A stretch of 39,457 nucleotides of DNA from an uncultured Pseudomonadota bacterium. Its GTDB lineage: Bacteria; Pseudomonadota; Gammaproteobacteria; Methylococcales; Methylomonadaceae. The notes below the pieces were generated by a model. The model was not told where the DNA came from, did no database searches, and saw only the letters and a list, made by a program, of their open reading frames with translations. This document shows, one piece after another, positions 1 through 39,457 of the stretch (position 1 is the stretch's first letter; each line of letters opens with the position of its first letter). The DNA lies in NCBI GenBank assembly GCA_903834465.1, contig CAILJB010000124.1:1-39457 (forward strand), in the 5' to 3' direction. Made by a program: the position numbers and the translations under genes.

Positions 1-1008
1 ACCCTCCAAATCGACTATTTCACGTCCCAAAATCATCGAACCACCACATTCGGCTAAAACAGGTTTTCCCGCTTCAATAAATGTTTTTAATGATTGCCAC
101 GTTTTTGATGTTGATAATTGCTCGGCAAATAATTCGGGATAGCCGCCTGTTAGCCAAACTGCTGTAGCATTTTCAGGAATCAAATCACCAGCCACTGGCG
201 AAAAAAAGATAACTTCCGCGCCTTGCGCTTTTAACCAATCTAAATTCGCGGGATACATAAAACAACACACTTCATCTTTGGCAATTGCAATAATTACATT
301 TTTTAACAATGGCGGATTATTCGCCGATAAAACACTTGGATAAATAGTTTCCGAAAAGGCTTCGGTAAATGCTGTTTCATTCACATGAAAAAATGGCAAA
401 AAATTCGGAACGGCAGAATTTTTCGGTATTTTCAAACCTAAATGCCGACTCCCCAATGTTTCGCTGTTACGTTCTATCCATGCAATCAATGGCGGCAATT
501 GATAATTTTGTAACGCATGGGTTAATAATTCAGCATGATGTGCGCTGCCGACGCGGTTGGCGATAATCCCTGAGATTCGCACGCTTTTTTGTTTGGCAAA
601 TTCATAAAACCCACTGACTAATGGCGCAATTGTGCCACTCATACCACCTGCATCAACGACTAAGATGACGGGGCATTGCAATTCTTTCGCTAAATCAACA
701 CTCGAACCTTCGCCACCCACACCACTTACGCCATCGAATAAGCCCATCACACCTTCGATTAACGCAACATCTGTTTGCTCAACTTGTTGTAATTGTTGGC
801 GACACATTTCTGCCCCCATCATTCGCGTATCCAAATTGTATGAAGGTTTACCCGTAATGGCTTGATGCCAAAGTGGATCAAGAAAATCAGGCCCTGCTTT
901 GAAGGCGACAATGGATTGCTGTTTACTTTGAAAATATTGTAATAGCGTTAGCATTAACGTCGTTTTGCCGCAGCTTGAGTTCGTGCCAGCGAGTAAAGCG
1001 GTTTTCAT
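1..1008 (-). CDS. cbiA: Cobyrinate a,c-diamide synthase, 3' part off the window
   Basis: The enzyme amidates the a and c side chains of cobyrinate (or hydrogenobyrinate) with ATP and glutamine, an early step in building the corrin ring. Reading the minus strand from ATG at 1008 gives 336 codons open to the window edge, with no stop, so the C-terminus is missing. The N-terminus is a P-loop of the dethiobiotin-synthase-like type (TNSSCGKTT, about residues 9-17), followed by EGVMGLFDGVSG, typical of CbiA. Towards the edge LTGGYPE and AECGG are the start of the class I glutamine amidotransferase domain, with the nucleophilic cysteine in AECGG. AAGGA lies just ahead of the start. It is divergent from btuB, so the riboswitch, which is on the other strand, does not control it. 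CobB is the equivalent name in the aerobic pathway; the sequence alone does not tell which pathway is used. Confidence 0.9.
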   Translation of the reverse strand, partial: MKTALLAGTNSSCGKTTLMLTLLQYFQSKQQSIVAFKAGPDFLDPLWHQAITGKPSYNLDTRMMGAEMCRQQLQQVEQTDVALIEGVMGLFDGVSGVGGEGSSVDLAKELQCPVILVVDAGGMSGTIAPLVSGFYEFAKQKSVRISGIIANRVGSAHHAELLTHALQNYQLPPLIAWIERNSETLGSRHLGLKIPKNSAVPNFLPFFHVNETAFTEAFSETIYPSVLSANNPPLLKNVIIAIAKDEVCCFMYPANLDWLKAQGAEVIFFSPVAGDLIPENATAVWLTGGYPELFAEQLSTSKTWQSLKTFIEAGKPVLAECGGSMILGREIVDLEG

Positions 1009-1062
1009 AAAAATCCTTGTGGTGTCGGTTTCGTAATTTGAGCGGCATTTTACCTTGAAACC

Positions 1063-1092
1063 TTGCACCTTTTACCTAAAGCCACCTATAAT
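1063..1092 (+). promoter_or_regulatory. Sigma-70-like promoter of the btuB riboswitch transcript
   Basis: A perfect -10 hexamer TATAAT lies at 1087-1092. A weak -35 (TTGCAC, 1063-1068) stands 18 bp upstream. Transcription would start near 1099, immediately before the first conserved part of the cobalamin riboswitch, which is what one expects. The call rests on motif and position only. Confidence 0.6.
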
Positions 1093-1097
1093 TCGCG

Positions 1098-1282
1098 CTC
1101 GCTTTCAGGTGTCGGCATTTCAAATGTCGATTAAACGGGAAGTTGGTTAAATGCCAACACTGCCCCCGCAACTGTAAATAAGTTAAGCATTCTCTTCAGC
1201 GTCACTGTAATTTTCACGGGAAGACAGAGAATGTAGGTTTTTTTTAAAACCGCTTATAAGTCAGGAGACCGGCCTAAAAGTT
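1098..1282 (+). ncRNA. Cobalamin (AdoCbl) riboswitch upstream of btuB
   Basis: The region has the ordered conserved elements of the cobalamin aptamer: a 5' arm around 1105-1112, GGGAAG and the TGGTTAAATGCCA stem at about 1137-1159, the invariant GCCCCCGCAACTG core at about 1163-1175, and the B12 box AAGTCAGGAGACCGGCC at 1258-1274. The 1258-1274 box matches the known consensus closely. The expression platform lies between about 1283 and 1409. I see no strong intrinsic terminator there, so control of btuB translation by hiding the ribosome binding site is my preferred reading. When cobalamin is bound, btuB and the gene behind it should be off. Confidence 0.93.
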
Positions 1283-1409
1283 TATTCGGAGCAGCGGAGG
1301 GCTGTGTTTGAGAGTAGACTGCACTTTTTTCGCCATTCGTTGTCTTCTTTTGTCCTTCGTTGTTTAACCAACAATCATGCGCGGGCGGCGCATTAAGGAC
1401 AATATCAAA

Positions 1410-3221
1410 ATGCAAAAAATTATTCTCCCTTCAGTTCTAATCGCGTTTAGCGGTACATTGTACGCGCAAGACCTTCCCGAAAACCTGCCAGAAATCGTTG
1501 TCACTGCAACACGTTCCGGTGCAGAAGCTAAAAACACACTTTCCACCGCCGCAACGGTTTATACCCGTGAAGATATTGACCGTTTGCAAGTTCGCACCTT
1601 GCCAGAATTATTGCGTGGTACAACAGGTGTAGATGTTGTGCAAAATGGTGGTTACGGGCAACCTGCCAGTGTGTTTATGCGTGGCACAAATGCTAATCAT
1701 GTTTTAGTTTTAATCGACGGTATAAAAATGGGGTCAGTGACGACAGGAACCGCTGCATTTCAGTTTATTCCAATGGAACAAGTTGAACGGGTCGAAATTA
1801 TTCGTGGTCCACAATCAAGTTTATATGGTTCGGAAGCTATCGGCGGTGTCATTCAAATTTTTACCCGAAAAGGTGGTGACGGCGAAACACCAAAATATAA
1901 TTTAGATGCAGGTGGCGGAACGTATTACACACACCGCACGGCAGGTTCTGTTAATGGAAAATATAAAAATGCGTGGTACAACATTGGCGCGGCGCATCTG
2001 GGGAGTGACGGTTTTTCAGCACAACGTCCACCTGCTGACCAAGATAAAGATGGTTATCAAAACACAGCGGTGAATGCGCGGGCAGGTTATCGCTTTGATA
2101 ATAACGCTGACATCGAAGCGACATTTATGCGAGCGCAAGGCATAAATCAATTTGATGGTTACAGCGCAACTTCTGAAAATAAAAACGAATTTGTAAATCA
2201 GGTCATATCACTCGCAGGCAATATGGATTTGATGCAGAATTGGCGTTCAACCTTGCGTTTAGGTCAAACGAATGATGAAGGTCGAAATTTCACACCCGAT
2301 GGCAAATTTTCCAGTTTATTTGAAAGTACCCGCTGGAATGCAAGTTGGCTAAATCAATTTAATATTGCCGATAATCATCAATTGATAATGGGGTCAGATT
2401 ACCGATTTGATGAAGTGAATAGCACCACGATTTACCAACAAAAATCTCGTTATGACGTGGGCGTATTTAGTGAATTACACAGCCGATTATTTGATGACCA
2501 TTTTGTGAATGCTTCCGTGCGTTGGGATGATAATCAAACATTTGGCGATTATGTGACGGGGAGTGTGGGCTGGCGATATAACTGGAAACACGGCATTAGC
2601 GTTTTAGCCAATTTTGGTAATGCGTTTAAAGCCCCAACATTTAACGAACTTTATTGGCCAAATACAGGTTATGGTGGAGGTAATCCTAATTTGAGACCTG
2701 AAGAATCTAAATCGTATGAAACAGGTTTAGCTGGCAACCATGATTGGGGAAATTGGGAATTACGCGCATATCATACAGATGTTGATAATTTAATTGCGAG
2801 TTGGCCGCCGCAAAATATCGACAAAGCACAAATTGAAGGTATTGAAGCTGAAATCGGCACAGAGATTTTCGGTTGGCGACCCAAACTCAATCTAAATTTA
2901 CTCAATCCAAAAGATAAACTTACCGGACTACGTTTACCTCGTCGAGCTGATAAAACGGTAGCGTTTGATTTATCAAAGTCATTTGATGACGTTGATATTG
3001 GCGCAATGGTGATTGCTCAAGGTAATCGTTTTGACGATGTGGCGAATAAAACGCCTCTGGGTGGTTTTGTCACAATGGATTTGCGCTCAGCGTATCATTT
3101 CAACAAAAATTGGATGTTAAGTGCGAAACTTAATAACGTGCTGGATAAATATTACCAAACCGTGAATACTTACAACATGGCGGATAGGAACTTTTTTCTC
3201 TCGATTCATTACAACAATTAA
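1410..3221 (+). CDS. btuB: TonB-dependent outer-membrane cobalamin receptor
   Basis: This protein imports vitamin B12 across the outer membrane using TonB energy. The ATG at 1410 is chosen over the in-frame ATG at 1377 because it has AAGGA about ten bases upstream and begins directly with a signal peptide (MQKIILPSVLIAFSGTLYAQ, 20 residues). Mature protein starts near DLPENLPEIVVTATR, which contains the TonB box EIVVTAT. A plug domain follows (VFMRGTNANHVLVLIDGIKMG; RGPQSSLYGSEAIGGVIQI), then a 22-strand-type barrel ending in an aromatic C-terminus (NFFLSIHYNN). At 603 residues it matches the usual 600-620 of BtuB. It sits directly behind a cobalamin riboswitch and 15 bp before a BtuM-like gene, which makes cobalamin the most likely substrate. 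Confidence 0.93.
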   Translation: MQKIILPSVLIAFSGTLYAQDLPENLPEIVVTATRSGAEAKNTLSTAATVYTREDIDRLQVRTLPELLRGTTGVDVVQNGGYGQPASVFMRGTNANHVLVLIDGIKMGSVTTGTAAFQFIPMEQVERVEIIRGPQSSLYGSEAIGGVIQIFTRKGGDGETPKYNLDAGGGTYYTHRTAGSVNGKYKNAWYNIGAAHLGSDGFSAQRPPADQDKDGYQNTAVNARAGYRFDNNADIEATFMRAQGINQFDGYSATSENKNEFVNQVISLAGNMDLMQNWRSTLRLGQTNDEGRNFTPDGKFSSLFESTRWNASWLNQFNIADNHQLIMGSDYRFDEVNSTTIYQQKSRYDVGVFSELHSRLFDDHFVNASVRWDDNQTFGDYVTGSVGWRYNWKHGISVLANFGNAFKAPTFNELYWPNTGYGGGNPNLRPEESKSYETGLAGNHDWGNWELRAYHTDVDNLIASWPPQNIDKAQIEGIEAEIGTEIFGWRPKLNLNLLNPKDKLTGLRLPRRADKTVAFDLSKSFDDVDIGAMVIAQGNRFDDVANKTPLGGFVTMDLRSAYHFNKNWMLSAKLNNVLDKYYQTVNTYNMADRNFFLSIHYNN

Positions 3222-3236
3222 CTTAGGAGTTTTTCC

Positions 3237-3797
3237 ATGAATTACAAAACTTTTTTACCATTAGTTGCGCTGATGGCAGCAACGCGCGTGCATCATTTTG
3301 GCGATGCGTTTTCATTGCCAGATGCGTCATTGGCAACATTTTTTTTAGCGGGTTTATTTTTCAATCAGCGTAGTTTGTTTGTCGCATTATTGATTGAAGC
3401 GGGATTGCTGGATTATGTGGCGATTAGTCATTTTGGGGTGAGTGATTTTTGCGTGTCGCCAGCTTACGTTTTCCTCGTGCCAGCGTATTTTGCGATGTGG
3501 TTTGGCGGACGTTTGACTTCAAAATTCAACTCTATGCAAGGCAATGAATTAACATTATCTCTTCCCGCAATGGCAACGTTATTAGCCGCCACGTCTAGTG
3601 CGTTTTTAATGTCAAATGGTAGTTTTTATTGGTTGTCGGGTCGTCATCCGAATGGAAACTTTGCGGAATATGTTGAACGTGCGGTGCATTATTATCCGCC
3701 TTATGCCGGCTATGCGTTGATGTATGTGGTTTTAGGTTATGCCGCCGTGAAAGTAATTAAATTATTCCCTGCGTTAATGGCGCGTAAAATCGCTTAA
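3237..3797 (+). CDS. btuM: BtuM-like inner-membrane cobalamin transporter (solitary ECF S-component family)
   Basis: A 186-residue hydrophobic protein with about five to six membrane segments. Its start (TRVHHFGDAFSLPDASLA), the DYVAI segment and the GVSDFCVSPAYVFLVPAY stretch are what I recall of the BtuM family, S-component-like proteins that take up cobalamin in Gram-negative bacteria without an obvious ECF energising module. A single cysteine, Cys72, lies in the FCVSPAY stretch; in the characterised Thiobacillus BtuM a conserved cysteine ligates the cobalt and helps remove cyanide. The gene follows btuB by 15 bp with a good ribosome site (TTAGGAG) and shares its riboswitch, and a terminator closes the unit. 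The family call is from memory of the motif plus context; an unrelated small membrane protein is the alternative. Confidence 0.72.
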   Translation: MNYKTFLPLVALMAATRVHHFGDAFSLPDASLATFFLAGLFFNQRSLFVALLIEAGLLDYVAISHFGVSDFCVSPAYVFLVPAYFAMWFGGRLTSKFNSMQGNELTLSLPAMATLLAATSSAFLMSNGSFYWLSGRHPNGNFAEYVERAVHYYPPYAGYALMYVVLGYAAVKVIKLFPALMARKIA

Positions 3798-3810
3798 TTT
3801 CAAAAATAAC

Positions 3811-3846
3811 AAGCGGCTCACAAAAGTGAGTCGCTTGATTTTCCTG
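3811..3846 (+). terminator. Intrinsic terminator after btuB-btuM
   Basis: AAGCGGCTCAC, a four-base AAAA loop, and GTGAGTCGCTT form an 11-bp stem with one G-U pair (3811-3836), followed by a T-rich run. It separates the riboswitch-controlled unit from cobD, which begins only about 20 bases later and so probably has weak or read-through expression, or a promoter inside this region. Confidence 0.75.
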
Positions 3847-3866
3847 TTTTCAATCCCTGTTTATTT

Positions 3867-4886
3867 ATGAGTTTACATGGCGGTAATATTTACGCTTTCG
3901 CAAAACAATTGCACTGTTTACCGAGCGACATCATCGATTTTTCATCGAATATTCACTTTGAACAAGCCGTTAATTGGCGTGATTTGTCGAATTTAAATCT
4001 CATCCCTTACGCTGACCCGCATTACGCTGATTTAAAACAGGCGATAAAACGGCGTTATGCGTTGACTGAAAACGTTGAGTTAGAAATTTTTAACGGCGCG
4101 AGTGCGGCTATTTTTTCATTACTTCGATTTTTAAAGCCAAATGACCTCGTGTTTTACGCGCCGCTTTATGGCGAATATGCAAAAGTTGCCAAAGAATTAA
4201 ACACGACTATTCATACGATTAACCGATTTGATAATTTGTCTGCGCCTGTCCCAGAAAACAGCACTGTTATTTTTGTGAATCCCTCAACGCCTGATGGCAA
4301 ATGTTACGAAATGTCTGAACTTTTCCAACATTGGAAAGCAGCGAATTGCACGGTAATTGTTGACGAATCATTTTTAGATTTTTGTGATGCGCCGTCGATG
4401 AGTGAATTTATCGCTGATTACGAAAAATTATTTATCGTGAAATCACTGTGTAAATTTTACGGGTGTGCGGGTGTTCGAATAGGTTTTGTGGTGGGAGAAA
4501 TCGAGCCAATTTCAAAATTACGTTTTTTTGAACCGGCGTGGAAATTATCCAGTTTTGACATGGCGTATATGCAAGAAGCCTTGAAAAATATTGCTTTTAT
4601 TGAACGTACTCAAAATGAAACCACACGTTTACGCGCCATGTTGAAACAAGTTTTAATCGATTCAAACTTATTTGAAAAAATTTATGACTGTTCAGCGAAT
4701 TTTGTTTTAGGTCATTTGCAAACTATTGATGGTGAAAATTTACAAACAGAACTTGCGCGTTTTCGGATTTTGGTTCGTAACTGCGAAAGTTTTGACGATT
4801 TGGATAATCAAGACGTGCGTTTTGCAGTGAAATCTAAAACACATATTGAACAATTAGCGCACGCTTTAGAGACAATTTATGGCTGA
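3867..4886 (+). CDS. cobD: L-threonine-O-3-phosphate decarboxylase (cobalamin biosynthesis)
   Basis: This PLP enzyme of aminotransferase fold I makes (R)-1-amino-2-propanol phosphate, the linker joined to the corrin ring by CbiB. The 339-residue protein opens with HGGNI and DFSSNIHF, the family signature, has the FNGASAAIF phosphate-binding turn near residue 75, NPSTPDG near 138, the VDESF aspartate at 166, and the PLP lysine in SLCKFYGCAGVRIGF (Lys196). The C-terminal domain is present and full length. The 3' end overlaps cbiB by 8 bases, so the two are translationally coupled. The name follows Salmonella usage (cobC in Pseudomonas-style naming). Leu/Cys variation around the PLP lysine (LCKFYGCAG instead of the usual LTKFYALAG) is unremarkable. 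Confidence 0.9.
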   Translation: MSLHGGNIYAFAKQLHCLPSDIIDFSSNIHFEQAVNWRDLSNLNLIPYADPHYADLKQAIKRRYALTENVELEIFNGASAAIFSLLRFLKPNDLVFYAPLYGEYAKVAKELNTTIHTINRFDNLSAPVPENSTVIFVNPSTPDGKCYEMSELFQHWKAANCTVIVDESFLDFCDAPSMSEFIADYEKLFIVKSLCKFYGCAGVRIGFVVGEIEPISKLRFFEPAWKLSSFDMAYMQEALKNIAFIERTQNETTRLRAMLKQVLIDSNLFEKIYDCSANFVLGHLQTIDGENLQTELARFRILVRNCESFDDLDNQDVRFAVKSKTHIEQLAHALETIYG

Positions 4887-5763
4887 ACTAGCGATTGCCG
4901 CCTACCTCATTGATAAACTGTTTGGCGAATTACCGTGTAAACATCCGGTGATGTTTATGGGCGATTTTATTTCGGCGTTTGAACGGCGTTTTTATCAAGA
5001 CAGTATTTTGGTCGGCGCATTATTGGTCATCAGTTTAATTAGCGTAACAGGGTTAAGCAGTTTTGCATTGATTCAACTGAGTTCATTTTTTCCGGAACAT
5101 TTACAATTTTTCGGTTTAGCCATTTTTGCTTCGAGCGGTTTAGCGATGAATATGTTGCACTCAAGCGTTGCGAATGTCGTAATCAGCGAATCGCCACAAA
5201 AAACGGTTAGTCAATTAGTCAGTCGTGACACAGAAAACATGAACGAAACCGATGCGTATAAAGCGGCATTAGAAACATGGGCAGAAAATTTAAGTGATGG
5301 CGTAATTGCGCCGTTGTTTTATTTAACGTGTTTTGGATTGTCTGGCATTGCGATTTATAAAGCGATTAACACGATGGATTCCATGATTGGCTATCGCACT
5401 GCGCGTTATGAAAAATTCGGCAAAGTCGCAGCGCGACTAGATGATGTCGCAAATTATATTCCGGCGCGTTTAACCGCATTGTTAATTGTTTTAGTGATGC
5501 CTAATAAAAAACACAGTTGGAAAATTTTGTGGCGCGACGGACATAAATTAGAAAGTCCAAACGCCGGTTATCCGATTGCGGCATTAGCGGGAAGTTTGTT
5601 TTGTGCGTTGGGTGGCGCAGCCTACTATCACGGGCAATTAAAACACAAACCACATTTGGGCGATGCGCTGCAACCCATTACGCACGCCACCATAAAACAA
5701 GCGTTAGCATTGCGACAATGCTTAGATATTGCGCTGTTATTGTTATTGATAGGAATGTTATGA
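4879..5763 (+). CDS. cbiB: Adenosylcobinamide-phosphate synthase
   Basis: An integral membrane enzyme that attaches aminopropanol phosphate to adenosylcobyric acid. The 294-residue protein carries the CbiB landmarks: an N-terminal HPVMFMGDFISAFE (usual HPV..MG..I), the SRDTENMNETDAYKAALETWAENLSDGVIAPLFY block (residues about 115-148) and the NTMDSMIGYRTARYEKFGKVAARLDDVANYIPARLTALL block. At least four hydrophobic segments are visible. It overlaps cobD by 8 bases at its start and bluB by an ATGA at its end, which marks a tight three-gene cassette. In Pseudomonas-style naming this gene is cobD, so care is needed with symbols. Confidence 0.93.
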   Translation: MAELAIAAYLIDKLFGELPCKHPVMFMGDFISAFERRFYQDSILVGALLVISLISVTGLSSFALIQLSSFFPEHLQFFGLAIFASSGLAMNMLHSSVANVVISESPQKTVSQLVSRDTENMNETDAYKAALETWAENLSDGVIAPLFYLTCFGLSGIAIYKAINTMDSMIGYRTARYEKFGKVAARLDDVANYIPARLTALLIVLVMPNKKHSWKILWRDGHKLESPNAGYPIAALAGSLFCALGGAAYYHGQLKHKPHLGDALQPITHATIKQALALRQCLDIALLLLLIGML

Positions 5764-6401
5764 GTGCAAATGCTTATTCATGCGAAGAAATTGCAGCGGT
5801 GTATCGTGCAATGTATGAGCGTCGTGATATGCGTCATTTTTTGCCAGATGCAATCGAACCTGAAATGTTACAACGCTTACTTCGCGCCGCGCACCACGCG
5901 CCAAGTGTGGGATTTATGCAGCCGTGGCGATTTATTCGCATTACCGAACCAGAATTACGTCAGAAAATTCACGCACTTGTTGAACAAGAACGGATTTTAA
6001 CCGCGCAAGCACTTGGTGAACGCAGCGATGATTTTATGGCGTTAAAAGTTGAAGGAATTTTAGAGTGTGGCGAATTATTGATTGCCGCGTTGTGCGAACA
6101 GCGTGAACAACATATTTTTGGACGACGGACATTGCCGGAAATGGATATTGCCTCGCTTTCGTGTGCGATTCAGAATATGTGGCTAGCAGCACGCGCCGAA
6201 GGTTTAGGGCTGGGGTGGGTGTCGTTATTTGAACCCGAAGCGTTAAAAATATTGCTCAACATGCCTCATGACAGTCAACCGTTAGCGATTTTGTGTTTGG
6301 GGCATGTTGAGAAGTTTTACGAAAAACCCATGTTAGAACAAGAAAACTGGGCAAGTCGTCATGCGCTTGAATCGGTATTATTTGAGAATAACTGGGGATG
6401 A
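5760..6401 (+). CDS. bluB: 5,6-dimethylbenzimidazole synthase
   Basis: BluB breaks down reduced FMN with oxygen to make the lower ligand of B12. The reading frame could extend upstream inside cbiB, but the ATG at 5760 overlaps the cbiB stop codon as ATGA and gives a normal-sized protein of 213 residues, so I take it. Signatures are ERRDMRHFLPD near the N-terminus, the AAHHAPSVGFMQPWRFI stretch that contacts FMN, and AARAEGLGLGWVSLF. Its presence means the cell can make its own dimethylbenzimidazole aerobically, so the whole late pathway (linker, attachment, lower base) is encoded here. An intrinsic terminator follows directly. Confidence 0.93.
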   Translation: MSANAYSCEEIAAVYRAMYERRDMRHFLPDAIEPEMLQRLLRAAHHAPSVGFMQPWRFIRITEPELRQKIHALVEQERILTAQALGERSDDFMALKVEGILECGELLIAALCEQREQHIFGRRTLPEMDIASLSCAIQNMWLAARAEGLGLGWVSLFEPEALKILLNMPHDSQPLAILCLGHVEKFYEKPMLEQENWASRHALESVLFENNWG

Positions 6402-6414
6402 GAGAGAAGGATTT

Positions 6415-6452
6415 AAAAAGGCGGGTTCAACTCAGTTGAATCCGCCTTTTTT
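6415..6452 (+). terminator. Intrinsic terminator after bluB
   Basis: An AAAAAGGCGG..TTCAACT arm pairs with AGTTGAATCCGCCTTTTT around a short loop, giving a stem of more than 15 bp with one G-U pair and a run of seven T. It isolates the sMMO promoter from cobalamin-gene transcription. Confidence 0.9.
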
Positions 6453-6467
6453 TATGCACGTTTGTTA

Positions 6468-6520
6468 TGTTTAAAATGTAAACAGTGTTCAATAACTAGA
6501 CGTTTAAATTTAAATTAAAC
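6468..6520 (+). promoter_or_regulatory. Two related palindromes, candidate MmoR activator sites
   Basis: TGTTTA-N5-TAAACA lies at 6468-6484 and GTTTAA-N7-TTAAAC at 6502-6520, their centres about 35 bp apart. They stand about 105 and 140 bp before the predicted sMMO transcription start, the usual distance for enhancer-binding activators of sigma-54. The stretch is AT-rich, which raises the chance of fortuitous palindromes, and no binding motif for MmoR is known to me. Confidence 0.4.
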
Positions 6521-6544
6521 ACACTTTTTCTAAAAATTAAAAAT

Positions 6545-6557
6545 ACTCAATTCATTG
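6545..6557 (+). promoter_or_regulatory. IHF-like site between the activator sites and the sigma-54 promoter
   Basis: ACTCAATTCATTG matches the IHF consensus WATCAANNNNTTR at eight of nine fixed positions. It lies between the palindromes and the -24 element, where DNA bending by IHF commonly helps sigma-54 activators. The region is AT-rich so the match is only suggestive. Confidence 0.35.
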
Positions 6558-6588
6558 TTTTAAAAGAAAAATATTTTTCTTTTTTTGC

Positions 6589-6604
6589 TGGCACAGCCGT
6601 TGCA
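6589..6604 (+). promoter_or_regulatory. Sigma-54 (-24/-12) promoter of the sMMO operon
   Basis: TGGCAC-N5-TTGCA is a perfect match to the sigma-54 consensus, with the invariant GG (6590-6591) and GC (6602-6603) separated by exactly ten bases. Transcription should start near 6614-6616, leaving a leader of about 125 bases before mmoX. Sigma-54 control of mmoX is established in Methylococcus and Methylosinus, and the activator gene mmoR is in this window. Confidence 0.92.
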
Positions 6605-6615
6605 CTATCTAACGC

Positions 6616-6697
6616 GAACCTGTCGTCTCTGTATGGAAGCGGTACTAAAGACGTGTCACGACAGACCTCCAAAAATTTGCATAGCATCGACAGGTTC
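6616..6697 (+). other. Foldable 5' leader of mmoX with two competing hairpins
   Basis: GAACCTGTCG (6616-6625) is perfectly complementary to CGACAGGTTC (6688-6697), so the leader can close on itself over 82 bases starting at its predicted first nucleotide. The same left arm can instead pair as CTGTCGT (6620-6626) with ACGACAG (6658-6664). The two pairings exclude each other. This could be an mRNA-stability element, a control switch, or a protein operator at the DNA level; the sequence does not say which. Confidence 0.45.
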
Positions 6698-6739
6698 AAA
6701 TCATTTTTTAAATAATAAAACAATGAGGAGTAGTCAAAA

Positions 6740-8338
6740 ATGGCTATAAGTGCAGCAACAAAAGCAGCAACCGACGCACTCGCGGTAAATCGTGCGCCGA
6801 CCAGTGTCAATGCTCAAGAAGTGCATAGATGGTTACAAAGTTTTACTTGGGATTTTGAGAAAAATCGCACGAAGTATCCGACCAAATACAAAATGGCTAA
6901 CGATACCAAAGAGCAATTCAAGCTCATCGCCAAAGAATATGCGCGTATGGAATCGGTCAAAGACGAACGTCAATTTGGTAGTTTACAAGACGTGTTAGCG
7001 CGTGTTGATGCGGCAAAGCGGGTGCATCCAAAATGGAATGAAACCATGAAAGTGGTTTCTAACTTTTTGGAAGTGGGCGAATACAACGCGATTGCGGCAA
7101 CAGGTATGCTGTGGGATTCGGCGACTGCTCCTGAACAAAAAAATGGTTATTTAGCGCAAACGCTCGATGAAATTCGTCACACAAACCAATGTGGTTATGT
7201 GAATTACTATTTTTCTAAAAATGGTCAAGACCCAGCCGGTCACAACGATGCGCGTCGTACTCGCACCATCGGGCCACTTTGGAAAGGCATGAAGCGCGTA
7301 TTTTCAGACGGCTTTATTTCAGGTGACGCGGTTGAATGTTCGATTAACTTGCAATTAGTCGGCGAAGCGTGTTTTACCAATCCGTTAATTGTAGCGGTAA
7401 CAGAATGGGCGGCGGCAAACGGTGATGAAATTACACCGACTGTTTTCCTCTCCATTGAAACCGACGAATTGCGCCACATGGCAAACGGTTATCAAACGGT
7501 TGTATCGATTGCTAATGACGAAGCGGCTTCAAAATATTTGAATACCGATTTAAACAACGCTTTCTGGACACAACAAAAATACTTCACACCTGTTTTAGGA
7601 ATGGCGTTTGAATACGGCAGTCATTTCAAAGTTGAACCGTGGGTGAAAACGTGGAATCGCTGGGTATATGAAGATTGGGGTGGTATTTGGATTGGTCGTT
7701 TAGGCAAATATGGTGTGGAATCACCAGCCAGTTTGCGTGACGCGAAAAAAGACGCTTACTGGGCGCACCACGATTTATTTTTAATCGCTTATGCGTTATG
7801 GCCAACCGGTTTCTTCCGTTTAACACTGCCAACTGCTGAAGAAGCGGAATGGTTTGAAGCAAATTACCCCGGCTGGCACGACCATTACGGCGTAATTTAC
7901 GAAGAATGGCGTGCGCGAGGTTGTGAAGACCCAAGCAGCGGTTTCATTCCCTTGATGTGGTTTATCGAAAACAATCACCCAATTTATATCGACCGCGTTT
8001 CACAAGTGCCTTTCTGCCCAAGTTTATGCAAAGGCGCAAGCACATTGCGTGTTCATGAATGGAACGGCAAATTGCATTCATTCTCTGACGATTGGGGCGA
8101 ACGCATGTGGCTTTCTGAACCTGAACGTTATGAATGCCAAAACATCTTTGAACAATATGAAGGACGTGAATTGTCTGAAGTCATTGCAGAATTGCACGGT
8201 GTTCGTAGCGATGGCAAAACGTTGATTGCTCAACCACACACCTCTAAAGATGGCAGATTGTGGACACTCGACGACATCAAAAAATTAAATTGTGTCTTTG
8301 CTGATCCTTTGAAATCATTCGAAGCGGGAGATAAATAA
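6740..8338 (+). CDS. mmoX: sMMO hydroxylase alpha subunit
   Basis: This subunit holds the di-iron centre that oxidises methane to methanol; two copies each of alpha, beta and gamma form the cytoplasmic hydroxylase. The ATG at 6740 follows GAGGAG. All six iron ligands are present at the same numbers as in Methylococcus capsulatus: Glu114, Glu144 and His147 (DEIRH), Glu209, Glu243 and His246 (DELRH). Cys151 and Thr213, near the active site, are also conserved. The 532-residue protein is essentially collinear with known MmoX (527 residues), with a slightly longer C-terminus. Nothing suggests loss of function. It is the first gene of the operon and abuts mmoY with no gap. Confidence 0.98.
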   Translation: MAISAATKAATDALAVNRAPTSVNAQEVHRWLQSFTWDFEKNRTKYPTKYKMANDTKEQFKLIAKEYARMESVKDERQFGSLQDVLARVDAAKRVHPKWNETMKVVSNFLEVGEYNAIAATGMLWDSATAPEQKNGYLAQTLDEIRHTNQCGYVNYYFSKNGQDPAGHNDARRTRTIGPLWKGMKRVFSDGFISGDAVECSINLQLVGEACFTNPLIVAVTEWAAANGDEITPTVFLSIETDELRHMANGYQTVVSIANDEAASKYLNTDLNNAFWTQQKYFTPVLGMAFEYGSHFKVEPWVKTWNRWVYEDWGGIWIGRLGKYGVESPASLRDAKKDAYWAHHDLFLIAYALWPTGFFRLTLPTAEEAEWFEANYPGWHDHYGVIYEEWRARGCEDPSSGFIPLMWFIENNHPIYIDRVSQVPFCPSLCKGASTLRVHEWNGKLHSFSDDWGERMWLSEPERYECQNIFEQYEGRELSEVIAELHGVRSDGKTLIAQPHTSKDGRLWTLDDIKKLNCVFADPLKSFEAGDK

Positions 8339-9517
8339 ATGGGTATTCAAGTAGAAAGCGGTAAAAGAGGTTTAACCGATCCAGATATGGCGCGAATCAT
8401 TGCCGATGCAGTGCCTGCTCAACCTTTAGATTCCAACAACAAAATGAACTATTTTGTTAAACCGCGTGGTCGCCGTTTAACAGAATATGAAATTTTATGT
8501 TGCTACGCGCAACCCACACCGGATTGGATTCCAGGTGGTTTGGATTGGGGCGATTGGACACAAAAATTTCATGGTGGTCGCCCGTCGTGGGGCAACGAAA
8601 CCACAGAATTACACACCACCGATTGGCACAAACACCGTGACCCCGCAAATCGCTGGCACGCGCTTTATGTCAAAGATAAAGCCGAAGAATGGCGTTATAC
8701 CGATCGTTTTTTAAAAGCCTATTCAGCCGACGGTCAAGTGCGTTCTATCGATCCTGTGTGGCGCGACGAAGTGTTAAACGATTATTTAGGTGCATTCTGC
8801 TTTAGCGAATACGGTTTGTTCAATTCCCATTCTTCCGCGTCGCGTGATTGTTTAGGTGATACGTTGCGGATGAGTATTGCCATGATCGGTTTGGACAAAG
8901 TTGATAACGCCCAAATGATTCAATTGGAAAGAACATTCTTGGCAAAATTAGTTCCTGGTTTTCCTGAATCAACGGACGAACCGAAAAAAGAATGGACGCA
9001 AGGCACGATTTATAAAAGTGCGCGTGAAACCGTTGAAGACATTTGGCAAGCCACTTACGATTGGAACGAAATTTTGTGGTCTGGTCACATGGTTTATGAC
9101 CCCTTATTCGGTCAGTTTGTACGTCGTGAATTCTTCTTGCGGTTGTCATCATATTTTGGCGACAACTTAACGCCGTTCTTTATCAATCAAATGCAGTTGT
9201 ACCATTCACAAACCAAAGGCATTACAGGTGATATGTTCTTCCATTGTTTGGCAGATGACGTTGAATTTGGTGATTACAACAAACGCTTGTTGCGTGCATG
9301 GAATGACAAATGGTTGCCAAGAACGGTCAACGCATTAAAAGATTTCATGGGTATTTTCGCCAAAATTCCTGAAATCGAAGGCGTGACCAGTAAAGATGCT
9401 ATCGAAGCCGCGCTTGAGCGTGTTTTTGATGATTGGAAACGTGATTACGCTGACCCTATCAGTTACAAAGTAGACACGGCGGTACTCATTAAAACCGTTC
9501 TCTCTGGTCTTAAATAA
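8339..9517 (+). CDS. mmoY: sMMO hydroxylase beta subunit
   Basis: A structural partner of MmoX that lacks the iron ligands and helps form the hydroxylase core and the docking groove for MmoB and MmoC. Its ATG directly follows the mmoX stop codon, and GGGAG near the end of mmoX is the ribosome site, so translation is coupled. The 392-residue protein contains the highly conserved stretches GGLDWGDWTQKFHGGRPSWG, VKDKAEEWRYTDRFL and FGQFVRREFF seen in MmoY. Length agrees with the 389-395 usual for the family. The next gene, mmoB, starts 10 bases on. Confidence 0.97.
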   Translation: MGIQVESGKRGLTDPDMARIIADAVPAQPLDSNNKMNYFVKPRGRRLTEYEILCCYAQPTPDWIPGGLDWGDWTQKFHGGRPSWGNETTELHTTDWHKHRDPANRWHALYVKDKAEEWRYTDRFLKAYSADGQVRSIDPVWRDEVLNDYLGAFCFSEYGLFNSHSSASRDCLGDTLRMSIAMIGLDKVDNAQMIQLERTFLAKLVPGFPESTDEPKKEWTQGTIYKSARETVEDIWQATYDWNEILWSGHMVYDPLFGQFVRREFFLRLSSYFGDNLTPFFINQMQLYHSQTKGITGDMFFHCLADDVEFGDYNKRLLRAWNDKWLPRTVNALKDFMGIFAKIPEIEGVTSKDAIEAALERVFDDWKRDYADPISYKVDTAVLIKTVLSGLK

Positions 9518-9527
9518 GGAACAACAA

Positions 9528-9950
9528 ATGTCTAAAAGTTCAAATTCTTATGGCGCAGGCATCATGGCAAAAACAGGCAAAGCGTTTGCCGATGAATATT
9601 TTGCTGAAGAAAACCAAGTTGTCCATGAAAGTAACGAAGTGGTATTGGTATTAAAAAAATCTGACGAAATCAACGTAATTGTTGATGAATATTTGTTGGG
9701 TGATCATGCCGATGATAATAAAACCTTAGTGATTGAAGATCGTTCAGGTTATTGGTGGTTAAAAGCAACCGGCAAAATCGAAGTCGATTGCTCGGAAGTT
9801 GCTGAATTGTTGGGTAAAAACTTCTCGGTTTATGACTTTTTAGTAGACGTGTCGTCAACGATTGGTCGTGCTTACACCTTGGGCGATACCTTCACCATCA
9901 CCTCAGAATTGATGGGGCTTGATACCAAACTGAAAGATTTACAATCTTAG
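9528..9950 (+). CDS. mmoB: sMMO regulatory (coupling) protein B
   Basis: A small cofactor-free protein that binds the hydroxylase, tunes its redox potential and gates substrate and oxygen access. The 140-residue sequence has the strongly conserved ENQVVHES, LKKSDEI, FSVYDFLVDVSSTIGRAYTLG and FTITSELMGLD stretches. The N-terminal tail, which is needed for activity, reads SYGAGIMAKTG. In Methylococcus the bond after this methionine (Met12-Gly13 in mature numbering) is where the protein is cut and inactivated; here the following residue is alanine, so the tail may be cut differently. AAGGA precedes the start; mmoZ starts 9 bases after the stop. Confidence 0.97.
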   Translation: MSKSSNSYGAGIMAKTGKAFADEYFAEENQVVHESNEVVLVLKKSDEINVIVDEYLLGDHADDNKTLVIEDRSGYWWLKATGKIEVDCSEVAELLGKNFSVYDFLVDVSSTIGRAYTLGDTFTITSELMGLDTKLKDLQS

Positions 9951-9959
9951 GAGTTCACT

Positions 9960-10463
9960 ATGGCTAATTACAAAATTCATGATAATCCTGTCCGCGATGA
10001 GTGGACAGCAAAAATTGATGGGCTAAAAACCTTAGCACAAGGTTCGGCGTTTTTGGTCGATTTTCGTAAAAAACACACCACACCATTTCGTCAAGATTAT
10101 TCACTCGAACTCGATTGGGGTTGGATTGAATGCAAAATCGAAGAAAAAGTGGCAATGCTCAAACATGCCGAACTAAACGACCAACAATTCCTTAACAACA
10201 ACGTTTGTGGCGCGAATGCACAAGCGGTTGCGGATGCGGTTGTGGCGAAAATGGCGGCTTGTACGGATAAATATGAAGCAGAAAAACTTCATATCAATTT
10301 CAGAATTGAAAACAAGCCACCGATTATGCCAGTGAATGTATTTATGGATACAGATCGCATTTTAGGGACTAAGTTGATGGAACTTAGAAACACCGATTAT
10401 TACGCCTTGCCATTAGCAGAATTGCGTAAGGCGCGTGGTGTGACAGTGATTACGCTGCAATAA
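9960..10463 (+). CDS. mmoZ: sMMO hydroxylase gamma subunit
   Basis: The smallest hydroxylase subunit, lying on the outside of the alpha-beta core. The 167-residue protein begins MANYKIHDNPVRDEW and contains the conserved SLELDWGWIECKIEEKVA and RIENKPPIMPVNVFMDTDR stretches. Length matches the usual 162-170. TAGGAG stands ahead of the ATG. The gene is followed after eight bases by a strong hairpin, then mmoD. Confidence 0.96.
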   Translation: MANYKIHDNPVRDEWTAKIDGLKTLAQGSAFLVDFRKKHTTPFRQDYSLELDWGWIECKIEEKVAMLKHAELNDQQFLNNNVCGANAQAVADAVVAKMAACTDKYEAEKLHINFRIENKPPIMPVNVFMDTDRILGTKLMELRNTDYYALPLAELRKARGVTVITLQ

Positions 10464-10470
10464 AACGTTG

Positions 10471-10507
10471 AAGTGTCTGCCAAGTTCGATTGTGCTGGCA
10501 GGCACTT
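10471..10507 (+). promoter_or_regulatory. Intercistronic hairpin between mmoZ and mmoD
   Basis: AAGTGTCTGCCA (10471-10482) pairs with TGGCAGGCACTT (10496-10507) through 12 bp with one G-U pair and a 13-base loop, followed by the pyrimidine-rich TTCCTCTCTCTC. It resembles a weak intrinsic terminator or an mRNA end-protecting stem, and would let the hydroxylase subunit genes be made in excess of mmoD and mmoC. Confidence 0.6.
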
Positions 10508-10536
10508 TTCCTCTCTCTCATCAAAATACTAAAACC

Positions 10537-10797
10537 ATGTTAGAAACATTAAATGCTTCGGCGTATCCAGAAAAAAGCAACCCCAATTCGGAACTGACCA
10601 AACTTTATGATTCACAACGCTATACAGCGTATACCGAAGATTTGGAATTTATGTGGCGATGGACGATTTATCAAGACAATAAACTGATTCAAGAAGGTTG
10701 TTCGTTAACTTTCGACGCTTCGCAACGTTCGGTAAATCATGTGCTAGCATTTTTTAATATGAGTAATAAAAACCAAAAGGCAAAGCAGGAGTTGTAG
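10537..10797 (+). CDS. mmoD: sMMO accessory protein MmoD
   Basis: MmoD binds the hydroxylase, inhibits it in vitro, and has been proposed to take part in copper-dependent switching between methane monooxygenases. The open frame reaches back to a TTG at 10468, but that codon sits at the base of a hairpin; the ATG at 10537 gives 86 residues and I prefer it, although no good ribosome site precedes it. The conserved core is YTAYTEDLEFMWRWTIYQDNKLIQEGCSL, which matches MmoD of Methylococcus (about 103 residues) in the WRW and QEGCS positions. The N-terminus is variable in the family. The end of the gene carries the AGGAG for mmoC. Confidence 0.85.
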   Translation: MLETLNASAYPEKSNPNSELTKLYDSQRYTAYTEDLEFMWRWTIYQDNKLIQEGCSLTFDASQRSVNHVLAFFNMSNKNQKAKQEL

Positions 10798-10800
10798 TTA

Positions 10801-11838
10801 ATGGCAAACACGCATCAAGTAAAAATTATTACCCAAGATAACGAATCGGTTACTTTTGAATGCCGTTCGGATGAAGATGTTATTAGCGCGGGATTACGCC
10901 AAGATATTTATTTAATGGCTTCGTGTCGTGAAGGCGGTTGTGCGACGTGCAAAGGTTTTTGTGCGAAAGGCGATTACATTATGGGCAAATACAGCTTTCA
11001 AGCTCTGCCCGATGAAGAAGAAGCCGCTGGCGAAGTGCTGCTTTGTCGTTGTTACCCCACCACGGATATTGAAGTTGAAGTGCCTTACACTTATGACCGC
11101 ATTTCGTTTTCTCCAGAAGATTTATATTTTGAAACGGAAGTGACTGAAATTTCGCAAATTTCAAGTAATGTCATGCGTTTGTTATTAAAACGAACCGGTG
11201 ATGATTTACAAATTAAGTTTGATTCGGGGCAGTTTTTCGATTTAGAAATCCCAAATACCACCACAACACGTTCTTATTCACCTGCCAATACGGCAAATAA
11301 AAAAGGCGAATTAGAATTTTTAATTCGCATTGTTGACGGGGGTAAATTTTCAACGTATTTGAAAAATGATGCGAAAGTCGGGCAAAAAATCCAAGTTAAA
11401 AGTGCATCGGGCGTTTTTGGTTTAAAAGAAAATGGCTTTACGCCACGTTATTTTGTGGCGGGCGGAACAGGTTTAGCTCCTGTTTTATCAATGGTTCGTC
11501 GGATGCACGAATGGGAAGAGCCGCAAAAATGTGTGATTTATTTTGGTGTGAATACGCAAGAAGAAGTCTTTTTTTTACAGGAATTGGAAAAATTAGCCAA
11601 GGACATGAAAACGCTGGAATTGCGAATCTGCGTCTGGAAATACACTGACGACTGGCACGGCGAAAAGGGCAGTGTGGTTGATATTTTACGCCGCGATTTA
11701 ACGGAAACCGGTGCAAAACCGGATTTATATTTGTGCGGTCCGCCGGGAATGGTGGATGCGACTTTTGCTGTTTGCGATGAGCTTGGCATTCCAAAAGAAC
11801 GTATTTATTTAGAAAAATTTTTACCCAGCGGTTCTTAA
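10801..11838 (+). CDS. mmoC: sMMO reductase
   Basis: Moves electrons from NADH through FAD and a [2Fe-2S] cluster to the hydroxylase. The 345-residue protein has a plant-type ferredoxin domain with cluster cysteines Cys42, Cys47, Cys50 and Cys82 (SCREGGCATC and LLCRC), then an FAD domain with RSYSPAN near residue 160, and an NAD domain with GGTGLAPV and CGPPGM. These are the same positions as in Methylococcus MmoC (348 residues). Its AGGAG ribosome site lies within the last codons of mmoD. It is the last of the catalytic genes. Confidence 0.97.
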   Translation: MANTHQVKIITQDNESVTFECRSDEDVISAGLRQDIYLMASCREGGCATCKGFCAKGDYIMGKYSFQALPDEEEAAGEVLLCRCYPTTDIEVEVPYTYDRISFSPEDLYFETEVTEISQISSNVMRLLLKRTGDDLQIKFDSGQFFDLEIPNTTTTRSYSPANTANKKGELEFLIRIVDGGKFSTYLKNDAKVGQKIQVKSASGVFGLKENGFTPRYFVAGGTGLAPVLSMVRRMHEWEEPQKCVIYFGVNTQEEVFFLQELEKLAKDMKTLELRICVWKYTDDWHGEKGSVVDILRRDLTETGAKPDLYLCGPPGMVDATFAVCDELGIPKERIYLEKFLPSGS

Positions 11839-11848
11839 AGTCGGTGCG

Positions 11849-12154
11849 ATGCCCATGAAACTTGCGGATAGAGAATTTCTTAATGGCATGGTTGAGCAAT
11901 TCGATGAATCTATTAAACAATTGGCTATCCAAGAAAAAGACGTTTTAGACCGAATTGGCAACGTGCGAGCTGAAGAATTACGCGAGTTTTGGAAGCAAGC
12001 GTTGACCGAAGAGGAAGAGCGATTTTTCAGAATGACGATGGATTATTGGGATAAAAAGCTGATTCAAATTTGGGCGCGAACTAAACGGATTCGACACACT
12101 CGCGCCGAAGTCGGACATAGCTTGATGAAATCCCTACTTATAAATAACGGTTAA
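11849..12154 (+). CDS. Small charged protein of the sMMO operon, unknown
   Basis: A 101-residue, soluble, strongly charged and helix-rich protein (ADREFLNGMVEQFDESIKQL, then ERFFRMTMDYWDKKLIQIW). I do not recognise a family. It starts ten bases after mmoC and ends 13 bases before mmoG on the same strand, so it is very probably co-transcribed with them. Another ATG two codons in (11855) is also possible. Given its position between the reductase and the chaperonin-like gene, a role in assembly or stability of the enzyme is a fair guess, but that is inference. There are no cysteines, which argues against a direct metal or redox role. Confidence 0.75.
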   Translation: MPMKLADREFLNGMVEQFDESIKQLAIQEKDVLDRIGNVRAEELREFWKQALTEEEERFFRMTMDYWDKKLIQIWARTKRIRHTRAEVGHSLMKSLLINNG

Positions 12155-12167
12155 AACGAGAACAGTT

Positions 12168-13853
12168 ATGACAAAACAAATTATTTACAACCCGCAAGCG
12201 CGTTTACGATTGATGCACGGTATTGATAGCGTGGCGCGAGCGGCGGTTGTCACGATGGGAAGTGCAGGGCCTGCGGTGATGATTCAACACCGTACCGATG
12301 GAATTATGCCAATTTTCACTCGTGATGGCGTAACGGTGGCGCGGTCAATCAATTTTGAAGACAGAATTGCGGATTTAGGCGGACGGATGTTGCGCGATGT
12401 TGCCGGTGCAGTTTCTCGACAAGTCGGTGATGGCACAACCACCGCCATTGTTCTCGCACAAAAATTGGCGCAAGAAAGTTTGAAAAGCGTTGCCGCCGGT
12501 TTTCATCCATTGCAATTGAAAAAAGGATTGGATTTGGCATTAACATTGGTTGAAAAAAATTTGCTAGATAACTCTGTTAAAGACGTTACCACAGATTGGA
12601 TTGAAAAAATTTCTGCTGTCGCCACCAAGGATGAAAAAGGAGTTGGAAAATTATTAGCTCAAGCTCTTGCAGAGCTTGGCTCAGAGGGGCAGCTAACATT
12701 CCAACTCGGCAATGGACGTGAAGATGAATTAGACATTGTCGATGGTGTGCATTACGAACAAGGTTATTTATCGCCGTATTTTGCCACCGATAAAACCCGT
12801 GCCGAAGCGGTACTCGATAATCCGTATATTTTGTTATATGACCGTGAAATTCATGACTTAATGGATTTAATTCCGATTTTAGAAGAAGTCAAAGCACAAG
12901 GTCGGGCGTTGCTGATTATTGCAGATAACGTAATTGATAAAGCCTTGACGGGATTATTGCTTAATCATGTGCGAGGGATTTTCAACGTCGTTGCCGTAAA
13001 AGCCCCTGGTTTTGGTGATAAACGCATCGACCGGCTTAAAGATTTAGCGTTATTAACGGGCGGACAGGCAATTTTAGACGATTACAGCAGTCCAAAACTC
13101 GAACACGTTACACTCGATTTATTAGGTCAAGCTCAGCGCGTCGTGATTACTGAAACGACGACTACGATTATTGGCGCAAAAGGCGATGACGAACTTGTTA
13201 AAGAACGAATTAAAAATTTGCGTGAGCAAGCAGATTTAATTCTCGCTATTAAACCGGGTACAGGTTCGGCAACCGGCAATAAACACGATTTCGAAGAATT
13301 AGAAGAACGGATTGCTTTGCTATCAGGCAAAACAGGCGTTTTCAGTGTCGGTGGCACAACAGATTTTGAAATCAAAGAACGCATGGTTCGCATCGAAAAT
13401 GCTTATATGTCGGCAAAAGCCGCACTTGAAGAAGGCATTTTACCTGGTGGTGGCGTAGCGTTATTTAATTGCATCCAAATGTTAAATACCGTCATCGCTG
13501 AAAATGCCGAGCAGCAACAAGGCATTACAATTATGAAAACCGCTCTTGCTGCGCCATTGCAAAATTTAACGCGCAATGCGGGCTTAAATCCGGAAATTGT
13601 AATTTCTAAATTAAATGCCGCTGAGGACTCTCATTTTACCGTCGATACGCAATATCAACATTACGGTAATTTTTTAGACATCGGTATCATCGATCCCGTG
13701 AAAGTGATGCGTATCGCGTTACGCAATGCCGTAAGCGTTGTCACCACCATGATGACAACAGAGGTCATTGTAATGGATGTTCCCGATTTATCGATTATGG
13801 ACGGTTATTCACCCGAATGGGCTGCGGCAACGCGCGAAGATCCACGCTCTTAA
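12168..13853 (+). CDS. mmoG: GroEL-like chaperonin of the sMMO cluster
   Basis: A paralogue of GroEL that in other methanotrophs is needed for sMMO expression and is thought to help fold the hydroxylase or the activator MmoR. The 561-residue protein keeps ATPase motifs (DGVTVA near residue 48-54, GDGTTTAIVLAQ near 86) and the second-half GGGVALFN. It departs from housekeeping GroEL in the start (MTKQIIYNPQARLRLMHGID) and the tail: it ends in SPEWAAATREDPRS and lacks the Gly-Gly-Met repeats. It is therefore not a normal GroEL, and no groES is nearby. A terminator follows 100 bases later. Confidence 0.93.
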   Translation: MTKQIIYNPQARLRLMHGIDSVARAAVVTMGSAGPAVMIQHRTDGIMPIFTRDGVTVARSINFEDRIADLGGRMLRDVAGAVSRQVGDGTTTAIVLAQKLAQESLKSVAAGFHPLQLKKGLDLALTLVEKNLLDNSVKDVTTDWIEKISAVATKDEKGVGKLLAQALAELGSEGQLTFQLGNGREDELDIVDGVHYEQGYLSPYFATDKTRAEAVLDNPYILLYDREIHDLMDLIPILEEVKAQGRALLIIADNVIDKALTGLLLNHVRGIFNVVAVKAPGFGDKRIDRLKDLALLTGGQAILDDYSSPKLEHVTLDLLGQAQRVVITETTTTIIGAKGDDELVKERIKNLREQADLILAIKPGTGSATGNKHDFEELEERIALLSGKTGVFSVGGTTDFEIKERMVRIENAYMSAKAALEEGILPGGGVALFNCIQMLNTVIAENAEQQQGITIMKTALAAPLQNLTRNAGLNPEIVISKLNAAEDSHFTVDTQYQHYGNFLDIGIIDPVKVMRIALRNAVSVVTTMMTTEVIVMDVPDLSIMDGYSPEWAAATREDPRS

Positions 13854-13954
13854 ATTTTTCAGTTGTTCCCGAGTATTCAAAATATTCAAGCGTAAATCAG
13901 CTTCATCCTACCTGCTCTCCTAAACGGGGCATTTCTATTTCCAGCGTGAAATAA

Positions 13955-13991
13955 AGGCGGTGCGACACTATGTCGCATTGCCTCTTTTTTT
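13955..13991 (+). terminator. Intrinsic terminator at the end of the sMMO operon
   Basis: AGGCGGTGCGACA and TGTCGCATTGCCT form a 13-bp stem with two G-U pairs and a CTA loop, followed by CTTTTTTT. It ends the mmoX-mmoG transcript and leaves mmoR to its own promoter in 13992-14109. I see no -24/-12 element in that gap, so mmoR is probably not itself sigma-54-dependent. Confidence 0.9.
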
Positions 13992-14109
13992 GAATTTGTT
14001 ATTGTGTCGCTCTCATTGTCGATTTATTCAAATTGCATTCAAAATCAATCATTTTTGTAACTTTTTGGTTTGCAATCGACACCATTCGATATAGAAAGTT
14101 AATAGAAAG

Positions 14110-15870
14110 ATGGACGTAAATATTAATATTCCAAACAAAGTTAAATTAAGTCACGAAACTTTATTGCTTCGGCACACCATTGAGTTTGAAGTCGATCGTC
14201 CTATTCAGGCGTGGCAATGGATGAATCAAACTCGTTCTGTTCCCGAGCAAGGTGATTGGGTTCGCCCAGAAGTCAGTGACGCATGGCGGCGTTGTCTTGA
14301 AGATTACAGCTTGCCATTGGGAAATTATGCGAATTGGGATAATTATCCGGTTATTGAATCTGCTGTTGAAAATACGAACCCTGCATCAAATATTGAAGAA
14401 CTGATTAAACATCTCAGTGAGAACTTTCACACATTTTTAAAAGAAGCTGGCGTGATGCTCGTTTTGACAGCTTCTGATGGACGATTACTTTGCGTCATTG
14501 GCGAGCAAAAATTACCGAGTTCTTTTTTAACACGCATGTATGTTGCAGGGGCAAATTGGTCGGAATCGGTTTTAGGTAATAATGGTATTGGCACCGCAGC
14601 GGTGATTAAAAACCCCGTTGCTTTTCAAGGCATGGAGCATTTTTTAAATGTATTGCATCCGTTTACGACGGTTGGTTATCCGCTCCTTGACGAAAACGGT
14701 AAATTAAGAGCTGTCTTGGGTTTAGTGAGCGATCATCAAGAACGGATGAATTCGTTATTTGCGTTTTTGCATTTAATTTGTGTGTTGGTCAATACTAATT
14801 TGCCATTAGCAAAAAATCCGACCGCGCAAGAACGTGTATTGGAAAAAATCCATTTTAGTTCGACAAAAAAATCACCACCTCCACTTAATAATTCCACCAT
14901 TTCCAAAGAATTAGACCAGCTACTTCAAAAAGCGGTGAAGTTGCAAACCCATAAAATCCCCATTTTGGTCACAGGCGAATCGGGTGTGGGTAAAGATCAT
15001 TTTGTGAATTTACTTAAAAATGCAGGTCCTCGAAAAAATGCGCCGTTAGTTGCCATTAACTGTGCTTCCATTCCGCATGATTTGATTGAAAGTGAATTAT
15101 TTGGTTACGAAGCAGGAAGTTTTACCGGCGCGAAATCGAGTGGCAAAGCAGGGAAATTCGTGTTGGCGGACAAAGGTATTTTATTTTTGGATGAAATCGG
15201 TGATATGAGTTTTGATTTGCAATCGACGTTGTTGCGTGTTTTAGAATCGTCTGAATTTACCCCTGTTGGTGGAAATAAGCCGATTCGTGTTGATGTACAA
15301 ATTGTAGCGGCAACTAACGTGCGATTATTGGAAGCAATTGAGGCGGGACGTTTTCGTAGAGACCTTTACTATCGATTAAATGGCGCACAAATTCATTTAC
15401 TACCGTTACGCGATAGACCGGATAAACATTCTATTATTCATAGCATTTTGCAAAAAGAATTGAATGCAATTGCACCAGATGGCGAAATTGAAATTTGTTC
15501 AGAGGTCATTCATTTAATTGACCAACATCCGTGGCCGGGAAATATTCGACAATTGATTAGCGTTATTCGAGCGACGCTTTACACGGCAAGCAGTTCATTT
15601 ATTACGGTTCAAGATTTACCGTTAGATTTTATTTCTGAGTTGAAAGAATACGAAACGAAAGAAAATCCAATTCCTCCCCTGTTTATCTCAACAGTGCCGG
15701 AAGCGATGAGCTTAATGGATTGGGAGTGTCATGCGGTAAAATCTGCGCTCAAAAATTGTGGCGGCAATATCTCTTTAGCCGCCAAAACATTAGGCATTAC
15801 GCGCACCACACTGTATAAAAAAATCGACCGCTTTGGATTGAGTCGGGAAAACGCATTCTTTGTTGATTAA
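14110..15870 (+). CDS. mmoR: Sigma-54-dependent activator of sMMO genes
   Basis: An enhancer-binding protein of 586 residues. An N-terminal sensory region (about residues 60-230, GAF-like, with VMLVLTASDGRLLCVIG and NNGIGTAAVIKNPVAF) resembles AcoR-type activators. The AAA+ domain has Walker A GESGVGKD (289-296), the sigma-54 contact loop, Walker B ILFLDEIGD (357-365) and a RRDLYYRLN arginine-finger segment. A Fis-type helix-turn-helix (GNISLAAKTLGITRTTLYKKI) ends the protein. The contact loop reads GSFTGA instead of the usual GAFTGA. Position behind mmoG and the sigma-54 promoter of mmoX make MmoR the natural assignment. Its stop codon overlaps that of hslO on the other strand. No mmoQ/mmoS two-component pair, as found in Methylococcus, lies in the window. 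Confidence 0.92.
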   Translation: MDVNINIPNKVKLSHETLLLRHTIEFEVDRPIQAWQWMNQTRSVPEQGDWVRPEVSDAWRRCLEDYSLPLGNYANWDNYPVIESAVENTNPASNIEELIKHLSENFHTFLKEAGVMLVLTASDGRLLCVIGEQKLPSSFLTRMYVAGANWSESVLGNNGIGTAAVIKNPVAFQGMEHFLNVLHPFTTVGYPLLDENGKLRAVLGLVSDHQERMNSLFAFLHLICVLVNTNLPLAKNPTAQERVLEKIHFSSTKKSPPPLNNSTISKELDQLLQKAVKLQTHKIPILVTGESGVGKDHFVNLLKNAGPRKNAPLVAINCASIPHDLIESELFGYEAGSFTGAKSSGKAGKFVLADKGILFLDEIGDMSFDLQSTLLRVLESSEFTPVGGNKPIRVDVQIVAATNVRLLEAIEAGRFRRDLYYRLNGAQIHLLPLRDRPDKHSIIHSILQKELNAIAPDGEIEICSEVIHLIDQHPWPGNIRQLISVIRATLYTASSSFITVQDLPLDFISELKEYETKENPIPPLFISTVPEAMSLMDWECHAVKSALKNCGGNISLAAKTLGITRTTLYKKIDRFGLSRENAFFVD

Positions 15871-16709
15871 CCTTGTGATGCTAATAGTGAATCGACATCC
15901 GCGTTATAAAAACGATACGTTTCGTTACAAAATTCACAGGTTACTTCGATGATTTCCTGTTCATTCAAAATGGCATGCAATTCTTCCGCTCCCATCGCGC
16001 GTAAGGTGTTTTCGATTTTAGGGCGTGAACAGGCACATTCAAACTCGACGTTTTCAGCATCAAAAAGTCGCACATCTTCTTCATGAAACAAGCGATGCAA
16101 TAATTCGTGGCAATCCAATTCAAACATTTCTTTTGCGGTCACAGTATTCGCTAAAATTTCAATCGTTTCCCAATCGTTTGGCGTATTTTCTTGCGATGGC
16201 AATTCTTGCAATAATAAACCTGCGGCGTTTTTGTCATCGGCAAATAACCACAAACGAGTTTTTAATTGTTCAGATTGTTCAAAATACATTTGCAGCGCGG
16301 CGGCTAAATTTTCACCTTGCAATGGCACAATGCCTTGATAGGGTTTTCCATTTCCGGTGTCAATTGTTAAGACTAATCGTCCTTGCCCGAATAAATCTGC
16401 TAATGAATCACCTGTAACGGTTTCGTTGCATTTCACTACGCCCCTAATTTTACGTTGATTGGTAGCTTGCGCGACAAGCGTTGAAATCTCACCATCGCTT
16501 TGTGCCTGCATAATGAGCGCACCTTCGAATTTGATGGTTGTCGATAACATTGACACGCAAGCGAGGGATTGTCCTAATTGATTTAAAGCAATTTCTGGCT
16601 GGTGTTGATGTTGTTTTGCGGCTTGCCAACTGTCGGTGAGTTTTACCCATACACCTCGAATACCGTGCTGTTCAAATAAAAAACGTCGTAAACAATCGTG
16701 TTCTTGCAT
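15867..16709 (-). CDS. hslO: Hsp33 redox-activated holdase chaperone
   Basis: A cytoplasmic chaperone that is switched on by oxidative unfolding of its C-terminal zinc domain. The 280-residue protein has the expected N-terminal core (GIRGVWVKLTDSW, GDGEIS replaced by SDGEIS, TVTGDSLADLF) and the four zinc cysteines as CACSRPK and CEFC. It follows trkH by 33 bases on the same strand, so it is probably the third gene of a trkA-trkH-hslO transcript. Its TAA overlaps the mmoR stop on the opposite strand, with no space for a terminator between them. Confidence 0.95.
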   Translation of the reverse strand: MQEHDCLRRFLFEQHGIRGVWVKLTDSWQAAKQHQHQPEIALNQLGQSLACVSMLSTTIKFEGALIMQAQSDGEISTLVAQATNQRKIRGVVKCNETVTGDSLADLFGQGRLVLTIDTGNGKPYQGIVPLQGENLAAALQMYFEQSEQLKTRLWLFADDKNAAGLLLQELPSQENTPNDWETIEILANTVTAKEMFELDCHELLHRLFHEEDVRLFDAENVEFECACSRPKIENTLRAMGAEELHAILNEQEIIEVTCEFCNETYRFYNADVDSLLASQG

Positions 16710-16742
16710 AATTTTTGTTTAAAGTTTGAAATGGAGGAAAGG

Positions 16743-18200
16743 TTATTTACGCCAAAATTCAGGCACAAACAAAATGACAATTGAGAAAATTTGCACGCGC
16801 CCAAGTAACATAGCAAACGTACAAACAGCCGTTTGGAAATCGCTTAATACACCGTAATTACTGGCAGGACCGACTAAATTAAGACCTGGGCCAGCGTTAT
16901 TAAAGCACGCAATGATTGCCGAAAAAGAGGTAATAAAATCCAATCCGCTAAATAACATTGTGAACACTAATGCCACAATACACATGAAATATAAAAAAAT
17001 GAATCCCGTTACCGAAGCCACAATATTTTCATTGATAACATTGCCGCCAATTTTTAACGGTTTGAAGGCATAAGGGTGAATGAATTTGAACATTTCTAAG
17101 CGCGCTTGTTTCATTAAAATAATACTGCGTATCATACGAATACCGCCACCTGTAGAGCCTGTCGATACCGAAATACAACTTAAAAATAACATCCACATCG
17201 GCACAAAAATGGGCCACTGATTAAAATCTTGAGTCATAAAACCAGAAGTAGTTGCAACGGTAACTAAATTAAACGTGGCATGACGCAAACAAGTGAAAAA
17301 ATCAGGATAAGTGTCATTGTGCCACAATACGCCTGCCGCGAGTACACAGCTACTGAGAATGACAAATAACACGCCGCGTACTTCGATGTCTTTAACATAA
17401 GGCGAAAAAGAACCTTTTTTCATTGCCAAAAAATGCGTGGCAAAATTCATCGCAGAAATCAATTGAAATACGGTCAACACGATTTCAATTTGCAACGAAT
17501 TGAAAAAACCAATGCTCGCGTCATGTGTTGAAAATCCACCTAAACTCATCGCCGCAAAAGCGTGACAAATGGAATCAAACCAACTCATTCCCGCTAAGTT
17601 CAACGAAATAATACAGATAATTGTAATGATTACATACGCAGTCCATAGCGATTTTGCGACTTGCGCGACGCGTGGAGACATATCAGATTCTTTGACCGCG
17701 CCTGGCGATTCGGATTTAAATAATTGCATTCCGCCCACGCCCAATATTGGTAAAACTGCTACAGCGAAAACAATAATTCCCATACCGCCAAACCATGTTA
17801 ATTCATGTCGCCAGAGGTTAATTGACATAGGTAAGTTATCGATACCACTGAAAATAGTTCCACCTGTTGTGGTCAGTGCTGAAATGACTTCAAAATACGC
17901 ATCAACAAATTTAAGTTCAGGTAATTGCAACATAAATGGCAATGTACAAAATAAAGACGCTAATGACCAACACATTGTGACTAATAAAAAGCCACCTTGT
18001 TTAGATACTTTTTTGGGCGCATTTTGGGTAACAAAAAACATCAAAAAACCCGTAAGCAGTGTTATCGCTGTGCCTTCATAAAAAGCAGATGTTGCACCGT
18101 CTTCAGCGATTTTTGAAGTTATTAAACAAGTCGCCATCAAGCCACTAAACCCCATAATGACAACGCCGAGAATATGCACAATGGTAAAAATTGAACTCAT
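16743..18200 (-). CDS. trkH: Trk potassium uptake membrane subunit
   Basis: The potassium channel-like subunit of the Trk system; it works with the TrkA ring and the membrane potential. The 485-residue protein is strongly hydrophobic with four repeated pore regions whose filter segments read TTTGGTIF, the AAMSLGGFST helix end, TTSGFMT and ACFNNAGPG. The gene starts ten bases after trkA with AAGG as ribosome site. The order trkA-trkH on one transcript gives both parts of the transporter from one mRNA. Confidence 0.95.
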   Translation of the reverse strand: MSSIFTIVHILGVVIMGFSGLMATCLITSKIAEDGATSAFYEGTAITLLTGFLMFFVTQNAPKKVSKQGGFLLVTMCWSLASLFCTLPFMLQLPELKFVDAYFEVISALTTTGGTIFSGIDNLPMSINLWRHELTWFGGMGIIVFAVAVLPILGVGGMQLFKSESPGAVKESDMSPRVAQVAKSLWTAYVIITIICIISLNLAGMSWFDSICHAFAAMSLGGFSTHDASIGFFNSLQIEIVLTVFQLISAMNFATHFLAMKKGSFSPYVKDIEVRGVLFVILSSCVLAAGVLWHNDTYPDFFTCLRHATFNLVTVATTSGFMTQDFNQWPIFVPMWMLFLSCISVSTGSTGGGIRMIRSIILMKQARLEMFKFIHPYAFKPLKIGGNVINENIVASVTGFIFLYFMCIVALVFTMLFSGLDFITSFSAIIACFNNAGPGLNLVGPASNYGVLSDFQTAVCTFAMLLGRVQIFSIVILFVPEFWRK

Positions 18201-18209
18201 CGGATAGCC

Positions 18210-19577
18210 TTAATTTTTAATCGGTTGAAAAGATTTTTCGATATAAGGAATCAATTTTTTATCCATCGCAAACATAATGACATGGTCATCTTCTTTGAAA
18301 ACCGTATCGTGATGAATGGCAATCACTTCTTCATCACGAATTAAAGCTCCCATTACGATACCGTCAGGAAATTTAATGGAATCAACCCGTTTACCTACAA
18401 CCGAATCATCACGTCCGTTATGATGCGCGACGGCTTCAATCGCTTCGGCTGTGCCACCACAAAGCGAACTCACTTCAGCCACATCGCCCTTACGAACATG
18501 TTTTAAAATACTGCCCAATGTTTCTTGATTTGGTAAAACCGCTACGTCGATATTCGTACCTGCTAATAATTTGAGGTAAGAATTATGATTAAGTAAACAA
18601 ATGGTTTTTCGTGCGCCCAGATTTTTTGCCAAAGACGCAGAAATAATATTTACGCCATCGTTATCGGTAATCGCACAAAATAAATCGGTTTCTTTAATCG
18701 ATTCATCCAGCAACAATTTTTCGTCAGCACTGTCGCCAAGTAAAACGACGGTTTTATCTAAATCGTTGGCGATTTTTTTAGCACGACGGGGATTTTTTTC
18801 GATGATTTTAACTTGATGTTTATCTTCTAATGCTAATGCCAAACGTTTGCCAATATGACCACCACCGGCAATGATGATACGTTTAATGGGAGCTTCTAAT
18901 TTGCCTAATTCTTCTAAAACACGTCGAACTTCTTTGCGGGGCGCGACAAAAAATACTTCGTCTCCGGTTTCTATCGTCGCTTCGCCATTCACGCATAATT
19001 GTTCACCTTGGCGAAAAATAGCAACGACGCGCGTTTTACCATTTACCAAACGTTCTTTGAGGGTTTTAATTTTTTTGCCCGTTAAAATCCCGTTCGCAAC
19101 GACTTTCACCGAAAACAAACGCACTAAACCGTTCGCAAATTCGGATACTTGCAACACACCAGGAAATTCGATGAGGTTGCGAATCGAATTCATCACAATT
19201 TGTTCAGGGCTAATGACAATATCGACCGGAATGCCTTTTGGACTGAACAAACGCGGATGTTTTAGATAATCAATGGCGCGAACCCGTGCAATGGTTTTGG
19301 GTTTAGAATACAGCGCGTTAATGATTAAACACGCCAACATATTGGTTTCGTCACGATCGGTAACGGCAATCACCATATCCATTGAACTAATCCCAGCCTG
19401 CTCTAATACGCTAGGATGCGCGGCATTACCGGTTACGGTAGCAATATCGAAACGCTCTTTTAAGGCTTCGAGTAAATCAGTCCGAAAATCAACGACCACA
19501 ATATCGTTTTCTTCACTGGCTAGGGCTTCGGCAACAGAGGAACCTGTCACGCCCGCGCCGAGAATGAGTATTTTCAT
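18210..19577 (-). CDS. trkA: Trk system NAD-binding regulatory subunit
   Basis: A cytoplasmic protein that binds NAD(H) and nucleotides and gates TrkH. The 455-residue protein has two copies of the RCK layout: Rossmann folds starting MKILILGAGVTGSSVAEAL and IIIAGGGHIGKRLALAL, each followed by a TrkA_C domain. The ATG at 19577 is preferred over a GTG five codons upstream because the family begins MKIxILGAG. It is divergent from mrcB, with about 150 bases between them, and heads a likely trkA-trkH-hslO operon. Confidence 0.95.
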   Translation of the reverse strand: MKILILGAGVTGSSVAEALASEENDIVVVDFRTDLLEALKERFDIATVTGNAAHPSVLEQAGISSMDMVIAVTDRDETNMLACLIINALYSKPKTIARVRAIDYLKHPRLFSPKGIPVDIVISPEQIVMNSIRNLIEFPGVLQVSEFANGLVRLFSVKVVANGILTGKKIKTLKERLVNGKTRVVAIFRQGEQLCVNGEATIETGDEVFFVAPRKEVRRVLEELGKLEAPIKRIIIAGGGHIGKRLALALEDKHQVKIIEKNPRRAKKIANDLDKTVVLLGDSADEKLLLDESIKETDLFCAITDNDGVNIISASLAKNLGARKTICLLNHNSYLKLLAGTNIDVAVLPNQETLGSILKHVRKGDVAEVSSLCGGTAEAIEAVAHHNGRDDSVVGKRVDSIKFPDGIVMGALIRDEEVIAIHHDTVFKEDDHVIMFAMDKKLIPYIEKSFQPIKN

Positions 19578-19673
19578 GGGGTAAGAATCCACGCAAAGTT
19601 AATTGAAGGCGCGAATTTTACCTAAGTTTGTAATTTTAACCAGTGAAATCAACTTGATTTTGCTTGTGGCGGT

Positions 19674-19703
19674 TTGGTAGCGGTTACATCAAAATGCTAT
19701 GAT
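19674..19703 (+). promoter_or_regulatory. Putative promoter of mrcB
   Basis: TATGAT (19698-19703) lies 18 bp after TTGGTA (19674-19679). Both hexamers match the sigma-70 consensus moderately, and the position about 30 bases before the ATG of mrcB fits. Only the -10 is convincing. Confidence 0.35.
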
Positions 19704-19731
19704 TAGCCAATTTTAACAATTATGTGTCCTT

Positions 19732-22083
19732 ATGGCAGAAAGAAGAAAACGCAGTGGTTCGCGCTACGAGCAAGCGTCGCGGCAACGTAAAAACAAAAGA
19801 AGTTCCTTTCCTTGGTTTAGCAGTCTATTTTTGATTGCACTGGGAATTGGTGGCTTCTTTTTGTTTAGTTATTTGGGATATTTAGATTATCACGTTCGCA
19901 AACAATTTGAAGGCAAACGTTGGGCAATTCCGGCGCGAGTATATGCAAGTCCAGTTGAGCTTTACGCGGGCTATAATATGAATGCCGCGCAGTTTGAATC
20001 GGTGCTAAAAACCCTGCATTATCGAAATGATACGAACTTAACAGCGGAAGCTTCTTACGTTAAAAAGAATTCACAAATTACGCTTAAAACGCGCCCGTTT
20101 AATTTCTGGGATTCGCCACAAGAAAGCAGTTTGATTCGCTTAAATTTTAATGAATCGAGTGTGGAAAGTATCACCGATTTGGGAAAACAAGGTACAGACA
20201 TTGCGTTATTACGCATGGATCCGGCGCAAATTGGCACGTTATATCCACGCATTAAAGAAGATCGTGTGCTAATTAAATTGCAAGAAGCTCCACCAATGTT
20301 GATTAAGGCATTGCTTGCGTCTGAAGATAGGGATTTTTATCACCATTTTGGGTTGTCACCACGCGGCATTGCTCGCGCGATGTTAGCGAATTTAAAAGCC
20401 GGTGGCATGGTGCAAGGTGGCAGTACGATTACACAGCAATTGGTGAAAAATTTTTATCTCAGTTCAGAACGTAAATTAACGCGCAAAATTAACGAAGCGT
20501 TTATGGCGTTGATTTTGGAATATCACTACAGCAAAGATGAAATTTTAGAAGCCTATTTGAACGAAATTTATTTGGGACAAAACGGCAACAGTGCGGTGCA
20601 TGGTTTTGGTTTGGCGAGTGAATTTTATTTTAATAGCACGCTCAAAGATTTACCGTTGCATCAAATCGTTTCATTAGTAGCGTTAGTGCGCGGACCTTCG
20701 TATTACGACCCGCGTCGCGCCGCAGACAGAGCATTGCAACGCCGTAATTTGATTTTAGATGAAATGGCGAATGCTCAAGCAATTACCGCTAAACAAGCCA
20801 CTGACGCAAAAGCTAAACCTTTAGGCGTAATTACTAATGCAAACCGTTCAGCGAATGCGTATCCGTATTTTATGGATTTGGTGAAACGGCAATTAAGTCA
20901 AGAATACCGCGAAGAAGATTTAACCTCGGAAGGATTGAGTATTTTCACCACGCTCGACACGCGCGTTCAAGATACGCTCGAACAAACAGTGAAAACTCAA
21001 CTTACGCAACTTGAAAAATTACCCAATACCAGCGAATTGGAAGCGGCGGCTGTTGTGACACGCCGTGACAGCGGTGAAATTGCGGCATTGACCAGCGGAC
21101 GCGAAGTGGTGTCGTCAGGTTTTAATCGCGCTTTAGATGCGGTGCGCCCGATTGGATCATTGGTTAAACCGGTGATTTATTTAACCGCATTGAGTAACCC
21201 GAAAAAATACACCATTACCACAACTGTCAGTGATACGGAAATTGTCGTGCCAAATAAAGGCAGTGAACCGTGGATTCCGAAAAATTATGATCACCGTGAA
21301 CACGGCAATGTCAGTTTACATCAAGCCTTGGCGCATTCGTACAATTTAGCGACCGTGCGAATTGGTATGGATGTCGGCGTAAATAACGTCATTGAAACAT
21401 TGCGAAACATGGGCGTGACGCGAGAAGTGGAATCATTCCCGTCATTCTTACTCGGTTCAGCGCAACTCACACCGATGGATGTCACGCAAATGTATCAAAC
21501 GCTTGCAGGCGATGGATTTTTAAGTCGTTTAAAAGCTATTCGCGCCGTGGTGTCTGCGAAAGGTGAACGCTTACAAAGTTATCCCTTTATTGTCAAACAA
21601 GCGGTTGACCCAGCGGTCGCGTATATTGTGAACACCATGTTGCAAGAAGTGATGACCGAAGGCACAGGACACAAAGCCTATGACGTTTTTCCGAAAAATT
21701 ACGGTTTAGTCGGTAAAACAGGCACGACTAATGACGCAAAAGATAGTTGGTTTGCGGGCTATTCAGGCGATTATTTATCTGTGGTTTGGGTGGGGCGTGA
21801 TGATAATAAACCCGCCGGTTTAACGGGCGCGACCGGTGCGTTGCCGGTTTGGCTTTCGCTCATGAAACAAATCTCGACGCAGCCGGTGAATTTGATTGCC
21901 CCAGATAATATCAAAATGGCGGCTGCAAACAGTTGTTCTAGCTCTCGCCGTTATCCTTATATCGCGGGTTCTGAACCCCGCTCTGCAAGTTGTGATGAAG
22001 GGCTGGGGTATTTCGTTCCCGATATGGGGAATTCTACCGCACCCGTTGATTCGTCTGTGGACGAATTGCCCGACAATTTTTAA
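19732..22083 (+). CDS. mrcB: Bifunctional penicillin-binding protein 1B
   Basis: A class A peptidoglycan synthase that polymerises glycan strands and cross-links them in the periplasm. The 783-residue protein has a basic cytoplasmic start, one membrane helix (about residues 29-50), a UB2H-like region, a glycosyltransferase 51 domain with the catalytic Glu198 in EDRDFYHHFG and QGGSTITQQ, and a transpeptidase domain with the serine in GSLVKP (Ser476, Lys479), SYN and KTGTTND. All catalytic motifs are intact. PBP1B rather than PBP1A is chosen from the UB2H-like insert and the 780-residue size. lolA follows 24 bases downstream. Confidence 0.93.
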   Translation: MAERRKRSGSRYEQASRQRKNKRSSFPWFSSLFLIALGIGGFFLFSYLGYLDYHVRKQFEGKRWAIPARVYASPVELYAGYNMNAAQFESVLKTLHYRNDTNLTAEASYVKKNSQITLKTRPFNFWDSPQESSLIRLNFNESSVESITDLGKQGTDIALLRMDPAQIGTLYPRIKEDRVLIKLQEAPPMLIKALLASEDRDFYHHFGLSPRGIARAMLANLKAGGMVQGGSTITQQLVKNFYLSSERKLTRKINEAFMALILEYHYSKDEILEAYLNEIYLGQNGNSAVHGFGLASEFYFNSTLKDLPLHQIVSLVALVRGPSYYDPRRAADRALQRRNLILDEMANAQAITAKQATDAKAKPLGVITNANRSANAYPYFMDLVKRQLSQEYREEDLTSEGLSIFTTLDTRVQDTLEQTVKTQLTQLEKLPNTSELEAAAVVTRRDSGEIAALTSGREVVSSGFNRALDAVRPIGSLVKPVIYLTALSNPKKYTITTTVSDTEIVVPNKGSEPWIPKNYDHREHGNVSLHQALAHSYNLATVRIGMDVGVNNVIETLRNMGVTREVESFPSFLLGSAQLTPMDVTQMYQTLAGDGFLSRLKAIRAVVSAKGERLQSYPFIVKQAVDPAVAYIVNTMLQEVMTEGTGHKAYDVFPKNYGLVGKTGTTNDAKDSWFAGYSGDYLSVVWVGRDDNKPAGLTGATGALPVWLSLMKQISTQPVNLIAPDNIKMAAANSCSSSRRYPYIAGSEPRSASCDEGLGYFVPDMGNSTAPVDSSVDELPDNF

Positions 22084-22107
22084 CCGTTTTTATTTGAGAA
22101 AAAGTTT

Positions 22108-22737
22108 ATGAAAAAAACACGTTGGCTTGTTGCCGCGTTATTGAGTGTGACCAGTTTGATTGCCGCGGCTGAAGATGTGCCGGTGAAACAGTTAAAAGCC
22201 TTTTTAAGTTCGACGAAAACCATTACCGCGAATTTTAAACAGGTGTTAATTAACGAAGCGGGCGACCCTTTTCAAACCAGTTCAGGGCTATTTTATTTGC
22301 AACGTCCGGGGAAATTTCGTTGGGATTACACCAAGCCGTTTCAACAGCAAATTATTTCCACAACGGGCAAAGTGTGGTTTTACGATACCGATTTGGAACA
22401 AGTGACGATTAAAAAATTAGAGGAGTCGGTGGGTTCAACGCCAGCGTTATTGTTAAGTGGCGATGTGCCGTTAGAAGATAATTACAATATCGAGCAACAA
22501 GGTTCAGAAGGCGATATGCACTGGGTGAAACTTGTGCCGAAAAGCCAAGACAGCACGTTTAAATATGTATTGATTGGTTTGGAAAAAGGCGTTTTAAGCG
22601 GCATGCAGCTCAATGATAATTTTGGGCAATTAACGCGCATTTATTTTTCCAACGTAAAACTCAATCAAGTAGTTAATCCAGATTTGTTTGAATTTAAAGC
22701 TCCAAGCGGTGTGGACGTGTTCTCAGAAGAAAAATGA
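22108..22737 (+). CDS. lolA: Outer-membrane lipoprotein carrier protein
   Basis: A periplasmic shuttle that carries lipoproteins from the LolCDE complex to the outer membrane. The 209-residue protein begins with a signal peptide (MKKTRWLVAALLSVTSLIAAA, then EDVPV) and shows LolA hallmarks TITANFKQ, FYLQRPGKFRWDYTKPFQQ and GKVWFYDTDLEQVTIKK. The hydrophobic groove residues are spread over the half-barrel. It lies behind mrcB with a 24-base gap and is probably read from the same transcript. I see no ftsK next to it, which is where lolA often sits. Confidence 0.94.
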   Translation: MKKTRWLVAALLSVTSLIAAAEDVPVKQLKAFLSSTKTITANFKQVLINEAGDPFQTSSGLFYLQRPGKFRWDYTKPFQQQIISTTGKVWFYDTDLEQVTIKKLEESVGSTPALLLSGDVPLEDNYNIEQQGSEGDMHWVKLVPKSQDSTFKYVLIGLEKGVLSGMQLNDNFGQLTRIYFSNVKLNQVVNPDLFEFKAPSGVDVFSEEK

Positions 22738-22875
22738 TTTGTCGCTTTCTGTGTAAAAGTAAAAAAATGTTGTTTTTTATCGACAGTATTTTATTGTTTT
22801 TGTTTTTCATTACTTATTGGGCATTACTTATTGATAAATAAGATAATATTTTTTTATAAAAAATGGCGTTAAAAC

Positions 22876-22904
22876 TTGTATGGAAATAATTTTGCTGTTA
22901 TTAT
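22876..22904 (+). promoter_or_regulatory. Promoter of the outer-membrane protein gene
   Basis: TTGTAT (22876-22881), a 17-bp spacer and TATTAT (22899-22904) form a good sigma-70 promoter, with a leader of about 75 bases before the gene at 22984. A 12-bp direct repeat, CATTACTTATTG, occurs twice at 22808-22819 and 22822-22833, about 45 bp upstream of the -35. Confidence 0.55.
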
Positions 22905-22983
22905 CGCCACCGTGAAATGAGTTTTGTTGCATAAAAACAAATTTTAAACTTTTAACCCACAGCGATTTACTGAGGATAACAAT

Positions 22984-23958
22984 ATGACAAAAACTAAATT
23001 AGCTTTAGGTCTAACAACAGCATTAGTAGCTTTCGCGGCAGCAACTGTTGCACCGACCGCTTCAGCGGCACACGAAGCGACAGCTCACGCTAAAAAAGCA
23101 GCACAAAAACACGCTAAAAAAGCACACACTTACGAAACTGTTGAAACACATTCTTCATCGTTTTCACACTCAAACAGCAGCAACGCAAAAGTTGATGCGT
23201 TAGAGTCACAATTACAAGCGATGCAAGCTGAAATTCGTAGCTTAAGAGCCGCTGCAAATCGTCCACAAATCGACCCAGATACTGCAAAAGTTCAAGAGTT
23301 AGAAACATGGGCAAATTCTGTTAAAGCAGAAGGTCATGCTGGCAAAGGCGCAAAAGACAACATGGTATTCTTCCGTGGTGGTTATGGCTATAACGTTGAT
23401 GGTCGCGGTGGTACATTGGATCCAACAGCAGCAAATGGTGTTGGCGCGTTAAACGGTGCTATTGGTAATCATGGCGCATGGTACTTTGGTGCCGGTTTTG
23501 ACTTTGGTATAAACGACAATTTATTCGGCATGATGCAAGGCACAGAAGTGTTAGCTGAATTGATGTTCGATTACAAACAATTAGGCGAAAGAAAACCAAA
23601 TGGTATTACTACTGCAGTAGGTACAGCAGAAAAATTGCCTGTTCCAGGTGTTAATACACAAACAGCAACTGTTAATTCATTGTCATTAGCAGCTTCACCA
23701 AAAATTAAATTCTTAAAAGGCAGCAACTTCCGTCCTTGGTTGATTCCAGCTGGTTTTGAATTGACTGTTATCAGTCCTCCATCTGATGCGATTACCGTAT
23801 TAAACCCAGGTATGATGTTCGGCGCAGGTGCTGACTATAAAATCTGGAAAGATGTTTATGCTGGTGCGGATGTTCGTTGGCATCAATCTTTTGACAACGT
23901 TGATGGCGTAAATACTAACGGCTTAACAGCTGGTGGTTATTTAGGCTTAGGTTTCTAA
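22984..23958 (+). CDS. Outer-membrane beta-barrel (porin-like) protein
   Basis: A 324-residue exported protein. A signal peptide ending in ASA (about residue 28) is followed by a histidine- and lysine-rich segment (HEATAHAKKAAQKHAKKAH), then a short coiled coil (KVDALESQLQAMQAEIRSLRAA, about residues 70-92) and a barrel with alternating hydrophobic strands from MVFFRGGYGYNVDG on, ending in GGYLGLGF with a terminal phenylalanine, the usual outer-membrane insertion signal. The helix-then-barrel layout resembles surface proteins of methanotrophs, but I cannot name a family. AGGA at about 22973, its own promoter and a strong terminator, and frequent use of common codons suggest high expression. 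Confidence 0.8.
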   Translation: MTKTKLALGLTTALVAFAAATVAPTASAAHEATAHAKKAAQKHAKKAHTYETVETHSSSFSHSNSSNAKVDALESQLQAMQAEIRSLRAAANRPQIDPDTAKVQELETWANSVKAEGHAGKGAKDNMVFFRGGYGYNVDGRGGTLDPTAANGVGALNGAIGNHGAWYFGAGFDFGINDNLFGMMQGTEVLAELMFDYKQLGERKPNGITTAVGTAEKLPVPGVNTQTATVNSLSLAASPKIKFLKGSNFRPWLIPAGFELTVISPPSDAITVLNPGMMFGAGADYKIWKDVYAGADVRWHQSFDNVDGVNTNGLTAGGYLGLGF

Positions 23959-23987
23959 GATTGTCGTAAAAAAGTAAAATTCGAAAC

Positions 23988-24020
23988 AAAAAAAAGAGGG
24001 CGAAAGCTCTCTTTTTTTTT
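23988..24020 (+). terminator. Intrinsic terminator after the porin-like gene
   Basis: A stem of AAAAAAGAGGGC and GCTCTCTTTTTT with a GAAA tetraloop and one G-U pair is followed by a T run. It is symmetric (A run in front, T run behind) and could work in both directions. Confidence 0.85.
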
Positions 24021-24148
24021 GCTCAAAATTTAGCGCAAGTCATTAAAATTTCACACAACTTCCTTAAACTACATGCTAAGTTTATTTCTTTGCAAAACTG
24101 CCGATAAACAGAGTGTTACTTTTATTTTAATTTTGAGGAATTGCGGTC

Positions 24149-24340
24149 ATGAATCTTGAAACTTTTTTGAATGTTTTTGACATTACAATGGATGACGAAC
24201 ACTGTGCGAGTTTAACGCCGTCTTTTTGTCCTGAAATCATCGCGTTACTTCATTCACAACGTCGTCATGCTAAACGAAATTTTTTAATGTCTGCTGAATT
24301 GGATTATGGATTTGACGAACACGCACATGGTTTGTGTTAG
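24149..24340 (+). CDS. Small protein of unknown function (63 aa)
   Basis: An ATG at 24149 preceded by TGAGGA at good spacing opens a 63-residue frame. The protein is soluble and acidic, with three cysteines (DEHCASLTPSFCPEI and the C-terminal HGLC) and a HAHGLC ending. I do not recognise it. It is isolated between the terminator of the porin-like gene and an inverted-repeat element. The clear ribosome site is the main reason to believe it is real; the absence of any neighbour with a linked role leaves its job open. Confidence 0.5.
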   Translation: MNLETFLNVFDITMDDEHCASLTPSFCPEIIALLHSQRRHAKRNFLMSAELDYGFDEHAHGLC

Positions 24341-24351
24341 ATGCTTTTGAA

Positions 24352-24477
24352 TGTAGGGGCAGTGCCTTGTGCCTGCCCTGTATATGCTGCCTTCTGCCTT
24401 CAATGCACAAAATACATGAAATGTTGATTTGTCTATATTTTGTGAAATGTGGGCGACCACAAGGGTTCGCCCCTACA
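24352..24477. repeat. 126-bp element with inverted GTAGGGGC ends (MITE/REP-like)
   Basis: The left end (24352-24378) begins TGTAGGGGC and contains CCTTGTG; the right end (24451-24477) is its imperfect reverse complement ending GCCCCTACA, with 20 of about 27 positions matching. The ends flank about 70 bases without coding potential. Elements with GTAGGGGC ends are common dispersed palindromic repeats in aquatic bacteria. The element carries no gene, so any mobilisation would need a transposase from elsewhere. Confidence 0.65.
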
Positions 24478-24568
24478 ATTTAAAAATCGATATTTTTCAG
24501 ACAAAACTCACTTTAGCCTTTATCATATTCGTTCGTATATTTATTTGAATAATTTTAAAGGTTTTATC

Positions 24569-25051
24569 ATGCAAATTAGCAACAACACCGCCGTTTCCAT
24601 TCACTATACACTTACCAAAGATGACGGCGAAGTCATCGATAGCTCTGTTGATAACGAACCACTTTCTTATTTACATGGTACAGGCAGCATTATTTCTGGT
24701 TTAGAAAAAGCCTTAGATGGTAAAAGTGTTGGCGACAAATTCACTGCAAATATTCCCGCGTCTGAGGCTTATGGACAAGTATTTGAAGACAGAGTGCAAG
24801 TGATTTCACGCGAAATGTTTGAAGGTATTGATACGGTTGAAGTTGGAATGCAATTTCATGCAGACGTGAGTGAAGGACCTGGAATTGTTACGGTTGTTGC
24901 GGTGGATGGTGAGAACATAACTATTGATGGCAATCATCCATTAGCGGGAATGCCGCTCAATTTCGAAATTGAAGTCGTTGACGTGCGTCCTGCGACTGAT
25001 GAAGAAATTGAGCATGGTCACATTCATGGTGCCGGTGGACATCATCACTAA
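24569..25051 (+). CDS. slyD: SlyD-type FKBP peptidyl-prolyl isomerase
   Basis: A two-domain cytoplasmic folding helper. The frame could be extended to 24449, but that would run into the inverted-repeat element; the ATG at 24569, preceded by AAAGG, gives a normal 160-residue protein starting MQISNNTAVSIHYTL. FKBP signatures are GEVIDSS, LHGTGSIISGLEKALDGKSVGDKF and the insert-in-flap domain AYGQVFEDRVQVI. The tail is EHGHIHGAGGHHH, a short histidine cluster that can bind nickel or other metals, shorter than in E. coli SlyD. fabI follows 27 bases later. Confidence 0.9.
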   Translation: MQISNNTAVSIHYTLTKDDGEVIDSSVDNEPLSYLHGTGSIISGLEKALDGKSVGDKFTANIPASEAYGQVFEDRVQVISREMFEGIDTVEVGMQFHADVSEGPGIVTVVAVDGENITIDGNHPLAGMPLNFEIEVVDVRPATDEEIEHGHIHGAGGHHH

Positions 25052-25078
25052 TCGTTGGATTTTACAGGAGTAACGTTT

Positions 25079-25861
25079 ATGGCCTTTATGCAAGGCAAAC
25101 GGGTTTTAATCGTTGGTTTAATCAGTGATCGTTCCATCGCATGGGGAATTGCCCAAGCCATGCGCCGTGAAGGTGCTGAACTTGCGTTTACTTACCAAAA
25201 TGAAAAAATTCGCGGGCGCGTAGAAAAATTAGCCGCTGAATGTGATTCGTCTATTGCCATCGAATGTGACGTAAGCAACGATGAACAAATTAACCACGTT
25301 TTCGCCGAACTGGGTAAACAGTGGGATGGTTTGGATTGTATCGTGCATTCAGTCGCCTTCGCGCCGCGTGAGGCCTTAGATGGTGATTACGTTGAAGCAA
25401 CCACACGCGAAAATTTTCGTATCGCACACGATATTAGTTCGTACAGTTTCACGGCGTTAGCCAAAGCAGGTCGTTCAATGATGGCGGGACGTAATGGTTC
25501 GTTATTAACACTGAGTTATTTGGGTGCAGAACGCGCCATTCCTAATTACAACGTCATGGGTGTGGCGAAAGCAAGTTTAGAAGCAAATGTGCGTTATATG
25601 GCAGCGGCATTAGGCGCAGAAGGAACGCGCGTCAATGCAATTTCGGCAGGGCCAATTAGAACGCTCGCCGCTTCAGGTATTAACGACTTCAAAGCGATGC
25701 TTGGTAAAGCGGCTGATGCGTCACCGTTGAAAAAGAATGTCACCATTGAAGAAGTCGGCAATGCGGCGGCATTTTTATGTTCTGATTTAGCGTCGGGTAT
25801 TACTGGCGAACTCACTTATGTTGATTGTGGCTACAACATTATGGGACTCGCGGCAGTTTAA
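25079..25861 (+). CDS. fabI: NADH-dependent enoyl-ACP reductase
   Basis: Catalyses the last step of each fatty-acid elongation cycle. The ATG at 25079, preceded by CAGGAG, is preferred over a TTG at 25055 and gives 260 residues. Motifs are the FabI-type dinucleotide fold [17 protein letters not shown] and the catalytic pair Tyr147 and Tyr157 with Lys164 ([23 protein letters not shown]), one residue offset from E. coli numbering. The C-terminus [16 protein letters not shown] is normal. It lies just behind slyD and may share its transcript. A hairpin follows the gene. Confidence 0.96.
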
Positions 25862-25871
25862 ACATTTCCAT

Positions 25872-25899
25872 CATTTCCCACGCGAATGTGTGGGAAATG
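25872..25899 (+). terminator. Hairpin after fabI, possible terminator
   Basis: CATTTCCCACGC and GTGTGGGAAATG form a 12-bp stem with one G-U pair around a GAAT loop. No long T run follows, so termination is less certain than for the other hairpins here. Confidence 0.5.
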
Positions 25900-25981
25900 C
25901 CCTTAGCTTTACAATTACCTCTCAACGTCACCACATTGTCATTTTTATCATCGATAATTCTTAACTTTTAACGGAAAAATT

Positions 25982-27160
25982 ATGGCGAAACTCATTGTTA
26001 ATGTCGGCAGTACTTCAGTCAAAACGCAATTATTCGATGACGCTTTACAAGTTAAAGCCATATTAAACGCAGATTACGGCGCAACGAATGGGTTATCTGT
26101 TGAAGGCGTGAATGTTCAAGGTAGCAAAATTCTTCATCACGATGAAACGATTCACGATGCTAAAAACACGCTCGCCTTTCTTTTTCAGCGTTGGCAACAA
26201 TTGCTCGCCGATAATCAGTTAGAACTGTCTGCAATGGGTCATCGTGTGGTTCACGGTGGTGCGATGTTTAAAAGCATTACGCGCATCACGCCTGACGTTT
26301 TAACGCAAATTGCAAAGCTCGATAATTATGCGCCATTGCACAATCCGCTGAATCGTTTAGGCATTGAAATGGCAGAAGAATTATTTGCCAACGTGCCGCA
26401 ATTTGCGGTTTTTGACACCGCCTTTCATCGGCAAATTCCAGGTTATGCTGGGCGTTATGCCATTCCTGAAAAATTATCCGCCAATGTTGATTTTTACCGT
26501 TACGGTTTTCATGGTATCTCGTGCCAACACAGTGTCAATGCTGCAACAAAACTGCTAAATAAATCCCCTGATGCGTTGAATGTCATCATTTTGCATTTAG
26601 GCGGCGGCGCAAGTGCTACGGCAGTTAAAAATGGCATAAGTGTTGACACATCAATGGGGTTTTCGCCAACCGAAGGTTTAATCATGGCAAGCCGTTGTGG
26701 CGATATTGACCCGATGATTGCCATTACGTTGCAACGCGAAGGTAAAACGGTTGACGATATTAACCGCTTACTTAATAAACAAAGTGGTTTGCAGGGCATT
26801 TGTGGCGAAACAGATATGCGAACCATTTTAAGCCGTGCAGAGCAGGGCGATAATGCGAGTGAATTGGCATTGCAACTGTTTTGTTATCGCGTTAAAAAAT
26901 ACATCGGGGCATATTTTGCAATATTGAATGGCAAAGTCGATGCACTCATTTTTACGGGCGGTATTGGTGAAAACGCCCCTGCAATTCGCCAACGAATTTT
27001 AGACGATTTAACAGGATTAGGCTTTTCATTGGATTCTAATTTAAATTCGCAACGGTTTAGTAGTAATATCGACGTTAGTGACACTTCAAGTCGCTCGCGT
27101 ATTTTAGTGATTCATGCTGAAGAAGAGCGCGAAATCGCGCAACAGATAATGTATTCATAA
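25982..27160 (+). CDS. ackA: Acetate kinase
   Basis: Makes acetate and ATP from acetyl phosphate. The 392-residue protein of the ASKHA fold has the expected GHRVVHGG, DTAFH, YRYGFHGIS, HLGGGAS, DTSMGFSP and GGIGENAP motifs and the C-terminal Glu in HAEEEREIA. Its start, LIVNVGSTSVKTQLF, differs from the usual NCGSSSLKF (no double serine), which marks it as a divergent branch. It lies about 420 bases upstream of the phosphoketolase gene on the same strand, which is where it would use the acetyl phosphate that enzyme makes. A GGAAAAA stretch precedes the start. Confidence 0.93.
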   Translation: MAKLIVNVGSTSVKTQLFDDALQVKAILNADYGATNGLSVEGVNVQGSKILHHDETIHDAKNTLAFLFQRWQQLLADNQLELSAMGHRVVHGGAMFKSITRITPDVLTQIAKLDNYAPLHNPLNRLGIEMAEELFANVPQFAVFDTAFHRQIPGYAGRYAIPEKLSANVDFYRYGFHGISCQHSVNAATKLLNKSPDALNVIILHLGGGASATAVKNGISVDTSMGFSPTEGLIMASRCGDIDPMIAITLQREGKTVDDINRLLNKQSGLQGICGETDMRTILSRAEQGDNASELALQLFCYRVKKYIGAYFAILNGKVDALIFTGGIGENAPAIRQRILDDLTGLGFSLDSNLNSQRFSSNIDVSDTSSRSRILVIHAEEEREIAQQIMYS

Positions 27161-27182
27161 TCTTTGAGAATGGAAGAATTCT

Positions 27183-27329
27183 ATGACTAGTTTATTGACC
27201 TTTATATGGTACTTAGAAAAAGAACGCAATGAGGATGATGCAGCGACTTTACAACTTAAGACAGAACATAATAATTCGAAAGCAATATTTTGGTTTGCTG
27301 CTTCTGCTATATTCGGGCTATTTTTTTAA
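27183..27329 (+). CDS. Small membrane protein (48 aa) between ackA and xfp
   Basis: The ATG at 27183, with GGAAG ahead of it, opens a 48-codon frame: MTSLLTFIWYLEKERNED, then a hydrophilic middle and a hydrophobic end (AIFWFAASAIFGLFF). One C-terminal membrane helix is likely. The next small gene starts 11 bases after the stop with AAGGA overlapping this stop, so the two are probably translated together. I do not recognise it. Its size makes it easy to miss. Confidence 0.5.
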   Translation: MTSLLTFIWYLEKERNEDDAATLQLKTEHNNSKAIFWFAASAIFGLFF

Positions 27330-27340
27330 GGAATGAAAGT

Positions 27341-27520
27341 ATGGAAACAATATTAAACATACTTCTACCTGGTAGAAGACAGCGAATAAGGTCTGAAAAA
27401 GTCTTGCAAGCAAGCAAGATTGCTCATCAAAATTCATTAAGAAACCTTAATATAGCTCGTTATGGTTTTCTTCTTGCTGTGATATGGAAAGTGATCGGAG
27501 CAATTGCGAACGTTCATTGA
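27341..27520 (+). CDS. Small membrane protein (59 aa) between ackA and xfp
   Basis: The ATG at 27341 is preceded by AAGGA and gives 59 residues; an in-frame ATG at 27290 lies inside the previous small gene and is less likely. The N-terminus is basic and hydrophilic ([19 protein letters not shown]), followed by one membrane helix ([16 protein letters not shown]). It ends 60 bases before xfp on the same strand. No family recognised. The pair may belong to the ackA-xfp transcript. Confidence 0.5.
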
Positions 27521-27579
27521 TTGAAATAAAAGATAATAGTAACACCAACCTTTTTTCACCAACCTACGAGGGATTTTTT

Positions 27580-29970
27580 ATGGAAAAAACGTACGATTTT
27601 AAACTCGACCCCGCATTACAAGCCAAAATGAATGCTTATTGGCGTGCAGCAAACTATTTATCAGTTGGGCAAATTTATTTGCTTGATAATCCGTTGTTGA
27701 CCGAACCTTTAACGGTTTCACATATCAAACCCCGTTTGCTCGGACATTGGGGAACGACACCAGGTTTGAATTTTATTCATGTTCACGTTAATCGGTTAAT
27801 TAAAGAACACGATTTGAACATGATATTTATTTGTGGTCCTGGTCACGGCGGCCCAGCGATGGTGGCGAATTGCTGGTTAGAAGGCACTTACAGTGAATTT
27901 TATCCAAACATTTCGTTAGATAAAGATGGCATGAAAGCGTTATTCCACCAATTTTCATTCCCTGGTGGTATTCCAAGTCACGTTGCACCTGAAACACCAG
28001 GCTCAATTCATGAAGGCGGTGAATTAGGGTATGCGGTTTCACATGCTTACGGTAACGTATTTGATAATCCTGATTTGATTGCTTGTTGCGTCGTCGGTGA
28101 CGGTGAAGCGGAAACTGGCCCGATGGCAGCGTCATGGCACTCAAACAAATTTTTAAATCCTGCGCGTGATGGTGCGGTGTTGCCGATTCTGCATTTGAAC
28201 GGTTACAAAATTGCAAATCCTACTTTGTTAAGTCGTATCAGCGAAGAAGAATTAGTTAAATTATTTGAAGGTTATGGCTACGACGTGCATTTCGTAGAAG
28301 GCAACGATCCTGAAATCGTGCATCCAAAAATGGCGGCAGTGTTAGAAACGTGTTTAGCCGATATTAAAGCGATTCAACATGAATGGCGTAGCACGTCAGA
28401 CCATTCGGCGTTAAAACGTCCGCGTTGGCCGATGATTATTATGCGTACGCCAAAAGGCTGGACAGGTCCTGAAAGTGTTGACGGTAAAAAAACCGAAGAT
28501 TTTTGGCGTTCACATCAAGTGCCATTGTCAGGATTAGCCAATAATGCTGACCATGTGGGTATTCTTGAAAATTGGTTAAAAAGTTATAAACCAGAAGAAT
28601 TATTCGACACAAATGGTACGCCAGTAGCGGAATTACGCGAACTTGCACCGAAAGGTAATCGTCGTATTGGTGATAATCCGCACGCAAATGGCGGTAGTTT
28701 GTTGCGTAATTTACGTCTCCCAGATTTTCGTAATTATGCGGTGGAAGTGCCAAGACCGGGTTCGGTTGAAGCCGAAGCCACACGCGTGATGGGAACATTC
28801 TTGCGTGATGTGATGAAAAATAACATCGAGCAAAAAAACTTCCGTATTTTTGGCCCAGACGAAACGTCATCAAACCGTTGGGACGACGTATTTTCGGCGA
28901 CATCGCGCGTTTGGATGGAAAAGATTTTACCCGAAGACACCGATTTATCACAAGATGGTCGCGTGATGGAAATTTTGAGCGAACACACTTGCCAAGGTTG
29001 GTTAGAAGGCTATTTGCTTACCGGTCGTCATGGTTTCTTCTCATGCTACGAAGCGTTTATTCACCTTATCGATTCGATGTTTAACCAACATGCAAAATGG
29101 CTCAAAACCACGAATCATATTCCATGGCGCAGACCGATTGCATCGCTCAACTATTTGCTGACTTCGCACGTTTGGCGACAAGATCACAACGGTTTTTCAC
29201 ATCAAGATCCCGGTTTTATCGATCACGTCGTGAACAAGAAAGCCGAAGTGATTCGCGTATTTTTACCACCTGATGCAAATACCTTGTTATCTGTGACCGA
29301 CCATGTTTTGCGTAGTCGTAATTATGTAAACGTGATTGTTGCCGGTAAACAACCTGCACCACAATGGTTATCAATGGACGCTGCGGCAAAACATTGTGAA
29401 GCGGGTGTGAGTGTTTGGGAATGGGCAAGTAATGACAATGGCACGTCACCAGATGTCGTCATGGCATGTGCGGGCGATGTGCCAACATTGGAAACCTTAG
29501 CAGCCGTTGATATTTTGCGTCGTGAAGTACCTGACTTGAAAATTCGCGTCATTAACGTCGTGAACTTAATGAAATTACAACCTGAAACTGAACATCCAAA
29601 CGGTTTAAGCGATGCGGATTTCACTGAATTGTTTACGCCTGATAAACCTGTTGTGTTTGCCTATCACGGTTATCCTTGGTTGATTCATCGTTTGACATAT
29701 CGCCGCACTAACCATGCGAATTTACACGTTCGTGGTTATAAAGAAGAAGGGACAACTTCAACGCCATTCGATATGGTAGTGATGAATGACGTGGATCGTT
29801 ATCACTTGGCAATGGATGCAATTGACCGTGTGCCACGTTTGAAAGACCAAGCGATTTATCTTAAACAAGCGTTGCGTAATAAATTGATTGATCACAAACA
29901 ATATATTTCGAAATATGGCGAAGATATGCCAGAAATTCAAAATTGGAAATGGTCAAATCCAACTGGCTAA
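27580..29970 (+). CDS. xfp: Phosphoketolase (xylulose-5-phosphate/fructose-6-phosphate)
   Basis: A thiamine-diphosphate enzyme that splits xylulose-5-phosphate or fructose-6-phosphate with phosphate to acetyl phosphate plus a shorter sugar phosphate. The ATG at 27580 with GAGGG upstream gives 796 residues, normal for Xfp; a longer reading to 27484 overlaps the small gene and is rejected. Motifs are [49 protein letters not shown] and the C-terminal [11 protein letters not shown]. With AckA it forms a carbon-saving bypass that yields acetate and ATP from RuMP-cycle sugars, a route known in methanotrophs. Confidence 0.96.
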
Positions 29971-30004
29971 TTCGCGTTTAAAACGTTAGTTATTGAAAAA
30001 TATT

Positions 30005-30042
30005 AGAGCGACCGCTACATTAGGCGGTCGCTCTTTTTTTTT
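30005..30042 (+). terminator. Intrinsic terminator after xfp
   Basis: AGAGCGACCGC and GCGGTCGCTCT form a perfect 11-bp GC-rich stem with an 8-base loop and are followed by a run of eight T. Confidence 0.95.
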
Positions 30043-30061
30043 ACTTGAATAAGGAAAACTC

Positions 30062-31009
30062 ATGTCTACCACCACGCTTATCACAAAATTGCAATCTTAT
30101 TCCGAAACTGCCATTACCAAAATTAAAAATTGCCCACAATATCAACGAGTGCAGGCTCTGCCAGCACTGCAACGTAATTTGACATGGGTGGGATTATTTT
30201 TAATTAGCCAAATTGTCATTTTTGGCGCGTTATATTTGTTATTTGGCTCAATTGTCGTTATCGGATTTTTAGCCAGTATTTTAGCGGGATTAGCAACTGG
30301 CGTGGGCGCGTTGCCGGCGTTGTGGTTTAAAAATATTTCTAACGACTTATTTAACAGTTTACTCGGTGGCGCAGCAGGTGTGATGCTAGCTGCCACGGCA
30401 TTTTCACTGCTCGTTCCAGGTTTAGCGTATGGCAATGCGATGTGGGCAGGGAAGGGAATTTATATTGTTTCTGCTGGCATGATGATTGGTGCGTTATTTT
30501 TACATTATGCCGATAGACAATTACCACACATTCATTTCGATTCGTTGTCTGATGCACAACTCAATTCGTTGAAAAAGATTTGGCTATTTATTATCGCCAT
30601 TACGATTCACAACTTTCCAGAAGGCATGTCAGTAGGTGTAAGTTTTGGTTCGGGCGATTTAAAAAATGGACTCCTATTATCTAGTGCAATTGCGTTACAA
30701 AATATTCCCGAAGGTTTAGCGGTCGCGTTGCCATTAGTTGGTTTAGGTTATAACAAATGGAAAGCGGTCGGCATTGCAACATTAACAGGTTTAGTTGAAC
30801 CCGTCGGTGGTTTGCTGGGCATTACGATGGTCACTGTATTCGAACCGATTTTACCGATTGCAATGGGTTTTGCTGCAGGCACGATGTTATTTGTTATTAG
30901 CGAAGAAATTATCCCAGAAACGCATTCAAAAGGGCGTTCACGTCATGCGACATTTGCATTGATGGGGGGATTTATTATCATGATGATGCTTGATAATTTA
31001 CTCGGCTAA
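30062..31009 (+). CDS. ZIP-family divalent metal transporter
   Basis: A 315-residue inner-membrane protein with about eight hydrophobic segments. The metal-site helices typical of ZIP proteins read HNFPEGMSVGVSFG and QNIPEGLAVALPL. A short cytoplasmic N-terminal extension (residues 1-38) precedes the first helix. The HNFPEG/QNIPEG pair and GVGALPAL fit the GufA branch, which moves zinc and related metals. AAGGA precedes the start. It stands alone between two terminators, so its substrate cannot be read from neighbours. Iron, zinc or manganese are all possible. Confidence 0.88.
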   Translation: MSTTTLITKLQSYSETAITKIKNCPQYQRVQALPALQRNLTWVGLFLISQIVIFGALYLLFGSIVVIGFLASILAGLATGVGALPALWFKNISNDLFNSLLGGAAGVMLAATAFSLLVPGLAYGNAMWAGKGIYIVSAGMMIGALFLHYADRQLPHIHFDSLSDAQLNSLKKIWLFIIAITIHNFPEGMSVGVSFGSGDLKNGLLLSSAIALQNIPEGLAVALPLVGLGYNKWKAVGIATLTGLVEPVGGLLGITMVTVFEPILPIAMGFAAGTMLFVISEEIIPETHSKGRSRHATFALMGGFIIMMMLDNLLG

Positions 31010-31081
31010 AAAATAGATGTTTTGCAACATTTATTTGGGAATTTAAATTTTCAAGAAAAGTCAGTTAGTGTGCATGACGTT

Positions 31082-31118
31082 AGCGGCGTGTTTCGTATAA
31101 ACAGGTACAGCCGCTTTT
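31082..31118 (+). terminator. Hairpin terminator after the ZIP gene
   Basis: AGCGGC and GCCGCT close a larger stem that encloses TGTTT/AAACA, followed by TTTT. A second hairpin stands just behind it. Confidence 0.5.
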
Positions 31119-31123
31119 GGTGT

Positions 31124-31155
31124 GCGAGATTTTCGGAAAACCTCGCGGTTTTTTT
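31124..31155 (+). terminator. Second hairpin in the ZIP-nhaD convergent gap
   Basis: GCGAG..TTTT and AAAA..CTCGC pair with one mismatch, followed by GGTTTTTTT on the plus strand. With the first hairpin it forms a tandem stop between the two convergent genes. Confidence 0.55.
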
Positions 31156-31166
31156 CCAAGTAAATA

Positions 31167-32582
31167 TTAGAATTGTCCGCCATTGACCAAAAATAACGCC
31201 CCAATACTGGCGAAAAACCCCAACAAAACAGCGGGCATCCAACGTAAATGAAACGTGAACGTATAACCTTCGCCTTCTTTCATAACACCTTTCATCAACC
31301 CCAACACATGAAGTCCAGGCGCAGAACCGATCGCAAGCAAACTCCCTCCAACCCCTAACGTTAAGGTCAGTAATAACCATTGTCCATTTGGAAAATTAGG
31401 GTGCATATTCAATACCGCAAACATCAATGTGCCGTTATCAATCGCCGCTGACGACAAACCAATCAATGTATTAGCCAAGGTAGGACTGATTTCCACAAAT
31501 AAATACTGCGCCATTGCATCTAAATAACCCAAAAAACTTAATGCGCCCACAATCATCATCGCGCCATAGAAAAATAACAACGTATCCCAATCAACGCCAG
31601 CAACGCATTTGAAAATATCGAAACCTTTTTGTGATTCGTCACAACCTACTTTTTCGGTTTGGGTTAAGTAATAACAAAAGAATTGCAATAAAGCTAAACC
31701 AAACATCATCCCCGCAATAGCTGGCATTTCAAGAAAGACGTTTGATAAAATCGTGACCGTGAATGTGATAATGAAGATAAATACCACACGTTTGCTACCG
31801 CGTTTTAATTTCGGTGTTTCTCTCACAAAAGTCGGCGTTTCTTCAGTTACAGAAAAGTGCATAATCGCCGCAGGAACTAAAAAATTAACGATGCAAGGAA
31901 TGGTCAATGCGAAAAATTCGGTGAAGTGCAACATATTTTGTTGCCAAACAAAAAAGGTCGAAATACCACCCAAAGGGCTGACTGTTCCGCCAGCATTTGC
32001 CGCGATGACGGCATTCAATCCTGCTAAACCGACAAATTTTGGCTGGTCTTTTCCGATAGCTAAGATGATATAGCCCATCAATAATCCGACCGTTAAACTG
32101 CTAATAACCAAAGATAATACAAACGCTATCACGCCTGTAATCCAAAATAATTGCCGATAATTGTATTGCCGATTAACAAGCAAAATTCGCAAACCATCGA
32201 AAATACCACGCTCGGTCATGGCGTTTAAATACGTCATCGATACTGTGATAAACAAAAATAATTCGGCATAAGCCGTTAAATTGCTTTTAAACGAAACGAC
32301 TGCCGTTTCTGCTGTGCCGTATGTGACGTAATAATGAAAAAATATCACAAACCAAATTAACGCCGAACCAAGAACCATCGGTTTTGCTTTGCTCATTTGG
32401 TGCATATCTTCTGTCATGGCGATAATGTACGCGAGAACAGTGGTTGCAACAGCAAAATAACCAACAAAATGATTCTTTAAATCTAACGGTGGCGCGGTTT
32501 CTTCTGCAAAACTAAGTGATGGCAACAGCAAAAATAAGACAAAATAAAGCCCCAGACCGCTCTTAACGAGTGCCTTTTTCAT
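31167..32582 (-). CDS. nhaD: NhaD-type sodium/proton antiporter
   Basis: Exports sodium (or lithium) in exchange for protons, helping at high salt or alkaline pH. The 471-residue protein starts with a cleavable-looking hydrophobic leader (MKKALVKSGLGLYFVLFLL...SFAEE), normal in NhaD, and has about 12 membrane segments. Conserved stretches are ANAGGTVSPLGGIS, DWDTLLFFYGAMM, SSAAIDNGTLMFAVL and GSAPGLHVLG. AGGAG precedes the start. It lies 46 bases behind kdpE on the same strand, so its expression is probably controlled by that response regulator. Confidence 0.93.
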   Translation of the reverse strand: MKKALVKSGLGLYFVLFLLLPSLSFAEETAPPLDLKNHFVGYFAVATTVLAYIIAMTEDMHQMSKAKPMVLGSALIWFVIFFHYYVTYGTAETAVVSFKSNLTAYAELFLFITVSMTYLNAMTERGIFDGLRILLVNRQYNYRQLFWITGVIAFVLSLVISSLTVGLLMGYIILAIGKDQPKFVGLAGLNAVIAANAGGTVSPLGGISTFFVWQQNMLHFTEFFALTIPCIVNFLVPAAIMHFSVTEETPTFVRETPKLKRGSKRVVFIFIITFTVTILSNVFLEMPAIAGMMFGLALLQFFCYYLTQTEKVGCDESQKGFDIFKCVAGVDWDTLLFFYGAMMIVGALSFLGYLDAMAQYLFVEISPTLANTLIGLSSAAIDNGTLMFAVLNMHPNFPNGQWLLLTLTLGVGGSLLAIGSAPGLHVLGLMKGVMKEGEGYTFTFHLRWMPAVLLGFFASIGALFLVNGGQF

Positions 32583-32628
32583 GTGAATCTCCTAAAAAAT
32601 TAAAATATTTTGGTGAATTTTTGAGTGT

Positions 32629-33330
32629 TTAATTTTCTCCATCGTACAAGCGATAACCAATGCCTGCTTCGGTGAGTAAATAGCGTGGACGAGCGCAATC
32701 GATTTCTAATTTTTGCCGCAGTTGCCGCATATAAATTCGTAAATAATGGCTATGTTCAACGTAGGATGCGCCCCAAATTTTTTCGAGTAATTGCCTGTGC
32801 GTGACCACAAAACCCGCATTGCGAACCAAAATTGAAAGTAAATTAAACTCGATGGGCGTGAGATGGATTTCTTTTTCAGCTACAAAAACTTGCCGCTTAG
32901 TTAAATCCACTTTCAAATTATCGACCTGAAAAATCTCTTGAATCGCGTTGGGTAATTTAGCCGTGCGTCTGAGCAACGCGCGGATGCGCGATAACAATTC
33001 AGCGGTGTTGAAGGGTTTGGTTAAATAATCATCCGCGCCATTGTCTAACGCTAACGTGATGTCACTTTCTTGATTTCGCGCCGACAACACGATAATCGGC
33101 AAATCCGTCCAAGTGCGTAAGCGACAAATCAGCGTTTGCCCGTCAATATCAGGCAATCCCAAATCGAGAATTAACAAATTCGGGCGTTGACTACGCACTT
33201 CGACTAATCCATCTCGACCCGTTGACATGGCAACAACCGAATAATTTTGATTTTCGAGTGTCGTGGTGAGTAACGACCGAAATTGTGGGTCATCTTCAAC
33301 CACTAAAAGCAAGGGCGATGTGTTTTTCAT
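32629..33330 (-). CDS. kdpE: KdpE-like response regulator
   Basis: A 233-residue OmpR-family regulator. The receiver domain has the acidic pocket Glu12-Asp13-Asp14, the phosphorylated Asp56 (LILDLGLP) and Lys105 (LTKPF). The DNA-binding domain is a winged helix (LTPIEFNLLSILVRNAGFVVTHRQLLEKIWG, then LRIYMRQLRQKLE), most like KdpE. Its start overlaps the kinase stop as ATGA, so the pair is translationally coupled. No kdpFABC pump lies in the window, and the gene behind it is nhaD. Confidence 0.9.
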   Translation of the reverse strand: MKNTSPLLLVVEDDPQFRSLLTTTLENQNYSVVAMSTGRDGLVEVRSQRPNLLILDLGLPDIDGQTLICRLRTWTDLPIIVLSARNQESDITLALDNGADDYLTKPFNTAELLSRIRALLRRTAKLPNAIQEIFQVDNLKVDLTKRQVFVAEKEIHLTPIEFNLLSILVRNAGFVVTHRQLLEKIWGASYVEHSHYLRIYMRQLRQKLEIDCARPRYLLTEAGIGYRLYDGEN

Positions 33331-34850
33331 AGCGTTAAACCATTTTCTTCTAAATCCATCACAGGCGGTTTTTCCAAAACGGGTAAATTAAATTTCATTT
33401 CTAAACCACCGCCTTCACGAAGCAGCGCATGAATTTCACCGCCATGCGCTTCAACAATGGCGCGACATATCGACAAACCTAACCCCACGCCGCTTTGTGC
33501 GCTTTCGGTATGAATTTGAAAAAATTTGTCGAAAATCTTTTCCAACAAATTTTCAGAAATACCCAAACCACGGTCTGCGATGGAAATGGTTAAATTCGAA
33601 GTGTTTGGCTCGACAAAAATATCAATCGGTTGTTCGACAGGCGAGTATTTATCCGCATTGTCGAGCAAATTCACGATAACTTGTTGCAACAATACGGCAT
33701 CGACATGAATCAATGCCAAATCTTGAGCAATGTGTAAATTGATTTGGCGATATTTCAATTTTTTATCTAAACAACGAAGCGCACTGCCAATAATTTCTTC
33801 GGGCGCATACCATTCTTTGTTTAACACAACTTCGCCCGTTTCAAGTTTTGCCATTTCGAGAATTTTTGTCGTCAGATCCGAAATGCGTTGCGCTTCTTCG
33901 GCAATCGCGTTGGCGAGTTTTTTTCGATTGTTTTCGGTTAAGCGTTCAGCATCGGTTTCTAAGGTTGTTGCTGCGCCGATAATCGTGGCTAACGGCGTTC
34001 GCAAATCGTGAGAAATACTGCTCAACAACGAATTACGCAAGGCTTCGGTTTGCATTTTTAACGTGGCTTCTTTGGCTTGTTCAGCTAATTTTGCGCGTTC
34101 GAGGGCGTGAATAATTTGCGTGACAAACGTCTCTAAAAATTGCTGTTGTTCTTCGACAAGTTCAATCGGATTCATCGCTAAAACGCCAATAGTTCCAAGC
34201 GAACAATTCAGCGGAATGTAGACGCAAGATTCATTCGGTAAATTATCGGTATCTTTCCCTGCCATTTGCCCATGTTGAAATACCCAATTTGCCACATTCA
34301 AATCAACGGTTTGCAATGAAATGTTTAAAGGCGATTCGTCGGGATAATGCACAAGCCGTTGCCTGTCGGGGAATAAAAACGTGTTCAAACTTTTAAATTC
34401 GGCATAAATGTGATGTACCGCGACATGGATAATTTCTTTTTCAGAACGCGATTCGGCTAAGGCTTTGCTTAATCCATAAAGTGCGGAGGCTTTACGTTCT
34501 TTGTTTTCGATGAGTTTGGATTTGACGCGCAGATTTTCAGTTAATTTACTGGTGACAGTTCCCACGATAAGCATGATGACCAGTCCCATCAAATTATCGA
34601 AATCGGCAATTTTTAAAGAAAAAATAGGCGGGGCGAAAAAAAATGCAAAGGCTGCTGCACTGATTAGCGATGCTAAAACGGAAGAAAAAAGACCAAATTG
34701 AATAGCAACAAAAAATACACCCAACAAATAAATCAGGAGAACGTTACTAGGAATGAGTATGTCACGAAAAAACCACGCTACCAGCGTTAATGCCAGTGGC
34801 ACGAGAAGGCTTAAAAGTAAATGAAAAAAAATATTCCATGGAATTTTCAT
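33327..34850 (-). CDS. KdpD-like sensor histidine kinase lacking the N-terminal sensor domain
   Basis: A 507-residue membrane kinase. It begins with four closely spaced membrane helices (about residues 10-105, DUF4118-like), then a GAF-like domain, a HisKA domain with the histidine in SSISHDLRTPLATIIGA, and an ATPase domain with NLLDNADKYS, DRGLGI and GVGLGLSI. This is the C-terminal half of KdpD. The roughly 380-residue N-terminal KdpD and universal-stress-like domains of the E. coli protein (894 residues) are absent, and the gene starts cleanly at an ATG, so it is a genuine short form rather than a fragment. The kdpE-nhaD genes follow on the same transcript. Confidence 0.88.
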   Translation of the reverse strand: MKIPWNIFFHLLLSLLVPLALTLVAWFFRDILIPSNVLLIYLLGVFFVAIQFGLFSSVLASLISAAAFAFFFAPPIFSLKIADFDNLMGLVIMLIVGTVTSKLTENLRVKSKLIENKERKASALYGLSKALAESRSEKEIIHVAVHHIYAEFKSLNTFLFPDRQRLVHYPDESPLNISLQTVDLNVANWVFQHGQMAGKDTDNLPNESCVYIPLNCSLGTIGVLAMNPIELVEEQQQFLETFVTQIIHALERAKLAEQAKEATLKMQTEALRNSLLSSISHDLRTPLATIIGAATTLETDAERLTENNRKKLANAIAEEAQRISDLTTKILEMAKLETGEVVLNKEWYAPEEIIGSALRCLDKKLKYRQINLHIAQDLALIHVDAVLLQQVIVNLLDNADKYSPVEQPIDIFVEPNTSNLTISIADRGLGISENLLEKIFDKFFQIHTESAQSGVGLGLSICRAIVEAHGGEIHALLREGGGLEMKFNLPVLEKPPVMDLEENGLTL

Positions 34851-34879
34851 GACGCATAACCTGTCAACACAACCAAAAT

Positions 34880-34953
34880 CATGCGTCGCATGTTATAGCG
34901 TTTAATATAAAAATTTCGTAATGATAAGTTTGTTAATAGGAAACAGACTGTTT
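34880..34953. promoter_or_regulatory. Two palindromes in the kdpD-suhB divergent gap
   Basis: CATGCG-T-CGCATG (34880-34892) and AAACAG-A-CTGTTT (34941-34953) are perfect 13-bp palindromes with a central base. The first lies just after a possible minus-strand -10 (TATAAC), 30 bases before the kinase gene. They are candidate regulator sites; nothing shows which protein binds. Confidence 0.3.
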
Positions 34954-35069
34954 TTATATTTATGATGGAATGCGAAAAGAGAGACGAATGAAATTAAAAA
35001 AGCACAAAGTTTAGCCAAAGATTTGTTATTCTATAGCCTTTAATCCGCTCATTTAAAAAAGAAAATTCT

Positions 35070-35864
35070 ATGCAACCCATGCTTAATATCGCAGTTCGCG
35101 CAGCCCGTAGTGCTGGCGACATCCTGCTTCGTTCTGCTGACAAAGTCACGCATTTACAAGTCGAAAACAAAGGCAAAAACGATTTTGCCACTGAAATTGA
35201 CCGAGTCGCCGAACGCGAAATCATCTCTATTATCAAAACCGCTTACCCTGACCACAGTATTCTTGCCGAAGAAAGTGGCGAACACGCGGGCAACGAATTT
35301 GTCTGGATTATCGACCCGCTCGATGGTACGACAAACTTCATTCACGGTTTTCCGCAATACGCCGTTTCCATTGCTTTGAAAGTCAAAGGACGTTTGGAAA
35401 TCGGTGTCGTTTATGACCCGTTGCGCGATGAATTATTCACGGCAAAACGTGGCGGTGGCGCGATGCTCAATAATCGCCGGATTCGCGTAACCAATTTAAC
35501 CAGTATGAAAGGTGCGTTAATTGGAACTGGTTTTCCGTTCAAAGTGCCGCAACATTTGGATGCGTATTTAGAAATGTTCCGCGCCATTACAATCGATTCT
35601 GCTGGCATTCGCCGTGCAGGTTCTGCCGCGCTGGATTTAGCCTATTTAGCCGCCGGACGCTTAGATGCGTTTTGGGAAATCGAATTGAAAGAATGGGACA
35701 TGGCGGCTGGAATTTTACTTGTCAAAGAAGCTGGCGGTGTTGCCACAGATTTTTCATTCAAAGATGGTTATTTAGAATCGGGTAACGTCATCGCAGGCAG
35801 TCCGCGTATGCACCAATTGATGTATCAATTGATTGAACCACACGTCACCGACGCATTGAAATAA
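35070..35864 (+). CDS. suhB: Inositol-1-monophosphatase family protein
   Basis: A magnesium-dependent phosphatase that in E. coli also acts in ribosomal RNA antitermination. The 264-residue protein has the metal site Glu67 (ILAEESGE), Asp82 and Asp85 (IDPLDGTTNF) and the C-terminal ELKEWDMAAG motif. Full length for SuhB. It stands at the head of a plus-strand set with alr 13 bases on. Confidence 0.94.
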   Translation: MQPMLNIAVRAARSAGDILLRSADKVTHLQVENKGKNDFATEIDRVAEREIISIIKTAYPDHSILAEESGEHAGNEFVWIIDPLDGTTNFIHGFPQYAVSIALKVKGRLEIGVVYDPLRDELFTAKRGGGAMLNNRRIRVTNLTSMKGALIGTGFPFKVPQHLDAYLEMFRAITIDSAGIRRAGSAALDLAYLAAGRLDAFWEIELKEWDMAAGILLVKEAGGVATDFSFKDGYLESGNVIAGSPRMHQLMYQLIEPHVTDALK

Positions 35865-35877
35865 CCGTTAATTCCAC

Positions 35878-36978
35878 ATGATTCGCACCGCTTACGCCGT
35901 TATCAATCTCAAAGCCATTGCACACAATGTGCAACAAGTGCGTATCGCTGCGCCATACTCAAAAGTCATGGCGGTTATTAAGGCAAATGCTTACGGACAC
36001 GGTTTATTGCGTGTCGCGCATGCGTTAGACGGTTTGGTGGAGGGTTTTGCGGTAGCGCGTGTGCAAGAAGGGGTGCGACTGCGTAAAGCCGGTTTGCAAC
36101 AACGTATTGTTGTTTTAGAAGGCTTTACCGAATGCGAAGAATTGCAGGATTTATTGTATTACGACTTAGAAGCCTCAGTGCATTCGCCGCATCAATTGGA
36201 AATTTTAAGTCGTCAAAGCGAACCTAAACCGTTAAACGTGTGGCTAAAATTAGACACCGGCATGAACCGTTTGGGTTTTAAATCGCCCGACGTGAATCGT
36301 ATTTACGAACAGTTACAACGCTGTGAACAAGTCAAAAAACCGCTCAATTTCATGACGCATTTCGCGAATGCTGACGATAAAAATGATGCTAAAACCTTGC
36401 AACAAATCGTTTTATTCAAGCAGCTCACCGCGAATTATGAAGGTGAAAAAAGTATGGCGAATTCAGCAGGCATTTTAGCGTGGCAAGATTCACAAACCGA
36501 TTGGGTACGCGCCGGCATTATGTTGTTTGGCATTTCGCCGTTTGCGGATTCGACCGGTAAACAATTGGGTTTGCAACCGTTGATGAGTTTGCATTCACGT
36601 TTGATTGCCGTGCGCGATGTGGCGGCTGGCGAAACGGTAGGTTATAGCGGCACTTGGACAAGTCCACATGCAACGAAATTAGGCGTTGTGGCGATTGGTT
36701 ACGGTGACGGTTATCCGCGTTACGCGCAAAACGGTACGCCGGTTTTGGTTAATGGTCAGCGTGTGCCGTTAGTTGGACGGGTTTCGATGGATATGATTAC
36801 GGTTGATTTGGGTTTGAATTCCACGGCGCGTGCAGGCGATTCAGTCACTTTATGGGGCGATAGTTTACCGGTCGAAGAAATCGCCATTTGCGCTAACACC
36901 ATTCCTTACACACTCGTTTGTGGCATTACGCCGCGCGTTGAAATCGTTGAATCAAAACGTTCTAACACATTTGAATAA
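35878..36978 (+). CDS. alr: Alanine racemase
   Basis: A PLP enzyme that makes D-alanine for peptidoglycan. The 366-residue protein begins TAYAVINLKAIAHNV, has the PLP lysine at Lys35 (AVIKANAYGHG) and the second catalytic base Tyr256 (GETVGYSGTW), and ends normally. It is 13 bases after suhB and is followed after 10 bases by a 37-codon gene. suhB and alr are probably co-transcribed. Confidence 0.95.
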   Translation: MIRTAYAVINLKAIAHNVQQVRIAAPYSKVMAVIKANAYGHGLLRVAHALDGLVEGFAVARVQEGVRLRKAGLQQRIVVLEGFTECEELQDLLYYDLEASVHSPHQLEILSRQSEPKPLNVWLKLDTGMNRLGFKSPDVNRIYEQLQRCEQVKKPLNFMTHFANADDKNDAKTLQQIVLFKQLTANYEGEKSMANSAGILAWQDSQTDWVRAGIMLFGISPFADSTGKQLGLQPLMSLHSRLIAVRDVAAGETVGYSGTWTSPHATKLGVVAIGYGDGYPRYAQNGTPVLVNGQRVPLVGRVSMDMITVDLGLNSTARAGDSVTLWGDSLPVEEIAICANTIPYTLVCGITPRVEIVESKRSNTFE

Positions 36979-36988
36979 TTGAATTTCT

Positions 36989-37102
36989 ATGAATAATTAC
37001 GAACAAAGCAAAACAGCACGGCGCGTTGCCGCTGTGGTTTATTTAATCTTTATGGCATTTATTTTGGGTGGCACTTATTTATCACAACATCCGCTGCTAT
37101 AA
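36989..37102 (+). CDS. Short single-helix membrane peptide (37 aa)
   Basis: ATG at 36989 opens 37 codons: MNNYEQSKTARR, then a membrane helix VAAVVYLIFMAFILGGTYLS and QHPLL. The basic residues before the helix suggest an inside start. It is 10 bases behind alr on the same strand. No family recognised; no clear ribosome site beyond coupling to alr. The clean charge-helix layout is the reason to list it. Confidence 0.5.
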   Translation: MNNYEQSKTARRVAAVVYLIFMAFILGGTYLSQHPLL

Positions 37103-37174
37103 AAAAACCTACTTCTTTACTAGGGTATTAAACCTCTCTAAAATACCAGTTAAATTAACTTATCGAGAAAACCC

Positions 37175-39457
37175 ATGTCCGCAAATAACGCTGAAATTAA
37201 CAATCTTTTAAATCAAGAATATAAACAAGGTTTTGTAAGCGATATTGAAGCAGATACGTTTGCGGCAGGTTTAAACGAAGACGTAATTGCTCAATTATCG
37301 AAAGTGAAAGGCGAACCTGATTTCATGTTGGAATATCGGTTAAAAGCCTTTCGTCATTGGCAAAAAATGCCATCGCCTGATTGGGCGCAACTCAAAATAG
37401 ACCCGATTGATTATCAAGCGATTAGCTACTATTCCGCGCCCAAAAGTAAAAACAAACCGAAAAGTTTGGATGAAATTGACCCTGAAATTTTAGAAGCCTA
37501 CAAAAAATTAGGTATTCCGCTTGCCGAACAAGAACAATTAGCAGGCATCGCGGTTGATGCGGTATTTGATAGCGTTTCAGTTGCCACGACTTTCAAAGGG
37601 AAATTGCACGATGTAGGTGTGATTTTTTGCCCGATTTCTGAGGCGATTCGTGATTATCCTGAATTGGTGAAAGAGTATTTAAGTTCAGTCGTTTCGGTTG
37701 GAGATAATTTTTTTGCGGCGTTAAATTCAGCCGTTTTTACCGATGGTTCGTTTGTGTATATTCCAAAAGGCGTGCGTTGCCCGATGGAACTTTCGACGTA
37801 TTTTCGTATCAATGCCAGCAACACGGGGCAGTTTGAACGGACGTTGATTATTGCCGATGAAGGCAGTTATGTGTCGTATTTGGAAGGCTGTCATCCATCG
37901 GGTGAACAGGTTTTAACGCCAAAAGGTTGGCAAGAAATTCAAACTTTAAAATCGGGTGATACCGTTTATGACCACAACGGCGACCCACAAAGAGTGAAAT
38001 CGTTGATGGTGCGAAATTATCACGGTGACATGATTACTGTGCGTCCTGTTTCGCGCCACAACACGTTTCGTTTGACAACAGAGCATCCCGTTTTAGCGAT
38101 TAAACGCGAAGTTGTGCAAGTCAAACGTGCGTCGCGTAATCCAAATTGGTTACCCGAAGTTTCTACGCAAAAATTGCTGGAAGCAGAACCTGCATGGCTG
38201 TCTGCAAAAGAATTGGAAGCTGGAGATTTTATTTTTGTGTCTAAATTGGCGCATCAAATTGAATCACAATTTACAGATGCCGAAGTCGAATTGTTAGGCT
38301 ATTACTTAGCGGAAGGTAGTTCCTATTTCAATACGGCAAACAAACAATATACAAATCAACTTTCGTTTGGTTTGCATGAAAAATTGTTAGTGCAACACGT
38401 TAAAAAATTAACCGAGCAAGTCACTGGCAGACCTGTTTATTTGACGGAACAAATTGATAGAAATGGCGCGAGTTTGTCGTTTTATTCTGAGCATTATCAC
38501 AATTGGTTTATCGAACACGTTGGCAAAGGTGCGACAAATAAAATCTTGAGCGATGCGTTAATGAGTTTGCCACCAGCGCAAATTAAAATTTTCTTGGATG
38601 CTTATTTGGCAGGTGATGGAAATATCTGCGAACGACGTAATTCTAAAATGATTCGTTTCTGTACTGCGTCAAAAAAGTTAGCCGAGCAAGTTCAAATGCT
38701 TTTGAATTACGTTGGTATTTTTGCGTGGATTCAAACACGCGCTGGCGGCGAAACGAAATTTTCAAATCAATCAGACAGAATTATCAATCGTCAACCTTTG
38801 TATCACGTTGGTTACACAGCGGATAAAACGTGGGACATGGTTCGTGAAACGGAAGATTATTTTATCGTGCCAATTCGTGAAGTCAGTTATGAACCATTTG
38901 AAGATTTAGTGTTTAACATTGAAGTTGAAAATACACACAGTTATTTAGTCAAAGGTGTAGCGGTTCACAATTGCTCTGCGCCCCAACGCGACGAAAACCA
39001 GCTCCACGCGGCTGTCGTCGAATTGGTCGCGTTGAAAGATGCCGAAATCAAATACTCAACCGTGCAAAATTGGTATCCAGGCGACAAAGAAGGCAAAGGC
39101 GGAATTTATAATTTCGTGACCAAACGCGCGTATTGCAAGGGCGATAATTCCAAAGTGTCGTGGACGCAAGTTGAAACAGGTTCGGCGATTACTTGGAAAT
39201 ACCCCAGTTGCATTTTGAAAGGTGATAATTCGGTCGGTGAATTTTATTCGGTTGCCGTCACGAACAATTTGCAACAAGCCGACACAGGCACAAAAATGAT
39301 TCACGTCGGCAAAAACACCAAAAGCACCATCATTTCCAAAGGCATTTCCGCTGGCAAAGCGCAAAACACTTATCGCGGTTTGGTCAAAATTTCCAGCAAA
39401 GCCGAAAACGCCCGAAATTATACGCAATGTGATTCGCTACTCGTTGGCGATAAATGC
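37175..39457 (+). CDS. sufB: SufB Fe-S scaffold subunit with an intein, 3' end off the window
   Basis: SufB is the core scaffold of the SufBCD iron-sulfur assembly complex. From ATG at 37175 the frame stays open for 761 codons to the edge. The N-extein is 238 residues (ends EGSYVSYLEG), then a 361-residue intein, then a C-extein starting CSAPQRDENQLHAAVVELVAL. Joined, the extein reads SYLEG-CSAPQRDENQLHAA, which is the standard SufB sequence, so splicing restores a normal protein of about 480 residues, of which about 80 are missing here. The intein splits off at the conserved cysteine corresponding to the one at the same place in the Mycobacterium tuberculosis SufB intein. No sufR or iscR gene is visible upstream; the 37103-37174 gap holds a GGTATT..AATACC inverted repeat. 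Confidence 0.93.
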   Translation, partial: MSANNAEINNLLNQEYKQGFVSDIEADTFAAGLNEDVIAQLSKVKGEPDFMLEYRLKAFRHWQKMPSPDWAQLKIDPIDYQAISYYSAPKSKNKPKSLDEIDPEILEAYKKLGIPLAEQEQLAGIAVDAVFDSVSVATTFKGKLHDVGVIFCPISEAIRDYPELVKEYLSSVVSVGDNFFAALNSAVFTDGSFVYIPKGVRCPMELSTYFRINASNTGQFERTLIIADEGSYVSYLEGCHPSGEQVLTPKGWQEIQTLKSGDTVYDHNGDPQRVKSLMVRNYHGDMITVRPVSRHNTFRLTTEHPVLAIKREVVQVKRASRNPNWLPEVSTQKLLEAEPAWLSAKELEAGDFIFVSKLAHQIESQFTDAEVELLGYYLAEGSSYFNTANKQYTNQLSFGLHEKLLVQHVKKLTEQVTGRPVYLTEQIDRNGASLSFYSEHYHNWFIEHVGKGATNKILSDALMSLPPAQIKIFLDAYLAGDGNICERRNSKMIRFCTASKKLAEQVQMLLNYVGIFAWIQTRAGGETKFSNQSDRIINRQPLYHVGYTADKTWDMVRETEDYFIVPIREVSYEPFEDLVFNIEVENTHSYLVKGVAVHNCSAPQRDENQLHAAVVELVALKDAEIKYSTVQNWYPGDKEGKGGIYNFVTKRAYCKGDNSKVSWTQVETGSAITWKYPSCILKGDNSVGEFYSVAVTNNLQQADTGTKMIHVGKNTKSTIISKGISAGKAQNTYRGLVKISSKAENARNYTQCDSLLVGDKC
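37889..38971 (+). mobile_element. Intein in SufB with LAGLIDADG homing endonuclease
   Basis: A protein-splicing element of 361 residues in frame within sufB. Block A starts with Cys1 (CHPSGEQVLTPKGWQEIQTL), block B has TTEHPVLA with the catalytic Thr-x-x-His, block F reads VFNIEVENTHSYLVKG, and block G ends VAVHN before the +1 cysteine. All splicing residues (Cys1, block B His, the final His-Asn, Cys+1) are present. Two LAGLIDADG-like helices are present: LLGYYLAEGS at about 38294-38323 and FLDAYLAGDGN at about 38591-38623, with Glu and Asp as acidic residues, so the endonuclease looks intact and the element possibly still able to home. Confidence 0.95.

Follow-up and report, generated by a model that had tools for sequence, protein, structure and literature searches.

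The SufB protein of Mycobacterium tuberculosis contains an intein in which oxidation joins Cys1 to Cys+1, and which keeps SufC and SufD from binding until it has spliced, as reported in PMC8529194, citing Topilina 2015 and Huet 2006. According to PMC8891592, His-5 and His-38 in the N-extein of this protein influence N-cleavage, and PMC6006206 describes SUF itself as the system used when iron is scarce or under oxidative stress. Redox control of SufB splicing is already a published idea and is not new. The SufB inteins found in the literature, as far as titles and the beginnings of abstracts reveal, are mycobacterial; among the matches listed, mostly from non-subscription sources and without InBase, no SufB intein of a methanotroph or of another gammaproteobacterium was found, although such a negative result is weak. 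The locus described here provides a relative outside pathogens.

This locus lies at the end of the window, i.e. the whole stretch of 39,457 nucleotides that was analysed, from an uncultured bacterium of the Methylomonadaceae. The window stops at 39,457 because the contig ends there (G000:C124:1-39457). Sequence comparison and structure modelling indicate that sufB very probably carries a class 1-like intein with an intact endonuclease, inserted at the SufB sulfur-entry cysteine, belonging to a phylum-crossing lineage and not recently arrived. From 37175 to the window end at 39457, the forward strand reads as a single open frame, with 761 codons present. The initial annotation had proposed that this frame is interrupted by 361 residues at the YLEG-C cysteine, and its coordinates for the insertion, 37889-38971, proved exact. 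The N-extein (37175..37888, 238 codons, ending in SYVSYLEG) was delimited from the frame, the SufB models and alignment with Escherichia coli SufB (5awf), and the intein (37889..38971, Cys1 to Asn361) from the frame, the same alignment, empty sites in relatives and a structure model. The 5awf alignment also placed Cys+1 (38972..38974) and the C-extein (38972..39457), which is cut by the contig end.

SufB models flank the gap on both sides (NF008773, 735.9 bits; TIGR01980, 514 bits), and 5awf aligns with frame residues 15-240 and 600-761. In this alignment, E. coli position 254 corresponds both to frame residue 239 (the intein Cys1) and to frame residue 600 (Cys+1), and the insertion directly precedes the residue aligned with E. 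coli Cys254, the published sulfur-entry residue. Removal of the segment was predicted to rejoin a normal SufB, and it does: both halves match the SufB models and 5awf, and an uninterrupted sufB is found in 16 of the 18 genomes of the genus, which also rules out that the segment is part of normal SufB. Family matches and fold matches rule out a chance open frame. The remaining 80 codons of sufB are found at the end of another contig of this genome, C68; comparison with the congener G081 suggests that C124 and C68 are adjacent, with two bases missing between them. With these codons supplied, sufB looks intact, at 842 residues as in G081.

The residues characteristic of class 1 inteins are present, namely Cys1 and Cys+1 as nucleophiles, a TxxH block B, a penultimate His and a terminal Asn. 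By alignment, block B reads TTEH (38075..38086, forward strand), and blocks F and G, assigned from the alignment and the intein_Cterm model, read VFNIEVENTHSYLVKGVAVHN (38909..38971, forward strand), with H360 and N361. C1, T63, H66, H360 and N361 occur in 64 of 64 alignment rows, Cys1, the terminal Asn and Cys+1 having been conditions of the search, as the penultimate His was not. The Asp of block F, a usual intein residue according to PMC8891592, is replaced by Asn343 in all 64 rows, the positional equivalence of the two being a reading by eye. This Asp is usual in class 1 and not strict. The statement that all Hint blocks are present needs this one nuance, of Asn343 in block F.

Both LAGLIDADG motifs, which had likewise been proposed, are intact, and the endonuclease looks so too. 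The first motif, LLGYYLAEG (residues 135-143, 38291..38317, forward strand; alignment and structure model), contains the acidic E142, and the second, LDAYLAGDG (residues 236-244, 38594..38620, forward strand; alignment, model and Pfam LAGLIDADG_3), contains D243. The two positions are both acidic in 59 of the 64 rows, one being lost in the other five. Scores were 45.8 bits for Pfam LAGLIDADG_3 (cut-off 22.5), 22.3 for NCBIfam intein_Cterm (over its cut-off of 15.6) and 29.5 bits for Pfam Intein_splicing (under its cut-off of 35.8). An AlphaFold2 model of the intein, built from the 64 rows, had a mean pLDDT of 95.0 and a pTM of 0.91 and, together with Foldseek, recovered the Hint fold. The first 16 Foldseek matches in the PDB were all chains of inteins bearing homing endonucleases, the best being TliVMA 7qsu (E 8.8e-21, TM 0.72), with 1vde and 2cw7 within the first five; a profile search of the intein also matched PI-PkoII 2cw7, at 1.7e-24.

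The host is a methanotroph, as had been proposed: the window encodes a soluble methane monooxygenase cluster (6740-11838 and 12168-15870), comprising two hydroxylase subunits, mmoB, mmoZ, mmoD and mmoC, followed by a GroEL-like gene and a sigma-54 activator, and the genome has two PF02461 matches. The first hydroxylase subunit has a Pfam match and no NCBIfam match at 1e-10. Downstream of sufB on C68, on the same strand, lie sufC, sufD, sufS and sufU, with other genes between them. In this genome, which is 97% complete, a SufB search returned one SufB and a second, weak match that is the SufD gene, and the only NifU_N protein found lies within the suf cluster, so that SUF looks like the only assembly system and splicing would be essential. 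The suhB/alr neighbourhood had been read as a sign of lateral homing, a point of little weight: alr adjoins sufB in the fetched stretches of seven of the 17 other congeners, some of these stretches being cut by contig ends.

An HD phosphohydrolase gene and an 83-residue ORF lie between the end of sufB and sufC in the window's genome (L110 7888-10280), a FRG-domain gene fills the gap in G081 (L111 602-1507), other ORFs occur there in G155, G109, G013, G063, G185 and G137, and in G161, G149, G040 and G167 the gap is only about 50 bases; the stretches fetched for G096, G128 and G179 yielded no sufC. The idea that the intein makes the sufB-sufC interval a hotspot of inserted genes was dropped, because congeners with empty sites also have genes there. 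Beside sufB of G081 (L111 5327-8999), there is a gene with LRR and AAA domains and, further on, an ORF without a Pfam match, which give the mere impression of a McrBC-type pair.

A sufB gene is present in each of the 18 genomes of the genus. Two of them, the window's genome and G081, carry the intein, and in the other 16 the site is empty and reads SYVSYLEG joined directly to CSAPQRDENQLH. Identities of the N-flank were used only for G081, G155, G119 and G173, the remaining rows being misaligned by a one-codon indel. Across the family, the SufB intein occurs in four of 237 genomes and two of 29 genera, the window's own and that of Methylovulum, which is represented by records L077 and L088 and in which the strain Methylovulum psychrotolerans Sph1 has the related intein, a count obtained with the 64-row profile at E 1e-15 from five matching genomes minus one non-SufB match, which by eye is a terminase intein (G146). 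With the window intein as query at E 1e-5, six of 201 family genomes matched, four of them in SufB, and five of 369 genomes of the class, with a SufB match in the window's own genome only (the others were judged by eye). At phylum level, the 64-row profile at E 1e-15 matched one of 398 sampled genomes, again the window's own, and the SufB intein is rare within Pseudomonadota. Ribonucleotide-reductase-like proteins with inteins of another kind were also noticed by eye in G081 and other genomes (L144, L027, L028, L030, L008).

A wider census used the junction pattern Asn-Cys-(Ser/Thr, a few others)-Ala-Pro-x6-LHAAVVE, run over genome contigs. It returned 75 stretches, all of which read as a SufB C-extein after a segment ending in His-Asn, SufB identity being taken from motifs and trees; of the four methanotroph loci, L077, L082 and L088 are among them. 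This figure is a lower bound, because only loci with Asn, Cys+1, LHAAVVE and particular Ser/Thr codons can match. Sixty-six of the 75 could be read to the first junction; 63 of these inteins have 300 residues or more, and the remaining three have 147, 171 and 273. By record title, the archaeal hosts include Thermoplasmata, Micrarchaeota, Aenigmatarchaeota and Heimdallarchaeota, and the bacterial hosts include several groups of Patescibacteria, Chloroflexi, Acidobacteria, Cyanobacteria, Latescibacterota, Bipolaricaulota and Gammaproteobacteria. L044 and L046 are SufB mini-inteins of Micrarchaeota at the same site, with 171 and 147 residues, and in L056, an acidobacterial SufB intein, an unrelated stretch appears by eye to replace the endonuclease, with both splicing ends kept. 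A viral collection contained no stretch with the junction pattern, and the four-row intein alignment found just one remote match, at 27%, when a viral or plasmid carrier was sought. Searches by tblastn matched 130 plasmid and 32 phage records; the best 20 of 130 and 20 of 32 were all below 26% identity and, where named, are annotated as other genes, mostly methyltransferases. No viral or plasmid vector is proposed.

The carrier had been presented as a gammaproteobacterial methanotroph. To it must be added at least 12 further records, with the titles Gammaproteobacteria, Proteobacteria or Pseudomonadota, that carry SufB inteins of another lineage at the same site. In the intein tree (64 rows including the window; nine unreadable rows and the short L044, L046 and L056 left out), the four methanotroph inteins group together (100/100) within a larger clade of 13 rows (100/100) that also holds Latescibacterota, Cyanobacteria and Acidobacteria; the nine-row fork nearest to the methanotrophs is weakly supported (86/84). 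The 12 other gamma- or proteobacterial inteins make up a clade of their own, next to a euryarchaeal row, and a single clade of methanotroph and other gammaproteobacterial SufB inteins was rejected (AU p 8e-6). In the extein tree, limited to 59 rows of sufficient length, methanotrophs and 11 other gammaproteobacterial rows share a branch (96/82). The extein data are nevertheless compatible with a clade of methanotrophs, Cyanobacteria, Acidobacteria and Latescibacterota (AU p 0.155), so that the conflict between intein and extein rests mainly on the intein tree and on path ratios.

Median intein/extein path ratios, calculated only for pairs with an extein path above 0.02, were 0.70 from the methanotrophs to Acidobacteria, 0.68 to Cyanobacteria, 0.81 to Latescibacterota and 2.98 to the other Gammaproteobacteria. 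Within groups, they were 1.28 for Acidobacteria (3 pairs), 1.47 for Cyanobacteria (3), 1.35 for Gammaproteobacteria (54) and 2.21 for Thermoplasmata (55), and inside the methanotrophs the median of six pairs was 0.66, with five at 0.63-0.74 and one at 1.34. The low ratios inside the methanotrophs suggest either transfer between the two genera or slow intein evolution in this lineage, and a slow rate could explain part of the low ratios. Taken together, the intein tree and the path ratios argue that the element moved between phyla, and name neither donor nor direction; the inteins of the other Gammaproteobacteria may equally be the foreign ones.

The lateral homing suggested in the initial annotation is thus supported as lateral spread by the intein tree, and is unsupported as a recent arrival in the genus. 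Between the inteins of G000 and G081, dN is 0.019 and dS 0.45, and the exteins have a dS of 0.51 (N) and 0.40 (C). The synonymous distances of intein and exteins are alike, suggesting that in these two genomes the intein is about as old as the surrounding gene; judged from these sequences, it does not look like a recent arrival. That the intein homed very recently from another methanotroph, for instance Methylovulum, is highly improbable: the intein path between window and Methylovulum (0.20-0.21) is indeed shorter than the extein path (0.32-0.34), so that a certain amount of transfer may have followed the divergence of the two genera, but the identity is just 84% in amino acids and 74% in DNA, and the G000/G081 distances fit one occupied ancestor. 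It is also unlikely that the intein is a decayed passenger, which still splices, has a dead endonuclease and owes its patchiness to loss alone. Such decay would agree with the two occupied sites among 18 congeners, with the mixing of carriers and empty genomes on the SufB tree, with the five rows of 64 that have lost an acidic catalytic residue and with the short relatives L044, L046 and L056, which lack both motifs. At this locus, however, both acidic residues are kept, and over residues 121-320, a boundary that is the analyst's own cut, omega between G000 and G081 is 0.055 (95% interval 0.021-0.104 from 300 codon bootstraps) at a dS of 0.36. The Methylovulum pair gives 0.081 (0.031-0.166) over the same residues, and the exteins of the two pairs 0.024 and 0.026 (bootstrap medians). 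The endonuclease region is therefore conserved under purifying selection, which argues for its use, although the domain might be conserved for a role in stability instead. The SufB DNA tree unites both carriers with three genomes whose site is empty in a clade of five (100/99), a pattern that would correspond either to two gains or to a single gain with loss or replacement at least once. In a phosphoketolase DNA tree, the two carriers are not sisters. The phosphoketolase matches L113, L114, L115 and L123-L126, from seven of 17 genomes, contain in-frame stops in the region that matched and have open frames of about 800; perhaps these stops lie only in the stretch before the true start codon. 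Some features count against the overall reading of the locus: GC3 of the intein is 0.343, below the 0.435 of its own extein, Pfam Intein_splicing stays under its cut-off, and block F lacks the usual Asp.

It is rather unlikely that the intein is kept as a regulator of the kind raised in the initial annotation, with oxidation of Cys1 and Cys+1 delaying SufB maturation and making Fe-S assembly redox-responsive. Both cysteines are present in the window, SUF is seemingly the only system of its genome, and in M. tuberculosis SufB, according to PMC8529194, oxidants produce a disulfide between Cys1 and Cys+1. Any such function would be dispensable, however, since the site stands empty in 16 genomes of the 18 in the genus, and a search of 237 family genomes found no SufB intein in 233 of them. 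Blocking SUF under the iron limitation or oxidative stress for which it is described (PMC6006206) also seems counterproductive, and the positions of His-5 and His-38 (PMC8891592) are occupied by Ser and Arg in the window. Both histidines occur in four of 66 precursors, counted from 67 N-exteins of which one was too short. The methanotroph intein must therefore manage without them and, if SufB inteins splice, the M. tuberculosis account of His-5 and His-38 cannot hold for most. A further idea, distinctly unlikely and more speculative, starts from the fact that splicing uses as its +1 nucleophile the very sulfur atom to which persulfide sulfur is passed in mature SufB. If SufS with SufU/SufE could already load the Cys+1 of the precursor, this persulfidation would prevent splicing, and the proportion of free to loaded or oxidised Cys+1 would set the rate of SufB maturation. 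Were such persulfide gating true, inteins at this site, found across many phyla, would be a sulfur- and redox-gated checkpoint of Fe-S assembly and not only homing parasites.

The preferred reading, of a class 1-like element with an intact endonuclease at the sulfur-entry cysteine, implies a sequence of events that can be proposed from the residues and the fold. Translation would yield an 842-residue SufB precursor, in which Cys1 would attack the bond after Gly-1 and the chain would move onto Cys+1, the future Cys254; Asn361 would then cyclise with the help of His360, freeing a SufB of 481 residues. The endonuclease would cut intein-free sufB alleles, leading to copying of the element into them. 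The insertion site probably persists because the active-site loop around this cysteine is well conserved between hosts and because only exact removal restores the gene. The element belongs to a lineage that it shares with Cyanobacteria, Acidobacteria and Latescibacterota. In the census, a single insertion point at the sulfur-entry cysteine is filled in 75 stretches, which come from many phyla of bacteria and archaea, and the occupied and empty natural alleles within one genus offer a system for the study of homing and of conditional splicing of SufB.

Compared with described and related systems, the intein resembles that of M. tuberculosis SufB (Pps1) in its host protein, Gly-1/Cys1 junction, His-Asn end and Cys+1, as described in PMC8891592. 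The insertion points are likely to be identical. The same source gives 359 residues with an endonuclease and an N-extein of 252 residues for M. tuberculosis, against 361 and 238 in the window, and the mycobacterial N-extein has His-5 and His-38 where the window has Ser and Arg. TliVMA 7qsu, PI-SceI 1vde and PI-PkoII 2cw7 share the same Hint and LAGLIDADG fold, but are 11-18% identical to the window intein and reside in other host proteins. Other Gammaproteobacteria have SufB inteins of 357 residues at the same site (for example L068, L104, L095); these inteins are 31-34% identical to the window intein, belong to a separate clade and have lost the first acidic residue in four of 12. Those of Cyanobacteria (L036, L091, L100), Acidobacteria (L043, L048, L080, L092) and Latescibacterota (L037, L076), although from other phyla, share both the site and the 100/100 clade, and are 59-67% identical to the intein of the window.
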